A stretch of 64,000 bases of DNA. Source: Archaeoglobus sp. JdFR-27. GTDB lineage: Archaea > Halobacteriota > Archaeoglobi > Archaeoglobales > Archaeoglobaceae. Shown here piece by piece: positions 1 through 64,000 of the stretch. The DNA is taken from positions 1 through 64,000 of the forward strand of contig MTMO01000007.1 of NCBI GenBank assembly GCA_002011235.1, in the 5' to 3' direction. The number at the start of each line of letters is the position of its first letter. Positions within the stretch are counted from its first letter, which is position 1. The notes beneath the pieces were generated by a model that was not told the origin of the DNA, ran no database searches, and saw only the letters and a list, made by a program, of their open reading frames with translations. Made by a program: the position numbers and the translations under genes.

Positions 1-26
1 CCGCTTTAACTCCCACGAAATAAATA

Positions 27-101
27 CGGACCCGGCGGGATTTGAACCCGCGATCTACGGCTTAGAAGGCCGTCGCCCTATCCATGCTAGGCCACGGGCC
101 C
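27..101 (-). tRNA. tRNA-Arg (anticodon UCU)
   Basis: Read on the minus strand it folds as a complete cloverleaf. The acceptor stem is GGGCCCG paired with CGGGTCC with discriminator G, and the T-arm is GCGGG-TTCAAAT-CCCGC. The anticodon loop is CTTCTAA, which puts UCU at positions 34-36 and decodes AGA/AGG. No intron is present and CCA is not encoded. A TATA-like stretch (complement of ggaaatttaaggg, 132-144) lies about 35 bases upstream of the 5' end. Confidence 0.95.
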
Positions 102-150
102 ACATCTTTGTTGCTGTAACACTTAGCTAAAGGAAATTTAAGGGTTTTGC

Positions 151-180
151 TATTTGAGATTTTACTATTTGAGATTTTAC
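151..180. repeat. Perfect tandem duplication, 2 x 15 bases
   Basis: The unit TATTTGAGATTTTAC is repeated head to tail at 151-165 and 166-180 in the spacer between tRNA-Arg and the cupin gene. It is followed by a T/G-rich stretch to about 240. Apart from promoters, nothing else is seen in the 102-351 spacer. Confidence 0.85.
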
Positions 181-351
181 TATTCTTGGGTTTTGTGGTT
201 TTGGGGTTTTGCTTTTTTATATTCTTTTCTCTCTTTTTTCCATGCTAATTTAATTTATGAAAATTTATGAGACTAAAAAATTAATTGGAACACGACACCG
301 ATCATAGACGGAGAGACATAAGTTTATATCCTATAGATCGTACTACAAAAT

Positions 352-684
352 ATGAAAGTAATTGATAAAAACGATGTTAAGGAAGAAGTAGTTGAAAAAG
401 CCAATAAAACAACAATTAGATGGCTGATAGACGAAAACCTCGCTGAAAATTTTGCCATGAGATATTTCGTGATTAGAAAAGGTGGTAACAGTCCTTTGCA
501 CTCCCACAACTGGGAGCATGAAATGTTTGTCGTTAAAGGAGAGGGTTACATCTTCGACGGAAACCAGAAACTCAAGGTAAAAGAGGGTAATGCTATTTTT
601 ATTGGACCAAATGAAGTGCATCAACTCATTAACGAATATTCTGAGACCCTTGAGGTTATTTGCTTAATTCCGATTAAAAAATGA
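352..684 (+). CDS. Small single-domain cupin protein
   Basis: A 110-residue protein that is essentially one cupin barrel. The first cupin motif is visible around residues 46-65, with the metal-binding pattern HSHNWEHEMFVVKGEG (His, His, Glu ligands). The second follows near residues 80-90, with GPNEVHQL supplying the last His. Such proteins bind a metal and act as small isomerases, dioxygenases or sensors, and the substrate cannot be read from the sequence. A TATA box (tttatatc, 323-330) lies about 25 bases before the ATG, so the transcript is probably leaderless and monocistronic. Confidence 0.85.
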   Translation: MKVIDKNDVKEEVVEKANKTTIRWLIDENLAENFAMRYFVIRKGGNSPLHSHNWEHEMFVVKGEGYIFDGNQKLKVKEGNAIFIGPNEVHQLINEYSETLEVICLIPIKK

Positions 685-840
685 AATTTAGATGAAAGAT
701 GGAGGATAGAAGACAGAAGTTAATCCGCTGAATACTGGATTTGCTGGGTTTAATGGTTACTGGGTTACCTGACCTCTTGTTATTCAAAACTCAAGAAGAT
801 TAAAATAAGATAAATTTTCATAATTAATCATGGTGATAAG

Positions 841-1299
841 ATGAGAGTAGAAGTAGAAAAGATGACTATTCGGGTCATGAAAGAGGATGACTTGGAGGAC
901 ATAATAAGAATTGATGCAGAATATATGGGACAGAGAAGAGAGGAGTACTATAAAAGGCTACTTAAAGAGATCCTGAATCCTGATTACAAAATAGTAACAT
1001 CTCTTGTAGCAGAATATGATGGAAAAGTAATCGGCTTCATAGCCGGAACAATATTTTCCGGGGAGTTTGGCGTGCCGGAGAATATCGCATACATAACGAC
1101 CATAGGAGTTGATAAGCAGTTTTCCGGAAGGGGAATTGGAAGAGAACTCTTCAATCAGTTCATCACAAATGCGAGGGCGGCAAGAGTCGAGAAGATTTAC
1201 ACGATCGTTGAGTGGGATAACTGGAACCTGCTCAGATTCTTCAGCAGAGCAGGATTTAAGCCCTCAACTTCCTTAAATCTTGAGGTTGAAGTTAGATAA
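841..1299 (+). CDS. GNAT-family N-acetyltransferase
   Basis: A 152-residue protein with the GNAT fold: an N-terminal region TIRVMKEDDLEDIIRID, a central strand containing VAEYDGKVIGFIAG, and the acetyl-CoA pyrophosphate loop QFSGRGIGRELF near residue 100. The end, WNLLRFFSRAGFKPS, is typical of the family. It transfers acetyl from acetyl-CoA to an amine, but the acceptor is unknown. The ATG at 841 follows a GGTGATAAG ribosome site. The context (cupin, DUF1805) gives no clear pathway. Confidence 0.88.
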   Translation: MRVEVEKMTIRVMKEDDLEDIIRIDAEYMGQRREEYYKRLLKEILNPDYKIVTSLVAEYDGKVIGFIAGTIFSGEFGVPENIAYITTIGVDKQFSGRGIGRELFNQFITNARAARVEKIYTIVEWDNWNLLRFFSRAGFKPSTSLNLEVEVR

Positions 1300-1306
1300 G
1301 CAGAAT

Positions 1307-1339
1307 GGGATTAAGAAGGGATTAAGAAGGGATTAAGAA
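1307..1339. repeat. Perfect tandem repeat, 3 x 11 bases
   Basis: The unit GGGATTAAGAA is repeated three times without mismatch just after the GNAT stop codon. The last copy also provides the left arm of the hairpin noted at 1329-1369. Confidence 0.9.
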
Positions 1340-1369
1340 GAATCTTTTCTAATCCCTTTTATTTTTTAT
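1329..1369 (+). terminator. Hairpin plus T-tract after the GNAT gene
   Basis: GGGATTA (1329-1335) can pair with TAATCCC (1350-1356), followed by TTTTATTTTTTAT. Archaeal termination mainly needs the T-tract. The hairpin may be a by-product of the adjacent repeats. Confidence 0.5.
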
Positions 1370-1425
1370 AGTGGTAATTTAGATTGAACGGGAGTGAATG
1401 AAAGTTTTTTAACCCGTTTTAGCTT

Positions 1426-1761
1426 ATGGGTTTTATGCAATTTGAAACAAAAAGTGTCTTTTCAGACCCTGAGTCAGGTTTAGAAGTGGTGAAAATTAAA
1501 GTAAATGGGAGAATTCTCACAGGCATTAAAATGGATCTTGCAAATGCGCCGCTTTTGATCTTCAAAGGCGAGAAAGTTATGGTTGGATGTGGCTACTTGA
1601 ACGTTGAAACCTTGGATAGGATGGGGAATGCTGCATGCATCGTAACCGGTGTGAGAGAGTTTGAAGATGTCCTAAATGCAGAGATAAAAGCGGTTACTTC
1701 AAAAGCGTCAGAACTCGGGGTTGAAACAGGTATGAAAGGACTGGATGTATTGACCTTATAA
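1426..1761 (+). CDS. DUF1805 (YunC-like) protein
   Basis: A 111-residue protein matching the DUF1805/YunC family by its layout: GILTGIKMDLANAPLLI-like first half (residues 30-48), then the conserved MVGCGYLNVETLDRMGNA near residues 51-68. No biochemical role is established for the family. An internal ATG at 1435 (MQFETK) is a possible alternative start, since neither ATG has a clear Shine-Dalgarno. It converges on the small regulator at 1815. Confidence 0.8.
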   Translation: MGFMQFETKSVFSDPESGLEVVKIKVNGRILTGIKMDLANAPLLIFKGEKVMVGCGYLNVETLDRMGNAACIVTGVREFEDVLNAEIKAVTSKASELGVETGMKGLDVLTL

Positions 1762-1814
1762 CCTTCGATCCTTCGATTCATGAGTATGTAACTTCTCAGA
1801 GTCTCAGATTTTAC

Positions 1815-2102
1815 TTAAGTCTTCAAAACGAAAACAGCCTCCTCAATCCGCTGTTCCTTGCATTTAGGGCACCTAGTTGCTTTTGGCTTGCTGAATTCAA
1901 AACCACAAGATTTGCACCTCGGTGGAATCATGAGGAGCTTCAAACCCTTCTTTTTAAGCGCTTTAGGTATTTTTTCAATGGTGGCCAAAACCTCTTTCTC
2001 CATTCTTGGATCGAGATCGAGCTGATAGATTATCTCGCTAACTGTTAAGCCCTCATCGTGCTCCAGCAAGAGATCGATTATCCTTTCTCTGAGAGTTTTC
2101 AT
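1815..2102 (-). CDS. HTH protein with C-terminal zinc ribbon (COG3357-like)
   Basis: 95 residues. The N-terminal half reads as a helix-turn-helix (residues 3-50, [20 protein letters not shown]). The C-terminal half holds a rubredoxin-like zinc ribbon, CKSCGF...CPKCKE (residues about 63-82). This HTH plus Zn-ribbon layout is the archaeal family annotated as a predicted transcriptional regulator, and its target is unknown. It is transcribed divergently from ilvC with about 150 bases between the starts. Confidence 0.8.
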
Positions 2103-2216
2103 GCTCCCAGTGTTTGCCTAATTAGCTTATTTAGCTTATCCCTCCTCTGCTTCATATTACTTCATATTCACCTCATATTAGATCTCAACATCAAGGATCA
2201 GCCTAAACTCGAAAGA

Positions 2217-2230
2217 AATGTATATAAACG
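2217..2230 (+). promoter_or_regulatory. ilvC promoter (BRE/TATA)
   Basis: A purine-rich BRE-like stretch (cgaaagaaatg) runs into TATATAAAC. The TATA centre is about 35 bases before the ilvC ATG at 2259, leaving a short leader. Confidence 0.6.
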
Positions 2231-2258
2231 GTCTGTCACTACTTTGCTCGGTGATTTT

Positions 2259-3263
2259 ATGGCGAAGGTATACTACGACAAAGATGCAGATCTAGAAATT
2301 TTAAAAGGTTTGAAGATTGCAATTATCGGCTACGGAAGCCAAGGTCATGCACACGCCCAGAATCTGAGAGACTCGGGCTTAGATGTTATTGTTGCAGATA
2401 AGGGAGGAACAAAGAACTGGGAAAGGGCTGTTAAAGACGGTTTTGAAGTTGTTGAAACTGCTAAAGCCGTAAAAGAGGCTCAGGTTATAATGTTTTTGGT
2501 GCCTGATAACCTTCAACCGGCTGTTTTCTACGAGAGCATCAAAGACAACCTCAAAGAGGAAGACATGCTCATGTTCGCCCATGGCTTTAATATCCATTAC
2601 AATCAGATTATCCCGCCCGAGTTTGTTGATGTAACGATGATCGCTCCCAAGGGTCCAGGCCATATAGTCAGGAGGATGTATACTGAGGGAATAGGAGTTC
2701 CCGCCTTGGTTGCTGTACACCAAAACTACACCGGCAAAGCACTCGAGAAGGCTTTAGCCTATGCAAAGGGAATAGGGGCAACGAAGGCTGGAGTTATTGA
2801 AACCACGTTTAAGGAAGAAACCGAGACGGATCTTTTTGGGGAGCAGGTTGATCTATGCGGTGGGGTTGCTGAAATGATCAAGTCATCCTTTGAGGTTTTG
2901 GTTGAGGCTGGCTACCAGCCTGAAATCGCCTATTTTGAGGTGTTGCATGAGCTGAAACTCATAGTGGATCTCATCTACGAAGGCGGAATCTACGCGATGT
3001 GGTATTCTGTCAGCGACACAGCCAAATATGGCGGAATGACCCGAGGAAAGAGAATCTTCACCGAGCAGACGAAGGAGGAGATGAGGAAGATACTCAGAGA
3101 GATTCAGACGGGTGAGTTTGCAAGGGAATGGATCCTCGAAAACCAGGCAAATCGGCCAGTCTTCAACAAACTGCTTGAGATGGAGAAGAACCATCCAATC
3201 GAGAAGGTTGGAAAAGAGCTAAGGAAGATGATGCCCTGGCTTAAAGGAATTGATGTTGAATAA
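2259..3263 (+). CDS. ilvC: Ketol-acid reductoisomerase
   Basis: It converts acetolactate or acetohydroxybutyrate to dihydroxy acids using NAD(P)H and Mg2+, in valine, leucine and isoleucine synthesis. From the ATG at 2259 ([11 protein letters not shown]) it gives 334 residues, the normal class I length. The longer open frame from 2058 adds residues unlike the family and overlaps the promoter. The Rossmann motif [19 protein letters not shown] is at about 21-39, and the C-terminal knotted domain has the acidic Mg ligands in ETDLFGEQ and the EVLHE segment. It stands alone here, without ilvB, ilvN or leuA. Confidence 0.97.
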
Positions 3264-3302
3264 GTTGATGAGATGAGTAACCTTTTCTTTTTTAATTGAT
3301 GT

Positions 3303-3956
3303 ATGAGAGATCCATCCTCAATCGGCTGGGAAAAGCTACTGGATCTGATGGAGGGGGAGGCTAAGAAGAGGCTAGCCCCAGTCTTTACCCTCAAAGGTTT
3401 TCTCAACGATCCCTTCCAGCATCTCGTTTTTACCATCCTGAGCGCTAGGACGAGGGATGAGCAAACGGTTAAGGCAGCAGGAAACCTTTTTAAGGTTGCA
3501 AACACACCAGAGAAACTTGCAAAGCTTTCAGAAGAAGAAATAGCTACTTTAATCGAAAGTGCAGGTTTTTACAGGAACAAAGCAAAAAATCTCAAGGCCA
3601 TGGCAGAGATACTCGTAAAGGAGTACAACTCGAAAGTTCCAGATTCCTTCGAAGAGCTCGTAAAGCTGCCTGGGGTTGGGAGAAAAACCGCAAATGTTGT
3701 TTTGGCCTACGCCTTCAACAGGAACACGATAGCAGTCGATACCCACGTGCATAGGCTGGCGAACAGATTAGGGTTCGTAAGGACTGGAAAGCCAGAGGAA
3801 ACTGAAGTTGAGCTAAAAAAGGTTGTTCCACCGGAATTATGGAGAAAAGTTAACAGGGTATTCGTCGCCTTTGGGCAGACGGTCTGTAAACCGATTAAGC
3901 CTTTATGTGAAGATTGCCCCATCGAGGGTGTATGTCCAAAGCTCAGTGTTAAATAG
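3303..3956 (+). CDS. nth: Endonuclease III, base-excision DNA glycosylase/AP lyase
   Basis: 217 residues. It removes oxidised pyrimidines from DNA and cleaves the AP site. The helix-hairpin-helix LPGVGRKTANVV contains the catalytic Lys at 128, the catalytic Asp is at 146 in AVDTHVHR, and the C-terminal [4Fe-4S] loop has Cys 195, 202, 205 and 211 (C-x6-C-x2-C-x5-C). All key residues are intact. It starts 39 bases after ilvC. Confidence 0.96.
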   Translation: MRDPSSIGWEKLLDLMEGEAKKRLAPVFTLKGFLNDPFQHLVFTILSARTRDEQTVKAAGNLFKVANTPEKLAKLSEEEIATLIESAGFYRNKAKNLKAMAEILVKEYNSKVPDSFEELVKLPGVGRKTANVVLAYAFNRNTIAVDTHVHRLANRLGFVRTGKPEETEVELKKVVPPELWRKVNRVFVAFGQTVCKPIKPLCEDCPIEGVCPKLSVK

Positions 3957-4099
3957 GTTGATTTTAGATTGTTTGGATTGATTGAGTTCTTTTTAGAGGC
4001 TTTTTAGATTTGCTAAAATTTACTTTGGATTGACTATCACAAATCAACTTACCACCCCCAAACCAAAAAGTTATAATCTCCACCAATTACCAATCTGCC

Positions 4100-6193
4100 A
4101 TGAAACTCATCACCTGCGGACTGCCGTATGCAAATGGAAAGGCTCATATCGGTCATCTCAGAACGTATGTCCCAGCTGACGTTTATGTGAGATACCTTCG
4201 TATGTTTGGGGAGGAAGTTATTTTTGTCTGTGGGAGCGACTGTCATGGCACACCCATTGTCATTAACGCTGAAAAAGAGGGTTTGAAGCCCAAAGAGCTT
4301 GTCGATATTTACCACGAACACTTTCAAGAGGTTTTCAGAAAGATCGATGTTAATTTTGACTACTTTGGAAGAACGGATGCAGAATACCACCACGAAAGAA
4401 CCCAAGAGATTGTTAAGAGATTGTTGGAAAACGGTTACATCTATCCTAAGGAGATAGAGCTCGCTTACTGCCCCAACTGCGATAGATTTCTCCCTGACAG
4501 ATATGTTGAAGGTGTATGCCCCTACTGTGGTGAGATAGCGAGGGGTGATGAGTGCGATCAGGGTTGCGGGAGGCATCTCGAGCCTGGAGAGATCCTAGAG
4601 CCAAGATGCAAGATCTGTGGGGCAAAAGCAATTTACAGAAAACAGAAACACTACTTCTTCCGTCTTACCGAATTCAAAGACTTCCTCCTTGAATTTCTTG
4701 GGAAGCTTGGAGGAACTGAGAACGCTCTGAACTACGCAAAACAGTGGGTTACGATGGAGCTGAAAGACTGGTGCATCACGAGAAACCTTGAGTGGGGGGT
4801 CAAGTTCCCGGGAGAAGACCTCGTTGTATACGTCTGGGTTGATGCCCCCATAGGCTACATTTCTTTCACCGAAAAAGCATGCGAAGGCAGAATAGACTGG
4901 AGAGATATATGGCTTCGGAACAAAGCTGAAATCGTCCACTTTATAGGCCTGGACATAGTCTACCACCACTGCATTTTCTGGCCAGCGATGCTAAAAGGCT
5001 CTGATTATTCCTTGCCAAACGCTGTAGTGGCAAGTGGGATGGTTAAGGTTGAGGGGAAGACATTCTCAAAGTCAAGGGGTTACGTTGTATGGGTTGAAGA
5101 TGACTATCTAGCTTCAGGGCTGAACACAGATTTTCTCAGGTACTATCTCGTGAATTATACATCCCACCAGAAAGACCTGAACTTTTCGTGGGAGGTTTTT
5201 GGAGATAAGATAAACAACGAACTCATCGCAAATCTGGGGAACTTTCTCTATAGAGTTACACACTTCGCCTGGAAGAATTTTGATGGCGAAATACAAGCAA
5301 AAGTCGATAGAAATGCAATGAATGCTATCCAAGCAGCTATTAAGAAAATAAAGGAAGCTTTGGAGAATTGGGAGTTTAAGGTTGCCAGTGATGCCTTCAT
5401 GGAGCTTTCCAGCTTCGGAAACAACTACTTCCAGAATGCAAAACCATGGGACCTTATTAAGTCTGACCGCAATGAATGCGAGAAGGCTGTTGCAACATGC
5501 TTGCAGATAGCCAAAGCTTTGGTTATCCTTTCCTATCCTGTGCTCCCAAAAACGATGAAGAAGTTTTCAGGATTCTTGGGTTTTGACGTGGAGAAAGCAA
5601 CGACGGATGATGCACTAAAAATTGAATCCTTTAAAATTAAAAAGCCAGAAATCCCCTTCACGAAGGTACTCCCAGAGAAAATTGCTGAACTGGAAGACAC
5701 GATGCATAAAAGGATAGCAATGGCAGAGAAAAAAGAGGAGAAAGAGTTTGAAGAGACGGGAAAAGAGACAAGAGAGGTAAAAGAAGTTGTTGGAGAAATT
5801 GAAAACGTGAAAGGTGAAGTTGAGGATGTAAAAGAAAAGGAAGGGGAGATTGTTATGGAAGAAAACCCATCTGAGATTAGTTTTGACGAGTTTAAAAAGC
5901 TGGATTTGAGAATTGGCAAGGTTGTCAAGGCTGAAAAGATTGAAAAAAGCAAAAAACTGCTAAGACTTGAGATTGACATTGGAGGGGAAGTCAGACAGGT
6001 TGTTGCAGGGATCGCAGAATACTACAAACCTGAAGATCTTATAGGAAGACTTCTCCCCATACTCGTCAACATGAAGCCAGCGAAACTCATGGGAGTTGAA
6101 AGCAGGGGGATGATACTGGCCGCTGATGTTAACGGAGAACCTGTGCTACTTTATCCGGACAAAGAAGTGAAGCCAGGAACGAAAATAAGGTAG
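4100..6193 (+). CDS. metG: Methionyl-tRNA synthetase with fused C-terminal tRNA-binding domain
   Basis: It charges tRNA-Met with methionine. 697 residues: class I Rossmann core with PYANGKAHIGHL (HIGH motif, residues about 9-20), zinc knuckles with CPNC...CPYCG and CKICG (about 125-175), and a KMSKS-type loop FSKSRG near 325. An anticodon-binding helical domain follows, then a charged Glu/Lys-rich linker (about 545-585). The end is an EMAP/Trbp111-like OB fold (FDEFKKLDLRIGKV onward). In some archaea this last domain is a separate protein, and here it is fused. A TATA-like run precedes the ATG by about 30 bases. Confidence 0.97.
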   Translation: MKLITCGLPYANGKAHIGHLRTYVPADVYVRYLRMFGEEVIFVCGSDCHGTPIVINAEKEGLKPKELVDIYHEHFQEVFRKIDVNFDYFGRTDAEYHHERTQEIVKRLLENGYIYPKEIELAYCPNCDRFLPDRYVEGVCPYCGEIARGDECDQGCGRHLEPGEILEPRCKICGAKAIYRKQKHYFFRLTEFKDFLLEFLGKLGGTENALNYAKQWVTMELKDWCITRNLEWGVKFPGEDLVVYVWVDAPIGYISFTEKACEGRIDWRDIWLRNKAEIVHFIGLDIVYHHCIFWPAMLKGSDYSLPNAVVASGMVKVEGKTFSKSRGYVVWVEDDYLASGLNTDFLRYYLVNYTSHQKDLNFSWEVFGDKINNELIANLGNFLYRVTHFAWKNFDGEIQAKVDRNAMNAIQAAIKKIKEALENWEFKVASDAFMELSSFGNNYFQNAKPWDLIKSDRNECEKAVATCLQIAKALVILSYPVLPKTMKKFSGFLGFDVEKATTDDALKIESFKIKKPEIPFTKVLPEKIAELEDTMHKRIAMAEKKEEKEFEETGKETREVKEVVGEIENVKGEVEDVKEKEGEIVMEENPSEISFDEFKKLDLRIGKVVKAEKIEKSKKLLRLEIDIGGEVRQVVAGIAEYYKPEDLIGRLLPILVNMKPAKLMGVESRGMILAADVNGEPVLLYPDKEVKPGTKIR

Positions 6194-6231
6194 ATTACCT
6201 TAAGATTATCCTAAGATTACCCTAAGATAAC
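6193..6231. repeat. Imperfect 11-12 base tandem repeats after metG
   Basis: Three to four copies of a CCTAAGATTA(T/C)-like unit follow the metG stop codon directly. There is no coding potential. Confidence 0.6.
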
Positions 6232-6261
6232 CCCACCTAAAAAACAAATGGCCGATAACCT

Positions 6262-7446
6262 ATGGATGCTTCACTTTCCCTTCTTATTTCCATTATCGTT
6301 ATTTTGCTGCTAATTCGTTTCATAAATATAAGTGTATCAATTCTAGTTGGAGCCATCTTACTCGGACTTCTGACAATAGGCACTGAGACTTTCAATCAGA
6401 TTTTCATTTCTGTTACCTCGCTTCAAACTCTAAAACTCCTTGCAATTGTGGTTCTAGCCTTCACCCTTGGCTACTCAATGGAATACTTCAAACTTCTCAA
6501 CGATCTAACAAATTCAATTGTAGAAATGACGGGAATGCTCAGTTTACTTTTGATCCCCTTAATCATCGGTTTGCTTCCAATGCCCGGTGGAGCTTTAATT
6601 TCAGCAGTAATGCTTGTCAGTCTCGTTAAAAAATTTAAAGTAAGCCCTGAAAGAGCAACATACATAAACTTCTGGTTCAGACATCCATGGGTAACGGTAT
6701 GGCCACTATATCCAAGCTTCGTTGTTGGTATGGCCGTTGTCAATGCACCGTTCTTTGAACTGTTCCGGGCAACCTACCCAATTGCTATAATCTCGATTGC
6801 CTCAGGAGTTCTGATAACGAGGATTTCTGGAGGCATAGATGTGAAATTCAATTTCAGTTGGAAAAACTTCTGGAAAATGATCTACTCCTTCTATCCTGTT
6901 ATACTCGTTGCCCTCGGAAGCCTGATCCTCAGGCTGGATTTGCTCATTACACTTCTTATTTCTATCTTAATTCTCTTCATCCACAAAAAAGTAAGAACTG
7001 GAGATTTAAAGTCAATTTTCAAAAAAACGATAGATTTCAAGATAATCGTTTTAATCTTCGCCGTGATGATCTACAAAAATCTTATAGAACATACAGGATC
7101 AGCAGAGATATTCTTTCGGCACCTCAACGAATGGAACTTCTCTCCCACAATCGCTTCTTTCCTCCTCTCATTCCTCATAGGATTTTCAACAGGTGTTGAG
7201 ATAAGCTACGCCTCGATAGCCTTACCTTTGCTAACCACATTTACCGGAGTCGGCAACATAGTTTACAAGAACTTCATGCTGGTTTTTGGAGCTGGATATC
7301 TTGGAGTGATGCTCTCACCACTCCATCTTTGCCTCGTTTTCAGCTCAGAATACTACAAGGCAGACCTTATCAAGGTTTACAAAACTCTTCTGCCAACAGG
7401 CATTCTGACGGCGTTACTCCTCTCAATTGCCTTCATTTTAATGTAA
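6262..7446 (+). CDS. DUF401 integral membrane protein
   Basis: 394 residues with about ten hydrophobic segments and few charges, matching the archaeal/thermophile DUF401 family. Conserved-looking loops include PMPGGALISAVML (near 110) and FWFRHPWVTVWPLYPS (near 137-152). The mirrored halves with a Pro/Gly re-entrant loop recall anion- or citrate-type permeases, but no substrate is known. It follows metG by 68 bases with no obvious partner gene. Confidence 0.8.
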   Translation: MDASLSLLISIIVILLLIRFINISVSILVGAILLGLLTIGTETFNQIFISVTSLQTLKLLAIVVLAFTLGYSMEYFKLLNDLTNSIVEMTGMLSLLLIPLIIGLLPMPGGALISAVMLVSLVKKFKVSPERATYINFWFRHPWVTVWPLYPSFVVGMAVVNAPFFELFRATYPIAIISIASGVLITRISGGIDVKFNFSWKNFWKMIYSFYPVILVALGSLILRLDLLITLLISILILFIHKKVRTGDLKSIFKKTIDFKIIVLIFAVMIYKNLIEHTGSAEIFFRHLNEWNFSPTIASFLLSFLIGFSTGVEISYASIALPLLTTFTGVGNIVYKNFMLVFGAGYLGVMLSPLHLCLVFSSEYYKADLIKVYKTLLPTGILTALLLSIAFILM

Positions 7447-7557
7447 GCATAACGAAGCTTTTAGATTTTTAGATAAATCCAGAAAGATAATACAACTAAG
7501 TGTCTGAAAAAAGCGAGAAACAGTAATTAAGAAAAGTAGAAAAGCAAAAGTAAAAGG

Positions 7558-7812
7558 TTATCCAGCCTCCAAGAGTTCAACTCCATCATCAGTTAATTTC
7601 AGCACCCCTTTTTCCTCAACAACAAAGCCTTCTTTTATCAACCAATCCAGATTGAATTTTAGCTGGAAATCAGTCAAATTAAGTTCTTTTTGAACTTCTT
7701 CTCTTGTTTTTCCGTGAATTCCTATAACAGCTACGATTTGTCGCCTGTACGGGCTTAATGATGCTTTGAAAAGTCTCTCGTGATGCTCCCTATCTCTTTC
7801 TTTCTCCACCAT
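7558..7812 (-). CDS. Small winged-helix transcriptional regulator
   Basis: 84 residues forming one winged helix: SPYRRQIVAVIGIHG (helix 1), KTREEVQKELNLTDFQLKFN (recognition helix region), then the wing GFVVEEKGVLKLTDDG. It resembles the protein at 40639-40959 in this window in fold and spacing, so the two are probably paralogues. Its ligand and targets are unknown. It is convergent with the DUF401 gene. Confidence 0.75.
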   Translation of the reverse strand: MVEKERDREHHERLFKASLSPYRRQIVAVIGIHGKTREEVQKELNLTDFQLKFNLDWLIKEGFVVEEKGVLKLTDDGVELLEAG

Positions 7813-7929
7813 AATAAAAACCTCATTTCTGATTGTGCAAAATTTTCCTTATAATTCTTTCGGGGTTTCAACACCACACTCATCAATGGGAAACCAAAAA
7901 ATTTGAGAAATCCTGATGGATCCACCCAA

Positions 7930-9306
7930 TTATTTTACCTGCATACCTATGATCCTATCCAGCTCTCTAAGAAAGTTTTCCACTTCCGAATCTGGGATCA
8001 AAGCACCTGCAGCTATACTATGGCCTCCTCCCTTTCCTCCAATCTTCTCAGTAACCTGCTTTATCGCTTTAGCGAGGTGGACACCTCTATCGACAAGTTT
8101 CTGAGTCGCTCTCGCTGAAACTTTAATGCCTTCCTCATTTTTCGCCAAAGCAACTATGGGCTTGTTAAGATTTGCCTTTGAAAAACACATCCCAGCCACT
8201 ATTCCAACTATAGTGTCAAGGATCATGTCACCAGCATCAAAATACTGGATGTTTTCCAACTCGGTTATGCCAAGTTCATCAACCAGCCTTAAACCTTCGG
8301 AAAGATTCTTTCTATGGTTCTGAAGAAGTGATCTTGCTCTCTTAAAAGCATCATTCCTGTCTCCGAGGCAGACTTGGAGGCCGATATCCTCATAACCATA
8401 TCTGGCAGTTGCGTTTAAAAGGGTTGAGAACTCCATCGCATCCCTTAACTCGGTGCCTTCCTCTTCGTTTACAAGGAGGTAACTCTCTCCAACGAGCCTC
8501 TTTATTGTGGCAAAGGGCATCTTGGAGTTCATGCACAGTCTTACAAGGGCAGAAGTTACATTCCTCCTCTCTTCAGCTGTGAGATCGATCCATCTACTCC
8601 ACTCATCAATCTTTATCCCGAGAGACTCCAAGAATTCGATTGCTCCTCTCTCATTCCCACTGATTCCAGGCAAAAAGGGATCAAAAGTGTATTCAAGCAT
8701 CTTTACAACCGGTCTCGTTTGCTTCCCAAAGAGTTTCAAATCCTTAACAACCTCAAGGGTGCTGCTGGTTAAACCCTCCTCAACAACCCATCTGTTCAGG
8801 CCAACCAGCTTCCCCTCCCTTGAATCTTGGAGGTCACCAACCGCTCCAACTATCGAGAGGGGTGCAAGATCGATATTTTTTGCAAATAAGCTTCTTCCAA
8901 GCATTCTTGCAACTAAATAGGTTGTAGTAGCTCCCGAAAGCTCATAACCACCGTCGTAACCAAAGATATGGGGGTTTAGTTGCCTGCCATCATCTTCCAA
9001 GGGGACGTGATGGTCAGTTATGGCAAAGTAAAGAACATTTGACCTAATCAAGTCTAGCTGACCACTCCCCAGATCTGTAAACCAGGTAAATCTGTTTTCA
9101 TCTGCTATTTTATCGATTTCAGACTCCCCAAGCTGTTTTACAAAAATTATATCGCAGTTTTTACCCAGTCTATCAAGGGTAACTTTGGCAATGGAACCGG
9201 AGGTTATGCCATCAGCATCGATATGAGTTACAACAAGAATATCATCATTCTCTTCGATGAGATAGGCAATTTCTTTTGCCCTTTCCAACATTTTTTCAGG
9301 CAACAT
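7930..9306 (-). CDS. DHH-family phosphoesterase, RecJ-like single-strand exonuclease
   Basis: 458 residues. The DHH core shows the manganese-binding motifs: THIDADGITSG (about 25-35), the Asp of FTDLGSG (about 75), and AITDHHVP (about 93-100). The DHHA1 nucleotide-binding tail ends with the glycine-rich GGKGGGHSIAAGA (about 425-437). Archaeal members act as RecJ/GAN-type nucleases in replication and repair. All catalytic motifs are visible. It is transcribed alone, and its start sits just after a TATA-like AT stretch. Confidence 0.9.
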   Translation of the reverse strand: MLPEKMLERAKEIAYLIEENDDILVVTHIDADGITSGSIAKVTLDRLGKNCDIIFVKQLGESEIDKIADENRFTWFTDLGSGQLDLIRSNVLYFAITDHHVPLEDDGRQLNPHIFGYDGGYELSGATTTYLVARMLGRSLFAKNIDLAPLSIVGAVGDLQDSREGKLVGLNRWVVEEGLTSSTLEVVKDLKLFGKQTRPVVKMLEYTFDPFLPGISGNERGAIEFLESLGIKIDEWSRWIDLTAEERRNVTSALVRLCMNSKMPFATIKRLVGESYLLVNEEEGTELRDAMEFSTLLNATARYGYEDIGLQVCLGDRNDAFKRARSLLQNHRKNLSEGLRLVDELGITELENIQYFDAGDMILDTIVGIVAGMCFSKANLNKPIVALAKNEEGIKVSARATQKLVDRGVHLAKAIKQVTEKIGGKGGGHSIAAGALIPDSEVENFLRELDRIIGMQVK

Positions 9307-9413
9307 TTAGATCATGTTTCAATTATGCTTAAAAAAGATAAATTTTTTGAGTGTTTTGAAAGTGAAATAAAGGTTGCAATGGATGCATAGGAATAAAAGG
9401 ACATCATAGAAGT

Positions 9414-10142
9414 CTATTTGATAAACTCATCCTTCAGAAAGATAATATTTCCCCTTCCCTTCTTAACTTTCTCAACTATACCCCTTCTTTCAAGATCCGC
9501 AATCATCAAACTAACTTTTGCTTCCGAATAACCGAGCTTTTTCCTCAGATCCCTTTGTGAGATCCTCCCTCCTTCTTTAACCAATACTTCGAGTATTTCC
9601 TTCAAATCTTCAGGAAGATCCGTAACCTTTTCTTCTTTAAATTCGACAAAATCCGGCTTTTCACCTTTGGATTTAGATTTAAAAATAAAAACTGCAACTA
9701 TCACAATCAAACCAATCAAAGGTATCGCATAAATGTAATAGATGTAATTGTTGGAATTTTGACCATCAACTAAGAATTCCACATCGTTTATTTCTCCAAT
9801 TTCAGGATATTCCAATTTAGGGAAAAGAACCAAGTCTATAACATATTTCCCTTCTTCTACAATCGTGACATTTTCCTCAGCATAAAGCTCTGATCCTTTT
9901 GTAGCAAAGTAAGCTTTAAGTTTATAGTTGCCAGGTGGAACCTCAAACGCATAGCTCCCATTTTCCGTGACCTTTTTTTGGATAGGAGTTGTATTTATCT
10001 CCACTATAACCCCGTTGACAGGTTCAAGTGTTTCCCAGGAGAAGACCTTTCCATGGATTACCGCTGCATTAGCAGTCGCTAAGAATAAAGAGAATGTTAT
10101 CAGAAGCATCAATGGCATCACAAGAGCTTGCAGTCTCCCCAT
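9414..10142 (-). CDS. Membrane-anchored winged-helix protein with extracellular carboxypeptidase-regulatory-like domain
   Basis: 242 residues. The order is: signal peptide (1-26, MPLMLLITFSLFLATANA), an extracellular beta domain like the carboxypeptidase regulatory (transthyretin-like) fold (27-100, with GKVFSWETLEPVNGV), a transmembrane helix (about 132-153), a charged linker, and a C-terminal winged helix (about 175-240, ILEVLVKEGGRISQRDLRKK). This topology puts a DNA-binding domain inside and a ligand-type domain outside, so one-step transmembrane signalling is plausible. The divergent exported gene at 10380 is the obvious candidate target. Confidence 0.8.
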   Translation of the reverse strand: MGRLQALVMPLMLLITFSLFLATANAAVIHGKVFSWETLEPVNGVIVEINTTPIQKKVTENGSYAFEVPPGNYKLKAYFATKGSELYAEENVTIVEEGKYVIDLVLFPKLEYPEIGEINDVEFLVDGQNSNNYIYYIYAIPLIGLIVIVAVFIFKSKSKGEKPDFVEFKEEKVTDLPEDLKEILEVLVKEGGRISQRDLRKKLGYSEAKVSLMIADLERRGIVEKVKKGRGNIIFLKDEFIK

Positions 10143-10379
10143 CTTTAGAAATGATGTCCAGATGACTTTTAAATCTTCCTATATCCATAAAATCATGAGT
10201 AAAAGTTTGTGAGTGAATTCTCAAAATTTTTCTCTGAATTTTCTTAAAGTTAAATAAAATCTCTGGCTCTTTTGTAAAGTAAAATAAAGGTTTATAAAGC
10301 AATTTAAGTGCAAAAAAATCCGTGTTACTGAAAGTATTCTTAAATTTAAAAGCTTCCACATACTTCTGAGGTGATGTGT

Positions 10380-11558
10380 GTGACGGCGGGAAAAAGAAAA
10401 GTGGGAAGGATGCTGGGGTTTTCAGCGTTGCTGATTGTGTTATTGCTTGTCTCGATAGCCTCAGCAATGGATGTAGGAAAAATGGACTTTAAGAAAATAA
10501 AAGAGAAGTACATGAGAGACAAAGCAAGGCTTAGAAGCCACCATTTCGGAATAGTGATAAACGAAGATACCTTCGATGAGGCTAAAGAGTGGTTGCTTGC
10601 AAGCGACGATCTTGCGGTTGCCTCACTGCTTAGCATCAAGGAAAAGATAGAGAACAGCCCCGTTAACTATCCAGAAAAGGATGCTTTACTAGAGGAGATC
10701 GATGGACATATAGCCGATATATCTGCTGTTAGAGAGGATATTGGGAACGCTGCCACAGTTGAGGAACTTAAGGATGCGGCAAAGGAGTTGAAGAAAGAGT
10801 GGTTGGAGGCAAAGGTTTCACTCAAAAAAGCGATAGGGCTAAGATGGATATACATCATGGAGAAAATGCTGGATAGAGCAGATAAAATTGCAGAAAGAAT
10901 TCAGGAGCTCACAGAAGAATATCAGGCACAGGGTAAAGATACAACTTTGCTGGAGAGATGGCTTGAGAAGTTCACCGCTGATACGGAAAGAGCAAGGGAA
11001 AAGGTTGAAGAGGCTAAAGAGAAACTGATGGGGCTCGAAAGAAATAGACAGGTTAACAGATTTTTGCTTAAGGAGAACATTGCGTTGAAGAAAGCAGTGA
11101 AGTACATGCACCACTCCCACTTCAAACTCAAAAGGATAATCTGGTTTATCAATCACCAGCAGACCGGAGCCGTTGACATCGAAGGAACTGGAATCCTATT
11201 CGCAGCTGGCAACGGTAGTGTTAGCATCGAGGGAAGCGGAATTGTGAAGATCTGCGGAAATGGAACGGTAACAGCTCCAGCCGATAACGTTGTGGTAGCT
11301 GTAGGATTCGGTGAGAAGCAAGAGGATAACGGAACCGTAACTTATACAGGGGAGGGCAAGGTTATAGTCAGAGGAGAAAACATCACGGTTACAGCTGAAG
11401 GGGAGCTAAAGGTTTTCGCCAAGGGAAGTGGAAGTGTACACCTTGAGGGGACAGGAGTTTACAAGACCAAAGGATTCACAGTAAATTCGACAGGCTTTGA
11501 AGAGCAAGAGGTAACTGAGGAAGTGCAGGAAGAGGTTGAGGAGGAACTTACTGAGTAA
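10380..11558 (+). CDS. Exported protein: coiled coil plus glycine-rich beta repeats
   Basis: No named family is recognised. The GTG at 10380 is preferred because GAGGTGAT (10368-10375) sits 4 bases before it. GTG and ATG codons at 10371 and 10374 lie inside that ribosome site. The order is: signal peptide (MLGFSALLIVLLLVSIASA), a long charged alpha-helical/coiled-coil region (residues about 30-255), then about 110 residues of short alternating strands (GTGILFAAGNGSVSIEGSG and similar) suggesting a beta helix or adhesin-like stack. The tail is acidic with no cell-wall sorting signal. It is probably on the cell surface and is divergent from the membrane regulator. Confidence 0.75.
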   Translation: MTAGKRKVGRMLGFSALLIVLLLVSIASAMDVGKMDFKKIKEKYMRDKARLRSHHFGIVINEDTFDEAKEWLLASDDLAVASLLSIKEKIENSPVNYPEKDALLEEIDGHIADISAVREDIGNAATVEELKDAAKELKKEWLEAKVSLKKAIGLRWIYIMEKMLDRADKIAERIQELTEEYQAQGKDTTLLERWLEKFTADTERAREKVEEAKEKLMGLERNRQVNRFLLKENIALKKAVKYMHHSHFKLKRIIWFINHQQTGAVDIEGTGILFAAGNGSVSIEGSGIVKICGNGTVTAPADNVVVAVGFGEKQEDNGTVTYTGEGKVIVRGENITVTAEGELKVFAKGSGSVHLEGTGVYKTKGFTVNSTGFEEQEVTEEVQEEVEEELTE

Positions 11559-11589
11559 AGTTTAGCTGAGTGAAGCTTAGCAAACAAAA

Positions 11590-11611
11590 ATTTCCTTTTT
11601 ATCTTTTTTTA
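11590..11611 (+). terminator. T-tract terminator
   Basis: The convergent gap after the exported protein gene holds tttccttttttatcttttttt, the usual archaeal oligo-T terminator pattern for plus-strand transcripts. Confidence 0.5.
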
Positions 11612-12661
11612 AGACTCTTTTAGCTTTATAAGCTCTGCAAGCCTTTCTTCAACTTCTTTTGGAGTTTCAATAATCCCAGTGAATTCCTTTTTTATCAAGT
11701 ACTCAAGGGCAAAGGCTACTAAAGCAAAGGTTCTGTCCATGATCTCCAAGGGTGTTCCGTTACCCATCGTAAGGTTAACTGAGCGCCCATCGGAAAGAAC
11801 ATAGAAGTGATTTTGTCCGCTTAATTTCGTAATGTGTTCGCTAATTTCAGTCTTCTGATGTCCCTCAAGATTTCTCAAGTCTATTTCGTATCTCCCGGCA
11901 CCCATATTGCATAGGATTGCACCGTTTTTGATGTATCTTATGTTGGAGAAATCGATTATTCCATCGACTCCGGTAGCGGTTACCACGATGTCAGCCCTTC
12001 TCAAACCATCCTCAACCTCGGAAACTTTAAATCCCATGTATTCAGCAAGCGCACATCTAAGCTTATCTTTGTCAAAAACCTCAACCTCGCAGCCCAGTTT
12101 CTTAAGTGTAGAAGCGCAGCCTTCGCCAACCCTCCCAAAACCGATTATAAAAATATTTTTTCCAGGAAGCATTATGTTTAGTCGTATCAAGGCATCGAGC
12201 AAACCTAAACCCGTTCCATAGATGTTTTCTCCCTTTCCTTTGAGCTCAGAATCGTCTATCGATATCGCTTTCCTGAAAACCTTTTTAGCATGCAGACTTT
12301 TTAGATTATCAACACCGCTCTTGGTCAGCTCAATAACTCCAGCTACGCTTTTATCCGCTTTTAAAGCCTTTCTCGTTAAAGCTGCAACGCAATCAAGGAA
12401 GTAATCTGAATCTAAGCATTCTTCCTTTCTCCTCACCTTTATTCCTTTATCTTCTAACCACCTTACAGCCTCTATCTTGGTTGTAGGATCATCGAACTTG
12501 CATACTTTCAAATCCACATATTTAGAGAGTTCATAAACGAGCACGGCTGTTTTATATTCAAGAGGAAAGCATATAGAAACTCTTTCACCTTCTATACTCT
12601 TTGAAACAAGCTTGCAGGCTTCCTTTACATAGATCATCCTCTCGAAAACCCATTCCATCAC
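11609..12661 (-). CDS. Diverged, shortened S-adenosylhomocysteine hydrolase paralogue
   Basis: 350 residues against about 400-430 for the true enzyme. The Rossmann motif IIGFGRVGEGCA (near 175) and the tail GRSVNLTMGNGTPLEIMD match the family, but much of the N-terminal substrate lobe is missing. Aligned by eye, the catalytic Lys of VTKSKFDN is kept (SELKGKGEN) and its partner Asp is Glu. The DDGGDLT aspartate is changed (LDCVAALT), and one of the paired glutamates is Leu (VIELTKSG). It probably binds NAD, and its substrate may differ from SAH. The start is GTG 12661 or ATG 12658. It is co-directional with, and downstream of, the NAD(P)HX repair gene. Confidence 0.75.
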   Translation of the reverse strand: MMEWVFERMIYVKEACKLVSKSIEGERVSICFPLEYKTAVLVYELSKYVDLKVCKFDDPTTKIEAVRWLEDKGIKVRRKEECLDSDYFLDCVAALTRKALKADKSVAGVIELTKSGVDNLKSLHAKKVFRKAISIDDSELKGKGENIYGTGLGLLDALIRLNIMLPGKNIFIIGFGRVGEGCASTLKKLGCEVEVFDKDKLRCALAEYMGFKVSEVEDGLRRADIVVTATGVDGIIDFSNIRYIKNGAILCNMGAGRYEIDLRNLEGHQKTEISEHITKLSGQNHFYVLSDGRSVNLTMGNGTPLEIMDRTFALVAFALEYLIKKEFTGIIETPKEVEERLAELIKLKES

Positions 12662-12678
12662 TTGTTACCACCTGGAAA

Positions 12679-14160
12679 TCAGGTTTTGCCAAATTCAATC
12701 GAATTCTTAATCACAATGGGTACTTTTGATGCTACATTCATAGCCGTGAAGTTGTAGCCCATCTCCTGGAAACAAAGATCGCCGGCTAAGCCATTGATGA
12801 AAGCTGCTGCTGACGCACTCCACAACGCGTCGGCAGAAGCAAATAAAGCCCCCACAACGCCTGAAAGAACATCTCCTGTCCCGCCTACCGTCATTCCAGC
12901 ATTTCCTGTTTTGTTAATCCTAATCTTATCCCCGTCGCTTATGATGTCCTCCTTGGCTTTAAGAAGGATCGTAGCCCCTATTTTCTCTGCCATCTTTTTG
13001 ACGTTTTCCTGATCGGGATCTTTGCCAAAAACCCTTCTGAACTCTCCTCTATGAGGTGTAAGGATACATTCAACCTCCTCGGGAACGTCCTTCGTTATTC
13101 CTTCTGCATCTAGCACAGCTTTTCTTATCTTTCCTGTCTTAAGGATTTCAGCTGCAACGTTTGAGAACTCAGAGTCTCCGGTGCCCATCCCCATAACCAC
13201 AACCCCATGCTTCTTGAGGAGCTTTTCAATCTCAGGAATGTTTTTCTCCTCGATCCTCCCTCCTTTAAGCTTCCTCACTATGAGGTTAGGAGAGAAGGAT
13301 GAAACTACTTCGTAAATGGTCTCTGGTACAGCCAGCGTCACGATGTCCGCTCCAGCATTTAAAGCAGCAATCGCAGCCAGAGCTGGAGCTCCCGTGTAGG
13401 CTCCGCCTCCTACGATCAATATTCTTCCATGCATTCCCTTGTGAGCATTTTCCACCCTTTTGTAAACCTTCTGTACATCTCCGGGACCAGAAAGCATTTC
13501 ATAAGCTTTAGGTATACCTATATCTTTCACGATTACTTCTCCAACCTTTTCTTTTGCTTTCAGTAGTCCTGGCTTGTTTTTGTGGAAGGTTACTGTGGTA
13601 TCAGCCTTCACACAGATATCGAATTCTCCAGTGTCAGGATTCAAGCCAGTAGGGACATCCACTGAGATCACGAATGTTTCAAGCGAGTTTATAACCTCCA
13701 CAGCCGTTCTGAAAGGTTCTCTTAACCTCCCCCTCACTCCAGTGCCGAGCATCGCATCAAGGATAATTCCTGCATCGTAACGCTCTATCTGAGAACTGTC
13801 CCTTACTTCGATTATTTCATAGCCTGCATTTTTCAATATTTCGAAGTTCCTTCTTGCGATATCCGTTCTTATGTCTTTTTCTCTGCCGAGAAGCAGAATT
13901 TCAGCCTCAAAATCTTTTAAATGCCTTACCGCAACAAAAGAGTCTCCTCCATTGTTCCCTAATCCGGCAAAAATAAGAAGAGATTTATCCAGCCCTAACT
14001 CCTCAGTTTTCTTAAGAATAACTTCAGCCAAAGCCTTCCCAGCATTTTCCATGAGCTGGAGCCTGCTAAGTCCATGGTATTCGCAGTTTGTATCAATTGC
14101 AGCCATCTCAGCTGAAGTTATAAATTCTGATTCAGACGTCATGGTTTTAATTTTAATCAC
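12679..14160 (-). CDS. nnr: Bifunctional NAD(P)HX epimerase and ADP-dependent dehydratase
   Basis: 493 residues. It repairs hydrated NADH/NADPH. The N-terminal half is YjeF_N: FAGLGNNGGDSFVAVRHL (about 63-80) and DAMLGTGVRG, with the epimerase Asp in VDVPTGLNPD. The C-terminal half is the ribokinase-like dehydratase: GRILIVGGGAYTGAPALAA and GGTGDVLSGVVGA near 440. The listed start is GTG 14160, but ATG 14142 (MTSESEF) is equally possible. It lies 5 bases downstream of the flavin reductase, so they share an operon. Confidence 0.92.
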   Translation of the reverse strand: MIKIKTMTSESEFITSAEMAAIDTNCEYHGLSRLQLMENAGKALAEVILKKTEELGLDKSLLIFAGLGNNGGDSFVAVRHLKDFEAEILLLGREKDIRTDIARRNFEILKNAGYEIIEVRDSSQIERYDAGIILDAMLGTGVRGRLREPFRTAVEVINSLETFVISVDVPTGLNPDTGEFDICVKADTTVTFHKNKPGLLKAKEKVGEVIVKDIGIPKAYEMLSGPGDVQKVYKRVENAHKGMHGRILIVGGGAYTGAPALAAIAALNAGADIVTLAVPETIYEVVSSFSPNLIVRKLKGGRIEEKNIPEIEKLLKKHGVVVMGMGTGDSEFSNVAAEILKTGKIRKAVLDAEGITKDVPEEVECILTPHRGEFRRVFGKDPDQENVKKMAEKIGATILLKAKEDIISDGDKIRINKTGNAGMTVGGTGDVLSGVVGALFASADALWSASAAAFINGLAGDLCFQEMGYNFTAMNVASKVPIVIKNSIEFGKT

Positions 14161-14164
14161 AAAA

Positions 14165-14680
14165 TTATGGTTTAATTATCTCATTCCCTGTTGTTGTAAA
14201 GCTAGCTCCGCCAACATGCAGTATGAATCTGTAATCGCTGACATCAGGTTTTCCTCCTGCGAAGGCATCCCCATAGCTTACATCTACGATCTCTCCAACG
14301 TAGAAAGTGTGATCTCCAGTCACAACTTCCTGAACAACCTTACATTCGAGATTTGCCGCACATTCCTTGATCGATGGGGCTTTAACAGATTTGGATTTAA
14401 TAAATGTAACACTAATGAGCTCTTTTTTGTCCTTCTTGGCTCCGCTTACGGTTCCAGCTATCCAAACATCCTTAAGCAGCTCGATTGTTGGCACAGCAAC
14501 AACGAAATCCTTCTGTTCGTCGATAAGCTTCTTTGTGTATCTCCTATGGGCTATTGAGACCCCAAGAAGAGCAGGTTTATGAGACAACGGAACCACCCAA
14601 TCTGCTGTCATCGGATTGGGTTTGTCAATTGTACCAGCAATAATCAGATACGTACGAATCGGGTACAGATATTCCAGCAT
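14165..14680 (-). CDS. Flavin reductase-like FMN-binding protein (flavoredoxin type)
   Basis: 171 residues from the ATG at 14680, chosen because GGTGGTGATAAA sits right before it. The open frame reaches 14722 but the extra residues are unlike the family. It has the split-barrel flavin reductase layout: IAGTIDKPNPMTADWVVPLS (FMN phosphate region), then HRRYTKKLIDEQKDFVVAVP and GDHTFYVGEIVDV. It would reduce or carry flavin for ferredoxin-type electron transfer. It is first gene of a run with nnr and the AHCY-like gene. Confidence 0.85.
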   Translation of the reverse strand: MLEYLYPIRTYLIIAGTIDKPNPMTADWVVPLSHKPALLGVSIAHRRYTKKLIDEQKDFVVAVPTIELLKDVWIAGTVSGAKKDKKELISVTFIKSKSVKAPSIKECAANLECKVVQEVVTGDHTFYVGEIVDVSYGDAFAGGKPDVSDYRFILHVGGASFTTTGNEIIKP

Positions 14681-14728
14681 TTTATCACCACCAACCTTTT
14701 GACTGAGGAATAGTAAAAACATTTCGAT

Positions 14729-14775
14729 TATTCAATTAAATTCAATTAAAATTCAATCGAATTCAATCGAAATCG
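14729..14775. repeat. Short A/T-rich tandem repeats (ATTCAATTAA / ATTCAATCGA)
   Basis: Four to five imperfect 10-12 base copies lie in the divergent spacer between the flavin reductase and DUF166 genes, so they overlap both promoters. Confidence 0.6.
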
Positions 14776-14808
14776 AAAATAAAATAATCTCTATGGCTTA
14801 CTTGAGAT

Positions 14809-15606
14809 GTGAACATTTCCGTGTTCTTCAGCGGAGAGTTTGGTAGAAGATTTCTTTTAAATCTAGCATACCCGGAGATGTGCCCAAAATTGGGTGCTTG
14901 TGGTCTAGAGGCTTGTGACTACTGCAAGGACTACGATTTCTCCTCCAAAATCGTTATGGTAGAAGAGTTCGCTGACCCAGCAAGTTATGGAGTCTACATT
15001 GACGAACCCCTATCTATTCTTCCCGAAATTTTGGATGGAGATGTATTTATAGCAATAAACCTCCATCCCGACATCTTGGTTGAGTTACCCTCGATCTTGG
15101 AGCCATACAAAGCTCTCGTAATTCCTGTTGAAGATCCAAAATGGTGTTCTCCGGGACTGAGGAATCAAATCGCAAGACATTGCGAAGAGGTTGGGATAGA
15201 ATTCGCATGTCCCAAACCCATATGCACTTTAAAACCTGAAACGAAATTTATTTCCAAATTCTGTGAGGAATTCAAATTCGGAAGACCGAGATTTGAAGTC
15301 AAAGTGGACGATTCAACGATTTTGAACGCCAAAGCTTTGACTGATACTTGCGGATGTGCATATTACGTTTCTAAAAAGATGACAGGATACTGGATAGACA
15401 ACAAAGAGGATTTCTGGAAGGAGATCCATCAGCATCAATGCGCATATCCATGTCTCGCGAGCATGGAAAGAGATGTCGAGATAAAAGAGTCTCCCTTCCA
15501 TCTTGGGGGATATACTATGGTGTATTACTTTAGTCAGGCTGTAGGGATTGATGCTTTGGACTTCGTTCCAGATCACATGAGAAAAATTCTAGGTTTGAGA
15601 GATTGA
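14809..15606 (+). CDS. DUF166 protein
   Basis: 265 residues with a GTG start at 14809. It matches the archaeal DUF166 family: the opening MNISVFFSGEFGRRFLLNL, a Cys cluster CPKLGACGLEACDYCKDY (about 26-43), CPKPICTL (about 140), a CGCAYY motif (about 182) and CAYPCLASM (about 215). The many conserved cysteines suggest metal or Fe-S binding. A link to thymidylate synthase once proposed for the family is not evident here. The function is unknown. Confidence 0.82.
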   Translation: MNISVFFSGEFGRRFLLNLAYPEMCPKLGACGLEACDYCKDYDFSSKIVMVEEFADPASYGVYIDEPLSILPEILDGDVFIAINLHPDILVELPSILEPYKALVIPVEDPKWCSPGLRNQIARHCEEVGIEFACPKPICTLKPETKFISKFCEEFKFGRPRFEVKVDDSTILNAKALTDTCGCAYYVSKKMTGYWIDNKEDFWKEIHQHQCAYPCLASMERDVEIKESPFHLGGYTMVYYFSQAVGIDALDFVPDHMRKILGLRD

Positions 15607-15696
15607 TGATACGGAAATATTATGGGTCGGAGGCTATGTTCCAAATTAGGAAAATTATCCAAATTATAAATAAAAAAGTTAATTAAAATTAAAAAA

Positions 15697-15867
15697 TTAG
15701 AAATAATCTCTCTGGAACTCCATTTTCTTTAGCTTTTTGAGTTTTCTCTTCCTGTTCCCTCTGATTTCCTGACGAGGAGGTTCGTTCAAAAGTTCTTCAA
15801 ACTCCTCATCTGTTACGGGCTTTAAATCCATCCATTCTTCGTATTTCTTAGCCCTTCTCAAAGCCAT
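15697..15867 (-). CDS. Overlooked small basic/acidic protein, 56 aa
   Basis: ATG at 15867, stop TAA at 15697. The product begins MALRRAKKYEEWMDLKPV, is very rich in Lys, Arg and Glu, and ends EFQRDYF. Codon usage looks normal for the window and a weak purine ribosome site (AAGGGTAG) precedes the ATG. It has no recognised domain; the composition suggests a ribosome- or nucleic-acid-associated small protein. It fills most of an otherwise empty 460-base gap before ileS. Confidence 0.6.
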   Translation of the reverse strand: MALRRAKKYEEWMDLKPVTDEEFEELLNEPPRQEIRGNRKRKLKKLKKMEFQRDYF

Positions 15868-16068
15868 CTACCCTTTTGGATTTTTCATTTAATTTTCTTA
15901 GAGAATATATAACATTTTTCGTGATGAGAAGGAGAATGAAACCGAAACAAAGAGCTCAATACACCTTTGTTAAAAACTGGAGAAGTAATTAAGTCAGCAA
16001 AATATTTTAATCTCACGAATTGAAAGATTTCCATCCCGATTATTTAAGAAAAGAAATGTGGTGATAGG

Positions 16069-19000
16069 ATGAGTTCAACTGGTAAGTCCACTAAGGCGTT
16101 CCCAAAGGTCTATGAGCCTGCAAAGGTAGCAATGGAAGTAGAGGAATACTGGAAAAACAGGAAAATTTATGAAATAGTAAAAAACAAGGGAGAGAAGAAA
16201 TTCTTTTTTGTTGACGGTCCTCCCTACACAACAGGAAGAATACACTTGGGTACTGCCTGGAATAAAGTTTTGAAGGACACAATTTTGAGATACAGGAGAA
16301 TGAGAGGTTATAAAGTCACAGACACCCCAGGCTGGGATATGCATGGCTTACCTATAGAGGTTAAAGTTGAACAGGAACTTGGGATCAAGAGCAAGAAGGA
16401 GATCGAAGAGTATGGAATTGATCTTTTTGTAGATAAATGCTTGAAGTATGCATTAGAAAATAAAAAGGCGATGGAGGATCAATTTAAGATGCTCGGCGTT
16501 TGGATGGACTGGGAAAACCCATACATGACGATAAAGGCAGACTACATCAATGCTGCATGGTGGACGATAAAGAAAGGCTATGAAAAGAACCTTCTTGAAA
16601 GGCAGCTCATGGTTGTAAACTGGTGCCCAAGATGCGAGACAGCTCTTGCTGATGCCGAGGTTGAATACTGGGATGAAAAGGATCCTTCAATTTATGTTAA
16701 ATTCCCCATTAAGGGGAAAGATAATCATTTTATTGTAATCTGGACGACCACACCTTGGACTTTACCAGCCAACATGGCCGTAGCTGTACATCCTGCTTTG
16801 GAATATGCGGTTCTGAAAGCGAGAAAGGATGAAAATGAGGAGATTTTGATTATTGCAAGAGAACTCGCTGAGAACGTTCTGAAACAGGGAGGTTATGATA
16901 GCTGGGAGATTTTAGAGACCCATCTTGGTGAGGATTTAGTCGGAATTGAATACGAACATCCTCTCGCAGAATTTATCCCCGAACAATCAAAATTCAGTCA
17001 TTCTGTTTATATGGCAGAGTTCGTCACGGCTGAAAATACGGGTTGCGTTCATATAGCCCCCGGCCATGGTTTAGAGGACTTCGAGCTTGGAATGGAGGTT
17101 GGGTTAGAGGTTTTCAATCCCGTTGACGAGAGGGGAGTTTTCACAGAAAAGGCTGGAAAGTATCATGGTCTTCATGTTAAAGAAGCGAACAAAGTTATAA
17201 TTGAAGATTTGAGAAATAACGGATTGCTCTTAGCAGAATCGTTTATCGTTCACCGATACGGCCATTGCTGGAGATGTAAGAACCCGATAATCTATCGCTC
17301 TACCGAACAATGGTTCCTGAAGGTTTCAAAGCTGAAGGATAAGATGCTTGAAGAGGTTGACAGGGTGAGATGGGTCCCCCAGTGGGCGGGAGAATCACGC
17401 TTTAAGGACTGGGTAAGTAACGCCAAGGACTGGTGTATCAGCAGACAGAGATACTGGGGGATTCCGATCCCTGTTTGGGTTTGTAAGGGATGTGGGAAGA
17501 TTAAAGTGGTCGGAAGCATCGATGAGGTTCCTTGGCAGGATGATCTCGATTTGCATAGGCCAAAGATAGACGAGGTAACTTTTGAGTGTGAGTGTGGCGG
17601 AGAGCTGAAGCGCGTTCCCGATGTCTTCGATGTCTGGTTTGATAGTGGTGTTGCTTCATGGGGAACATTGAGGTATCCTAGATTTAAAGAGGAGTTTGAA
17701 AGGCTTTGGCCGGCCGATTTCATAACCGAAGGCCATGATCAGACGAGAGGCTGGTTCTATTCTCAGCTTGGAGCAAGCGTTATCGGTTTTGGAAAGGCTC
17801 CTTACAAAACAGTCCTGATGCATGGATTTACGTTGGATGAACTGGGAAGAAAGATGAGTAAAAGCCTTGGAAATGTTGTTGAGCCTGAAGACGTTATAAA
17901 GGATGTTGGAGTTGATTCATTCCGCCTTTATATGCTCTCCTCAGCTGTCTGGGAGGACCTGAGGTTCAGCTGGGATGAGGTGAGGAATGTTAATCGAGTT
18001 TTAAATATCTTCTGGAATGCCGTCAGATTCGCCCATACATACATGACCTTGGATAAGTTTTTCGAGGGGGAAGAAGGAAGGTTGAGGGAGGAAGACAGGT
18101 GGATTCTTTCAAGACTCGAGAACCTCAACAAAGCCGCTTTAGAAGGTTATGAGAACTACAGCATCCACAGAGTTGTCAGAGCTTTCATGAATTTCGTAGT
18201 CGAAGACTTCAGCAGATGGTACATCCAGCTTGTAAGGCCGGTTGTGTGGGAGGAGAGAACATCACCAACAAAGCTCGCCGTTTATTCGACTATTTTGAGA
18301 GTTGTCGATAAAACATGCAGGATAATAGCCCCTGTAGCGCCTTTTCTTGCGGAATGGATCTACAAGAATTTCGTTGCAGAGTTTAAGAAGACAGAAGATT
18401 CAATTTTCCTTGAGAGTTTTCCTGAGGTGGACGAGAAAGCAATCGATGAGGAGTTGGAAAGATCCATGTCCCATGCAAGAAACATAGTTGAGGCAGCGAG
18501 TAATGCAAGACAGAAAGCTGGAATAAAGCTGAGATGGCCTCTTAGAAAGCTTATTGTCGAAAGTAATGATGAGATTATAAAAGTCACTGTAGAAAAGCTT
18601 GAAAGGGTTATCAAGGCTCAGTGCAATGTTAAAGAGGTCGAGGTGGTTTCTGAATTCAAGAAAGAGATTAAAGCAAAACCGAATTTCAAGAAAATAGGTC
18701 CTCTCTTCAAAGAAAAGGCAAAGGAGGTTGCAGATATCATCAATAATCTCTCAGAGGAAGAACTGGAAAAAGCTATTGAGGATGGAAGTATGGAGATCTT
18801 GGGGCAGAAGGTAAGCGTAGAAGATGTCCTTTTGATAGAGGAAAGAATACCTGAAGGGTATGAAATGGCCGAATTTGGAGGAGGAAACGTCTATATCACC
18901 ACAAAGATGGATAAGGAGATTCTCAGAGAGGCCTATGCCAGAGAACTTGTCAGGAGAATTCAGGAGATGAGGAAAGAGCTGGATTTAGATGTTGAGGAGT

Positions 19001-19179
19001 TTATCGAGGTCGGTGTTAGTGTCCAAAGAGAACTCGTTGAGGGGTTTGAAGAGTACATCAAAACGGAGACCAGAGCTACAAGAATTGAGTTTGGGAGTGT
19101 TGACAATGCCGCCTATCTGAAAGACTGGAGAATTGAAGATATGGATGTGAAGATATCAATCAAAAGAATAAATGAATAG
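16069..19179 (+). CDS. ileS: Isoleucyl-tRNA synthetase
   Basis: 1036 residues, full length for the archaeal/eukaryotic type. HIGH region PPYTTGRIHLGTAWNK (about 50-65), CP1 editing domain with WTTTPWTLPANMAVAVHP (about 225-242) and the editing-loop GHGLED, and the KMSKSLGN loop near 598. The anticodon-binding and C-terminal domains follow. The ATG at 16069 has GGTGATAGG just before it. Its stop codon overlaps the GTG of mptE by one base, so the next genes are co-transcribed. Confidence 0.97.
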   Translation: MSSTGKSTKAFPKVYEPAKVAMEVEEYWKNRKIYEIVKNKGEKKFFFVDGPPYTTGRIHLGTAWNKVLKDTILRYRRMRGYKVTDTPGWDMHGLPIEVKVEQELGIKSKKEIEEYGIDLFVDKCLKYALENKKAMEDQFKMLGVWMDWENPYMTIKADYINAAWWTIKKGYEKNLLERQLMVVNWCPRCETALADAEVEYWDEKDPSIYVKFPIKGKDNHFIVIWTTTPWTLPANMAVAVHPALEYAVLKARKDENEEILIIARELAENVLKQGGYDSWEILETHLGEDLVGIEYEHPLAEFIPEQSKFSHSVYMAEFVTAENTGCVHIAPGHGLEDFELGMEVGLEVFNPVDERGVFTEKAGKYHGLHVKEANKVIIEDLRNNGLLLAESFIVHRYGHCWRCKNPIIYRSTEQWFLKVSKLKDKMLEEVDRVRWVPQWAGESRFKDWVSNAKDWCISRQRYWGIPIPVWVCKGCGKIKVVGSIDEVPWQDDLDLHRPKIDEVTFECECGGELKRVPDVFDVWFDSGVASWGTLRYPRFKEEFERLWPADFITEGHDQTRGWFYSQLGASVIGFGKAPYKTVLMHGFTLDELGRKMSKSLGNVVEPEDVIKDVGVDSFRLYMLSSAVWEDLRFSWDEVRNVNRVLNIFWNAVRFAHTYMTLDKFFEGEEGRLREEDRWILSRLENLNKAALEGYENYSIHRVVRAFMNFVVEDFSRWYIQLVRPVVWEERTSPTKLAVYSTILRVVDKTCRIIAPVAPFLAEWIYKNFVAEFKKTEDSIFLESFPEVDEKAIDEELERSMSHARNIVEAASNARQKAGIKLRWPLRKLIVESNDEIIKVTVEKLERVIKAQCNVKEVEVVSEFKKEIKAKPNFKKIGPLFKEKAKEVADIINNLSEEELEKAIEDGSMEILGQKVSVEDVLLIEERIPEGYEMAEFGGGNVYITTKMDKEILREAYARELVRRIQEMRKELDLDVEEFIEVGVSVQRELVEGFEEYIKTETRATRIEFGSVDNAAYLKDWRIEDMDVKISIKRINE

Positions 19180-19826
19180 TGGAATTAACATACTCAATCA
19201 ATGGTAGGATGAATCTTGGAAAGTGGTTAGAGTTCTATGTACAGATTTTAAAGGACTTCAATTTCTCAAAGGAGGAGGATGAATTTGCAGCTGTGCTAAT
19301 GCACAAACTCGGAAAGGAGAAGCTCTTAGATTCGTCCATCCTCCAGAGAAAGGTTAAATGGGAGGATGTAATAGTCATTGGCCCTATTCTCAGAGAAGGT
19401 GATTTTGAAGAAATAAAAAGATTTCATGGTGTTAGAATAACCGCTGGAAAAGCTTTAAACGTGGTTATAAATCACATAACACCGGATGTTCATGTAACCG
19501 ATATGGAGGAGGGAGATGAGATTCTTCTCGAGCTTCAAGAAAAGGGTTGCATCCTTGTTCTCCACGCCCATGGAGATAACATCGAAAGGATAAAATCCAT
19601 GATTCCAAGGATTGGGAGTTTCATTGGTACAACTCAAAGCATCCCTTTTAACAGAATTTACAACTTTGGAGGATTCACAGATGGAGACAGAGCAGCTTGC
19701 ATGGCAAAGGAGATGGGAGCGAAGAGTATAAAATTAATAGGTTTTGATTTCGAAAGAGCGAAAGGTATTAAAAAAAAGAAACTTGAGTGGGCAAGGAAAA
19801 TCCTAGCTTATGAAGGGATCTTATGA
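19179..19826 (+). CDS. mptE: 6-hydroxymethyl-7,8-dihydropterin pyrophosphokinase, archaeal type
   Basis: 215 residues, GTG start overlapping the ileS stop by 1 base. It is the archaeal DUF115 enzyme that activates 6-hydroxymethyl-dihydropterin on the way to tetrahydromethanopterin. Visible family motifs are VIGPILREG (about 68), ITPDVHVTDMEEGDE (about 105) and LHAHGDNIERI (about 130). The GGFTDGDRAACMAKEMGA block is near 170. It fits the presence of Mch in the window, since both serve the methanopterin C1 pathway. Confidence 0.93.
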   Translation: MELTYSINGRMNLGKWLEFYVQILKDFNFSKEEDEFAAVLMHKLGKEKLLDSSILQRKVKWEDVIVIGPILREGDFEEIKRFHGVRITAGKALNVVINHITPDVHVTDMEEGDEILLELQEKGCILVLHAHGDNIERIKSMIPRIGSFIGTTQSIPFNRIYNFGGFTDGDRAACMAKEMGAKSIKLIGFDFERAKGIKKKKLEWARKILAYEGIL

Positions 19827-19855
19827 AGGGATAATCGAGGTAAAAGAGGGATAGA

Positions 19856-20923
19856 GTGAGAATAGTCTTTACAACTCCATACTATCCACCACATATTGGA
19901 GGAATTGAGATCCACGTTAAGTATCTCTCTTCATTTCTCTCAAAAAGGCATGATGTAAAGATAATTTCTTCAACAGGAAGTTCATCAGAGGGTGTTGAGG
20001 TTTTGACTCCAAGATGTTTGAATTTACCTTATTCCCCAATCCCTTTTTCCTTTCCCAACGTAAAGGCTGATGTATATCACTCCCACATTCCGTCCCCCTT
20101 TTTCGCAAGGATGGTGGATAAAAAAAGGCTCTCACCCCATCTAATAACCTACCACAACGATGTTTTTGTTCCAAAAGTTGTAGATGGTTACAAAATACCA
20201 TCTCTGGGAGGAGAATTCATTGAAAGATTTAATGAGAAGATTACAATTCCTTTGCTCGACTCATGTGATAGGGTAATAGCCACTACCTCAAGCTATGCGT
20301 TGACTTCCCCTTTACTTTCACGGTTCATGGAGAAAATCGAGGTTATCCCAAATGCCGTAGACACTCAAAGATTCAGACCAGGGGAAATCGAGAGAGAGAC
20401 GATCGTACTTTACGTTGGAAGACTCATTGAATACAAGGGTGTAGAGATTCTGTTAAAAGCAATGAGAACTGTACAGGAAAGTCTAAAAGAGGCAAGACTC
20501 GTAATAATCGGAGATGGCGAGGATAGGGAGAGACTCGAAATACTGTCAAAAAAACTTGACGTTAAAGTGGAGTTCAAAGGAGAACTCCCCGATGAGGATG
20601 TTGCAAAATGGATGAAAAAAGCAAGGGTTCTTGTTTTGCCCTCTTTTTCTCGGCTCGAGGCGTTTGGTATCGTGCTGTTGGAAGCGATGGCTTCAGCAAC
20701 CCCAGTAATAGGTTCGAACATCCCTGGAGTCAGGGATGTTGCCATTGAAGGTGGTTTGACCTTCTCGGATATAAACGATCTGGCTGAGAAGGTTATCAAT
20801 ATACTCACAAATGATAAACTGGCAGAAAAGTTATCCAGAAAAGGCTTAAAAGCTGTGAGAGAAAAGTACAGCTGGGAAGTTGTTTCAAAAAAAATTGAAA
20901 AACTCTATTTCAGCCTTATCTAG
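19856..20923 (+). CDS. Glycosyltransferase family 4 (GT-B)
   Basis: 355 residues, GTG start at 19856 after GAGGGATA. N-terminal TPYYPPHIGGIEIHVKYLS is the acceptor-side motif. The C-terminal nucleotide-sugar half has LYVGRLIEYKGVEIL (about 185), and the E-x7-E signature lies in EAFGIVLLEAMASATPVIG (about 265). It is probably cytoplasmic and adds a sugar to a lipid-linked or secondary-metabolite acceptor. It forms a chain with the next two genes, suggesting surface glycan or lipid synthesis. Confidence 0.92.
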   Translation: MRIVFTTPYYPPHIGGIEIHVKYLSSFLSKRHDVKIISSTGSSSEGVEVLTPRCLNLPYSPIPFSFPNVKADVYHSHIPSPFFARMVDKKRLSPHLITYHNDVFVPKVVDGYKIPSLGGEFIERFNEKITIPLLDSCDRVIATTSSYALTSPLLSRFMEKIEVIPNAVDTQRFRPGEIERETIVLYVGRLIEYKGVEILLKAMRTVQESLKEARLVIIGDGEDRERLEILSKKLDVKVEFKGELPDEDVAKWMKKARVLVLPSFSRLEAFGIVLLEAMASATPVIGSNIPGVRDVAIEGGLTFSDINDLAEKVINILTNDKLAEKLSRKGLKAVREKYSWEVVSKKIEKLYFSLI

Positions 20924-20931
20924 GTGTTCGA

Positions 20932-21891
20932 ATGAGGGTTGCAGTTATCGTTCCGGTATCACCTTTCGAGCCAGCTGAGATCATTAAGAGATCGGTAGAG
21001 AAAATTAAAGCTTTAAACTTCTCCAATTTTGATTTTAAGATAATTTACATCATTGATTTAAAAGACAAAGATGATAAAAGATTTAGGATCCCTTTAAAAA
21101 TGGATGTTGATGTTTTAATAAGAAAACACTCCAGAGGAAAACGTGCTGGAGCAATAAACGATGCTATAGCTTATCTAAGAGATTTTTCACCCGATTATGT
21201 TGCAATTTTTGATGTTGATTCAGAACCAGAGACAAATTTTTTGATCAAAACAATTAGAGCCCTAGAGGAAAATTCCAGAGCCTACATAGCCTCGTCTCCA
21301 AGAAGGATAAGCAATCCAGTTAATCTCTGTGCTGAAACGATAGAAGTTGAATATTCATTAATCAACTACCTTCTAAGAAAATCAAGGTTTAAACAGTTCA
21401 ATGGGCTTATAGGTGTTCTGAGAGCTGATATTCTCAAAAAATACAGGATTGATGAGAGATTTATAACAGAGGATGCTGAATTTGCAACGAGAATGCATAG
21501 CCTTGGATACAAAGCCCTTTACGTTAGAGACTCTTGGATACAGGAACAAGCACCGTTATCCTGGAGAGATCTATTCTTTCAGAGGAAAAGGTGGTATTTC
21601 GGAGGATTACAGCTATGGAACTATTGGAATAAAGTTAAGAGATCAAATTGGGGATTTAAGATCTCTTGGATGCTTTCTCTAACCTTAACTTATTTTATTG
21701 CCCTTTTCTTACCTTTCATCGCTCTATCACCCATCCTGCTTTGTGCAAAATTCGGAGGAAAAAAAATAAAAGTAAGTCTTGGTCTTTTATTTCATGTTTT
21801 AATTCTCCAAGCTGCAGCGTTCGCATCAATTAATGACTACCTCAGAGGGAGAGGAATTGAATGGAGGGCCCAAAAAAGACTCGTGGAGTGA
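20932..21891 (+). CDS. Membrane glycosyltransferase family 2
   Basis: 319 residues. The GT-A fold shows VAVIVPVSPFEPAEII at the start, the metal-binding IFDVDSEPET (about 98, DxD-like), RIDERFITEDAEFATRM (acceptor base region, about 175) and a QRKRWYFGG motif (QxxRW-type, about 218). Two to three hydrophobic helices follow (about 240-300), so it is a processive-type or lipid-linked transferase at the membrane. AGGTG precedes the ATG. It overlaps the following gene by 31 bases. Confidence 0.9.
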   Translation: MRVAVIVPVSPFEPAEIIKRSVEKIKALNFSNFDFKIIYIIDLKDKDDKRFRIPLKMDVDVLIRKHSRGKRAGAINDAIAYLRDFSPDYVAIFDVDSEPETNFLIKTIRALEENSRAYIASSPRRISNPVNLCAETIEVEYSLINYLLRKSRFKQFNGLIGVLRADILKKYRIDERFITEDAEFATRMHSLGYKALYVRDSWIQEQAPLSWRDLFFQRKRWYFGGLQLWNYWNKVKRSNWGFKISWMLSLTLTYFIALFLPFIALSPILLCAKFGGKKIKVSLGLLFHVLILQAAAFASINDYLRGRGIEWRAQKRLVE

Positions 21892-22880
21892 AAAGAGCCA
21901 CCGCAGCTGGAATTATAATAAGTATTTTGGCAATGGTAGTTATTTTCAAATTCACCGAAACCCATTTAACGTGGAAAATAATATACGAGCTCAACCCGGC
22001 ATTCCTCACCCTCGCTCTTGCCTTCCACCTCCTCTTTTGGATTATGTGGGCATATCGACTCAAAGTGTTATCCTCTTCGCTCGGGAACAACATAAGTTTT
22101 TCATATGCTTTTCAAACCTCTCTTGCTTCTGGATTTCTCGCCGCAATTACACCTTCCTCAGCAGGAGGGGAGCCACTAAGGATAAAAATGTTAAATGATA
22201 AAGGAATTAGTGTTGGGGCCTCTTCTGCGATCGTTCTTGCTGAGAGGCTTCTCGATGCAATCTTTTTCATTTCAGCTTTGCCAGTTATGATCTTTATCTC
22301 TGATTTTACCACCAAATTCGGAATATACTCTGGAGTTATCTTCACAGTAATCTTCTTTTTATTCTTAGGATTCCTCTACTTTGCCTTTAAGGATCCAGAA
22401 AATGTGGAGAGACTTTCAGTAAAAATTTCAGGAATTGTAAAAAAAGTTATCAGAGGTAAAAAAGCAGATAGAATAACAACAGTGATCACAAAAGAACTCT
22501 TTTTCTTCAGAGAGGCTTCAGTTCAGCTTGCCACTATTCCAAAAACTCAAATAGCGTTTCTTTTTGTGATTACTTCACTAATATGGTTTTTTGAGTTTCT
22601 CGTTCCTTCAGCCATCCTTCTTGCCCTTAAAACCCAACCTCATTGGGCAGAATCCATTGCATCCCAACTTTTCCTTGTGATAATCTCCCTTGCTCCAATA
22701 ACTCCAGGAAGTAGCGGTATTGCAGAAACTGGGATGCTTTACTTTTACTCCCTCTTTATCAGCAAAGAGTATCTGGGCTCTCTCGTTGCCATCTGGAGAA
22801 TAATAACGTACCACACAAATCTGGTAATTGGACTTTTAGTAAATGTAAAAATATTAAAATCAAGATACCTTGATCGATAA
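21861..22880 (+). CDS. UPF0104 / lysylphosphatidylglycerol-synthase-type transmembrane protein
   Basis: 339 residues with about eight membrane segments. It matches the flippase-like family (AglD/MprF N-domain type), with the conserved loop ITPSSAGGEPLRIKML (about 96-111) and PITPGSSGIAETGM near 275. The start inside the preceding glycosyltransferase gene implies translational coupling. With the two glycosyltransferases it forms a likely lipid-linked sugar synthesis and flipping unit. Confidence 0.88.
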   Translation: MEGPKKTRGVKRATAAGIIISILAMVVIFKFTETHLTWKIIYELNPAFLTLALAFHLLFWIMWAYRLKVLSSSLGNNISFSYAFQTSLASGFLAAITPSSAGGEPLRIKMLNDKGISVGASSAIVLAERLLDAIFFISALPVMIFISDFTTKFGIYSGVIFTVIFFLFLGFLYFAFKDPENVERLSVKISGIVKKVIRGKKADRITTVITKELFFFREASVQLATIPKTQIAFLFVITSLIWFFEFLVPSAILLALKTQPHWAESIASQLFLVIISLAPITPGSSGIAETGMLYFYSLFISKEYLGSLVAIWRIITYHTNLVIGLLVNVKILKSRYLDR

Positions 22881-22913
22881 TTTCTAAAGAACAAGTTTAT
22901 CAAATATAATTGA

Positions 22914-23327
22914 TCAGATGTATGCCAGCACCTCATCAAAAGGCAGATCCATCTCCTCTAACTTTTTCTTAGCCCTGCTCAACGCACTTGCGTTGTAGCT
23001 TTCTCCCCTGCTCTTCGAGAGAACTGCTTCAAATTCAGATGTGGATAGTAAATCTCTAATGAACTCTCTAAAATCTGATCTCTCAATGACTTGGATTTTT
23101 CCTTTTGATCCAGTTTTAGTTCTTCCATTAAAGTTCATAAACTCATTTTTCCAGCACTTTTCACATTCAGAAATCAGTATTGAATGGCTATCATAGTGGA
23201 ACCACGACTTCTGGTACATAATCCCACCACATTCACAAAAACCGCCAAAATATTTCTGATTTACCTTTTCCCCTTTAACAGCCTTTTTATCTCTAATAAG
23301 TCTGTTAATCGGCTCAACGTATATCAT
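22914..23327 (-). CDS. Uncharacterised protein with a cysteine-pair metal site
   Basis: 137 residues, no family recognised. A likely zinc site is formed by FCECGG (about 31-35) and ECEKCWKNEF (about 53-58). The C-terminal half is helical and charged (RDLLSTSEFEAVLSKSRG, ending FDEVLAYI). It converges on the flippase-like gene with a 33-base gap. A TATA-like AT stretch lies upstream at about 23350. Confidence 0.6.
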   Translation of the reverse strand: MIYVEPINRLIRDKKAVKGEKVNQKYFGGFCECGGIMYQKSWFHYDSHSILISECEKCWKNEFMNFNGRTKTGSKGKIQVIERSDFREFIRDLLSTSEFEAVLSKSRGESYNASALSRAKKKLEEMDLPFDEVLAYI

Positions 23328-23412
23328 TATACCAAGAACAGAGTATAGCTATTTAATTTTTTTGTTATTAACCAACATCATATAATGAAAAAATTATAAA
23401 ATATATAAATTT

Positions 23413-23646
23413 TCAGATAGGGATAACTTTTTTGATTTCAGGTATTTTACTCCTTAAATGCTGCTCAACTACCATTGTGAGCGTGATTTGGGACATGGGA
23501 CAACCACCACATGCCCCAAGAAGTTGAACTTTAACCACTCCTTCTTTCTCTTCAACATCAACCAGGGCTATATTCCCTCCGTCCCTCATAAGAGCAGGTC
23601 TTATATCTTTATCGATAATTTCCTCAACTTTTTCTTTCAGTGACAT
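23413..23646 (-). CDS. NifU C-terminal-domain (Nfu-type) Fe-S scaffold
   Basis: 77 residues, essentially one Nfu domain. The start resembles VEEIIDKDIRPALMRDGGN, and the cluster-binding motif is GACGGCPMSQITL (CxxC at about 50-53). It assembles or carries a [4Fe-4S] cluster to target proteins. It stands alone in a single-gene unit, as usual for archaeal Nfu. Confidence 0.92.
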   Translation of the reverse strand: MSLKEKVEEIIDKDIRPALMRDGGNIALVDVEEKEGVVKVQLLGACGGCPMSQITLTMVVEQHLRSKIPEIKKVIPI

Positions 23647-23688
23647 AGCCTTATGTTTTATAAGAAAGATATTTAAAGATTCCCATTC

Positions 23689-24048
23689 TCAGGATTTTTT
23701 GGGCTCTACGTATTTTTCAATGAGTTCAATTATACTTCTTCTCATAAAGAGCTTTTCTAGTATGGCTATCGAACCTGCATCCAGCATTTCGCTCCCTTTA
23801 CTTGAAGCAAATGCGGTGACGGCTATCACCTTCGCCTTTGAATCGATTTAGAGTATTTTCTTGGTCGCTTCAACACCATCCATTTCAGGCATCATAACAT
23901 CCATTAGAACTATATCTGGCTTGAAAATTTTGAAGTACTTCACTGCCTCATTTCCGTTGGAGGCTTCCATGATTACGTGACAGTTCAGCATAACCTTGAG
24001 AACTTCCCTCACTGTAATATCGTCATCAACCACCAGAACTTTCGCCAT
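23689..24048 (-). pseudogene. CheY-like response regulator broken by an in-frame stop
   Basis: Residues 1-66 give a normal receiver N-terminus: VLVVDDDITVREVL, phosphoacceptor in PDIVLMDVMMPEMDG. A TAA at 23848-23850 then stops translation after ATKKIL. Beyond it the same frame stays open for 52 more codons, reads as the rest of the domain (AKVIAVTAFASS, then LEKLF), and ends at TGA 23689. The usual Lys-Pro of the last motif is Lys-Leu. One base (TAA from GAA or CAA) would restore about 119 residues. The stop is UAA, so pyrrolysine decoding does not apply. No histidine kinase lies nearby. Confidence 0.85.
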
Positions 24049-24148
24049 CGTTTAACAATTGAATATATATCACAATCTTTCGAAAAACCCGATATAAAAA
24101 CAATAAAAACAAAAAAACAAAATTGGAAAAAGGTTGGGAACTTGGATT

Positions 24149-25093
24149 TCAAATTTCGATCTGATACGATTTCAGTAGTACTTCCGCATTCAGCTTTCCG
24201 TGGACGTAAGTCTTCCCCGTAGATTTATCATTCACAGCGATTTGAGCGGGAGCGAAAAGATTCGGGTCTATTTTATAGAAATCATATTCTGCTGCCTTGA
24301 AAATCTCATAGAAGGGTTTTCCATAATCCTTCGAAGTGTTGGATGGAACATTTTTAAGGATTTCATCGTATTTTTCTACCGTGAGGAATACACTGCCATA
24401 GTACATCATGCTGTCATTCGTTGATCCCATAGCTTTCAAATCATTCTCGAGGATTGGAGCGATCGGACACCTTCCGGTTCCGCTGATTATAAGCTTCGGA
24501 TCGTAGCCAATCTCTGCCATCTTATATATCGCAGTTTCAACAATTCTGCCGGATATCTGGACACTTCCAACGATCGATGCTGTTGGGGCAACGACCGCAT
24601 AAACGTTCTCTGGCTCAACCTCGCACTCCTTCGCGATGAAATCCATCACCTCTTCATTCGGGAGCTTTGAGGCTTCGAGAGCTATAACAGCATACTCCGA
24701 ATCATCCTGATATTCAATCTGATCGTAAGTTTTCTTAGGCTTTAAGGCCAGCGCCCTAGCAGGCCCGCTACCCATCGCAAAGTACTTTCCAACGCTAACA
24801 GCCCATCCGGCTTTCTGGCTTCCCAAACAAGCAACCGCTGGATGATCAGTGTATTCTGTTATAAAGGCAAATGGAATGTCGTTAATCGTGTCAGTTACGA
24901 TGCTAACCTCTGCCAAACCCCCCATACAGATCTGTGTGTACATCAATCCTGCTTCATACCCTCCTGGCACATTTACACCACAATCAATCACCGTAGCTCC
25001 ATTTTCAAGCTTTTTGGATTCGATTCGAAGCTCTTCCTCAAAATCAAGCATGTCTTCAACTATGTCCATCGCCATCTCATTAACACTCACCAT
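24149..25093 (-). CDS. mch: Methenyltetrahydromethanopterin cyclohydrolase
   Basis: 314 residues, normal length. It interconverts methenyl- and formyl-H4MPT in the C1 pathway. Family blocks are visible: [20 protein letters not shown] (about 32-51), GSGPARALA (about 118) and [12 protein letters not shown] (about 208). The ATG is preceded by a GGTG-type site (complement of caccatttacacc). Its presence marks a methanopterin-using archaeon. Confidence 0.97.
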
Positions 25094-25209
25094 TTACACC
25101 ACCTTAACGGAAAGAGACCATTATAGTACTTCAATATTGTGATTTTTTTCAGTCAGGTCATGGAAAGAGGGCTAGTAAAGAAGAGGGAGAACAAATAATA
25201 TATCCAAGA

Positions 25210-25584
25210 TCATTCATCTAGGTAATCCTTCTCAAAAATTAAAACTTCGTCACCTTCTTGAACCCTTTCAAGCCCTTTTACAACTTTTATTTTTCCGAAA
25301 AGATTTACAGGACTTGCTGGCCTAATTTTGTCGTCGCTTATCGGTGTCTTGCCAAAGAAAATACATATAGCCTTTCCAGGAATCCAGTAAGCGACATCTC
25401 CAACCTCAACAACATCTCGTGAATTTTCCTTCTCCGCAATCTCGATATCCGTTTCAAAGTAAATCTCGTCTCCCCATCTTCTTGCAATTCCCCGTATCGG
25501 TAAGCTCTTTTTGATAATTTCAGCCGTTCTCGTTGACAAAAGATTTATTTCTTTTACCAAATCACCGGATTTAAAAAGTATCAT
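25210..25584 (-). CDS. Cyclophilin-like fold protein (COG2164/DUF369)
   Basis: 124 residues. The archaeal cyclophilin-like family is recognised by IRGIARRWGDEIYFET (about 30-45), GDVAYWIPGKAICIFFGKTP (about 67-86) and PASPVNLFGKI. Prolyl-isomerase activity is not established for this family. It is monocistronic, with its promoter region in the A/T-rich 25585-25680 spacer. Confidence 0.8.
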   Translation of the reverse strand: MILFKSGDLVKEINLLSTRTAEIIKKSLPIRGIARRWGDEIYFETDIEIAEKENSRDVVEVGDVAYWIPGKAICIFFGKTPISDDKIRPASPVNLFGKIKVVKGLERVQEGDEVLIFEKDYLDE

Positions 25585-25705
25585 ACTAACCCCCTTATTT
25601 TAGCAAGTATCAACCTTCCCTTAACATTTCGATGTTCCTTATTTTCTCTCCGATAAAACTAAAACCACCATAAATATAAGTTTTCCAATTTTCTCTGTTT
25701 ACACC

Positions 25706-26348
25706 TTAGAGTTTTTTCACAAGTACAAACAGGGAAACTATCAGAAAAACAAAGGGACCAATAAATATCTGAACGTTGATGTCATCAGTACTGAAAATAA
25801 ACTCCGGAGTGAAACAGAAATTTAGGAAGGACTGATAGAAAAACCTGAAAGAAGTTATAACTGTGTTGAAGTAGGAACAATTAGTACTTATGTTTACCCA
25901 GCTGAAGAAATTTATGACGTTCAGACATGCCAGAAAGACCAAGAAAAATGCAAGAATTTCTCTGTCAAGTCTCTTCCAGAGAAAAAAGATCCATACCAAG
26001 AGAGGTCCAGCAAAATATGCGTTAAACCAAACGATTACGTTAGCAGGAAACGGAAAACCTAATGAGTGGGATATTTGAATTGCTCCGGGAAGAGTGAAAG
26101 TTAGGATGTAGATGTTTGAGAAAAAGAATTTGTCAGGAAGTCTATCGACGCTTAAATATCCGACAAACGATGCCGTAAGATAAAGCTATTCCTGTTAAAA
26201 GAGCACCTATCGAATGTATGCCCATCAGATGAAATACACCAGCTATACTGATCGATAGTGCTAATGGAATGATTATCGGTCTTAGTAGAATCGGAAGAAT
26301 ATTTATTTTGCGGTTTAAAATTAATTTATCTGATGATGAGAACCTGAT
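25706..26348 (-). pseudogene. Frameshifted multi-pass membrane protein gene
   Basis: Two overlapping open frames on the minus strand read as one hydrophobic protein. The first (about 26348 to 26143) reads through LALSISIAGVFHLMGIHSIG and ALLTGIA before losing frame. The second (26185 to 25706) continues with LYLTASFVGYLSVDRLPD and about five more membrane segments to a TAA at 25706. The crossover lies at about 26185-26196. No ATG, GTG or TTG start is available before the first membrane segment, so the 5' end is also lost. No family is recognised. Confidence 0.7.
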
Positions 26349-26433
26349 TTATCAATTAACGTTAACTGAAAATTTTTTCTGTTAACAATAAAAAATTCAA
26401 ATTAATAATTTTACTCAACCTGCTCACAACTTA

Positions 26434-26447
26434 TGCTTAAAATTTTA
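26434..26447 (+). promoter_or_regulatory. pyrD promoter (TATA)
   Basis: TTAAAATTTTATAG is centred about 30 bases before the ATG at 26472, and no ribosome site lies between, so the message is probably leaderless. Confidence 0.5.
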
Positions 26448-26471
26448 TAGTTGTGGTTCGTAGAAATCTCA

Positions 26472-27356
26472 ATGCTTGAAGTTGAGCTTTGTAAAATGAA
26501 ACTGAAAAACCCCTTGATACTTGCAAGCGGGATACTTGGAAGTTACGCCTCTTCACTAAATACCATAGCTGAAAATGCGGGAGCGGTTGTGACAAAAAGT
26601 GTAGGTCTGGAAGAAAAGGAGGGTTACAGGAATCCTGTAGTTATCAACCTCGCCCATGGGATTCTAAACGCAGTAGGACTCGCTTCTCCAGGAGTCGAGA
26701 AATTTTCGGAGGAGTTGAAAAGGTTTAGCAAGGCTTCAAAGCTGATTGTTAGTTTGTTTGCCTCCTCACCCAAAGAATTCTCCAAGCTTGTTGGATATTT
26801 CGAACTCGCAGATGCGTTTGAACTCAATCTCAGCTGCCCCCATGTGAAGGATGTTGGTTTGACCATTGGAAACGATGCGGAACTCGTTAAAGAGATTGTT
26901 AAAGCCGTGAAGAGAGAGACGTCTAAACCAGTTTTTCCAAAACTTTCTGCAGTTTCCGATTACATAGAGGTTGCCAAAGCAGCAGAAGAGGGTGGTGCGG
27001 ATGGAATAGTTGCGATAAATACCCTTAAAGGGATGGCAATTGACATAGCCACAAAAAAGCCGATTCTTTCGAACATTAGCGGTGGTCTGAGCGGAGAGGC
27101 TATCAAGCCCGTGGCAATGAAAGTTGTTTGGGATCTTTACGAAGAATTAAAAATACCCATAATCGCATCCGGTGGAGTTACAACTTGGAAAGATGTTATT
27201 GAATTCATTCTCGGTGGAGCAAGAGCTGTACAAATAGGCTCTGCTATCTTTTACAGCTACAGAATATTTTACAGCCTTAAAGAAAGTCTTATCGCTTATT
27301 TGAGAAAAGAGAAAACGAGCATCGAAGACCTCGTTGGTCTGGCCCATGAAAAATAG
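26472..27356 (+). CDS. pyrD: Dihydroorotate dehydrogenase, catalytic subunit (class 1B)
   Basis: It oxidises dihydroorotate to orotate in pyrimidine synthesis, passing electrons to PyrK. From ATG 26472 (MLEVELCKMKL) it gives 294 residues; the frame opens at 26451 with a TTG. The FMN-binding barrel has LASGILG, ELNLSCPHV (active-site region, about 120), and the conserved ASGGVTTWKDVIEFILGGA near 240. Its partner pyrK lies at 29110, separated by two minus-strand genes, unlike the usual adjacent pair. Confidence 0.95.
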   Translation: MLEVELCKMKLKNPLILASGILGSYASSLNTIAENAGAVVTKSVGLEEKEGYRNPVVINLAHGILNAVGLASPGVEKFSEELKRFSKASKLIVSLFASSPKEFSKLVGYFELADAFELNLSCPHVKDVGLTIGNDAELVKEIVKAVKRETSKPVFPKLSAVSDYIEVAKAAEEGGADGIVAINTLKGMAIDIATKKPILSNISGGLSGEAIKPVAMKVVWDLYEELKIPIIASGGVTTWKDVIEFILGGARAVQIGSAIFYSYRIFYSLKESLIAYLRKEKTSIEDLVGLAHEK

Positions 27357-27384
27357 AAATTTTGTAATCCAAAAGAATAAAAAA

Positions 27385-27939
27385 TTAGGATTTTAGAAGT
27401 TTTATGAACTCTTTCATCAGAGCTGGTAGATCGGGCCATGCTCTGCTCGTCAGAAGGTTTCCATCCACAACGACTTCCTGATCGGAATATTCAGCCTCAC
27501 ATCTCTCCACATCCGGTTTTACGGCTATGTAGCAGGTTACCTTCCTTCCCTTAAGCAGTCCAAAGGCTGCAAGGATCTGAGGACCATGACATATTGCTGC
27601 GATTGGTTTGTTATTTTCAGCAAAATGCCTAACGATCCTCTCAAGCTCTGGATAAGTTCTGATGTATTCTGGAGCTCTTCCTCCAGGGATATAAAGGCCA
27701 TCGTACTCTTCTGGTTTCACATCTCCAAAAGCCATATCCACCCAAACAAACCGATAGCCCGGTTTCTCAGTATAAGTCTCCCACCCAGGTTCAAAGTCAT
27801 GTACGACTGTAAAGAGATCTTTTTTGCTTGGAGCTGCAACTTTTACTTCAAATCCCTCTTCTTTTAGGCGGTAATAAGGATAGAAAAGCTCTTGCGCCTC
27901 GACAGCATCTCCTGCTACGATTAAAACCTTGCTCGCCAT
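27385..27939 (-). CDS. DJ-1/PfpI family protein
   Basis: 184 residues from ATG 27939 (MASKVLIVAGD). The nucleophile elbow AAICHGPQ contains the reactive Cys, and the YIPGGRAPEYIR loop supplies the usual acid. This is the PfpI/YhbO-type subfamily, reported as intracellular proteases or glyoxalase/deglycase-type enzymes, and the true activity is uncertain. An upstream ATG at 27978 would add 13 residues unlike homologues. It sits between pyrD and pyrK on the other strand. Confidence 0.92.
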   Translation of the reverse strand: MASKVLIVAGDAVEAQELFYPYYRLKEEGFEVKVAAPSKKDLFTVVHDFEPGWETYTEKPGYRFVWVDMAFGDVKPEEYDGLYIPGGRAPEYIRTYPELERIVRHFAENNKPIAAICHGPQILAAFGLLKGRKVTCYIAVKPDVERCEAEYSDQEVVVDGNLLTSRAWPDLPALMKEFIKLLKS

Positions 27940-28059
27940 AATTAAATTGTTTTCAAAAAGTAAAAGGATTCTGGTCATTTTGGAAGAGTACAGATTTCGA
28001 TGATAGATTTTAATTTCTTAATTTTTTAATTTCTTAATTCTCAATCCTCAATTCTTAAT

Positions 28060-28875
28060 TTAATCCCTAGAGAGTCCAAGAAGCGATTTAACGAAGTTTT
28101 TCCTCGACCATTCTCCTTCGCTAAAACTCTCCATAAGTAAAACTTTCTCCGGAGGTTTTGGAAAGAGCTCTTCAATTATTTCTTTTATGCTTTTTCCACT
28201 ATCACACATCTCCTTAGCTCTATCTTGGATATTTTTAAGATATTTAAGGTAGTCTTCGACCTCTTTCCTTGTTGCTATCCCTGGGCCACCAAAAGCAATA
28301 CTGAAATCCTTTTCCAGAATCTTCTCCAGTGAATCAATAATCAAGGTATACTCTTCTGACCTCATGCAGACCATCTGCTTTGATGTAACCACGAGATCAC
28401 CTGAAAACAGCTTATCACCTATCAGGAAGCACACGTGATCGGGGCTATGACCGGGAGTGTCTATAACTTCAACATCAACTTCAGCATCCAACTCCAAGCT
28501 TTCAATAGACTCAAGTGGTTCAGCCTCAATAGGTTCGGGCTGACCCCAGACATATTTTCTGTATTCTGGAATCTCAGGGGGATTGTATAGAATTTCAAGA
28601 GATTCTTCAGGTGCAAAAACTCTTGCTCCAAGAGATTTAAGAGCGTTTGCTCCTCCGATGTGATCTTCGTGGTGGTGGGTGAGCAAAACAGCTTTTACAT
28701 TCCTGTTTTTAAACGCATTACGAACCTCATCAGCTGTGTGTGGACAGCCCGTATCAATCACCAAACCTTTGTAAAAGTAAAAATTTACCCAGTAGAGAAC
28801 TTGTCCATTTATTTCGTTGCCAGATTTGATTGTCTCCAAATTTGAAAAGTCGTCCCTCTCAAAAATGAGAACCAT
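28060..28875 (-). CDS. Metallo-beta-lactamase-fold hydrolase
   Basis: 271 residues from ATG 28875 (MVLIFERDD). The frame opens 9 bases earlier at 28884. The zinc motif is LLTHHHEDHIGGA (about 75-87), then DTPGHSPDHVCF (third metal ligand region), with the last His replaced or displaced near the C-terminal FGGPG. The C-terminal helix resembles LACTB2-like hydrolases. The substrate is unknown. It is convergent with nothing and divergent from pyrK. Confidence 0.9.
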   Translation of the reverse strand: MVLIFERDDFSNLETIKSGNEINGQVLYWVNFYFYKGLVIDTGCPHTADEVRNAFKNRNVKAVLLTHHHEDHIGGANALKSLGARVFAPEESLEILYNPPEIPEYRKYVWGQPEPIEAEPLESIESLELDAEVDVEVIDTPGHSPDHVCFLIGDKLFSGDLVVTSKQMVCMRSEEYTLIIDSLEKILEKDFSIAFGGPGIATRKEVEDYLKYLKNIQDRAKEMCDSGKSIKEIIEELFPKPPEKVLLMESFSEGEWSRKNFVKSLLGLSRD

Positions 28876-29109
28876 ATGAATCAAAGTGTTAGTAGATATT
28901 TGATATTTTTGAAAAAGTTAAATCAGGACAAAATTCAAAATCAAACTAAGCCAAACAACCGAACAAACCATTGCCAAGAAGTTAAATCAAGTAAATACCA
29001 TAAAAGCTGAAAGATTCGAAGAATTATAGACTTTAGAATTCAGATAACCTTCACCTTAATCAGAACCGTATTCAAAAAATTTTATTATCTCCTAGTGGTT
29101 AATAACACC

Positions 29110-29817
29110 ATGTTCAGTCTAAAGATCGACAAAATAATTAAACATTCCGAGACAATCTCAACCCTATTCTTCAATTCAAGATTGAAGTCCTATCCCGGGC
29201 AATTCATCATGTTAAACCTACCTGAATACGAAGAAATACCCTTAAGCCTCTCATCACCCTATTCGGTAACGGTTAAAGCTGTTGGCGAAACAACGGAGGC
29301 TTTGATTAAGATTAAAGCTGGGGAAAGAGTTGGTATTAGGGGACCTTTTGGTAGGCCTTTCTCATTCACCGACAAAAAAGCCTTGCTCGTTGCAGGTGGC
29401 ATCGGGGCTGCTCCTCTTTACTACCTTCACGATTATCTCTCTGCCCGAGGTGCTGACGTAACAGTCTTATTCGGTGCCAGAACTTCGGATGAACTCGTAT
29501 GGAAAGACAAATTCTTGAACGCTGAATTTTCAACGGATGATGGATCTGAAGGCTTTAAAGGTAATGTTGTCGAGCTAATGAAGGAGAAGGATCTCACAAA
29601 CTACGATAGAATCTACGTCTGCGGTCCTGAGGCGATGATTAAAGGTGCTTTCTACCATCTCAAAGAAGAGAATTTACTCGACATAACAGAGTTCTCGTTG
29701 GAAAGGTACATGAGGTGTGGAATTGGTTTGTGTGGCTCTTGTGTGCTTGAAGATGGTTCAAGAGTTTGTGCAGATGGCCCTGTTTTCAGCGGAGAAGATC
29801 TTGATGGGTGGATTTAG
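29110..29817 (+). CDS. pyrK: Dihydroorotate dehydrogenase electron-transfer subunit
   Basis: 235 residues from ATG 29110 (MFSLKIDK); a GTG at 29095 is too near the TATA (ttttattatc, 29078-29087) to be the start. It shuttles electrons from PyrD to NAD+ via FAD and [2Fe-2S]. It has the FAD motif SLSSPYSV, the NAD-binding LLVAGGIGAAPLYYL (about 93-107) and the C-terminal cluster motif MRCGIGLCGSCVLEDGSRVC. It is on the same strand as pyrD but 1.75 kb away. Confidence 0.93.
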   Translation: MFSLKIDKIIKHSETISTLFFNSRLKSYPGQFIMLNLPEYEEIPLSLSSPYSVTVKAVGETTEALIKIKAGERVGIRGPFGRPFSFTDKKALLVAGGIGAAPLYYLHDYLSARGADVTVLFGARTSDELVWKDKFLNAEFSTDDGSEGFKGNVVELMKEKDLTNYDRIYVCGPEAMIKGAFYHLKEENLLDITEFSLERYMRCGIGLCGSCVLEDGSRVCADGPVFSGEDLDGWI

Positions 29818-29885
29818 TAATAAAAGTTAAGAAAAGTTTAAAATTAAAAAGAAAAGTTAATTCCAATAAAACTCAATAAAAACGT

Positions 29886-31082
29886 CTACTCAACTCCTCC
29901 ATTCTCATTTATGACTTTGAGTATAACCTCGGAAATATCAAGGATCTCCGGTTTTTCAAGTTCCGAGACCTTTTTTGAATGGGAAAGATGCATCTTGCAG
30001 AAGGGGCAGCAAGATATGAGATAATCAACGTCTAGCTCAAGAGCTTCTTTGAGTCTTAGCTTTCCAATTTCGAGGGAAAGATCCCTGAACTGTGCCCTCA
30101 CACCTCCTCCTGCACCACAGCAGAATGAATCCTCTCTTGTATGTTCCATCTCAACCAGATCCAATCCAGATGCTCTTATAAGTTCTCTAGGCTCATTGTA
30201 AACTCCAGCATGCCTCCCGAGATGGCAGGGATCGTGGTAGGTTGCTTTACCCCTTAGCTTCGCCTTCATACCATTTTTGATTATCTTTCCCGCTTCCCTC
30301 TCAATGAATTGAGAAAGATGGAGAATCTCAAAATTAAAATCTATGCCCTTCTCTTCACAGATTTCCGGATAATCCAAAGCGAAAGTCCTGTAGCAGCCAG
30401 CACAGGTAGTGATTATCGTTTCAATGCCATTCTTGTTCCAGATCTTGATATTCCTTTCAACAAGCTTTTCAGCTTTATCTTTCTGCCCTGTCCGAAGAAG
30501 AGTTGAGCCACAGCATATTTCATCTTTTCTAAGGTAGTTGAATTCAATTTCAAAGTGCGAGAGTATTTTTGCAGTACTAATCGCAATTTCCTTAGCTCTA
30601 TAACTTGCGGTACATCCAGCAAAGTAAAGAACATTTGAATTCGATACTTCTATACCTTCAGGGAACCAACCATCCCTTAATTCTTTCTCTTCTCCATATG
30701 GGTTCATATAGATTCCAATGCTGTCGGCTAGTTTTTTATGGGCTGGTAACACTCCTTTAACCTTTGTCAATCTATTTCTCGTTTCTTCCCATAGTTTCAA
30801 GAGAGGAATTCCCACGATGCAAACGTTCTCACACAATCCGCAAGTAGTACATTTAAAGAAATCTTTCAGCATAAGATTGTCTAGCTCAGAATTGTTAAGA
30901 CTCAATTTAAGAAGATAGAGTCTCCCTTTTGGTGAGACACTTTCCCACCTTTCAACCTTGAAAGTTGGACATATTCTACAATAATTGCATTGGGCACATG
31001 CGTAGATTTCATCCACCAGATCTTCCAAGATTTTCGCCATGTCTGTTTGCATCTTACCACTTAAACTAAGCTGTCCAACCAA
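29886..31082 (-). CDS. Fe-S oxidoreductase with two CCG domains (GlpC/GlcF/HdrD type)
   Basis: 398 residues. The N-terminus has two [4Fe-4S] ferredoxin sites: CAQCNYCRICP (one residue shorter between the last two Cys than the usual C-x2-C-x2-C-x3-C-P) and CTTCGLCENVC. Two CCG domains follow: EICCGSTLLRTGQ...TTCAGCYRTF and CHLGRHAG...SFCCGAGGG...SCCPFC. Such subunits pass electrons from an FAD-linked 2-hydroxyacid dehydrogenase toward quinone or a heterodisulfide-type acceptor. It is 10 bases downstream of the FAD subunit, so the two form one complex. Confidence 0.9.
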   Translation of the reverse strand: MVGQLSLSGKMQTDMAKILEDLVDEIYACAQCNYCRICPTFKVERWESVSPKGRLYLLKLSLNNSELDNLMLKDFFKCTTCGLCENVCIVGIPLLKLWEETRNRLTKVKGVLPAHKKLADSIGIYMNPYGEEKELRDGWFPEGIEVSNSNVLYFAGCTASYRAKEIAISTAKILSHFEIEFNYLRKDEICCGSTLLRTGQKDKAEKLVERNIKIWNKNGIETIITTCAGCYRTFALDYPEICEEKGIDFNFEILHLSQFIEREAGKIIKNGMKAKLRGKATYHDPCHLGRHAGVYNEPRELIRASGLDLVEMEHTREDSFCCGAGGGVRAQFRDLSLEIGKLRLKEALELDVDYLISCCPFCKMHLSHSKKVSELEKPEILDISEVILKVINENGGVE

Positions 31083-31092
31083 ACCATCTAAC

Positions 31093-32391
31093 CTAAATTA
31101 CCAAACCGGCTATCTTCATTAGCATCGGAACTCTTCCTTCAGGAAATATCTTTCCTGGATTCAAAAGGTTAGCCGGATCGACCTTTTTCTTAAACTTTAA
31201 CAACTCATCATAGTCCAGGATGATTCTCCTGCTTAGATAAGATAGGTATAAACCAGTAGCATAAGGCCTCCCACCAAGCTTCATTCCAACCTTCAGGAGT
31301 TTAAACGCGGTTTTCCAGTCTTTCATAAATCTCTTATCTCTTTCATCACTGGGAATTAGAACTATAACGTTTGCCTCCTTTTTAGAAAAGTATGTCTGAA
31401 CTGCATGATCTGCAGCCACCTCCTTTTTAATCTCCCTGTAGTAGCTACCGAGATTTTCAAAAGGTATTAGAGATTCAATCGATACAAGTGAGGGGCCTTT
31501 TTTCTTTATCCTCAATGGGTAAAAGCGATCATTCCAGAGATCATAAGCGTCTCTTCCATCCAGTCCGGCTTTTTCGAGATAAACTGCGAGCAAGATATCC
31601 TTTTCCTCAAAATCCGTCCCCTTTACTTCATTCATCATTCTGAAAAATTCTGAACTCATAAGTATTGCGGAATAGGGCTTAGTTCTTTCAACAATTTTCA
31701 CAGCTTCCATGACACCTTTTACATCGGCTGCAACGGGAATCTCCTCTTTATAATCCATAAGTTTGATAGCAGACGAAGTTATCAGCCCGGTTGTGCCTTC
31801 CATACCTATATAATACTTCAGATTATCATGTCTAACTTTTTTAACTCTTTTATCTCTCTCGAAGTCGAGCACCTCGATTTCTTCTATATTTTCCCCTATC
31901 CCTCCAAACATCGTACTGCCTATACCCAGACCTCCTTGAGCTATCCACCCTCCAACTGTAGAGGAGAGGGCACTTGTTGGATAAATTCTTAAGCTCAGAT
32001 TTTTCTTCCTAGCTTCTTTTTGTATATCCCACCATATTGCTCCAGGTTCACTTTTCACCGTTTTAGTCTCTTCATCGATTTCAAAATGATTCATCCTCGA
32101 GAAATCAACAACGATCCCACCTTTAAGGGGAACCACTCCACCATAGCCTGATGTTGCAGAGCCTCTCGGGACTATCGGCTTCGAATATTCCCCACTTATT
32201 CGAAGTATCTCCCTAACATCATCAACGCTTTCAGGCTGAATAATGACTTCCGCATCTGAAGAAACCATTTTTTCAAGATACCCTGGAATTACGGAGATAT
32301 CGTGAGAGTAAAGTTTTATTTCTAGAGGATGAAAGGAGACATGGGAAAATAATTTCCTCACCTCCATCTCAAATTTCTCCATAATTTCCAT
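31093..32391 (-). CDS. FAD-linked 2-hydroxyacid dehydrogenase (GlcD / D-lactate dehydrogenase type)
   Basis: 432 residues. It has the PCMH-type FAD-binding domain with PIVPRGSATSGYGGVVPLKG (about 92-111) and PTSALSSTVGGWIAQGGLG (about 148-166). The C-terminal domain ends with KKVDPANLLNPGKIFP, the classic tail of the family. It probably oxidises D-lactate, glycolate or a related 2-hydroxy acid, feeding the Fe-S subunit encoded next. The exact substrate is not determinable. Confidence 0.9.
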   Translation of the reverse strand: MEIMEKFEMEVRKLFSHVSFHPLEIKLYSHDISVIPGYLEKMVSSDAEVIIQPESVDDVREILRISGEYSKPIVPRGSATSGYGGVVPLKGGIVVDFSRMNHFEIDEETKTVKSEPGAIWWDIQKEARKKNLSLRIYPTSALSSTVGGWIAQGGLGIGSTMFGGIGENIEEIEVLDFERDKRVKKVRHDNLKYYIGMEGTTGLITSSAIKLMDYKEEIPVAADVKGVMEAVKIVERTKPYSAILMSSEFFRMMNEVKGTDFEEKDILLAVYLEKAGLDGRDAYDLWNDRFYPLRIKKKGPSLVSIESLIPFENLGSYYREIKKEVAADHAVQTYFSKKEANVIVLIPSDERDKRFMKDWKTAFKLLKVGMKLGGRPYATGLYLSYLSRRIILDYDELLKFKKKVDPANLLNPGKIFPEGRVPMLMKIAGLVI

Positions 32392-32522
32392 TGGAGAATC
32401 CTTCCATGTAAAAGCTATAAAAGCTTTGAGATTTCAACAAATTAACATTATTAAATCTTTTAGATTTAATTTAAAACTTATTAAAAGATTGAAATTTTAT
32501 CTAACCATTCAATTAAATGCGC

Positions 32523-33809
32523 CTAAATAGTCCTATCCAGTGTTTCTTTAACAAGCTTTATCGCACAAAGCTCACCACACATCGAACATGCATCGCTTTG
32601 GGATTTTCTCCTTTCCCACGTCTCTCTTGCCCTTTTTGGATCAATAGAAAGACTGAATTGTTTCTCCCAGTTAAGATCTTTCCTTGCAATAGACATCTCA
32701 AGATCTCTTTTCCTTGCTTTCTCCCTTTGACCTTCCTTCACCAAATCGACCGCATGGGCGGCGATTTTAGCAGCTATCACACCTTCTCTTACGTCTTCAA
32801 TCGTCGGAAGGGCAAGATGTTCTGCAGGGGTAACGTAGCAAATAAAATCTGCTCCGCTCATTCCTGCTATCGCCGCGCCAATAGCAGCGGCTATGTGATC
32901 ATAACCCGCTGCAACATCGGTAACGAGGGGACCAAGGAGGTATAAAGGAGCGTTATTCGTCACGTATTTCATAGCCTTAACCGATGTTTCGATCTCATCG
33001 AGTGGAACATGCCCTGGGCCTTCCACCATCGCTTGAACTCCAGCTTCTCTGCATTTTTCAACAAGTTCTCCGAGCAGAATGAATTCCGTGTATTTCACCC
33101 TATCACTTGCATCTTCAATGCACCCCGGCCTGAAAGCATCTCCGAGGCTTATTGTAACGTCAAATTCCTTCATGAGCTCTAACAAATAATCAAAATTCTC
33201 GTAGTATGGGTTCTCCCTCTGATTGTGAAGCATCCAGCCGATGGTTATCGCTCCACCTCTGCTAACAACTCCAAGCAGCCTTTTGCTTCTCTTAAGTCTC
33301 TCAACACTGTTCCAGTTAACTCCAGCATGGATGGTCATAAAGTCTACTCCATCCTTTGCCTGTTTCTCAACAACTTTGAAGAAATCGTCCTCATCCATGT
33401 CAACTACCTTCTTACACCCTTTAGCAGCCTGATATATCGGAACAGTGCCAAATGGTACGTCAACGACTTTCATTATCTCTCTTCTGATTTTGTCAAGATT
33501 TCCACCTGTCGAGAGATCCATCACAGCGTCAGCTCCAGCTTCTATAGAAATCTTTGCCTTTAAAACCTCCTCATCAACGTTTATGTAATCTTCCGAAGTT
33601 CCTACGTTAGCATTAACCTTCGTTGAGACGAACTTTCCAATTGCCTTTGCCCTGAATTCCGAGTTTCTAAGGATGTTACGGGGAACAACAACCTCTCCCT
33701 TTGCGATGAGTCTTATAAGTAAGTCTAAATCAATATTTTCTTCCTTAGCAACCATTTCCAGCCAATTGGGATACTTTCCACTCTTCGCAAGCTCCATCAG
33801 TGTTTCCAT
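32523..33809 (-). CDS. thiC: Phosphomethylpyrimidine synthase
   Basis: 428 residues, normal length. This radical-SAM enzyme converts aminoimidazole ribotide to HMP phosphate for thiamine. It has [17 protein letters not shown] near 65, [16 protein letters not shown] (about 92), [13 protein letters not shown] (about 260), and the C-terminal cluster motif [11 protein letters not shown] (C-x2-C-x4-C). A TATA-like element (complement of gatagataaattc, 33831-33843) sits about 27 bases before the ATG. No TPP riboswitch is seen. Confidence 0.97.
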
Positions 33810-33917
33810 CAGACAAAATTGAGGCCAAGGATAGATAAATTCTTTGTTGTTTTCATAATTAAGATGATAGAGATTTCCAACAGAAAGTCTAATAAATAGA
33901 GGTTAGCTTTTGGGAGT

Positions 33918-35180
33918 ATGCATGCTAAAACCCTCAGCGAAAAGATATTCTCAGAGAAATCCGGCAAGGATGCGAGGGCTGGAGACTTCGTTTTTGCATC
34001 CATAGATAAAGCGATGATCCATGACATAACCGGGCCTCTGGCTGTAAAGGTTTTCAATGAGATAACCGATGGTGGAAAGGTGTGGGATCCTTCCAAAATA
34101 GTCATAGCCTTCGATCATCAGGTTCCTGCTGACAGCGTTAATGCTGCCGAAAACCACAAGATGCTCAGAAAGTTTGCAAGAGAGCAAAAAATATTGAATT
34201 ATGACGTTTATGAGGGCATAGCTCATCAGTTGATGGTTGAGAAAGGGCATATAATACCAGGAATGCTTGTTGTTGGAGCGGACAGTCACACATGTATGTA
34301 TGGAGCTTTAGGAGCTTTTTCCACAGGAATTGGCTCCACAGACATGGGAGCGGTATTCGCTTTGGGAAAGCTCTGGTTTAAAATTCCCGATACGATAAGA
34401 TTTGAGATTTCCGGAAAGCTTGGAAGGATGGTTTATAGCAAAGATATTATTCTAAAGCTGATCGGTATGATCGGAGCAGATGGTGCAACTTATGCTGCAT
34501 GTGAGTACGCTGGCGAGACTATTAGAAAAATGGAGATGTCTGAGAGGCTTACAATGAGCAACATGGCAATAGAGATGGGTGGAAAGGCTGGGATAATAGA
34601 GCCCGACGGGGTGACAGAAAAATATCTTTCAAATATTATAGAAGGTTATGAAACTCCTGACTGGGTTTACAGTGACGAAGAAGCAAGCTACAAAAGAGTA
34701 GTCGAGCTGAATGTTACCGATCTCGAACCACAGGTTGCCTTGCCCCATAGAGTTGATAATGTTGCAAACATTTCGGATGTTGAAGGAGTAAAGGTTGATC
34801 AAGTTTTCATCGGTTCTTGCACAAATGGAAGATATGAAGACCTGAAGATCGCCGCAGAGATTATAAGGGGAGAAAAGGTTGCTGAAGGTGTAAGATTGAT
34901 AGTCATCCCAGCAACGAGAAGTATATACCAGAGAGCGCTAAAAGAGGGGATCATAGATGTTTTTGTTGACGCTGGAGCGATCGTTGAATTTCCAAGCTGT
35001 GGCCCGTGTATGGGTGGCAGCTTCGGCCTTATCGCATCGAATGAAGTGAGCGCCTCAACCTCCAATCGAAACTTTGTGGGAAGACAAGGTAGCCCTGAGG
35101 GTGAAATCTATCTTGTTTCCCCTGCAACCGCTGCTGCCACAGCAATATATGGAGAACTCAAGGATCCGAGAACGGTTTAG
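33918..35180 (+). CDS. leuC: Isopropylmalate / homoaconitate-type dehydratase, large subunit
   Basis: 420 residues of the aconitase superfamily, archaeal LeuC/HacA branch. It has [22 protein letters not shown] (about 115, first cluster Cys), [12 protein letters not shown] (second Cys) and [12 protein letters not shown] (third Cys). The three Cys bind a [4Fe-4S] cluster. It could act on isopropylmalate, homocitrate-type or citramalate-derived substrates; the small subunit is not in the window. It is divergent from thiC with about 108 bases between the starts. Confidence 0.88.
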
Positions 35181-35360
35181 ATTCAACTTATGATTCAATT
35201 TAGATCTTTTATAATGTATTTCTATTGCTCTTTTCCACTTAATGAAATAAAGAAGACCAGATATCTATATAATAACTTTTTGAAAAAAATTTCTTTACCT
35301 ATGTTTCCTCTGGAATAATGAAAAGGAAAAAACTATATAGTAATAGTTATTACTCTAATC

Positions 35361-35543
35361 ATGCAGGAAGTCCAGCTTCCAATAGAGCTTGCTTTTATGG
35401 TTAGGAACAGATTAAAATTAAGAAAAATCCCGTATAAAGAAATCAAAATCGATAAAATAGCTCTCGATCAACACTATATCGATTTGATAGAGAATATAAT
35501 TTCTGAGCTCAAGGAAAAGAGGGGCATCAAAACAAGATACTAA
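35361..35543 (+). CDS. Small uncharacterised protein, 60 aa
   Basis: 60 residues, no family recognised. It begins MQEVQLPIELAFMVRNRL, is helical and rich in Lys/Ile, and ends KEKRGIKTRY. A strong TATA box (actatatag, 35331-35339) lies about 25 bases before the ATG, which supports a real leaderless gene. It lies just before the acyl-CoA dehydrogenase, but that gene has its own ribosome site. Confidence 0.6.
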   Translation: MQEVQLPIELAFMVRNRLKLRKIPYKEIKIDKIALDQHYIDLIENIISELKEKRGIKTRY

Positions 35544-35635
35544 AAACAGTTTTCTGAATTTATCGCTATTTATTGCTATTTTTCGAAAAGAATTTAAGTT
35601 GTTCAAATGTATCCATTTCAACTGGAGGTGTATGC

Positions 35636-36793
35636 ATGGTCAATTTTGAATTAACTCAGGAACAGAAAGATATTCAGAGGGCTGCAAGGGAATTTGCAAC
35701 CAAAGAATTCACAAAGGAGAGAGCAGAGGAGGCTGACGAAAAAGAGGAGTTTCCGTTCGAACTCTGGAAAAAGGCTTGTGAGCTAGGCTTTATAGGGATA
35801 CATTTTCCCGAAGAATACGGCGGAGCTGGGATGGGGATTTTTGAGAATATTCTTGTTGTAGAAGAATTCTGCAGAGCTGATAGTACAATTGGAAGTGCAA
35901 TAATCCTTTCTGACTTTTCTTCAGAGGTGGTAATGCGTTACGGAAGTGAAAATCTGAAAAAAGAGGTGTTACCGAAAGTTGCTGGAGGAGAGGCAATCAC
36001 GGCTGGATGCTATACCGAGCCTGAAGCAGGGAGTGATCTCACGGCTATAAGGACAAAGGCGGAGAAGGATGGAGACGAATGGATCATAAACGGAACAAAA
36101 ACTTTCATAACGAATGGAAACATCGCAGACTATTATATCGTACTTGCAGTAACCGATCCCGAGGCTCAGCCAAGATATAGGGGTTTTACAACCTTTCTCG
36201 TAAGAAAAGGTGCTGAAGGGTTATCGACGAACAAAATAGGTAAAAAAATGGGCATCAGAGCTTCTCCAACTGCAGAGGTGATATTCAGAAACGTGCGCGT
36301 TTCGGAGGATGACATCATAGGTAAGTTAAACAAAGGTTTCTATCAGGTACTTGAGTTCTTTGACGAGAGCAGAATTGAGATTGCTGCTCAGGCACTAGGT
36401 ATAGCCCAAGGAGCTTTCGACAGAACTCTTAACTACGTCAAGCAGAGAAAGCAATTTAATCAGCCAATCGCAGCCTTTCAGGCTTTGCAACACAGGATCG
36501 CAGATCTGCAAACCCAGATAGAATGCGCAAGACTTTTGATATACAAATCAGCCTGGAACTACGACCAAGGCAGAATAGATCCCGGGTTGACTTCGATGGC
36601 AAAGTACTATGCTGGAAAGGTAGCCGTGAAGGTCTGCGATGAGGCCATTCAGATGCATGGAGGCTATGGCTATATCGGAGAATACGATGTCGAGAGATTC
36701 TATAGAGACTCTAAAATAACTGAGATATATGAGGGTACAAAAGAAGTTCAGTTAAATACCATTGCAAAGGATGTTTTGGGTAAGTTCAAGTGA
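35636..36793 (+). CDS. Acyl-CoA dehydrogenase
   Basis: 385 residues from ATG 35636 (MVNFELTQEQ), preceded by GGAGGTG. The frame opens at 35573 but those residues are upstream sequence. The flavin-binding block GCYTEPEAGSDLTAIRT is at about 121-137, then GTKTFITNG. The C-terminal helices have the catalytic-base signature RDSKITEIYEGTKEVQ (about 358-373), where Glu is the base. It oxidises a short or branched acyl-CoA to the enoyl-CoA. It heads the acyl-CoA mutase region, consistent with branched-chain acid breakdown. Confidence 0.95.
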   Translation: MVNFELTQEQKDIQRAAREFATKEFTKERAEEADEKEEFPFELWKKACELGFIGIHFPEEYGGAGMGIFENILVVEEFCRADSTIGSAIILSDFSSEVVMRYGSENLKKEVLPKVAGGEAITAGCYTEPEAGSDLTAIRTKAEKDGDEWIINGTKTFITNGNIADYYIVLAVTDPEAQPRYRGFTTFLVRKGAEGLSTNKIGKKMGIRASPTAEVIFRNVRVSEDDIIGKLNKGFYQVLEFFDESRIEIAAQALGIAQGAFDRTLNYVKQRKQFNQPIAAFQALQHRIADLQTQIECARLLIYKSAWNYDQGRIDPGLTSMAKYYAGKVAVKVCDEAIQMHGGYGYIGEYDVERFYRDSKITEIYEGTKEVQLNTIAKDVLGKFK

Positions 36794-36897
36794 TCAGATT
36801 CATCATATTTTTAAATTATTTTTTTTAATAATGAAAGTAAATCAAAAATTTTAAATTTTTTAGCACGGAGGTTCAATGATAGAACGTAGGTGATAAC

Positions 36898-38583
36898 ATG
36901 GACGTTGATGAGGTCAGGAAAAAAAGGGAAGAATGGGATAAAAAATGTTTAAGACCATTCCTCGAGAAATCAGGAGAAAGACAGGAAAAATTTGAAAATC
37001 TTTCTTGGATTGAGATAGATCGAATATATGATCCTTCAGATATCGAACATCTAAGCTTTACCGATGATATAGGCTATCCTGGAGACTACCCCTTCACAAG
37101 GGGCGTTTATCCAACGATGTACAGGGGAAGATTATGGACCATGAGACAGTTCTCAGGTTTTGGAGCTGCAGAAGACACAAACCAAAGATGGAAGCTCCTC
37201 CTGAAAGAGGGACAGACCGGATTGAGCACAGCATTCGATTTCCCGACTTTGATGGGACTTGACAGCGATGATCCGCTATCGGATGGAGAAGTAGGAAAGG
37301 TTGGAGTTGCAATCGACACTCTTAAAGATTTTCAGATACTTTTCGATGGCATTCCCCTTGATAAAGTTTCAACCTCCTTCACGATAAACCCACCCGCAGC
37401 CATAATTCTTGCGATGTATACTGCGATAGGCGATGCACAGGGAGTGCCCAGGGATCAGTTGAGAGGAACTATCCAGAATGATATGCTCAAGGAATTCCAC
37501 GCTCAAAACACCCTCGTTTTACCTCCAGAACCATCTGTAAAGGTAATAACCGACATATTCGAATGGGGGGTTGAGAACGTTCCGAAATTCAATCTCATAA
37601 GCATAAGCGGATATCACATCAGAGAAGCTGGCTCAACAGCAGTCCAGGAGCTCGCTTTCACAATTGCAGATGGAATGGCTTACGTTGAAGCTGCGATAGA
37701 GAGAGGAATCGACATCGATAAGCTGGCTCCCCAGCTCAGCTTCTTCTTCAACTCCCATAACGACTTCTTTGAGGAGATAGCAAAGTTCAGGGCTGCAAGA
37801 AGAATGTGGGCGAAGATAATGCGCGACGAATATGGAGCGAAGGATCCCCGCTCATGGTGGCTTAAATTCCACACGCAAACGGCTGGATGCTCCTTAACAG
37901 CCCAACAACCTTTGAATAATATAGTTAGAACAACCATCCAAGCCATGGCTGCCGTGCTTGGCGGAACCCAAAGCCTGCATACGAACAGCTTCGATGAGGC
38001 TTGGGCTTTGCCAAGTGAGGAGGCTGTGAGAGTTGCTTTGAGAACACAGCAAATAATTGCATATGAGAGCGGTATTCCGAGCACGATCGATCCCTTAGGA
38101 GGAAGCTATTACGTTGAATGGCTCACAGATAAAGTCGAAAAGCTCGCCTGGGACTACATCGAGCGAATAAGGAAGATGGGAGAAGGAAGCATGCTAAGAG
38201 GAGTTTTTGCTGGAATAGAGAATGGATTCTTTGTTAAGGAGATCACAAATGCTGCTGCAAGATTCCAGCGAGAGGTTGAAGAGGGGAAGAGGACGATAGT
38301 TGGAGTGAATAAGTTCACGATTGAAGAACAACTAAAGATTCCGATTCTGAAAGTTGATCCAGAGGTACAGAGGAGACAGATCGAGAGATTGAAAAAGGTG
38401 AAGGCTGAAAGGGACAACGTTGCTGTAAAGGAGGCACTTGACTGGTTAAGAAGTGCAGCGGAAAACGATGAAAATGTCATGAGGCCGATTCTCGAGGCTG
38501 TAAAGGCCTATGCAAGCGTTGGAGAGATAATGGGGGTACTAAAGTCGGTCTATGGAACTTACAAAAAACCGATAATAATCTGA
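36898..38583 (+). CDS. mcmA1: B12-dependent acyl-CoA mutase, large subunit (methylmalonyl-CoA mutase family)
   Basis: 561 residues: the TIM-barrel substrate-binding part of the two-subunit mutase. Motifs are YPTMYRGRLWTMRQFSG (Tyr 75 corresponds to active-site Tyr 89 of the Propionibacterium enzyme), GTIQNDMLKEF, SISGYHIREAG and FHTQTAGCSLTAQ. The residue matching Arg 207, which binds the methylmalonyl carboxylate in KEFMVRNT, is Gln 203 here (KEFHAQNT). Gln is found there in isobutyryl- and 2-hydroxyisobutyryl-CoA mutases, so the substrate may not be methylmalonyl-CoA. The B12 domain is encoded by the next gene, 10 bases on. Confidence 0.9.
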   Translation: MDVDEVRKKREEWDKKCLRPFLEKSGERQEKFENLSWIEIDRIYDPSDIEHLSFTDDIGYPGDYPFTRGVYPTMYRGRLWTMRQFSGFGAAEDTNQRWKLLLKEGQTGLSTAFDFPTLMGLDSDDPLSDGEVGKVGVAIDTLKDFQILFDGIPLDKVSTSFTINPPAAIILAMYTAIGDAQGVPRDQLRGTIQNDMLKEFHAQNTLVLPPEPSVKVITDIFEWGVENVPKFNLISISGYHIREAGSTAVQELAFTIADGMAYVEAAIERGIDIDKLAPQLSFFFNSHNDFFEEIAKFRAARRMWAKIMRDEYGAKDPRSWWLKFHTQTAGCSLTAQQPLNNIVRTTIQAMAAVLGGTQSLHTNSFDEAWALPSEEAVRVALRTQQIIAYESGIPSTIDPLGGSYYVEWLTDKVEKLAWDYIERIRKMGEGSMLRGVFAGIENGFFVKEITNAAARFQREVEEGKRTIVGVNKFTIEEQLKIPILKVDPEVQRRQIERLKKVKAERDNVAVKEALDWLRSAAENDENVMRPILEAVKAYASVGEIMGVLKSVYGTYKKPIII

Positions 38584-38593
38584 AGGTGATTAA

Positions 38594-39019
38594 ATGGAGA
38601 AGAAGGTCAGAGTACTTGTTGCAAAGGTAGGCTTAGATGGTCACGACAGGGGAGCAAAGGTTGTTGCGAGATTTCTAAGGGATGCGGGCTTTGAGGTAAT
38701 CTACACAGGACTCCACCGGACACCTCAGGAAGTTGCCATGGCTGCTGTCCAAGAGGATGTTGATGTCATCGGTATAAGCCTGCACAGCGGAGCACATATG
38801 ACCTTAGTTCCCAAAGTTCTCAATTTCATCAGAGAGTACGGTGGAGATCCTGATGAGATGGTTGTTTTAGTAGGAGGGATCGTTCCCGAAGATGAATTCG
38901 ATGGCTTAAAAGCTTTGGGCGTTGATGGAATCTTCATTCCCGGAACCCCTATTTCCGAAATAGTTGACTTTATTAAAGAAACGGTTCCGAAGAAAAAGGG
39001 TATGAAGGTAAAGAGCTGA
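38594..39019 (+). CDS. mcmA2: B12-binding small subunit of the acyl-CoA mutase
   Basis: 141 residues, a single cobalamin-binding domain. AKVGLDGHDRGAKVVARFL carries the D-x-H-x-x-G motif with the lower-ligand His, followed by SLHSGAH and a GGIVPEDEF glycine loop. It pairs with the large subunit just upstream. The ATG has GGTGAT just before it. Family length is about 135-145, so it is complete. Confidence 0.95.
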   Translation: MEKKVRVLVAKVGLDGHDRGAKVVARFLRDAGFEVIYTGLHRTPQEVAMAAVQEDVDVIGISLHSGAHMTLVPKVLNFIREYGGDPDEMVVLVGGIVPEDEFDGLKALGVDGIFIPGTPISEIVDFIKETVPKKKGMKVKS

Positions 39020-39031
39020 ACAGGTGTAATA

Positions 39032-40081
39032 ATGGACGTTGATAAGATAGTGGAAGGGATACTCTCAGGCAACAAAAGGGCTCTGGCAAGGGCGATAACC
39101 TTCGTTGAAAACGAGTATCCTGAGGGGAAAGAAATTCTGAAAAGGATTTTTCCGAAAACCGGGAATGCCCATATCATAGGCATCACTGGGTTTCCTGGGG
39201 TTGGGAAGAGCACGATTGTAAGCAAATTAACCCAAGAATTCAGGGCGAGAGGAAAGACCGTTGGCATAGTTGCTATCGATCCAGGTTCACCTTTCACAGG
39301 AGGAGCATTGCTTGGTGATAGGCTTAGAATGGACGGTCTTGACAGCAGCAAGAAACTATGGATCGACCCTGGAGTTTTTTTCAGGAGTATGAGCTCAAGA
39401 GGGAGAGCTGGTGGACTGGCAGCGAAAACGGGCGATACTGTAAGGCTGATGGATGCTTTTGGTTTCGATATGATTTTAGTCGAGACCGTCGGAGCGGGTC
39501 AGAGCGAGGTTGACGTTATCGAGGTGGCAGACACATCTATCGTTGCCCTCATGCCAGAGATGGGTGATGACATCCAGATAAACAAAGCCGGAATACTCGA
39601 GATAGGAGATATTTACGTCGTGAACAAGGCAGACCTGGGAGGAGCAGAGAAGACAGAGAGATGGATTAAGGCAATGCTGATGATGGATCAAGAGGCGGTA
39701 GAGATCCTTTCGAAAACCACCCATGCTCAGGAATATGAAGTTCAGACTGGAAGAATATTTGACAAGATTTCAAGGGCTGGATGGACTCCACCAGTGATTA
39801 AGACAGTAGCCGATAGAGGAGAGGGAATTCCGGAATTGGCAGATGCAATCGAGAAACACTTCGAATATCTCAAAAACACAGGAAAGCTGCTGGAAACGAG
39901 AAAACATAGGTTAAGTAGGGAAATGATTGAGATCCTCGTACAGGAGATAAAGAACTACCTGAAGAAAACGGATAAGGTGAACTTCCAGGAGATGGTTGAA
40001 AAAGTCTCCAAAAACGATCTTGATCCTCACACAGCAGTTGAGAAGATGATGAAATCTATTTTAAAAGATTATAAAGATTAA
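39032..40081 (+). CDS. meaB: MeaB/ArgK-type G-protein chaperone of the mutase
   Basis: 349 residues. The P-loop is [11 protein letters not shown] (about 50-60), with switch [30 protein letters not shown] and the base-recognising NKADLGG. It uses GTP to protect and reload adenosylcobalamin on the mutase. It lies 12 bases after the small subunit, completing the mutase assembly set with the adenosyltransferase that follows. Confidence 0.96.
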
Positions 40082-40105
40082 CCACCACATTTTTCAGGTG
40101 AGAGT

Positions 40106-40633
40106 TTGAAATCCGGAAAACCAGAAAAATCAAAAAAAGACGTAAGAAAAACCCATCTGCTTGACAGGACCCTCGTGGATAAAGATTCTGATGTAATAAG
40201 CTGTTTGGGTACAATAGATGAGGCAAATTCGTTTATTGGCCTTGCAAGGGTGTTTGCAAAGGATGAAATGGTTAAGACAACCCTAGAGAGGATACAGCAC
40301 AAAATGTTCAAAGCAGGACTCGAATTGGTCTCAGATAAACGCATGGGAGAAGATGATTATAAAGAGATAATTTCTGTTATAAATGACTTCGAGAGAGTCG
40401 TTAAAAAGCCATCCGGATTCATTCTTTTGGAACAGAACGAAAGCGGAGCTTTTTTAAGCGTTGCAAGAGCAGTCGTTAGAAGGGTTGAAAGAGAAGCTAT
40501 CAGTCTGCAGAAAAAAGGCAAAGCTTCGATTTGGCTAGTGGAGTGGTTGAACAAGCTCAGTTACTTGCTATACCTGATGGTTCTTAAAGAAATTGAAGAC
40601 TACGAACGGATTGAGTTTGAAAAAAGAGTTTGA
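40106..40633 (+). CDS. PduO-type cob(I)alamin adenosyltransferase
   Basis: 175 residues. It makes adenosylcobalamin for the mutase. LGTIDEANSFIGLARV (about 33-48) and SVARAVVRRVEREAI (about 118-132, the conserved R-x-x-E-R region) mark the PduO family. The start is TTG 40106, with AGGTGA ending 4 bases before it; no ATG is available. It follows meaB by 24 bases. Confidence 0.9.
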   Translation: MKSGKPEKSKKDVRKTHLLDRTLVDKDSDVISCLGTIDEANSFIGLARVFAKDEMVKTTLERIQHKMFKAGLELVSDKRMGEDDYKEIISVINDFERVVKKPSGFILLEQNESGAFLSVARAVVRRVEREAISLQKKGKASIWLVEWLNKLSYLLYLMVLKEIEDYERIEFEKRV

Positions 40634-40638
40634 GTGGA

Positions 40639-40959
40639 ATGTCGGAAGAGAGTTGGAGCAAATTCAAAGATTCGTTGGAAAAAAACGAAGAATATCATAG
40701 AAGATACCATGCTGCTGTTTCAAATCCCTTAAGAAGGAAAATTTTGGGACTCGTTGCCGAAGGTTGCAGCAAAGATGAGATTTGCAAGACGCTCAGCATT
40801 ACAGAATCCCAGCTCGAATATCACATCCGATTCCTAGAGCATGGATTCTGCATAAAGAAGGAAGGTGACTTTTTTAGGCTCACGAAAGAAGGGAAGATAA
40901 TATATTATCTAGATGTTAATTCGAATAACAAAAACAAAATTAAAGGAATTGAAAAATGA
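40639..40959 (+). CDS. Winged-helix regulator within the mutase operon
   Basis: 106 residues from ATG 40639 (MSEESWSKF); the frame opens with TTG at 40630. One winged helix: NPLRRKILGLVAEG, KDEICKTLSITESQLEYHI, wing GDFFRLTKEGKIIYYLD. It is similar to the 84-residue protein at 7558-7812. It begins 5 bases after the adenosyltransferase and overlaps the nitrilase by 4 bases, so it probably regulates this operon. Confidence 0.8.
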   Translation: MSEESWSKFKDSLEKNEEYHRRYHAAVSNPLRRKILGLVAEGCSKDEICKTLSITESQLEYHIRFLEHGFCIKKEGDFFRLTKEGKIIYYLDVNSNNKNKIKGIEK

Positions 40960-41750
40960 TCGCTGCAATAGGACAGCTAAGAATTCTCCCGGACAGAAGA
41001 GTAAATTTAATGAAGGCACTAAGTCTTATAAAAAGAGCATTGCAGGTAAGGGCTTCCATAGTCGTTCTTCCTGAACTTTTCAACACCGGATTCTATTCCG
41101 AGAGTTATGAAGAGGTGGAAGCAAACTTAGAAGACGAACTTTCGATGATCCTCAAACTCTCCGAGAGGAAAGACATTACAATAGTGGGAACGGTTGCAGA
41201 GAAGGTCGAAGGAAAACTCTACAACACAGCGGTAGTCATCCACAGAGGAAAAATAATAGGAAAGTACAGAAAAACCCATCTGTTCCCCTTAAATGAGGAA
41301 AGGGATTATTTTGCCACCGGAGATAAGCTTATGGTTATAGATTCACCTATGGGTAAACTCGGGTTGATGATTTGCTATGAGGTGAGATTCCCTGAAATTG
41401 CAAGGTATCTGACCCATAAGGGGGCCGAAATTCTAGTTGTTCCCGCTGAATTTCCCGAACCAAGAATAAATCACTGGAGAGTTCTCTTAAGGGCTAGAGC
41501 CATAGAAAATCAGTGCTATGTTCTTGGAGCTAATTGTGCCGAGGGAGAGGAGAAGTATCCGGGAAGATCAATGATAGTTGATCCTTGGGGAAACATTTTG
41601 GTCGAGGCAGGAGATAGGCAGGAGATTATAATGGCTGAAATAGACTTGGAAGAGGTTAAAAAAATAAGGAAGGAATATCCATTCCTTAAGGATGTAAGAA
41701 GAGAACTTCTCTCAGATATTTTCTCAGATATTTTCGAAAAAGAGAGGTGA
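40956..41750 (+). CDS. Nitrilase-superfamily amidohydrolase
   Basis: 264 residues with a complete Glu-Lys-Cys triad: Glu 40 (VVLPELFNTGF), Lys 106 (YRKTHLF) and Cys 140 (LMICYEVRFPE). It hydrolyses a carbon-nitrogen bond, most likely an omega-amide or N-carbamoyl compound. It overlaps the regulator by 4 bases (ATGA) and is followed 7 bases later by the deacetylase, so the three are translationally linked. Confidence 0.92.
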   Translation: MIAAIGQLRILPDRRVNLMKALSLIKRALQVRASIVVLPELFNTGFYSESYEEVEANLEDELSMILKLSERKDITIVGTVAEKVEGKLYNTAVVIHRGKIIGKYRKTHLFPLNEERDYFATGDKLMVIDSPMGKLGLMICYEVRFPEIARYLTHKGAEILVVPAEFPEPRINHWRVLLRARAIENQCYVLGANCAEGEEKYPGRSMIVDPWGNILVEAGDRQEIIMAEIDLEEVKKIRKEYPFLKDVRRELLSDIFSDIFEKER

Positions 41751-41757
41751 GAGTAAA

Positions 41758-42489
41758 ATGAAGATAGTGTTTGACGAAAGCTTTCTCGATGTTTACACTT
41801 CCGATCCCGCCGCCTCTCCAGGAAGATTAGAATCTATTTTGCAGGAAATACAAGATTATGAGTTTGTAAAACCTGAACCAGCATCGGAGGATGACATTCT
41901 TTTGGTTCACACCTCTGCCCATCTTGAGTTCGTAAAAAGCATGCCAAGAATTCATGAGCTCGCGATTCTCGCTGCTGGAGCGACGATTAAAGCTTCTCGA
42001 ATAGCATTTAACGAACCTGCTTTCGCCTTAGTAAGACCTCCCGGTCATCACGCAAGCCCGAACAGCTCATGGGGGTTCTGCTATTTTAACAACATTGCCA
42101 TATCCGTCAGAAAGCTTGTCTCTGAAGGTAGAATTGATAAAGCCGTTATTGTGGACTTCGACCTTCATTTCGGGGATGGAACTGACAATACCTTTGCAGA
42201 TGATGAAAAAGTCAACTACTTCCACATGCCTGGGGGGGAAGTTGATAGCATTTCAGAGTTCTTGGGGAGAAACGAATATGATATAATAGCCGTATCAGCA
42301 GGTTTTGACAAACACAGAGACGACTGGGGGAGATATCTAGAGACCAAAAACTACACGGAGATCGGGAGAATAATCAGAGAATTCTCAGAAGAAATATGTG
42401 GGGGGAAAAGATACGCTGCGCTTGAGGGTGGATACATTACCAGCGTGTTAGGAAAAAACGTAAGGGCCTTTATAGAGGGTTTCAAATAG
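41758..42489 (+). CDS. Compact histone-deacetylase-family amidohydrolase
   Basis: 243 residues, short for a family usually 300-370 long. Catalytic residues are all present: His 97/98 (RPPGHHAS), zinc ligands Asp 135 and His 137 (DFDLHFGDGT) and Asp 184 (AGFDKHRDDW), and Tyr 226 (LEGGYIT). The second His of the usual D-x-H-H is Phe. It resembles acetylpolyamine or acetoin-utilisation deacetylases rather than eukaryotic HDACs. The partner nitrilase suggests joint breakdown of an N-acylated compound. Confidence 0.9.
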   Translation: MKIVFDESFLDVYTSDPAASPGRLESILQEIQDYEFVKPEPASEDDILLVHTSAHLEFVKSMPRIHELAILAAGATIKASRIAFNEPAFALVRPPGHHASPNSSWGFCYFNNIAISVRKLVSEGRIDKAVIVDFDLHFGDGTDNTFADDEKVNYFHMPGGEVDSISEFLGRNEYDIIAVSAGFDKHRDDWGRYLETKNYTEIGRIIREFSEEICGGKRYAALEGGYITSVLGKNVRAFIEGFK

Positions 42490-42742
42490 GTGTTCGAATG
42501 GGGGGTTGTAGATACAAATATTCGAAGACATGAAGAACATCAAAGTAGGGAAATAAGCTAGATGCGTAAACCCAAAGACTTAACATTCGATCGAGTTTTT
42601 AAATTCCTCTTAAAATATCTCTTTAGAATACTTGTAGGGAGATCGTTGCGATAGTGTCTAGTAACCGTGAGATTATAACCAGTTCCATCTCCTGAAAATT
42701 CTCTAGAGGCTCCTTCACCTCTAAGCAGCAAAGGAGGTTGAA
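42490..42742 (+). other. Non-coding debris, possible transposon remnant
   Basis: There is no open frame longer than about 30 codons. The first bases (gtgttcgaatggggggttg) resemble the translation start region of the glycosyltransferase at 20932. A 30-codon frame from 42561 (MRKPKDLTFDRVFKFLLKYL) could be a fragment. With the DUF2080 remnant just after it, this may be what is left of an insertion sequence. Confidence 0.4.
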
Positions 42743-42882
42743 GTGAAGAGGGTATTTCGTTCTGAGAGAAGAAGTAGAGGTTGTTTTTAAGAGGGAAGTC
42801 ACACCTTTCGACAATTCAGCTAAAATTAATGTTTCAAAAAGGTGTCTATGGTAGAGGGTATGTGATCGTTGTTAGAGATTAA
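42743..42882 (+). pseudogene. Degenerate DUF2080 (transposon-encoded) protein
   Basis: A GTG at 42743 follows AGGAGGTTGAA. Reading across two +1 frame changes gives KRVF, then VLREEVEVVFKREVTPF and NSAKINVSKR, then VYGRGYVIVVRD and a TAA at 42880. This matches the small archaeal DUF2080 proteins often found beside insertion sequences, with the PFxNSAKI block intact. The first shift is an extra T at about 42754-42757, the second at about 42843. No full transposase is seen beside it. Confidence 0.65.
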
Positions 42883-42949
42883 TAGAGTTTTATAGAGTTT
42901 TGTCCCTATGAACTTCAACAATTTTAATATCTGACTTTAAGAAAACAGC

Positions 42950-43286
42950 ATGGATCAAAGCCTGATACTCACAGCAATCAAATGGGCACTAATTGTTTTT
43001 CTAACGGGCTTCATCGGGTATTTTGGAAAGTATTTAGGAAAGGTCTCGATTGTGAAGTTTCATGAAAGAAGGCAACCCATTGGATTTGGAGAACAAAGCA
43101 GATAAAATAGACGAATTCGATAAGATAAAAGAATTAAATGACTTGTCAAGAGATTTCAAAATCAAATAAAAAACCAAAGAGGACATAGAACTTGAAGAAG
43201 AAAAAATCAAATTAGAAAAGAAGAAGCTGAAACTTCAGAAGAAGATGCTCAAGTTCAAGAAAGGGAAAAGTTATAACGCCAAATAA
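42950..43286 (+). pseudogene. Broken membrane-anchored coiled-coil protein
   Basis: ATG 42950 opens a 51-codon frame with one membrane helix (LTAIKWALIVFLTGFIGYFG), stopping at 43105. From about 43078 the frame shifted by one continues as a charged helix (LDLENKADKIDEFDKIKEL). It has an in-frame TAA at 43167, then a Lys/Glu coiled coil (EEEKIKLEKKKLKLQKKMLK) to a TAA at 43284. Together they read as one about 110-residue protein with a frameshift and a nonsense change. The alternative is a true 51-residue membrane peptide. Confidence 0.5.
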
Positions 43287-43382
43287 TACCAATTTAATGT
43301 CGACAAATGTCAGACAATATTGGACAACATCGGTGTGTCAGTAAAGGTAAAAGTAAAATAAAAAGAAAGAATAGGTCGAGTT

Positions 43383-43787
43383 ATGGGAGCGATTTTAGAG
43401 GATGAAATATCAAAGAAACTGTACAAAAATGTAACTTTCTCACTTCTTTTAGGAATAATCATATTCTTATGGGCAAGTGGACTTTATGGGATGCTTTCAA
43501 TGCCTCATGTCTACTTTCGTCTATCCTATGCTCTCCTGACGTTCACGATAGCGTTCATTTTCTCCACAGTGCTACTGGAAAATCGGGGTGTGAAGGTACC
43601 ATACCTTTTTGGCGGTGCAGGATTGTTGGCTTCAATTGTAACCTTTATAGGAATCTGTGTTGTGAATGGCATATTTTGGCTGGTAGATAACTTTCCGCCC
43701 CTTGATAATCTTCTGATGATGCTCTCTATAAGCATTCTAGCTGGATTTGTATTTATCAAGCTTGTCACTCAAGGGGATGAATACTGA
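43383..43787 (+). CDS. Uncharacterised four-helix membrane protein
   Basis: 134 residues with four hydrophobic segments (about 19-37, 46-66, 75-97, 108-127) and a short cytoplasmic N-terminus. No family is recognised. It begins after a purine-rich stretch without a clear ribosome site. It sits between the debris region and the phosphoesterase gene and may be either accessory or native. Confidence 0.6.
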   Translation: MGAILEDEISKKLYKNVTFSLLLGIIIFLWASGLYGMLSMPHVYFRLSYALLTFTIAFIFSTVLLENRGVKVPYLFGGAGLLASIVTFIGICVVNGIFWLVDNFPPLDNLLMMLSISILAGFVFIKLVTQGDEY

Positions 43788-43825
43788 AGGGTTAGATTTT
43801 TCTGCACAATCATCCTTGTAGTGTC

Positions 43826-44503
43826 ATGAAAATCGGTATAATTGCAGACATTCACGCTAATCTTATAGCTCTTGAGTCTGTTCTGCAAAAACTCGAAGGT
43901 TGTGATGAAATTCTATGCGCCGGAGATGTTGTGGGATACTATCCATACTTTAACGAAGTAATCGAGATTTTCAGAGAAGAAAGAATATACTCTGTTATTG
44001 GAAACCATGATTATGCTGTACTTACTGGAGACCACTCCCAACTAGACACATACGGCAAGATTTCAGTAAATTTTACAAGAAAGGGGATAGAAGATAAAAA
44101 TAGAGAGTGGCTCAATTCTCTCCCATACCAGATCCAAACAGAACACTTCAACGTCTATCATGGGATCCCTGGAGATGGCATAGATGTCCTATTCGTTTAC
44201 ATCTTCCCAACTTTCCCTTTAATTGATAAAATTCTTGAAGAAGAAGGAAAGAACGTTGTCGTTGGCCATACCCACATTCAGTTTGAAAAGAAGCATGCAA
44301 AGCGAGACCTAAAGCTAACAAATCCCGGAAGTGTTGGACAACCAAGAGATGGGGATAGCAGAGCCGCCTTCGCAATATTTGATAGTGAAAAGGAGGAATT
44401 CAATTTGAAAAGAGTTGAGTATAATATTGAAGAAGTTTATTTCGCCGTCCACAACGCTGGATTGCCAATAGCTCAGGGACTGAGACTATATAAAGGTTGT
44501 TAA
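43826..44503 (+). CDS. Calcineurin-like metallophosphoesterase (YfcE/MJ0936 type)
   Basis: 225 residues. Dinuclear metal motifs are all present: IIADIHANLIAL (D-x-H), LCAGDVVGYYP (GD), VIGNHDYAV (GNHD), VYHGIPGD (H) and VVGHTHIQF (GHxH). NPGSVGQPRDGD is typical of phosphodiesterases of this group. It hydrolyses phosphodiesters, and the natural substrate is unknown. Confidence 0.92.
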   Translation: MKIGIIADIHANLIALESVLQKLEGCDEILCAGDVVGYYPYFNEVIEIFREERIYSVIGNHDYAVLTGDHSQLDTYGKISVNFTRKGIEDKNREWLNSLPYQIQTEHFNVYHGIPGDGIDVLFVYIFPTFPLIDKILEEEGKNVVVGHTHIQFEKKHAKRDLKLTNPGSVGQPRDGDSRAAFAIFDSEKEEFNLKRVEYNIEEVYFAVHNAGLPIAQGLRLYKGC

Positions 44504-44597
44504 TAAAGGTTGGTAATAAAAAACAAAAAAAAGCTTGAGAAGGATTCCTGTATTTTATGGCAAAACCCATTGCTGAAATTTCGTTATTCTTCACAGT

Positions 44598-45056
44598 CTA
44601 TTCTTCTACCCTTACAAGTTCTACAACCTTCACACTATATCCCTTCTCGCAGACCCCGGGGGAGTCGCCTATCACCTTCTCAACTATAACCGTCTCCCCA
44701 TCTTTCAGCTCAATGGGATTGCAGAGGTTATACATCGAACAATCGAGTAGATTACAGTCCTTTTTATCATATTTTATTTTTGCTCCTGGAACTGACTTCT
44801 TGGAGTCAAGAAGGGCTATTATTGGAAGCTCAACAACCTCCACAGCAACAACACCGCTATCATGCAAGGCGCATTCCTGAACGGTTCCATCTCTAAGGTT
44901 GATGATCTTGTACTTTGCGTTTTCCCTCAGGCGAAGACACGTTCTTTTTATCTTACACCCCTCACACTCAGGTTTTCCACCAAGAAATGTAAATTCAACG
45001 CCGATATTCACCCAATCTTTTCCACACAAAGTGATGATCTTGTTCACCTCATCCAT
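44598..45056 (-). CDS. UPF0179 family protein
   Basis: 152 residues, archaeal UPF0179. Cysteine-rich: CEGCKIKRTC (about 31-40), CALHDSG (about 63), CNLLDCSMYNLC (about 101-112) and GVCEKGY. The eight or so conserved Cys suggest a metal or Fe-S cluster. No function is known. GGTGAT precedes the ATG. It is divergent from the aIF2-gamma gene. Confidence 0.9.
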   Translation of the reverse strand: MDEVNKIITLCGKDWVNIGVEFTFLGGKPECEGCKIKRTCLRLRENAKYKIINLRDGTVQECALHDSGVVAVEVVELPIIALLDSKKSVPGAKIKYDKKDCNLLDCSMYNLCNPIELKDGETVIVEKVIGDSPGVCEKGYSVKVVELVRVEE

Positions 45057-45249
45057 AACATCACCTTTTATTCTTTAATATCTCCTAATCTATTCTTTTA
45101 ATAATCCGTTAATTTTTCATCTTATTTAAGCTTATGGAGGCAGATTACTCCAGACTTAAATAATTTTTCAACTTTCCCAATTTTCTTTATAGAACTTAAA
45201 AAGTATGTTCAACTAACTTGCATACCCTTTAATTGACTTTAATTGAAAG

Positions 45250-45258
45250 TTTTAAATA
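45250..45258 (+). promoter_or_regulatory. aIF2-gamma promoter (TATA)
   Basis: GTTTTAAATAC ends about 23 bases before the ATG at 45282, and no ribosome site follows, so transcription probably starts at or next to the start codon. The 45057-45281 spacer otherwise holds only the divergent promoter of the UPF0179 gene. Confidence 0.6.
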
Positions 45259-45281
45259 CACTGCAAAGGACTAAAAACATC

Positions 45282-46508
45282 ATGCCAAAGAAAAAAGAGG
45301 AAATTCCACTTCCTGAGGTTAATATTGGGATGGTTGGTCATGTTGATCACGGTAAAACGACTTTGGTTGCTGCTTTGAGTGGTGTTTGGACGGATAGGCA
45401 TAGCGAGGAGCTTAAAAGAGGTATTTCAATAAGGCTCGGTTATGCAGACACGACTTTTAGAAAATGTCCTAAAGGTGGAGAATACCTAGTTGAAAAGAAG
45501 TGCTCGAAACATGGAGTGAAAACGGAAATCCTGAGGACTGTGAGCTTTGTCGACAGTCCAGGACATGAAACTTTGATGGCGACGATGCTTTCTGGAGCGG
45601 CCCTAATGGACGGGGCTGTACTTGTGATTGCCGCGAACGAAAAATGCCCCAGGCCCCAAACCAAAGAGCATTTGATGGCTTTGGATATCATAGGTGTGGA
45701 CAAAATCGTAATAGCTCAAAACAAGATTGAAATAGTTTCAAAAGAGCGAGTGATCGAGAATTATAGAGAAATAAAAGAGTTTATAGAGGGCACAGTTGCA
45801 GAAGATGCTCCCATAATTCCGATCTCAGCCCAGCAGAAGGTAAATCTTGACGTATTGATTGAGGCGATCGAAGAGACAATCCCAACTCCTGAAAGGGATT
45901 TTCACTCTCCCCCACTCATGTTCGTCGCTAGGAGCTTCGATGTCAACAAACCCGGCTCGTCTCCGGAAAAACTAGTCGGAGGGGTTCTTGGAGGAAGTCT
46001 CCTTCGTGGAAAGATCTCTGTTGGAGATGAAATCGAAATCAAGCCCGGATTGAAAGATGAAAGGGGGAATTGGAATCCTCTAACCTCAGAGGTCGTAGGA
46101 ATAATGGCCTCGGGTAAAAGCGTTGAGGAGGCAACTCCTGGTGGTTTGGTGGGAATATCAACAAAGCTTGATCCTCGGCTCACGAAAAGTGATGCTCTTG
46201 CCGGAAACGTTCTTGGTCATCCGGGGGAACTTCCTGAGACTCTATTAGAATTTTCAATGGATGTAAAGCTTCTAGAGAGGGTTGTTGGAACAGAGGAAGA
46301 ACTTCAGGTTGAAAAGATCAAGATGAACGAGCCTTTGATGCTAAGCGTTGGAACCGCAACAACACTTGGAGTCGTTACCTCAACAAGGGATGAAATAGTG
46401 GATGTAAAGCTGAAAAGACCAGTTTGTGCAGAAAAAGGATGGAATGTCGCTGTAAGCAGAAGAATCGGAAGTAGATGGAGACTCATTGGCGCGGGAATTA
46501 TCAGGTAA
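45282..46508 (+). CDS. eif2g: Translation initiation factor aIF2, gamma subunit
   Basis: 408 residues from ATG 45282 ([13 protein letters not shown]). The frame opens at 45243 but the promoter lies there. This GTPase brings initiator Met-tRNA to the ribosome. G motifs: [23 protein letters not shown]; archaeal zinc knuckle CPKGG...CSKHG (about 62-78). The beta-barrel domains follow. It is followed by the PIN gene, a common archaeal pairing. Confidence 0.97.
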
Positions 46509-46536
46509 ACACAAGTAACATGGAATATCCAATTTT

Positions 46537-46932
46537 ATGATGGCAAACCCAAAGAAAGCATGCTTTGATACGAATTTCCTGATCTATTCTGTAAAGCAAA
46601 ATATTGATTTTATCGATCAGTTAAGAAAAAGAGGATTCAGTCATTTTCTGATACCGAGTAGCGTTTTAAATGAGCTAGAAGCATTGGGCAGATCTCTTAA
46701 AGGAAAGGATAAACTTGCCGCAAAAATTGCGCTGGAAATTGTAAATTCAGAAAGCTTTACTATAGTTGAAACCGATAAAAAGACTGATGATTCGCTTTTA
46801 GAAGTTTGTGAGAAGGAAGGAGCTTTGCTTTTTACCAACGATAGATTGCTTATAAAAAGAGCCAGAAAGAAAGGTGTAAGTGTTGGTTTTATAAAGGGAT
46901 TTAAAAGGATTGAGTTATATTGGTCTATTTAG
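46537..46932 (+). CDS. PIN-domain protein (Fcf1/VapC9-like)
   Basis: 131 residues. The four acidic PIN positions are visible: CFDTNFLIYSV, SSVLNELEALG, DDSLLEV and FTNDRLLIKRA. Position next to aIF2-gamma is conserved in archaea and argues for a ribosomal RNA processing role rather than a toxin. The start is ATG 46537 or the next ATG, 46540. Confidence 0.9.
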   Translation: MMANPKKACFDTNFLIYSVKQNIDFIDQLRKRGFSHFLIPSSVLNELEALGRSLKGKDKLAAKIALEIVNSESFTIVETDKKTDDSLLEVCEKEGALLFTNDRLLIKRARKKGVSVGFIKGFKRIELYWSI

Positions 46933-46962
46933 ATAAGAATGTCAATCCAACTCCACTTCTTG

Positions 46963-47829
46963 CTAAAAGGATTCCACAGAAATCCTGCATTTTCTGAGAA
47001 ACTCCAGTATCTTTTCTCTGGCAATTTTCCTGGATTTCATTAGCTCCTCTATGATATAGGCAAGCTCCTCATCATATTTCTTCACCTGTTCAGTAATATC
47101 ATATTTTGTACCTGGGATAATTCTCTGTCTCAATAGCACTATTCTCGCGCACTGTAATGTGAGGTGTAAGGTTTCTTCCCTCGCTCTTTCTTCATCACTC
47201 CTCAATAAACTGTAAATTCTGTCCTGAAGTTTCTCACAGTAATGGATTTTTTCCTGGATTGTTTCTTCCGTAAAAGCGGGCAGTGGTTTTTCATAAAATC
47301 TGATGAAGAATTCCTTATCGTAAATTATCTTCCCATAGGCCAAAGCGGAAACTATGAAGTCATCACCTTTGGCATACTTTTTCTCAAACTCCAATCTAGT
47401 CATCACAATTATATTCGTGTTTTCAATTAGTGGCACGCGTTTCTTTCCAGAAATTACCAGAAAGTCTATGTCACTTATTTCCCTTTCTCTACCAACAGCG
47501 ACCGAACCAACCAATACTATACTGACCGGATTCATTTCATAGGTGATCTTTTCAGATATTCTGAGTATTCTATCTCTAAAAGGTGAATCAAAAATGAATT
47601 TGGCATCAAAAAATGTTTTAATCCTTCTACAAAGCAGATTTGAAAAATCAAGCCTGTATGTTTTCCTCTCCTCCAGCAGCAAGTCGAATACCTTAAATTC
47701 ATCCAGTAATTTGTATATCCAGTTACGGGACACTCCCGTTTTTGAAGAAAGTTCCGCTACAGAAAAACTGTGAAAAGGTTCCAAACAGAATGTTCTCAAC
47801 AGTAATGTTTCAGCACTTTGGGTGATCAT
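46963..47829 (-). CDS. Winged-helix plus MNT nucleotidyltransferase fusion (HEPN-MNT module)
   Basis: 288 residues. N-terminal winged helix (about 5-60, SVAELSSKTGVSRNWIYKLL), then the minimal nucleotidyltransferase domain with VGSVAVGREREISDIDFLVI (Gly 108, Ser 109, Asp 120, Asp 122). The C-terminal helical region (about 200-288) is HEPN-like. MNT proteins act as antitoxins that AMPylate or bind the HEPN RNase. Its ATG overlaps the stop of the upstream HEPN gene by 4 bases (ATGA), as in such modules. The fused DNA-binding domain could give autoregulation. Confidence 0.82.
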   Translation of the reverse strand: MITQSAETLLLRTFCLEPFHSFSVAELSSKTGVSRNWIYKLLDEFKVFDLLLEERKTYRLDFSNLLCRRIKTFFDAKFIFDSPFRDRILRISEKITYEMNPVSIVLVGSVAVGREREISDIDFLVISGKKRVPLIENTNIIVMTRLEFEKKYAKGDDFIVSALAYGKIIYDKEFFIRFYEKPLPAFTEETIQEKIHYCEKLQDRIYSLLRSDEERAREETLHLTLQCARIVLLRQRIIPGTKYDITEQVKKYDEELAYIIEELMKSRKIAREKILEFLRKCRISVESF

Positions 47830-48179
47830 TTTAACACACCTTTGCTTTTGAGAAAATCTTCGACCTCTTTTTTCAGTTCATCAACCTCTTTCAGATATGC
47901 TATCACACTCTTTCTGCTATAGTTTCTGGGAATCGATGTATATGGGGTGAAACTCAGCGGCTATTCTGTATCTGGATAACCTCTCGAAAATTCTCGAATA
48001 ATCTTTCTTTAAAATACCAATCGCAAAGTACTCTTTTAGCACGTAACTCTTTCCTTTGTGGTCTTTAAGATAGTAACCATTAATTGCCGTTTTAATCGTA
48101 TTGACTATGTTTTCAGCAGCGATCCATACGAAATAAAGAGCCTCATCAATTCTATCCTCTTCAAGAAATCTTTTAACAT
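47826..48179 (-). pseudogene. HEPN-domain (toxin-type) gene with two single-base frameshifts
   Basis: The ATG at 48179 lies about 25 bases after a TATA box (TTTATAAA on the minus strand). Frame is lost at once: TTAAAAGA has one A too few to continue into RFLEEDRIDEALYFVWIAAE. The body runs in that second frame through the HEPN motif RIAAEFH (R-x5-H). After CACCCC (one C too many) it moves to a third frame: TSIPRNYSRKSVIAYLKEVD, ending at TGA 47826. Repairing both gives about 117 residues. Either the toxin is dead or the two homopolymer sites are sequencing errors. Confidence 0.75.
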
Positions 48180-48269
48180 TTTGTTAATTTAAGTTTATAA
48201 AGATATCTATTTGATTGATGAAATACCTGTGGCTTTTATATCTGAAAGAAAATTGAAAAAGCTTCCACC

Positions 48270-50039
48270 TCAAGATAGCTTTTCAGGGAGATAAACATTC
48301 AGAGCAAGATTTAGCAATTTTTTATGTCTCTCTTCAAAGGCATTTTTATCCCAATTACTGTGATCTCTAAGGATTGTGGTGATGGCAAAAGGGTTACGTT
48401 TAACTTCAAAATAACTCTCAATTTTTCTCCTGAATTCATAATTAGATGCTCTAGAATTCCTCCGTTTATTAAGGAGCGTTAGATTTCCGAGTTTATTGAC
48501 GATTTCTCTGATTTCTTCTTCTGAAAATATTCTCAACCATTCTCTTTGTGGTGTACGCGGAAGTATATGTTCAACTGTTATAGTCTGAATGTTTGAAAAT
48601 CCAGGGAAGTTTTCTTCCTGCATTTCCATATCGAGCCTCAAAAGAATGTATCTGGCCATTTTTCCTCCCTTAAGAGAATAAAACTGTGCATCGTTAAGTT
48701 TTGAAAGGAGTATATTCTTGACTATCTGCCTGTTATTGAAATCAATCTTCCTTCTTTCTCTTCCACGCTTGATTTCCTCAACCGATTTAAACATCATGCT
48801 CAATACATCTTCTGGGCTGCTAGAGTCTTCTATTAGTCTTATTAAGTTTATTGAGCTCGTAAGCCTTTCAGTTGCTGTAAAATCTGCACACCATTCTATA
48901 AAGAATTTTCTCTCGATATTAAACGCAAACTTATATAATGCTTTGTCATCTTGGAACTTTTTGTAAAAGAATAGCAACGGAGGTACCCAATCCGAAAACG
49001 GCATGAATCTGTTCATTAGATCCATTAAAGTTTTGTATCTTACTTTTTCATAAGGATTTAGTGCCATGAGTTGTGATTCGAGTACTTTTTCTTTGTAAAT
49101 CTTTCCGTAGTCCAAAATTGTATCAAAAAATTGGGTACCCATTTGGATTTTGTTTTCTTTGAAAAGCTTATCAAATTCATCCACCAGCTCTCTTCTAGCT
49201 TTTTCTTTAGCATATATCGTTCTTACATAGCTGACAAGTAGTTCAAATTTTTCTCTCCCGATATCCTCTTCAAGATCTCTCCACTTGTTAAAGTACACCC
49301 TTCTTTCCGCTTCAGACACTTGCTCTAAATTTCTGCTTTTCAGCACATCTGCAGCAGATAATGGGAGTCCACGAGTATTGAGGACATTAAAGAGTCTGAA
49401 GGCTGAGCTTTGATTATCTGTGATTATATAAACAAAATAAACTCTGTGAAGGATGTAGCTCAAAAACTCCTCAAACTGCTCTGAATCGAGCATTTCTGCA
49501 AAATCTCTGAACGTTTTAATAGCTTCATAGAGATGGTAAACTGGTGAAGCTCTATCAGGATATGGAATCCTCTTGGACTCAAAATCTCCCAAGAACTCTA
49601 CGGTTCCTTCTTCTTTGTAGACGTAATTTAAGAAAAGTTTCTCAAGGTCTCTCCACACTCGGATTCTTTCTGTGTCGGGAATCCCTCCGAGCTTTGAACC
49701 CTTCTGAATCAAATAATTTTTTTGGATGTCGTTTTTAATTTCCGAATCAGATGAAAGATCTCGGAAAACGGAAAATAAAACAATTAACGAAGTTAGTCTC
49801 TGCTGTCCATCTACGATCTCATATGTAATTCCATCTTTTCTTTTTAAAAGGAGTGTGCCCAAAAAGTAACTTTCTTCGCCACTTTCCATGGCATCCATAA
49901 TATCATCTAAAAGTGCTTGAAAATTCTCTTCACTCCAGCTAAATGGTCTTTGATATATGGGGATTTCAAAAAGATTGTTCATTAGAAGGTCTCTGACGTT
50001 AATTTCCTTAGCCTCTATTTTTGATATTTCTTGAGGCAT
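48270..50039 (-). CDS. DUF262/DUF1524 protein (GmrSD-like, restriction type)
   Basis: 589 residues from ATG 50039 (MPQEISKIEAKE). The frame opens at 50120 but a TATA box lies between. N-terminal DUF262 (ParB/Srx-like NTPase) has EIPIYQRPFSWS and YEIVDGQQRLTSLIV (about 68-82). The C-terminal DUF1524 HNH-type nuclease has TVEHILPRTPQREW and LGNLTLLNKRRNSRASN (near 530-560). GmrSD relatives cleave modified phage DNA, and many archaeal homologues are untested. It sits between the HEPN-MNT pair and tRNA-Ile, suggesting a defence island. Confidence 0.9.
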   Translation of the reverse strand: MPQEISKIEAKEINVRDLLMNNLFEIPIYQRPFSWSEENFQALLDDIMDAMESGEESYFLGTLLLKRKDGITYEIVDGQQRLTSLIVLFSVFRDLSSDSEIKNDIQKNYLIQKGSKLGGIPDTERIRVWRDLEKLFLNYVYKEEGTVEFLGDFESKRIPYPDRASPVYHLYEAIKTFRDFAEMLDSEQFEEFLSYILHRVYFVYIITDNQSSAFRLFNVLNTRGLPLSAADVLKSRNLEQVSEAERRVYFNKWRDLEEDIGREKFELLVSYVRTIYAKEKARRELVDEFDKLFKENKIQMGTQFFDTILDYGKIYKEKVLESQLMALNPYEKVRYKTLMDLMNRFMPFSDWVPPLLFFYKKFQDDKALYKFAFNIERKFFIEWCADFTATERLTSSINLIRLIEDSSSPEDVLSMMFKSVEEIKRGRERRKIDFNNRQIVKNILLSKLNDAQFYSLKGGKMARYILLRLDMEMQEENFPGFSNIQTITVEHILPRTPQREWLRIFSEEEIREIVNKLGNLTLLNKRRNSRASNYEFRRKIESYFEVKRNPFAITTILRDHSNWDKNAFEERHKKLLNLALNVYLPEKLS

Positions 50040-50054
50040 GAATTTCTTACCAGA

Positions 50055-50070
50055 TTTTATATATATAATA
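50055..50070 (-). promoter_or_regulatory. Promoter of the DUF262 gene (TATA)
   Basis: On the minus strand TTATATATATAAAA lies about 25 bases before the ATG at 50039, and no ribosome site lies between, supporting a leaderless transcript and this start choice. Confidence 0.6.
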
Positions 50071-50165
50071 TTTTCCAAGCATTGTATTTTGGATGTCAAG
50101 TTAATACTTCTCCTAGACAAAAAAGATTCTGAAATTAAAATGATAATACCAAGAGTTAAGACTAA

Positions 50166-50280
50166 TGGGCCCGCGGGGGTTTGAACCCCGGACCTCTCGC
50201 TTTCTGAAGCATAGCTGCCTTACCAATTCCTTACCAAGCCTTATCAGGCGAGCGCTCTAACCAAGCTGAGCCACGGGCCC
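50166..50280 (-). tRNA. tRNA-Ile (anticodon GAU) with a 40-base intron
   Basis: Minus-strand cloverleaf: acceptor GGGCCCG/CGGGCCC with discriminator A, D-arm GCTC-AGCTTGGTTA-GAGC, anticodon stem CTCGC/GCGAG, T-arm CGGGG-TTCAAAC-CCCCG. The anticodon GAT is at 50243-50245. An intron of about 40 bases (50202-50241) interrupts the loop between positions 37 and 38, the canonical archaeal site, and can fold next to the stem to form the splicing motif. The mature form would be 75 bases. Confidence 0.92.
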
Positions 50281-50507
50281 TCGGGTATGCATTCTTCACA
50301 TGGGTTTATGAAGTTTATGGTCTTTACCTTTATAGTCTTTTAGTTCCAGTTTTTAGTTTCAGATTTTCTGGTTTTCAGATTTTCTAGTTTTCTGGTTTCC
50401 ACCCTCTAAGTATTTTCATATTTAGCTTTTACTTGGTGAGGTGTTTTGAAGGTTACAAATTAACCAACTATCGTAATAAATAAGTAGCTGCCTTTGGACT
50501 CAGAATT

Positions 50508-51665
50508 GTGCGGGAGCTGTATGCGATATCCTTCTCAGCATTCACAGTCATGGTTGGTGTGGGGGTAATCGCCCCCCTCCTTCCCATTTTTGCCGAATCC
50601 TTAGGGGCAACGGGATTATGGATAGGTGTCATATTTTCAGCCTACTCCTTTTCCAGGCTGATCTTTCTGCCAATAGCCGGAAAGCTGAGCGACAGATATG
50701 GTAGGAAGAGAATAGTAGTTTCAGGTCTAATTTTGTATTCATTCATATCGCTGCTTTACATCATATCCAATACACCAGAAGAGCTCTCTGCTGTTAGATT
50801 TTTGCATGGGATAAGTTCTGCAATGATAATTCCTGTCGCAATGGCTGCTGCAGCAGAATTTTCGCCAAGAGGTGAAGAAGGATATATTATCGGAGTATTT
50901 AACCGCTCTCTTTTCTTAGGTATGGCTTCAGGACCTTTTATCGGAGGCTTCGTTTCGGATTTTATCGGGTATCGATATACTTTCCTTGTAATAAGTCTGA
51001 TTGGATTGGTCACTCTCCTTTTTGTTTTTTTCACGTTTCCAGAGATTGAAGTGAAAAGAAAAGAACTCAAGATTAGCAAAATTAACACTAGGGTTAGAGG
51101 AGCTTTCCTCTTCAGATTCATTAACTCAATGGGAAGAGGAAGCATCCTCAGCTTTCTTCCAATTTATCTCGGATTAATCGGATACAGTGCTGGGGTGATT
51201 GGAATACTGATCTCACTAAATCTGTTTGTTTCTGCGATAATTCAGCCCTCCTCCGGAAAACTATCTGACAGAATAGGGACAGTTTATCCGGTTACTCTAT
51301 CAGCTATCTTTAGTGCAGTCCTTCTTTTTATAATACCCAGGATATCAGAAATTTCCATACTACTGATATTAAGCGTCTTCTTAGGTGTATCCAGTGCTCT
51401 TGCTATCCCTGCGATTGGGGCCATAGTTGCTGTTGAGGGAAGAGATGGTGGGATGGGACAGCTTATAGGAACCCTTTCCGCATCAAAAAGCCTTGGCAGG
51501 ATTATTGGGCCATTGGTTTCAGGGGCAATTTACGATCTATTCGGTGGAGGGGTTCCAGGGATACAGATGGCCTTTAATTTTGCCGCTTTTCTTTCTATTT
51601 TATCCATCCTGCTTTTCTTACTTTCCAACAGAAGTAATATCAGCACAAAGAGGTTAAGTAGTTAA
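50508..51665 (+). CDS. Major facilitator superfamily transporter
   Basis: 385 residues with about 12 membrane helices. It has the MFS signature GKLSDRYGRKRIVVSG between helices 2 and 3 and its half-repeat GKLSDRIGTVYP after helix 8. This suits a drug/H+ antiporter-type (12-helix) efflux carrier, but the substrate is unknown. GTG start at 50508. It stands alone after the tRNA-Ile region. Confidence 0.9.
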   Translation: MRELYAISFSAFTVMVGVGVIAPLLPIFAESLGATGLWIGVIFSAYSFSRLIFLPIAGKLSDRYGRKRIVVSGLILYSFISLLYIISNTPEELSAVRFLHGISSAMIIPVAMAAAAEFSPRGEEGYIIGVFNRSLFLGMASGPFIGGFVSDFIGYRYTFLVISLIGLVTLLFVFFTFPEIEVKRKELKISKINTRVRGAFLFRFINSMGRGSILSFLPIYLGLIGYSAGVIGILISLNLFVSAIIQPSSGKLSDRIGTVYPVTLSAIFSAVLLFIIPRISEISILLILSVFLGVSSALAIPAIGAIVAVEGRDGGMGQLIGTLSASKSLGRIIGPLVSGAIYDLFGGGVPGIQMAFNFAAFLSILSILLFLLSNRSNISTKRLSS

Positions 51666-51737
51666 GTAATCAGTAAATTAAGTCGTCCTAAGTTACCTCA
51701 CGTCTCGTATAAATTTACAAATCGAGGGGGTGAAATC

Positions 51738-52457
51738 ATGGATCTGGATGGAAAGGTTGCAATAGTAACCGGAGGTTCTAGGGGTATAGGTAGAGCAATA
51801 GTTATCGCTCTCGCAAGAAAAGGATCAGTTGTGGTCATCAATTACACAAAAAACAGGCAGAAAGCTGAGGAAACGCTAAAAGAATGCAAAAAACTTAGTA
51901 ATGGAATGATCTTCAAAGCCGATGTTCGAAGGAGAGATGAAGTTAGGATGATGGTTGAAGGTACGATTTCCAAATTTGGGAAGATAGATATTCTCGTAAA
52001 CAACGCCGGAGTGCTGGGAAAAACAACAGATCTCACCGAGATAAGTGATGGAGAGTGGGATGAGGTTCTGGATGTTAATCTAAAGGGTGCATTCATAGTC
52101 ACCCAAGAGGTTCTAAGATATATGAAAAAGGGAAAGATCGTTAATATTTCATCCCTTGCCGGAAAGGAAGGAGGAGTTATGGGAGCGCATTATGCAGCAT
52201 CAAAGGGTGGTTTGATTGCAATGACCTTCAATCTTGCGAGACACCTAGCACCAGATATCCTCGTAAATGCCATAGCTCCTGGGCCTGTAGATACCGAGCT
52301 TTTGGATGATGAGACGAAGGAGAGATTAAAGGGCCTTTCGTTGATAAGAAAAATTGCCAAACCTGAAGATGTTGCAAGTGCTGTAATTTTCCTGTTGGAG
52401 AATGATCACATAACGGGAGAGGTCGTGGATGTAAATGGGGGCAGATTAATGGATTAA
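51738..52457 (+). CDS. Short-chain dehydrogenase/reductase (FabG-like)
   Basis: 239 residues, classical SDR. It has the NADP motif VTGGSRGIGRAI (about 10-21), NNAGVLG, VNISSLAG (catalytic Ser) and YAASKGG (Tyr, Lys), with the tail GEVVDVNGGRLM. It reduces a 3-oxoacyl or other ketone. GGGGGTGAAATC precedes the ATG. Archaea lack bacterial fatty-acid synthesis, so polyketide or acyl-CoA substrates are as likely. Confidence 0.93.
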   Translation: MDLDGKVAIVTGGSRGIGRAIVIALARKGSVVVINYTKNRQKAEETLKECKKLSNGMIFKADVRRRDEVRMMVEGTISKFGKIDILVNNAGVLGKTTDLTEISDGEWDEVLDVNLKGAFIVTQEVLRYMKKGKIVNISSLAGKEGGVMGAHYAASKGGLIAMTFNLARHLAPDILVNAIAPGPVDTELLDDETKERLKGLSLIRKIAKPEDVASAVIFLLENDHITGEVVDVNGGRLMD

Positions 52458-52652
52458 GATTAAATTAGGATAAAGTAAGATTTAAATCAATTTTCGATAG
52501 AATCTTTAATTAATACGTTTCAATAATATAAATTTTTCAATAATGATCTACCTAAATTATATATTACTTCAATTTTAGAATATGTTAGGGGGTAAGTTTT
52601 TAATTCTAAATGTTTGTACATTAACAATTAAAAATAGAAAGAGGTGAAAAAC

Positions 52653-54392
52653 GTGGTTTTAACGACCTCTGTAATAATTGGTTTGGGGCTAGTTGTGTAC
52701 ATCGTTTTGTATCTGACCTACGGAAAAAAACTCGAAAAAGAGATCGTCAAGGCTGATTCGAGTCGTGAAACACCAGCGAAAAGGCTCTACGATGGCATAG
52801 ACTTCGTACCTGCTGAAAGGCCTGTGCTCTTTGGCCATCACTTTGCATCAATTGCTGGTGCTGCACCAATTGTCGGGCCTGTGCTGGCAATGGCTTGGGG
52901 CTGGCTGATGGGTCTTGCCTGGATCTGGCTCGGAAACGTACTTATCGGAGCTGTACACGACTATCTGTCTCTCATGGCTTCTGTGAGGTACGACGGAAGA
53001 AGCATCCAGTGGATTTCCGGCAAGGTTATGAGCAGGAGAACATCCCTGACATTCCAGTTGTTTATATATTTCGTCTTGATCTTGGTCGTTGCCGCCTTTG
53101 CTGCTGTCATAACCTCCATATTCGTGAAAACGCCGGAAGTTTCAACCGCATCGATACTCTTCATCGTATCTGCACTGATTGTTGGCTACCTAATGTACAG
53201 GGTCAGAATTGGAACCATTCCATCAACGGCTATCGGTATCATTTTGCTCGTGATCAGCATATGGCTAGGCTTTCAGTATCCGCTTTCGCTAACGGCGACC
53301 CAGTGGTATGGGATTCTATTCGTTTACATAATCATTGCCGCTTCTCTGCCAGTCTGGATCCTTTTGCAGCCCAGAGATTATTTAAACGCATGGCTACTCT
53401 GGTTCGGTCTCCTTGCAGGTGGCTTGGCGTTCCTCCTTGTTAATAAAGAGATAACCTGGCCCGCATACACGATGTTCTCTGCCACAGTTGTGGGTGGTAA
53501 AGCATCTCCTTTCTGGCCGGTGATTCCACTAGTTATAGCTTGCGGATCGCTTTCAGGCTTCCACTCCATTGTTGCATCAGGCACAACCTCAAAGCAGCTT
53601 GCTAACGAGCTTCATGGCCTCACAATCGGATATGGTGGGATGCTGACTGAAGGTTTTCTGTCAACACTCGTTGTCACTTCCATAGCTGCATACGGAATGA
53701 CCTTGCTTTCACAGGCCGCATCAAAACTGGCGGCAGCAGGAATAGAGGTTGCCAAACTAACCGATCCTCAATACATGGGTACCCATTATGTTGCAGCGAT
53801 GCTGAAAAGCTTCGGTAAGGTCGGCATTTTCGCTAATAGTTATGGTATGGGTTGGCATGACGCTTATGGAGTTGACGTTAAAATAGGGGCTGTCTTTGCT
53901 GGACTCTGGGTTTCAGCCTTCGCCCTCACAACCCTCGATACTACAAACAGGTTGGCAAGATTCACCTGGAGCGAGATAGTGGAAGAGGTGGTTTCAAGCG
54001 AGAGTGCAAAGTCGGTTTTGACTAACAGGTGGCTCGCCTCAGTGGTGGCGGCTGCTATAGGTATTGGACTTGCCATGACGGGTAACTGGACGATCATCTG
54101 GCCTGCATTTGGTGGAGCCAATCAGATGCTGGCCGCCATTGCCCTCATGACCGCAGGCTTGTGGGTCAGAAACGTGCTTAAGGTAAAAGGAGTCATGAGA
54201 TATCTCGTTGTGGTGCCTGCCTTATTCTTGTGGGTAACGGTTACGCTGGCATACATCTGGTTCATCGTGATCGTGGGTCCATCGCCACCCGTGCTAACGC
54301 TAGTGGTAATAGAACTTCTGCTTGCGATTTTGCTAATCTACGAGTTCGCAGCTGCGGTGAGAAGGGAGATTCCGGAAGCCGTGCCTACATGA
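52653..54392 (+). CDS. cstA: CstA-family carbon starvation protein (peptide/pyruvate transporter)
   Basis: 579 residues from GTG 52653, chosen because GAGGTGA sits 5 bases before it (the frame also has GTG 52644 inside that site). About 14-16 membrane helices. CstA motifs: PVLFGHHFASIAGAAPIVGP (about 48-67), GAVHDYLSLMASVRYDGRS, CGSLSGFHSIVASGTTSKQL and TTLDTTNRLARF. Known members take up peptides or pyruvate. It heads a run of five genes with tight spacing. Confidence 0.93.
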   Translation: MVLTTSVIIGLGLVVYIVLYLTYGKKLEKEIVKADSSRETPAKRLYDGIDFVPAERPVLFGHHFASIAGAAPIVGPVLAMAWGWLMGLAWIWLGNVLIGAVHDYLSLMASVRYDGRSIQWISGKVMSRRTSLTFQLFIYFVLILVVAAFAAVITSIFVKTPEVSTASILFIVSALIVGYLMYRVRIGTIPSTAIGIILLVISIWLGFQYPLSLTATQWYGILFVYIIIAASLPVWILLQPRDYLNAWLLWFGLLAGGLAFLLVNKEITWPAYTMFSATVVGGKASPFWPVIPLVIACGSLSGFHSIVASGTTSKQLANELHGLTIGYGGMLTEGFLSTLVVTSIAAYGMTLLSQAASKLAAAGIEVAKLTDPQYMGTHYVAAMLKSFGKVGIFANSYGMGWHDAYGVDVKIGAVFAGLWVSAFALTTLDTTNRLARFTWSEIVEEVVSSESAKSVLTNRWLASVVAAAIGIGLAMTGNWTIIWPAFGGANQMLAAIALMTAGLWVRNVLKVKGVMRYLVVVPALFLWVTVTLAYIWFIVIVGPSPPVLTLVVIELLLAILLIYEFAAAVRREIPEAVPT

Positions 54393-54399
54393 GGCCTAC

Positions 54400-54672
54400 A
54401 TGAGATTATTAAACAATATTTTAAAATTTTTTGAAGGAGTTCAGGAGGGATTTAAGAGCAAATCAGTGGAATTCATACGAGTAGAAAAGAGAGAACTTGA
54501 AAATGTATTTTCACTTCTTTTATTTGGGAGTTATATCGGTATGCCTGCACCACCAACTTTTTTAAGCCTTGAACTTCTACCATACGTTGCAAGGGAGCTC
54601 TACGTCCTTGGAACAACTGCAGAAAGATCGGACGATCCCCTGGGCCAGATTGCAGAATTCTTTGAGATATGA
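54400..54672 (+). CDS. Small uncharacterised protein between cstA and the ArsA-like gene
   Basis: 90 residues, no family recognised. It is soluble and mostly helical, with a conserved-looking centre FGSYIGMPAPPTFLSLELLP and the end DPLGQIAEFFEI. The tight position (7 bases after cstA, 12 before the ATPase) suggests an accessory subunit of one of its neighbours. Confidence 0.65.
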   Translation: MRLLNNILKFFEGVQEGFKSKSVEFIRVEKRELENVFSLLLFGSYIGMPAPPTFLSLELLPYVARELYVLGTTAERSDDPLGQIAEFFEI

Positions 54673-54684
54673 AGGAGATGTAAA

Positions 54685-55593
54685 TTGGAGAATATGGAAA
54701 GAGTGTACATATTTATCGGTAAAGGTGGAGTTGGAAAAACCACCTGTTCGGCCGCTGTTGCACTAAAACTTGCACAAAAAGGAAAGACTCTCATAGCTTC
54801 CCTCGACCCAGCCCACAATCTCGGTGATGTATACGGTGTAAAACTCTCTGGAAAACCAAAAGAAGTCAGCAGCAACCTTCATGCTGTTGAGGTAGATGTT
54901 GATGAACTTACAAAGAGATATCTGACGAGAACAGTGAACAAAATAAAAGGCATGTATACCTACCTGAAAGTGCTAAACCTCGATAAGTATATAGAGTCGT
55001 TGAAATACTCTCCAGGCATAGAGGAATACAGCATTCTTGAATCTCTCATCGATTTGTTTTCAGCCGATTATGACTACATCATCCTTGACATGCCTCCGAC
55101 AGGCCTTACAGTAAAGGTTTTGACACTCCCTCACACAACGTTGCTCTGGATCGAGAAACTTGCCAAGCTGAGAAAGGACATACTGGCAAGAAGGATGACG
55201 ATTGAAAGTATAAGCGGTAAGAAGTGCGTTGTAATCGACGGCAAGAAAATTGAGCTTCCCGTTTCAGAAGAGGAGGATCCGATTCTCAAAGAGTTAAACC
55301 AGAAAGAAGAACAGATGGATTTTGTAAAAAGCATTCTTACAGGAAAAAAATGCTCCATTATCTTAGTAATGAATCCAGAAGCTCTTTCGCTGTTTGAAGG
55401 GGAGAGAGCGATTAAAACGTTGAGGAATTTCGGAATGAACGTTTCAAAGGTAATTATAAATAAGTTCGTGGAAGATAATGAAGTGACTAAGAAAATAATC
55501 CAAATTGGGCCAACGCTTAAAATTCCCCTCCTCGAAAGAGAGCCCCGAGGAATGGATGAACTGATCAAAGTCTCTCAAATGGTGGAGATATGA
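54685..55593 (+). CDS. ArsA/Get3-family ATPase
   Basis: 302 residues. Deviant Walker A GKGGVGKTTCSAA (about 12-24), switch I DPAHNLGDVYG, switch II DMPPTGLTVKVLTLP. The family includes arsenite pump ATPases and Get3, which targets tail-anchored membrane proteins as a dimer. No arsenite-efflux gene or CxxC is seen. The start is TTG 54685 (GGAGATG 4 bases upstream) or ATG 54694. It overlaps the MIP18-like gene by 4 bases. Confidence 0.88.
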   Translation: MENMERVYIFIGKGGVGKTTCSAAVALKLAQKGKTLIASLDPAHNLGDVYGVKLSGKPKEVSSNLHAVEVDVDELTKRYLTRTVNKIKGMYTYLKVLNLDKYIESLKYSPGIEEYSILESLIDLFSADYDYIILDMPPTGLTVKVLTLPHTTLLWIEKLAKLRKDILARRMTIESISGKKCVVIDGKKIELPVSEEEDPILKELNQKEEQMDFVKSILTGKKCSIILVMNPEALSLFEGERAIKTLRNFGMNVSKVIINKFVEDNEVTKKIIQIGPTLKIPLLEREPRGMDELIKVSQMVEI

Positions 55594-55874
55594 AGGGTGA
55601 AGATGTACTTAAATCTCTTAAAAATATAAAAGATCCGGAAACGGGAGCGAGCATTCTTGATCTCGGTATAATCAGCGGAGTTAAGGTAGAAGATGAGATT
55701 ATAACCGTCTATACCAACTTCAACAGAGCTATGCCTAGCTGCAAAGCCTGCATACCGATCGCCTGGATGATAACCAACTCGATCATCAGGCGAATAGAGA
55801 AAAGTTTGAAAAACTACGGAATCAGTTATAAAATCGTTGAAAGCTCAACGGGCCAACTTCATGCGGAGGGTTGA
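55590..55874 (+). CDS. MIP18/DUF59-like Fe-S assembly protein
   Basis: 94 residues. DUF59 layout: LKNIKDPETGASILDLGII at the start and a central PSCKACIPIAWMITNSI, where the reactive Cys of the family is part of a CxxC. Family members help load Fe-S clusters, usually with an Mrp/ApbC-type P-loop ATPase. Here the partner is the ArsA-like ATPase, whose stop it overlaps. It overlaps the next gene by 4 bases if that starts at 55871. Confidence 0.8.
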   Translation: MKGEDVLKSLKNIKDPETGASILDLGIISGVKVEDEIITVYTNFNRAMPSCKACIPIAWMITNSIIRRIEKSLKNYGISYKIVESSTGQLHAEG

Positions 55875-55876
55875 TT

Positions 55877-56521
55877 TTGGATTTCGATCTTTCCACCCTG
55901 TTTCCTGTGATAGTAATTCTCGCCGGAGTGGTAACGATCCAATTCTTTTACGGGAGAAAGCTTAATCTGGCATTAATGAGAAACGTCATAGTAACGCTTG
56001 AAGAAATCATACGGCCAAAGGATCAGCTTTATACATGGTTGGGAGGTTACATCGGATTCAAGGCCGAATATGATGTTGATGATACGGCTGTTGAAAAGAT
56101 TGAGGCTACTCTCACACTCCTGCCCAGACACAGCATATTATATCTGCCCGTTTCCAAAATCACCCTTAAAGATGATCGCCTTTTTATCGTTTTCAGAAGT
56201 AGGTATCCGATTAGAGGAGACGTGCACATTATAAGAAGGGGACTGTACAAATTTGGGAAGGGCATCGATAATCCAATGGAATACTTCGATGACAGGATAG
56301 CTTTAAACGGTTTGGAATATGATGTGTTTTTTAAGAAGAAGGAGGATAAAGACAAACTGATAAAACTCATCAGCGGTCTTCCAGTAGAGAAGATCAAGCA
56401 CATCTCAATCACTCCATCCACTAGAGTTATATATGCATTCATAACCCCTGAAAAGAGAGTGATCCAAGAGATAATACCAAGAATGTTCAAGATTACAAGG
56501 GAGTTCGCTAAGGGGGGTTGA
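55877..56521 (+). CDS. Membrane-anchored protein of unknown function
   Basis: About 214 residues. TTG 55877 is preferred because GGAGGG ends 6 bases before it, while TTG 55871 directly abuts the site. One N-terminal membrane helix (FPVIVILAGVVTIQFFYG), then a cytoplasmic alpha/beta domain with WLGGYIGFKAEYDVDD and KIEATLTLLPRHSILYLPVS. It is last in the cstA operon and probably the membrane anchor for the ATPase/MIP18 pair. No function is known to me. Confidence 0.7.
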   Translation: MDFDLSTLFPVIVILAGVVTIQFFYGRKLNLALMRNVIVTLEEIIRPKDQLYTWLGGYIGFKAEYDVDDTAVEKIEATLTLLPRHSILYLPVSKITLKDDRLFIVFRSRYPIRGDVHIIRRGLYKFGKGIDNPMEYFDDRIALNGLEYDVFFKKKEDKDKLIKLISGLPVEKIKHISITPSTRVIYAFITPEKRVIQEIIPRMFKITREFAKGG

Positions 56522-56591
56522 CTATATCTAGGATAGGGTAACTAATACCAAACAATCTAAAGTCAGCAATCCAGCATAAATCAAAGCTGAA

Positions 56592-57548
56592 TTAATAACC
56601 CTTCTCTTTATCTACCACGTTTATCAGTTCTTCTCCCCTCAAGAATCTCCCAAGATTCTCCACAAAAATCGAGACAGCTCTATCCCAGTAGTAAGGTGTT
56701 GAGCCGGCAACGTGAGGTGTAATTATCACGTTTTCCATTTCCCAGAGCGGGGATGAAGGGGGTAGAGGTTCTTGGGAAAAGACGTCAAGCCCTGCCCCTC
56801 TTATCCAACCCTCTCTCAAAGCTCTGATCAGAGCTTCCTCGTCAACCACACCACCTCTTGCGATGTTTATTAGATAAGCAGAGTTCTTCATAAGTCTCAG
56901 CTCCCTCTCTCCAATCAATTTCTCTGTCTCTTTTGTATGCGGAACACACAGAACTAGAAAGTCCGATTCTTTGAGAACCTCATCCAAGCCTTCAATGCCG
57001 TAAACTCTGTCAACGTTGTCAACCTCTTCAGGAGTTCTTTTAATTCCAAGCACTTTCATTCCAAAGCACTTCCCTTTCCTCGCTACTTCCCTTCCAATCG
57101 AGCCGAGACCTATAATTCCAAGGGTTTTACCGTTGAGCTCGTCAAGCGGTTCAAACGGGAAGGGATGCCTCTTCTTCCAGAATTTTCTCCTCTTTTCTTC
57201 CACGATCTCATTCAGTTTTCTTGAGAAAAACAATATTAATGCAAATACGTGGTCGGAAGCTTGGATTGAGTGAATGCCCTTTGTTGAGGTGACTATAACG
57301 TCGCTTTTCTTTACGTCCTCGATGAGGAGGGAATCCACTCCAACAAAGGGAGATTGAATCCATTTGAGCTTCTCCGCTCTTCTGAACATCTCTGGAGTTA
57401 TTTTATTGCTGAAGAGAACTTCTGCATCCTTGACTTCTTTAAGTACTTCATCATGCTCGGTTGCTTTTACAGTGTCAATCCCTTCAACGCTTCGTATCTG
57501 CTTCATGTACTCTTCATCTAGTGGAAATGCTACCAGAACTTTAACCAT
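56592..57548 (-). CDS. D-isomer-specific 2-hydroxyacid dehydrogenase
   Basis: 318 residues. NAD-binding GIIGLGSIGREVARKGK (about 142-158), catalytic Arg in INIARGGVVDEEAL, Glu nearby, and the final His in ITPHVAGST. It reduces a 2-oxo acid to the D-hydroxy acid. Given the neighbouring amino-acid genes, a 2-oxoisocaproate-type substrate is possible. A TATA element (57568-57582) lies about 25 bases before the start, with a 14-base palindrome just beyond it. Confidence 0.92.
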   Translation of the reverse strand: MVKVLVAFPLDEEYMKQIRSVEGIDTVKATEHDEVLKEVKDAEVLFSNKITPEMFRRAEKLKWIQSPFVGVDSLLIEDVKKSDVIVTSTKGIHSIQASDHVFALILFFSRKLNEIVEEKRRKFWKKRHPFPFEPLDELNGKTLGIIGLGSIGREVARKGKCFGMKVLGIKRTPEEVDNVDRVYGIEGLDEVLKESDFLVLCVPHTKETEKLIGERELRLMKNSAYLINIARGGVVDEEALIRALREGWIRGAGLDVFSQEPLPPSSPLWEMENVIITPHVAGSTPYYWDRAVSIFVENLGRFLRGEELINVVDKEKGY

Positions 57549-57593
57549 GCCCTCAAATTTATCTCCAAAATAAAAAGTTTTCTGGCGAATTTT

Positions 57594-57607
57594 TCGATCA
57601 TGATCGA
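57594..57607. promoter_or_regulatory. Perfect 14-base palindrome upstream of the hydroxyacid dehydrogenase
   Basis: TCGATCATGATCGA is its own reverse complement. It lies just upstream of the TATA/BRE of the minus-strand gene starting at 57548, the usual place for an archaeal activator site. The 11-base core TCGATCATGAT is shared with the element at 61041. Confidence 0.6.
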
Positions 57608-57670
57608 TAGAATGCCTGTAGATAGCAAAAAAACTGTGACAATAATCAAAAATAATAAAGAAAGGTATTC

Positions 57671-57772
57671 CTAAAGTCCTTTGGATTTCATAGCTATTCT
57701 CAGGAAATAAAACAGGCCTCCGTAGAGTACCACAAATCCAAATATTCCCATACCAATGCTCTCAGCTGACAT
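57671..57772 (-). CDS. MetS-like small subunit of the SNF transporter, 33 aa
   Basis: ATG at 57772 overlaps the transporter's TGA by one base (TGATG). Product: MSAESIGMGIFGFVVLYGG, then LFYFLRIAMKSKGL. One membrane helix with a short positive C-terminus is the signature of MetS-type small partners found beside bacterial SNF transporters such as MetPS. It is too short for standard gene calling and is likely missed in annotations. Confidence 0.78.
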   Translation of the reverse strand: MSAESIGMGIFGFVVLYGGLFYFLRIAMKSKGL

Positions 57773-59238
57773 CACTCCACCTCCGCCTGCTTAGCAGATA
57801 GTACTGCTGAAACTACCATTCCACCCAGTATTATAACCAGACCGAGACCGAGAGCACTGATAGGATAACCACTGTATGGAGCATCCAGATTGGATTTGAT
57901 GTCAAACAACAGCAACACTACCAGTACAAGTGGTGTGATCACTTTAATGCTCACATCCCACCATGGTCCAGCATTAACCTCTGAATTCCTGTTCACCCAC
58001 TCCTTAATCTTGTCAGCTCCAAAAATCCATCCTATGGCCACTGCTTCTAGCAAACCCACCAACACAAGCCCGTAAGTGTTTATAAAGTGGTCGACGATGT
58101 CCAGCCAGTACAATCCACCTTTCGTCGCATATATCAAGCTTCCAAGGAATCCTACAGCAACTGTTATGTTCACAGCCTTCTTCCTCTCCAGTCCAAATTT
58201 ATCCATCAGTGAAGCAGCAAAGGCTTCAACAAGCGAGATAGAGGAGGAAAGCCCGGCCACAACCAGAGCTAGGAAGAAGACAACTGCTGTAAATACCTTT
58301 AATGCTGGAAGCATACTTATTGCTTTAGGAAACACGACAAAGGCGAGTCCTATACTCTGAGCAACCACGTCTCCAATCCCCTGTCCCGTTGCCTGTGCCA
58401 TGTAGCCGAGAGTTCCAAAAACCGCAAAGCCTACCAGAAAGCTGAAGGCACAGTTTGCAAAGCTGACTATGAATGCGTTGTTTACGACATCACTGTCCTC
58501 AGGCAAATAGCTGGCGTAGGCAATCATTATACCCATTCCAAGGCTCAGAGTGAAAAATATCTGCCCATATGCAGCAAGCCAGACGCTGTAGTCTGTTAAT
58601 CTGCTGAAGTCCGGTTTGAGATACCAGTCTATGCCCCCCCATGCACCAGGGAGCGTGACACCTCTGATAACCAGTATGATTGCTAAAATCCAGAGTAAAG
58701 GCATGAAGATCATGTTTGCCTTTTCTATCCCTTTCTTAACACCACCAACGTCTATGAACCAGTTGATTAACCATATGACGACGACACCTACAAGTACCTC
58801 TAGCGAAAATCCGCCGAGCTGCCATGGTGAATCAGTAAGTTGTAAAACATTACCGAAGAAGTACGCCTTTGTGTCTTCTCCCCACGCCAGCGTGAAGGAT
58901 TTAAAGACGTAAACGAATGCCCAACTTATAACGACAACATAGTACATTGTTATAATAAGGCCACCCACAACAGCCCACCAGCCAATCCATTCGAAACGCC
59001 TGTTTCCTTTCCTCATTGACATCGGAGCAGAGCCCCTGAATTTGTCACCCAGACCAAATTCCAGAACCATCAAGGCTATACCTGCTGTAAACAACGCAAC
59101 AAAATATGGGATTAAGAAAGCCCCGCCACCATTGCTGTACACCAAGTAGTTAAACCTCCAAATATTACCCAAACCTATTGCAGAACCAACGGCTGCAAGT
59201 ATAAACCCCAATCTACTTCCCCAAAGCTCCCTTACCAC
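57772..59238 (-). CDS. Sodium-dependent SNF-family amino-acid transporter
   Basis: 488 residues with 12 membrane helices. Helix 1 has the sodium/substrate-site sequence AAVGSAIGLGNIWRFNY (about 16-32), followed by the NGGGAFLIPY motif. GTG 59238 has GGAGGTGAT 3 bases before it. It imports an amino acid with Na+. Position next to leucine dehydrogenase suggests branched-chain amino acids. It pairs with the 33-aa protein downstream. Confidence 0.93.
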   Translation of the reverse strand: MVRELWGSRLGFILAAVGSAIGLGNIWRFNYLVYSNGGGAFLIPYFVALFTAGIALMVLEFGLGDKFRGSAPMSMRKGNRRFEWIGWWAVVGGLIITMYYVVVISWAFVYVFKSFTLAWGEDTKAYFFGNVLQLTDSPWQLGGFSLEVLVGVVVIWLINWFIDVGGVKKGIEKANMIFMPLLWILAIILVIRGVTLPGAWGGIDWYLKPDFSRLTDYSVWLAAYGQIFFTLSLGMGIMIAYASYLPEDSDVVNNAFIVSFANCAFSFLVGFAVFGTLGYMAQATGQGIGDVVAQSIGLAFVVFPKAISMLPALKVFTAVVFFLALVVAGLSSSISLVEAFAASLMDKFGLERKKAVNITVAVGFLGSLIYATKGGLYWLDIVDHFINTYGLVLVGLLEAVAIGWIFGADKIKEWVNRNSEVNAGPWWDVSIKVITPLVLVVLLLFDIKSNLDAPYSGYPISALGLGLVIILGGMVVSAVLSAKQAEVE

Positions 59239-59278
59239 GACATCACCTCCTAAAACACAAATATGTGTTTAAGATGCT

Positions 59279-60335
59279 TCAACCTCCAATTCGCTCTATA
59301 ACCCATATTTCGGCAGCTTTGTGCGTTGAAACGTGCCTGCCCGAGCTATCAAGTATGTTCTCCGAAATTCTGAGGACTTCCTTCAACCTCTCACCAACCC
59401 GCTCAACCTCTCTAAAAAATATTTTCTTTAGATAACTTTCCATATTGAAGTTTATGTGCAACAGCGATAAGCCCTCCAGCATTAATTATGTAGTCTGGAG
59501 CGTAAAGAATTCTCATCTCAGCCAGTAGGTCTCCATGTTTCTCACTCTCCAGCTGATTGTTCGCTCCTCCTGCTATAATCCTGCATTTCAGCCTCTTTAT
59601 CGTGCTGTCGTTTATTACGCCTCCAAGAGCACAGGGAGAGAAGACATCGCATTCAACAGAGTATATCCTGCTCGGCTCAACGTATTCTGCACCCATTTTC
59701 AGAAATCTCTTCGCTTTATCCTTGTCAATGTCCGTCACAGTAACTTTCGCACCACTTTCAAAAAGGAGTCTCACAAGCTCTCCACCTACCTTCCCAAGTC
59801 CCTGCACAGCCACATGTATGTCCTCAACACTTTTATCTCCATAGACATGCTCAAGGCAGGCTTTTATACCACGATATACGCCATAGGCGGTAAATGGAGA
59901 GGGATCCAGCTTTGTACCTACTACATACTCTGTTTCAGTTCTGATGATCTTCATGTCTTGAACAGTTGTACCCACATCCTCTGCCGTGATAAAGCGACCG
60001 CCGAGTGACTGGATGAATCGCCCGTATGTTTGTAGCAGAGCTTCGCTTTTCACCTTTCCGGGATCGCCGATTATTACCGCCTTTCCTCCACCAAGGTTGA
60101 GACCGGCTGCTGCAGCTTTGAGTGTCATTGCCTTCGCAAGCCTTAGAACATCTTTCAGTGCCTCAACCTCACTTCTGTAGTTCCAGATCCTCGTTCCGCC
60201 AAGAGCTGGGCCGAGTGTGGTGTCGTGTATGGCCACTATTACCTTGAGGTTGTTAGCCTTGTCCTGAGAGAAGACTACCTCTTCAAAGTCTTCTTTCTCC
60301 ATTATCTCAAACATGTAGCTTTGCTGAAGCAGCAT
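59279..60335 (-). pseudogene. Leucine/valine dehydrogenase with a frameshift near the C-terminus
   Basis: The first frame (60335 to 59412) carries a normal amino-acid dehydrogenase: ALGGTRIWNYRSEVEALKDV, catalytic Lys in NLGGGKAVIIGDP, NAD-binding GLGKVGGELV and YAPDYIINAGGLIAVA. There it loses homology and stops. The next frame continues the family's C-terminal helix (INFNMESYLKKIFFREVERV) to a stop at 59279. One extra base at about 59455-59465 explains this. An alternative start is ATG 60314. The truncated protein would lack its last 55-60 residues and probably not fold normally. Confidence 0.85.
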
Positions 60336-60365
60336 CCGGCTCGCCCCCTACAAGAAATTCGGCTC

Positions 60366-61002
60366 TCAGACGTGTCCACCTTTCCTGGATATACTCCTTA
60401 ATTTTGCAATATCTCCCTCAGAAAGGTGACTGAATCTCTCCTGAGCGAAAAGATACTCCTCAACATTCTTCATCTTCCTTCTACCTTCAGCTATGGCTTT
60501 GCTAAAACCCGTCAGCCTGAAATGTCTGTCATCACACTCATACAAAATCCACATACCCGTCTGAACAGCAAGCTTCCCTATTTTCACAGTCTCATCCATG
60601 GGATGTCTCCATCCAGGAGGGCATGGTGAGAGAATCTCAATATATCTGAAACTTTCCAGATCCTTTGCTCTCTTTACCTTATAGTAAAGGGTCATCAAGT
60701 AACTTGCTGAGGTTGTGGCTACGTATGGAATTCCGTGGGCCAGCATTAGCTCTGCAACATCCTTCCTGTGCTCCTTCTTCCCAGTCCACGTTGTTGTTGT
60801 CCACGCTCCACAGACTTGGCTTCTCTCTCGTATTGATTCGTCAGAGGTTCTTGTAAATGTCATCACAAGCGCACCTCTCCTTTCTGCTCCAAAAAGTATT
60901 GACTGCACCTCAAAGCCACCCCAATATATTCCTCTATAAATATCTTCGACGCAGTTATTGCACCCTGCTCACCTCTTCCGTAAACCTGATTTCACATTTC
61001 AT
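60366..61002 (-). pseudogene. Collapsed 2-oxoacid:ferredoxin oxidoreductase cluster (porG head fused to porB tail)
   Basis: From ATG 61002 the reading goes through a PorG-like start (MKCEIRFT, then GRGEQGAITASKIF, then WGGFEVQSILFGAERRG), changing frame twice at about 60975 and 60935. It then runs open as PorG (TFTRTSDESIRERSQV). It joins in frame to a PorB-like C-terminal half: GAWTTTTWTGKKEHRKDVAE, HGIPYVATTSASY, LSPCPPGWRHPM. The rest of porG, porD, porA and the TPP-binding front of porB are absent. An internal deletion explains this, so no active enzyme can be made. The surviving open frame from GTG 60908 is 180 codons. It lies 30 bases before leucine dehydrogenase. Confidence 0.82.
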
Positions 61003-61040
61003 ATCCACAATAATTAATCAGTTGAAAACCTATATAACAC

Positions 61041-61060
61041 AACAATCGATCATGATTGTT
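61041..61060. promoter_or_regulatory. Palindromic operator and TATA upstream of the por/leucine dehydrogenase operon
   Basis: AACAATCGATCATGATTGTT has 7-base arms (AACAATC/GATTGTT) around GATCAT. On the minus strand it lies just upstream of TTATATAG (61030-61037), itself about 30 bases before the por remnant ATG. It shares TCGATCATGAT with the 57594 palindrome. The HTH_10 regulator encoded next door at 61086 is the obvious candidate to bind it. Confidence 0.6.
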
Positions 61061-61085
61061 TTTAAAATAGATTTTAATTAAAAAA

Positions 61086-61874
61086 TTATTCAAAATCCAA
61101 AATTTTCGCACGTAATCTGGCGTATCTAAAAGATGTATCTATAAGATATGGCTCCCGATCTCGGATCTCTTCAACAAGACTGCGCATTATTTTAAATTCA
61201 GCCATTCGAAGGTGATGTAGACACGTTGATTTTGTTACTCCAAACTTCTTCGCAAGCTCATCCACAGTTGTCCTTCTGGGCCACTCAAAGTAACCACTTT
61301 TGTAAGCTTCCAGAAGCACCCTCTTCTGCTTCATTGAAAGACTCTTGGAAATCACTCCGATTATGTCTTCGATTTCTTCATCTTCTAGTGACCTGAGATT
61401 AGATATGCTCAGGACCTGAACCTCTATCCCCTCAAGTTTCCTCAACTTGTTGAGCGTTTCACTCATCTTTTCCTCATCAACCAAGATCGTCCAGTACTCA
61501 TATCCACCAGAAATGGATATTCTCATGGGCATAAATTCCAATGAAAATACATTATCATAAAACGTAGTCTGTGGAGCAAATCTAGCGTGGATGTCTGCTT
61601 CAAGATCTTTTTTACCTATTATATAAACATCATATGCGTAATCACTGTAGTTCTTGATGTCCTCTATAAAAACCCTGAGTGCCCCATAACTCTCAGAAAT
61701 CAAGTGAAAGTTTGCTCTCACCTCTTTCCCCAGCTTGAATACACCTTTTGTGATCAAGCATACGTTGGGGTGGTCTTTCGTAGACTCAATTGACCAGCAT
61801 CCGGGATGCCACAATTTTAGGGAGACTTTTTTGAGGTTCCTCATTTCACCGCCTTCAACACCATTATCAATCAT
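61086..61874 (-). CDS. HTH_10 (Bat-type) transcriptional regulator
   Basis: 262 residues. The N-terminal 190 residues have no clear family and could sense a ligand; they include HPGCWSIESTKDHPNVCLI. The C-terminal HTH_10 domain (about 199-250) shows SMKQKRVLLEAYKSGYFEWP and DELAKKFGVTKSTCLHHLR, as in bacterio-opsin-activator-type regulators. ATG 61874 lies about 25 bases after TTTATATAAC and may be leaderless; ATG 61844 with GGCGGTGAA is an alternative. It sits between the amino-acid operon and the DUF917 operon. Confidence 0.85.
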   Translation of the reverse strand: MIDNGVEGGEMRNLKKVSLKLWHPGCWSIESTKDHPNVCLITKGVFKLGKEVRANFHLISESYGALRVFIEDIKNYSDYAYDVYIIGKKDLEADIHARFAPQTTFYDNVFSLEFMPMRISISGGYEYWTILVDEEKMSETLNKLRKLEGIEVQVLSISNLRSLEDEEIEDIIGVISKSLSMKQKRVLLEAYKSGYFEWPRRTTVDELAKKFGVTKSTCLHHLRMAEFKIMRSLVEEIRDREPYLIDTSFRYARLRAKILDFE

Positions 61875-62344
61875 TTAAGAGTTTAGTTTAATGTTATATA
61901 AAGCTAGTTTCGACTATGGTCTATTATTATTGCTAACCTTCCAGCAACCAGCCGCTTTATTATCCTCCTGCATTATCTTCCTGTAACCTTCTCCACACTC
62001 CCAGCTATTTCATAATACCATTTTCAAGAATTGTTGTCTAGGAATCCTCAAAAATAAAAAGATCAGTAAAAAACCAATTGGATAAATGCCTTTTTTGTTG
62101 AGGGTAAAGATAACATCGGTGTTTTTACATCACCAATGCAAAGTGTGATTTCCAAAAAATTAACTTTCAATCACTCTTCAATATTCCTGTTGAGCTGTTT
62201 GATTCTAAATCGAGTTTTTGTTTATTAACTTTCCACACACATTCTTAGGCATAAAGTCATTTTTGAATTTAGAAAAATATTCCAATAAACTTTAAATAAT
62301 ATGAAAAAACATTTCACAAACTGACAGTAAAATGGAGGGATTTT
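61875..62344. other. 470-base divergent intergenic region
   Basis: No gene is seen. It holds the TATA of the regulator gene (61893-61904) and a TATA-like tttaaataat (62291-62300) before the DUF917 gene. An 8-base inverted repeat with one mismatch, CATCGGTG (62114-62121) and CACCAATG (62131-62138), could be an operator. Confidence 0.6.
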
Positions 62345-63430
62345 GTGAGGAGCTTGGATAAAGAGGCCATTGAAAATCTGGCAGTAGGGGCAGCAATTCT
62401 TGGAACTGGTGGTGGAGGAGATCCATACATCGGGAAACTGACAGCAATTCAGGCTTTGGAAGAGGGATACGAGATAAACGTGGTGGATGTAGATGAGGTA
62501 CCCAAAGATGTCCTTATCATCCCTTCAGCAGGAATGGGTACTCCAACTGTTATCGTTGAGAAACTTCCGAGAGGGACAGAAATTATCAACGCTTTCAAGG
62601 CTTTGGGAGAGTATCTGGGGAAAGAGGTGTATGCGACGATGCCAATAGAGGCAGGTGGCTTGAATTCCACTTTTCCACTGGCGGTTGGAGCAAAGATGGG
62701 GATACCGATCGTGGATGCCGATGGAATGGGAAGGGCATTTCCCGAGCTTCAGATGACAACTTTCCACATAAATGGCGTCACCGTAACACCTATGGCACTT
62801 GCGGATGAAAGAGACAACATCGTCCTTCTCAAAACGTGTGACAACTACTGGGCAGAGTGGATTGCCAGAGATATCACCATAAGGTTTGGAGGTACCGCAT
62901 GGATCGCATTGTATCCGATGACCGGCAAGGAGCTCAGAAAGGCTGCAATCCCTGGCACGTTGGGCCTAGCTGAAAGGCTTGGAGAGGCTGTGAGAGAGGC
63001 AAGAGAGAGAAGAGAGAACCCAATTGAGGCTGTTCTAAACGCTTCCCAAGGATTCGAGCTATTTAAAGGCAAAATCGTGGATGTCGAGAGAAGAACCACA
63101 GGAGGATTTGCGAGAGGCGTTGTAAAGATCGAGGGTTTCGATGAATATTCGGACAACACGCTTGAAGTTCACATCCAGAACGAGAACCTAGTTGCAATAA
63201 AAAATGGAGATGTTGTGGCCAGCGTTCCAGATCTGATAACGATTCTCGATCTCGAAACTGCTGTGCCAATAACAACCGAGTCGGTGAAGTACGGCCAGAG
63301 ATGCTTCGTCATCGGAATACCATGCAGTGAAATGTGGAGAACTGAGAAAGGCCTTGAGGTTGCAGGGCCAAAGTATTTCGGTTACGACGTTGAGTATAGA
63401 CCTATAGAGAAAATCATGGGGGAGGTTTGA
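62345..63430 (+). CDS. DUF917 family protein (hydantoinase-associated)
   Basis: 361 residues, GTG start at 62345 after GGAGGGATTTT. DUF917 blocks: AAILGTGGGGDPYIGK (about 17-32), IPSAGMGTPTVIVEKLP, PIEAGGLNS and DADGMGRAFPELQM (about 125-138). Family members are found with hydantoinase/oxoprolinase ATPases and may form a subunit of them. The activity here is unknown. Its stop overlaps the next start by one base. Confidence 0.88.
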   Translation: MRSLDKEAIENLAVGAAILGTGGGGDPYIGKLTAIQALEEGYEINVVDVDEVPKDVLIIPSAGMGTPTVIVEKLPRGTEIINAFKALGEYLGKEVYATMPIEAGGLNSTFPLAVGAKMGIPIVDADGMGRAFPELQMTTFHINGVTVTPMALADERDNIVLLKTCDNYWAEWIARDITIRFGGTAWIALYPMTGKELRKAAIPGTLGLAERLGEAVREARERRENPIEAVLNASQGFELFKGKIVDVERRTTGGFARGVVKIEGFDEYSDNTLEVHIQNENLVAIKNGDVVASVPDLITILDLETAVPITTESVKYGQRCFVIGIPCSEMWRTEKGLEVAGPKYFGYDVEYRPIEKIMGEV

Positions 63431-64000
63431 TGAGTTATAGGGTTGGTATCGATGTTGGAGGTACGAATACCGATGCGGTGATTGTTGACAAGGATAACAG
63501 AGCCATCGCCAAGATAAAGGTCGCGACGACAGAAGATGTCACTACAGGAATTTTGAATGCTCTGGAAGGTGTTCTGAAGGAGTCTGCCGTTGATACGTCT
63601 GAAATAAAGTATGCGATGCTCGGCACCACCCACTGTACGAATGCTATTGTGGAAAGAAAGAATCTGGCAAAAGTTGGGATCATAAGGATAGGAAAGCCCG
63701 CAACACTATCGATTAAACCACTGATATCCTGGCCGGAAGATTTGGTTAATGCCATCGGAGGTTACATGCACATTATCAGTGGAGGACATGAGTACGATGG
63801 ACGAGAGCTGTCTCAACTCAACGAAGATGAGGTGAGAAGAGCTCTTCAGGATTTTAAGGAGAAGGGAGTAGAGACATTGGCGATCTCGGCCGTTTTCTCC
63901 CCGGTGAATAACGAGCATGAGATGAGAGTTGCTGAGATTGCAAGGGAGATTCTTGGCGATATTCCGATAACCCTTTCACACGAGATTGGCAGCATAGGAC
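63430..64000 (+). CDS. Hydantoinase/oxoprolinase family protein, N-terminal part (runs off the window)
   Basis: 190 residues are visible from ATG 63430 (GGAGGTTTG just before it). The ATPase-type phosphate motif YRVGIDVGGTNTDAVIVD opens the protein, then GTTHCTNAIVERK and the hydantoinase-A region VETLAISAVFSPVNNEHE. It opens cyclic amides such as hydantoins or 5-oxoproline, using ATP in known members. It is transcribed with the DUF917 gene. Confidence 0.9.
   Translation, partial: MSYRVGIDVGGTNTDAVIVDKDNRAIAKIKVATTEDVTTGILNALEGVLKESAVDTSEIKYAMLGTTHCTNAIVERKNLAKVGIIRIGKPATLSIKPLISWPEDLVNAIGGYMHIISGGHEYDGRELSQLNEDEVRRALQDFKEKGVETLAISAVFSPVNNEHEMRVAEIAREILGDIPITLSHEIGSIG

Follow-up and report, generated by a model that had tools for sequence, protein, structure and literature searches.

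A membrane-spanning winged-helix protein paired with an exported protein across archaeal lineages, and a direct-repeat array as its candidate operator

Few membrane-acting regulators are known in archaea, and the control of surface genes in euryarchaea is poorly mapped. Among the closest described systems, ArnR and ArnR1 of Sulfolobus acidocaldarius are membrane-bound one-component activators of a surface structure, and their boxes, inverted repeats of the form TCGAC-N5-GTCGA within -43 to -84, lie upstream of the BRE/TATA (PMC6396743). CsmR of Haloferax binds a semi-palindrome, likewise upstream of the BRE/TATA (PMC13286277). In Vibrio, the ToxR box is TNAAA-N5-TNAAA, a direct repeat in 10-bp steps (PMC8517210, PMC4829181); ToxR carries an OmpR-type winged helix, and its inside domain comprises residues 1–134 (PMC8517210).

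Here, we analyse a divergent gene pair in a window of 64,000 nucleotides (the whole stretch of DNA under study) from Archaeoglobus sp. JdFR-27. One gene, designated REG, encodes a predicted membrane-spanning winged-helix protein with a DUF7343 domain; the other, SUR, encodes a predicted exported protein. In the open-licence PMC literature, our searches found no mention of DUF7343 and listed no paper that names the REG-SUR pair or the array that precedes SUR. We consider it likely (probability of about 0.7) that REG is a membrane-tethered one-component regulator dedicated to SUR, which reads the T(N)AAG array and most likely activates its target. The features of the locus are as follows.

9414–10142, minus strand: REG open reading frame, 242 aa, a DUF7343 protein and predicted membrane-spanning winged-helix regulator (ORF list, Pfam, AlphaFold2, fold matches).
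9819–10064, minus strand: REG outside domain, residues 27–108, a transthyretin/carboxypeptidase-D-like beta sandwich (AlphaFold2 pLDDT >90; Foldseek and VIA-align matches).
9669–9755, minus strand: REG membrane helix, residues 130–158, followed by KSKSKGEK, inside-positive (AlphaFold2 and sequence).
9435–9611, minus strand: REG DNA-binding winged helix, residues 178–236, with recognition region SEAKVSLMIADLERRG and wing KKGRGN (Pfam, alignment, fold matches).
10166–10174, minus strand: putative REG TATA box, ~28 nt 5′ of the ATG (from sequence).
10245–10308, plus strand: putative operator, a T(N)AAG direct-repeat array in 10-bp steps (from sequence; conserved in relatives).
10330–10334 and 10340–10349, plus strand: putative SUR BRE (GAAAG) and TATA box (TTAAATTTAA), respectively (from sequence; the motif recurs upstream of SUR homologues).
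10380–11558, plus strand, open from 10371: SUR, a predicted exported protein with signal peptide, helical bundle, Gly-rich beta tail and acidic C-terminus.
10488–11153, plus strand: SUR helical region, residues 40–261 in the 395-aa reading (AlphaFold2).
11160–11492, plus strand: SUR beta tail, residues 264–374 (AlphaFold2; weak profile similarity to the T4 gp5 spike beta-helix).

The AlphaFold2 model of REG (mean pLDDT 86) contains a helix at residues 2–20, the sandwich at 27–108, the membrane helix at 130–158 and the winged helix at 178–236. The sandwich matches carboxypeptidase-D transthyretin-like domains with Z ~12 and rmsd 1.5–2.0 over 78–80 residues, and the inside domain matches MarR winged helices with Z ~10 over ~68 residues. 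Residues 178–236 were assigned by Pfam to DUF7343 (PF24034; 1.2e-18, 67.1 bits versus a cut-off of 27.6), and CarboxypepD_reg was matched at 5.5e-6, under the Pfam cut-off. The predicted topology places the beta sandwich, which follows a signal peptide, outside and the winged helix inside, with one membrane helix between them on the same chain. All 37 aligned REG orthologues contain DUF7343 (E≤1e-3), with almost no variation in the winged helix. Each of the 18 full-length distant REG proteins checked retains SE(A/S)K-SL in this domain, together with a (K/R)-GR-N wing. That REG orthologues are found across the order, with a winged helix so little changed, argues that the anatomy of the pair is not due to chance. 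With a putative TATA box ~28 nt before the ATG, the REG transcript would be leaderless.

Like ArnR and ArnR1, REG appears to be an archaeal one-component regulator of the membrane-bound type, and the array before SUR shares with their boxes a position upstream of the BRE/TATA. ArnR is described with an N-terminal HTH, a HAMP-like and a sensor domain, two C-terminal membrane helices and inverted-repeat boxes (PMC6396743); in REG, the winged helix is C-terminal, a single membrane helix follows the signal helix, and the intergenic region shows no notable inverted repeat.

The longest SUR open reading frame runs from 10371 to 11558 on the plus strand (395 aa), and translation more likely starts at the GTG at 10380, with GAGGTG at 10368–10373 as the ribosome site. 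The signal peptide was assigned by eye. In the AlphaFold2 model (mean pLDDT 81), helices occupy residues 40–261 and are followed by strands at 264–374. Both genes lie where the earlier note placed them, and both proteins match what it had read from the letters: an outside beta domain, one membrane helix and an inside DNA-binding domain in REG are borne out by AlphaFold2, the fold matches and Pfam, and the divergent surface-type protein with a beta-repeat tail reappears as a protein predicted to be exported by its signal peptide, with the tail modelled as beta structure.

No usable family for SUR came from Pfam, NCBIfam or PDB sequence searches; the window protein has no Pfam match at E≤1e-3, and its whole model has no Foldseek match to a solved relative at E≤1e-3. 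The VIA-align hits, with Z up to 12.5, were to helical bundles and fell in a range common for that tool; they were discarded as relatives. The tail (11160–11492) matches the central spike beta-helix of T4 gp5 over ~40 profile columns (E ~1e-5), a match that composition could explain, the tail being Gly-periodic. In families f17 and f26 (G078:C3, G127:C1, G156:C32), the coil and beta-tail parts match as separate neighbouring frames, as if split in two genes. At 12 of 30 Archaeoglobales loci (L009, L012, L015, L019, L021, L022, L023, L025, L026, L028, L029, L030), a small lipoprotein gene starts no more than ~8 bp from the SUR stop, in most cases overlapping the stop by 4 bp. The lipoprotein has a Thr/Pro-rich spacer and a conserved C-terminal end such as LKELQDIENISFNL. 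This abutting or overlapping arrangement suggests that SUR may be held at the surface by a lipid-anchored partner. No such lipoprotein gene adjoins the window's own SUR.

Within the Archaeoglobales, REG matches (E≤1e-3) are found in 52 of 57 genomes, including all 42 of high quality. By the REG family profile, read by eye, 41 of these 42 contain an orthologue, and the exception (G021) also has no SUR. SUR adjoins REG in 8 of the 48 genomes inspected. Five of the six genomes of the window's genus have the genes adjacent, always in divergent orientation (G000, G009, G010, G011 and G012, the adjacency in G011 being judged from two contig ends that share ~100 bp); in G013, of the same genus, REG and SUR are unlinked. 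The pair is also divergent in G014 and G016 of genus g3, and in G055, from another family, the genes point the same way and flank a small lipoprotein gene. A REG neighbourhood conserved across the order was considered and rejected: the neighbours vary by genus (RecJ-like, NAD-synthetase-like, a second HTH gene; names assigned by eye). In the window, an 84-aa winged-helix-like ORF lies downstream of the RecJ-like gene (7558–7812, minus strand; HTH_45 E 1e-4, below cut-off), and four further genomes of the genus have a relative at the corresponding position (cluster c8). In genus g11 (L073, L074, L078, L085), the sequence immediately 5′ of REG is tRNA-like with a long insert and resembles an intron-bearing tRNA-Trp.

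Conservation of the pair is far wider than expected. When 392 genomes of the phylum were searched with a SUR profile (A1) and a REG profile (A2), 132 had SUR matches (E≤1e-6) and 176 had REG matches (E≤1e-10), many of the latter only weak. Outside the order, at least 62 of the 78 SUR-positive genomes carry a REG-type gene within 2 kb of SUR, in divergent orientation in 58 and in tandem in 4; in the four tandem cases, the REG-like gene is weak. This count combines two sources. Among the matches listed, REG and SUR lie within 2 kb of each other in 49 of the 61 distant genomes that have both, all 49 divergent; and a fuller listing of 20 genomes added thirteen more adjacent pairs, nine divergent and four tandem. 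The genes are not adjacent in 12 of the 78 (G078, G127, G144, G158 at 2.8 kb, G216, G252, G256, G279 at contig ends, G315 at 4.4 kb, G365, G387, G390), and the adjacency count leaves out G091, G120, G240 and G353. Co-occurrence was tabulated by eye for the 335 genomes outside the order, using cut-offs of E≤1e-20 for REG and E≤1e-6 for SUR and taking no account of kinship: 73 have both genes, 5 SUR only, 3 REG only, and 254 neither. Six genomes (G085, G174, G298, G319, G338, G382) encode a second, paralogous pair, SUR2 followed by REG2 in the same direction, separated by ~2.3 kb in G174 and by <1 kb in the other five. The hosts of this second pair, and the genomes of family f5, are presumably Methanosarcinaceae-like.

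The earlier note had proposed a one-component surface-sensing circuit, to be judged by conservation of the pair in relatives and by an inverted repeat sought in 10143–10379 as the operator. The regulator-target part of that proposal holds up, through adjacency in at least 62/78 genomes outside the order (the genes are mostly unlinked in the nearest relatives, with 8/48 adjacent), through co-occurrence, and through a conserved cis-element. The suggested operator does not: arms of inverted repeats in this interval are only short or widely spaced, none is notable, and we rejected them as an operator. Instead, the interval contains a direct-repeat array in 10-bp steps, with units at 10245, 10255 (TAAAA), 10275, 10285, 10295 and 10304 (TTAAG, off by one).

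The consensus of the array is TNAAG-N5-TNAAG, and it lies upstream of the SUR BRE/TATA. The REG-SUR intergenic regions of the window's genus all have TAAAG units in 10-bp steps. In other genera, with REG located at a distance, SUR homologues are preceded by the same array, and so is the second SUR in the window's genome. Exact 10-bp T.AAG pairs are present in 25 of 30 Archaeoglobales SUR upstream regions, REG-linked or not (30 of the 31 SUR loci, G034 being dropped for its 24-bp upstream; two are from the window's genome). Of 40 distant REG-SUR intergenic regions (from 49 adjacent pairs, leaving out G058, G228, G260, G275, G283, G329, G344, G359 and G374), 26 contain such a pair; the other 14 lack an exact pair, though the REG winged helix is conserved. 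Control promoters, which are upstreams of other genes at Archaeoglobales loci only, have a 10-bp T.AAG pair in 3 of 504 cases and a three-unit array in none, and dinucleotide shuffles yield on average less than one T.AAG pair per whole set. The distant set played no part in finding the TAAAG array, and the looser T.AAG spelling was chosen after viewing that set; with strict TAAAG, the distant set still contains 10 pairs at this spacing, spread over 10 genomes, versus a shuffle mean of 0.2.

Pairs in the sense orientation outnumber those in antisense by 43 to 0 in the Archaeoglobales and by 38 to 5 elsewhere. At the second base, 68 of 72 Archaeoglobales units have A, and units elsewhere have A, C or G; the T, A, A and G are set by the search pattern. 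Perfect three-unit arrays occur at 32 loci in the order, 25 of them 16–109 bp before a SUR-family gene; the remaining seven are G000:C19, G000:C24, G012:C9, G012:C73, G038:C19, G038:C43 and G011:C206 (the same site as G011:C139). A reversed control pattern gave 17 rows versus 36 over the 57 genomes (summed by hand). A further 10-bp TAAAG repeat, at G000:C19:34648–34692 (L122 1490–1545), follows a Met/Gly/Tyr-rich exported protein and lies near a separate membrane winged-helix-like gene (L122 1803–2339, minus strand); this may be a second similar pair, or a plain tandem repeat.

Given that REG and SUR are paired in many archaea and that the repeats usually stand before the SUR promoter, REG probably controls SUR directly from the membrane. 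We suggest that the inside winged helix would read T(N)AAG half-sites spaced 10 bp, that is, on one DNA face, so that several membrane REG molecules could align side by side along the array, immediately ahead of the SUR BRE/TATA. Bound there, REG would most likely recruit or stabilise basal factors and turn SUR on. The outside beta domain presumably reports the state of the cell surface, possibly SUR itself.

Divergent regulator-target pairs are often repressor circuits, and the pairing evidence would fit equally well if REG were a SUR repressor that, bound to the array, keeps the promoter blocked or looped until released by a surface signal. We think this rather improbable, given where the array lies. 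From array end to TATA, the distance is 39–41, 49–51 or 59 bp in 19 of 19 measured Archaeoglobales promoters (out of 25 with a pair) and 70–71 bp in 8 of 14 measured distant promoters (out of 26; two distant values, 320 and 419, are evident mispicks). The distance thus shifts mostly by whole helical turns. In 31 of the 33 measured promoters the array is 39–71 bp upstream of TATA, and BRE, TATA and start site are not overlapped. Such upstream placement is that of the archaeal activators CsmR (PMC13286277) and ArnR (PMC6396743). Activation of SUR by REG is accordingly the more likely of the two modes.

The REG promoters of unlinked Archaeoglobales genomes carry no array. The array therefore follows SUR, and the binding of REG to it is suggested by association; autoregulation by REG, which was considered as an explanation of the array and rejected, lends no support to a link between the two. 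Since the array also stays with SUR when REG is elsewhere, another regulator, soluble and common to these archaea, might bind it, the adjacency of REG and SUR then reflecting some other tie (a different step or gene). This too seems unlikely: no regulator family other than REG was found to recur next to SUR, REG does so across several families and as two paralogues, and its DNA-reading surface is near-invariant across the array-bearing lineages. In two f7 genomes (G246, G172), SUR lacks an array, and the membrane winged-helix protein beside it differs in its recognition region; the gene order there is another one, with SUR downstream of the regulator and perhaps without a promoter of its own. 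Three genomes have REG without a detected SUR. Dimeric binding to inverted repeats is the usual mode of MarR-type winged helices, which counts against REG on a direct repeat. Finally, it is very doubtful that the array is a mere AT-rich core promoter feature, such as a repeated BRE-like or DNA-bending element, for although the unit resembles the BRE (GAAAG) and its surroundings are AT-rich, arrays of three units occur almost exclusively at SUR genes, and the exact 10-bp phasing, the fixed orientation and the rarity of pairs in controls (3/504) mark a specific site.

We therefore favor REG as a membrane-tethered regulator of SUR. By their conservation, REG and SUR are a genuine and widespread pair of probable regulator and target, with a direct-repeat cis-element that is likewise conserved; regulator, target family and candidate operator can be proposed together. 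This provides a first lead on the function of DUF7343 and of the unannotated exported protein family represented by SUR. Among the lineages concerned, Methanosarcina has laboratory genetics.

How, then, does REG compare with ToxR? As in ToxR and CadC, an outside sensor, a single membrane helix and an inside winged helix would be joined on one polypeptide, and ToxR likewise controls surface proteins. The ToxR box is strikingly close to the SUR array in unit, spacing and direction (TNAAA-N5-TNAAA versus TNAAG-N5-TNAAG). This is a likeness of working and not of family membership, since no OmpR-type domain is found in REG: Trans_reg_C (OmpR/PhoB-type) is absent from the REG Pfam scan, and the 37 orthologues matched 15 families without it among them. 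The winged helix is MarR/DUF7343-type in REG and OmpR-type in ToxR, and the inside domain is C-terminal in REG, whereas that of ToxR is N-terminal (residues 1–134). The REG system also differs in having an archaeal promoter, longer arrays and apparently one target family. If REG reads the TNAAG-N5 repeats, then two unrelated families of tethered winged helices, in different domains of life, would have come independently to a 10-bp direct repeat, which would point to a physical reason, namely that tethered monomers are set on one DNA face. Tentatively, we can imagine REG as a convergent archaeal counterpart of ToxR, in which membrane-anchored MarR-type monomers sit in a row on the 10-bp-phased TNAAG array and hold the DNA at the membrane, while the outside beta domain senses the exported product of the gene under REG control, or the lipid-anchored complex of that product. 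Such a closed loop would set the amount of one surface component, and the circuit would predate the split of the Archaeoglobi, the Methanosarcinales and related lineages.

Follow-up and report, generated by a model that had tools for sequence, protein, structure and literature searches.

In the Archaeoglobaceae, operons of the VOR type (beta subunit model NF008818, gamma subunit model TIGR02175) encode the gamma, delta, alpha and beta subunits of a 2-oxoacid ferredoxin oxidoreductase. The intact cluster most useful for comparison is that of Archaeoglobus sp. JdFR-37 (genome G017, locus L041), where an HTH regulator is followed by porGD (295 aa), porA (385 aa), porB (313 aa), a dehydrogenase (369 aa) and an SNF symporter, the latter represented only by its first 34 residues at the contig edge. 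We read the 295-aa gene as a gamma subunit continued by a C-terminal two-cluster ferredoxin-like part, that is, as porG and porD fused. Fused porGD lies at 3270-4157 of L041 and at 4208-5068 of L040, a second intact cluster, and is a single gene in all the intact Archaeoglobaceae clusters of this type that we read. The order porG-porD-porA-porB that a preliminary description of our locus had taken as the archaeal standard needs correcting for this family, in that porG and porD are not separate genes.

The window analysed here comprises the first 64,000 nucleotides of contig MTMO01000007.1 of the thermophilic archaeon Archaeoglobus sp. JdFR-27, and it carries the flanks of such a cluster on the reverse strand. 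An HTH_10 transcription regulator with an intact frame (61086..61874) occupies the same place as in intact clusters, a Glu/Leu/Val-dehydrogenase-like gene (59280..60335) lies downstream in a broken state, and an SNF-type sodium symporter (57772..59238) adjoins the cluster, as it does at the L041 contig edge. These flanking genes stand in the same order as in L041 and each is nearest to its counterpart there (78% identity for the regulator, 79% for the dehydrogenase). What lies between them is collinear with the VOR-type operon in two places, where gamma begins and where beta ends. It lacks alpha and delta altogether, most of gamma, and the catalytic half of beta, and what is left is frameshifted, so that no functional set of the four subunits is encoded here.

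In nucleotide alignment with L041, 2,243 bp are absent and replaced by at most 4 bp: one collinear stretch ends at reference base 364 and the next begins at 2608, and the missing span runs from about codon 66 of porGD to about codon 143 of porB, taking with it porA and most of porGD (delta and most of gamma). Homology that is collinear on either side of the gap, beside an intact syntenic relative and flanking genes of identical order, bears out the proposal that a single internal deletion from mid-porG to mid-porB produced the locus. We therefore consider it very probable, as read from the assembled sequence, that this is a pseudogene created by an internal deletion of about 2.24 kb in a redundant copy of a VOR-type operon.

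The two remnants lie on the reverse strand and meet at 60810..60813, where the bases CTGT align to neither flank, rather than at about 60730-60760 where the junction had been placed earlier. Upstream is the 5' remnant of porGD (60813..61002, from gamma, with its native ATG at 61002), and downstream the 3' remnant of porB (60338..60809, beta from residue ~143), the frame of which ends early, at 60366. A Tyr codon stands in frame at the break in both genes (Gln-Val-Tyr in porG, Pro-Tyr-Gly-Ala-Trp in porB) and the deletion probably joined the two, which would account for the uninterrupted frame. Another candidate breakpoint was the heptamer AGAGAAG, which porG and porB share just ahead of this codon; the later Tyr codon was preferred because the spacing matches porG up to Gln-Val. 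With DNA identity to the nearest intact relative reaching only some 70-72%, the position of the breakpoint is approximate.

The frame that crosses the junction has 180 codons (60366-60908, reverse strand) and combines residues ~30-65 of the gamma subunit with residues ~143-280 of the beta subunit of a 2-oxoacid ferredoxin oxidoreductase. Among NCBIfam models, its residues 5-34 match the PorC/gamma models PRK08534 (1.6e-6) and TIGR02175 (4.3e-6) at profile positions 37-66, and the VOR beta model NF008818 (9e-51) aligns through its positions 142-283 with residues 30-172. A search of the PDB divided the frame in the same way, residues 5-33 resembling residues 37-65 of PFOR gamma (9bt4_E, E 0.004) and residues 43-165 resembling PFOR beta (9bt4_C, 1.5e-21), while a Pfam search of the frame gave no match over its cut-off. 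Aligned separately to the two families, the start of the frame thus goes to gamma and the rest to beta, which upholds the earlier reading of a gamma N-terminal part joined in frame to a beta C-terminal part. Comparison with the paralogous genes on contig C33 of the same genome (L040) gave a concordant picture: porGD residues 8-24 correspond to 60982-60932 and, in another frame, residues 30-65 to 60917-60813, and the stretch 60809-60396 matches porB residues 143-280. Since the best beta model is that of VOR, although the score lies below its cut-off, the oxidoreductase was probably of the VOR type, with 2-ketoisovalerate as the likely substrate, and the neighbouring Glu/Leu-dehydrogenase-like gene fits this assignment. 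The preliminary description feared that a naive annotation would call the frame a normal beta subunit; this is doubtful, as it scores 173 bits against NF008818 where the model requires 405.

The remnant carries further disabling changes. In the porG start, alignment with L041 reveals losses of one base near 60981 and near 60934, the two frameshifts already suspected there, together with a three-base loss near 60895, and an additional frameshift near 60407 closes the frame early at the porB end. Translation that begins at the native ATG (61002) runs for 15 codons and then meets a stop. The deleted half of beta is the one that holds the cysteines ligating the clusters and the GDG...NN thiamine-diphosphate motif, both of which precede the junction in L041 porB. 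With this stop, porA gone and the catalytic half of porB gone, no working subunit can be made, and the remnant is almost certainly inactive as a subunit.

Relaxed selection is also recorded in the substitutions, which we polarised with Geoglobus-type outgroups. In the beta remnant, codon positions 1 and 2 changed 30 times on the branch of the window copy and 8 times on the sister branch, against 28 and 25 changes at position 3 (Fisher p 0.015), and in the beta tree the end branch of the window copy measures 0.45 versus 0.096. The decay extends to the adjacent dehydrogenase, in which a net loss of 11 bp near 59415-59430 shifts the frame of the final ~50 codons (its best NCBIfam model, tryptophan dehydrogenase ScyB, is matched under the cut-off); here the counts are 42 vs 17 at positions 1 and 2 and 57 vs 59 at position 3, with p 0.006 for one outgroup and 0.017-0.10 for the others. 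In the regulator the same codon-position test gave no significant excess of changes. Selection on the remnant is relaxed, the test being statistically modest, and the operon copy is decaying, with the regulator perhaps exempt.

With 180 codons still open across the junction and both promoter region and regulator retained, a transcript and a short peptide may still be made, and one could suppose that selection maintains the chimera as a small working protein or for some regulatory role. We regard such maintenance as highly unlikely: the GTG at 60908 with which the frame begins aligns with an internal porG codon, the native start leads to the early stop, and first- and second-position substitutions are in excess. 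Moreover, among the 99 relatives searched 93 genomes match, and among the matches listed the window is alone in covering both halves; a natural PorG-PorB fusion family of this layout was accordingly rejected.

The intact cluster that the preliminary description recommended looking for is present on contig C33, with all genes open (GD 286 aa, A 378 aa, B 307 aa, dehydrogenase 371 aa). It has the order regulator, porGD, porA, porB and dehydrogenase, like the family of the window copy, but it is complete and belongs to another regulator clade, its regulator being 58% and its beta subunit 64-67% identical to those of the window. More distant 2-oxoacid oxidoreductase clusters are found on contigs C26 and C43 of the same genome. 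As the assembly is a draft of 67 contigs with an estimated contamination of 3.9%, and as the junction is read from it, one might suppose that an intact operon exists and that the assembler misjoined porG to porB. Such a collapse has a very small probability, because a search of the rest of the assembly found no stray porGD, porA or porB fragment of the window copy; an identity of only 64% between the remnant and the C33 copy means that these were not merged; and the frameshifts, which arose independently on either side of the junction as well as in the dehydrogenase, speak together with the relaxed selection for long inactivity.

As for the origin of the window copy, the regulator tree separates with full support a group formed by the window, G017, genome G025 and Geoglobus-type genomes from one formed by C33 and the other genomes of the genus. 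The SNF symporter occurs in this genome and in some other genera of the family, and searching the five genomes that we assign to the same genus gave no match to it at E 1e-60; it may have arrived together with the operon. The tree grouping and this lack of symporter matches suggest horizontal acquisition of the window copy, the source of the cassette being a G017- or Geoglobus-like lineage.

The promoter region of the lost operon is retained at 61028..61062 (reverse strand), as a near-palindromic AACAATCATGATCGATTGTT followed by a TATA-like TTATATAG. The element is conserved before porGD in intact clusters, L041 included, with a palindromic core and then TTATATAG; the core reads ATCATGAT in the window, in G017 and in two clusters of the Geoglobus type, whereas C33-type clusters have AACATGTT. 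As a candidate operator, the element appears to have diverged in step with the clades of the HTH_10 regulator. That the deletion product is transcribed from the retained promoter into a short gamma-beta peptide modulating the C33 enzyme complex is conceivable, and we give this idea hardly any credence. Elsewhere in the window, otherwise 86% covered, three stretches of more than 800 bp each are without an open frame of 130 codons (42487-43361, 23349-24151 and 1-813), and other remnants or RNA genes are possible there.

The deletion reading would imply an ancestral second copy arranged as regulator, porGD, porA, porB, dehydrogenase and symporter, and redundant with the C33 cluster. One deletion would have fused porGD at about codon 66 to porB at about codon 143; the remnant would then have drifted under relaxed selection while the adjacent dehydrogenase decayed too, with the enzyme presumably supplied by the intact C33 cluster. 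We infer that redundancy was the cause of the loss.

Genome G004, which we take to be a member of this genus, carries the operon twice, intact on its contig C149 and decayed on C217 (L048). The latter (1400-3691) carries a deletion from porGD residue ~170 to porA residue ~355-356, plus frameshifts and stops. It resembles the window in being a redundant copy broken by an internal deletion and frameshifts, but the deletion spans a different region (most of porA together with the end of porGD), and its regulator falls within the C33-type clade; it is therefore an independent event.

The locus is a commonplace case in which deletion has turned a redundant operon into a pseudogene, a phenomenon of an already known type, and searching the literature for reports of a VOR pseudogene in Archaeoglobus returned nothing specific. 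The frame 60366-60908 should not be annotated as a beta subunit. The locus offers a snapshot of the loss of a redundant archaeal catabolic operon, in which deletion and frameshifts reach as far as the dehydrogenase while regulator and promoter stay, and the parallel loss in a genome of the same genus suggests that second copies of the VOR-type operon have been repeatedly gained and lost in the Archaeoglobaceae.
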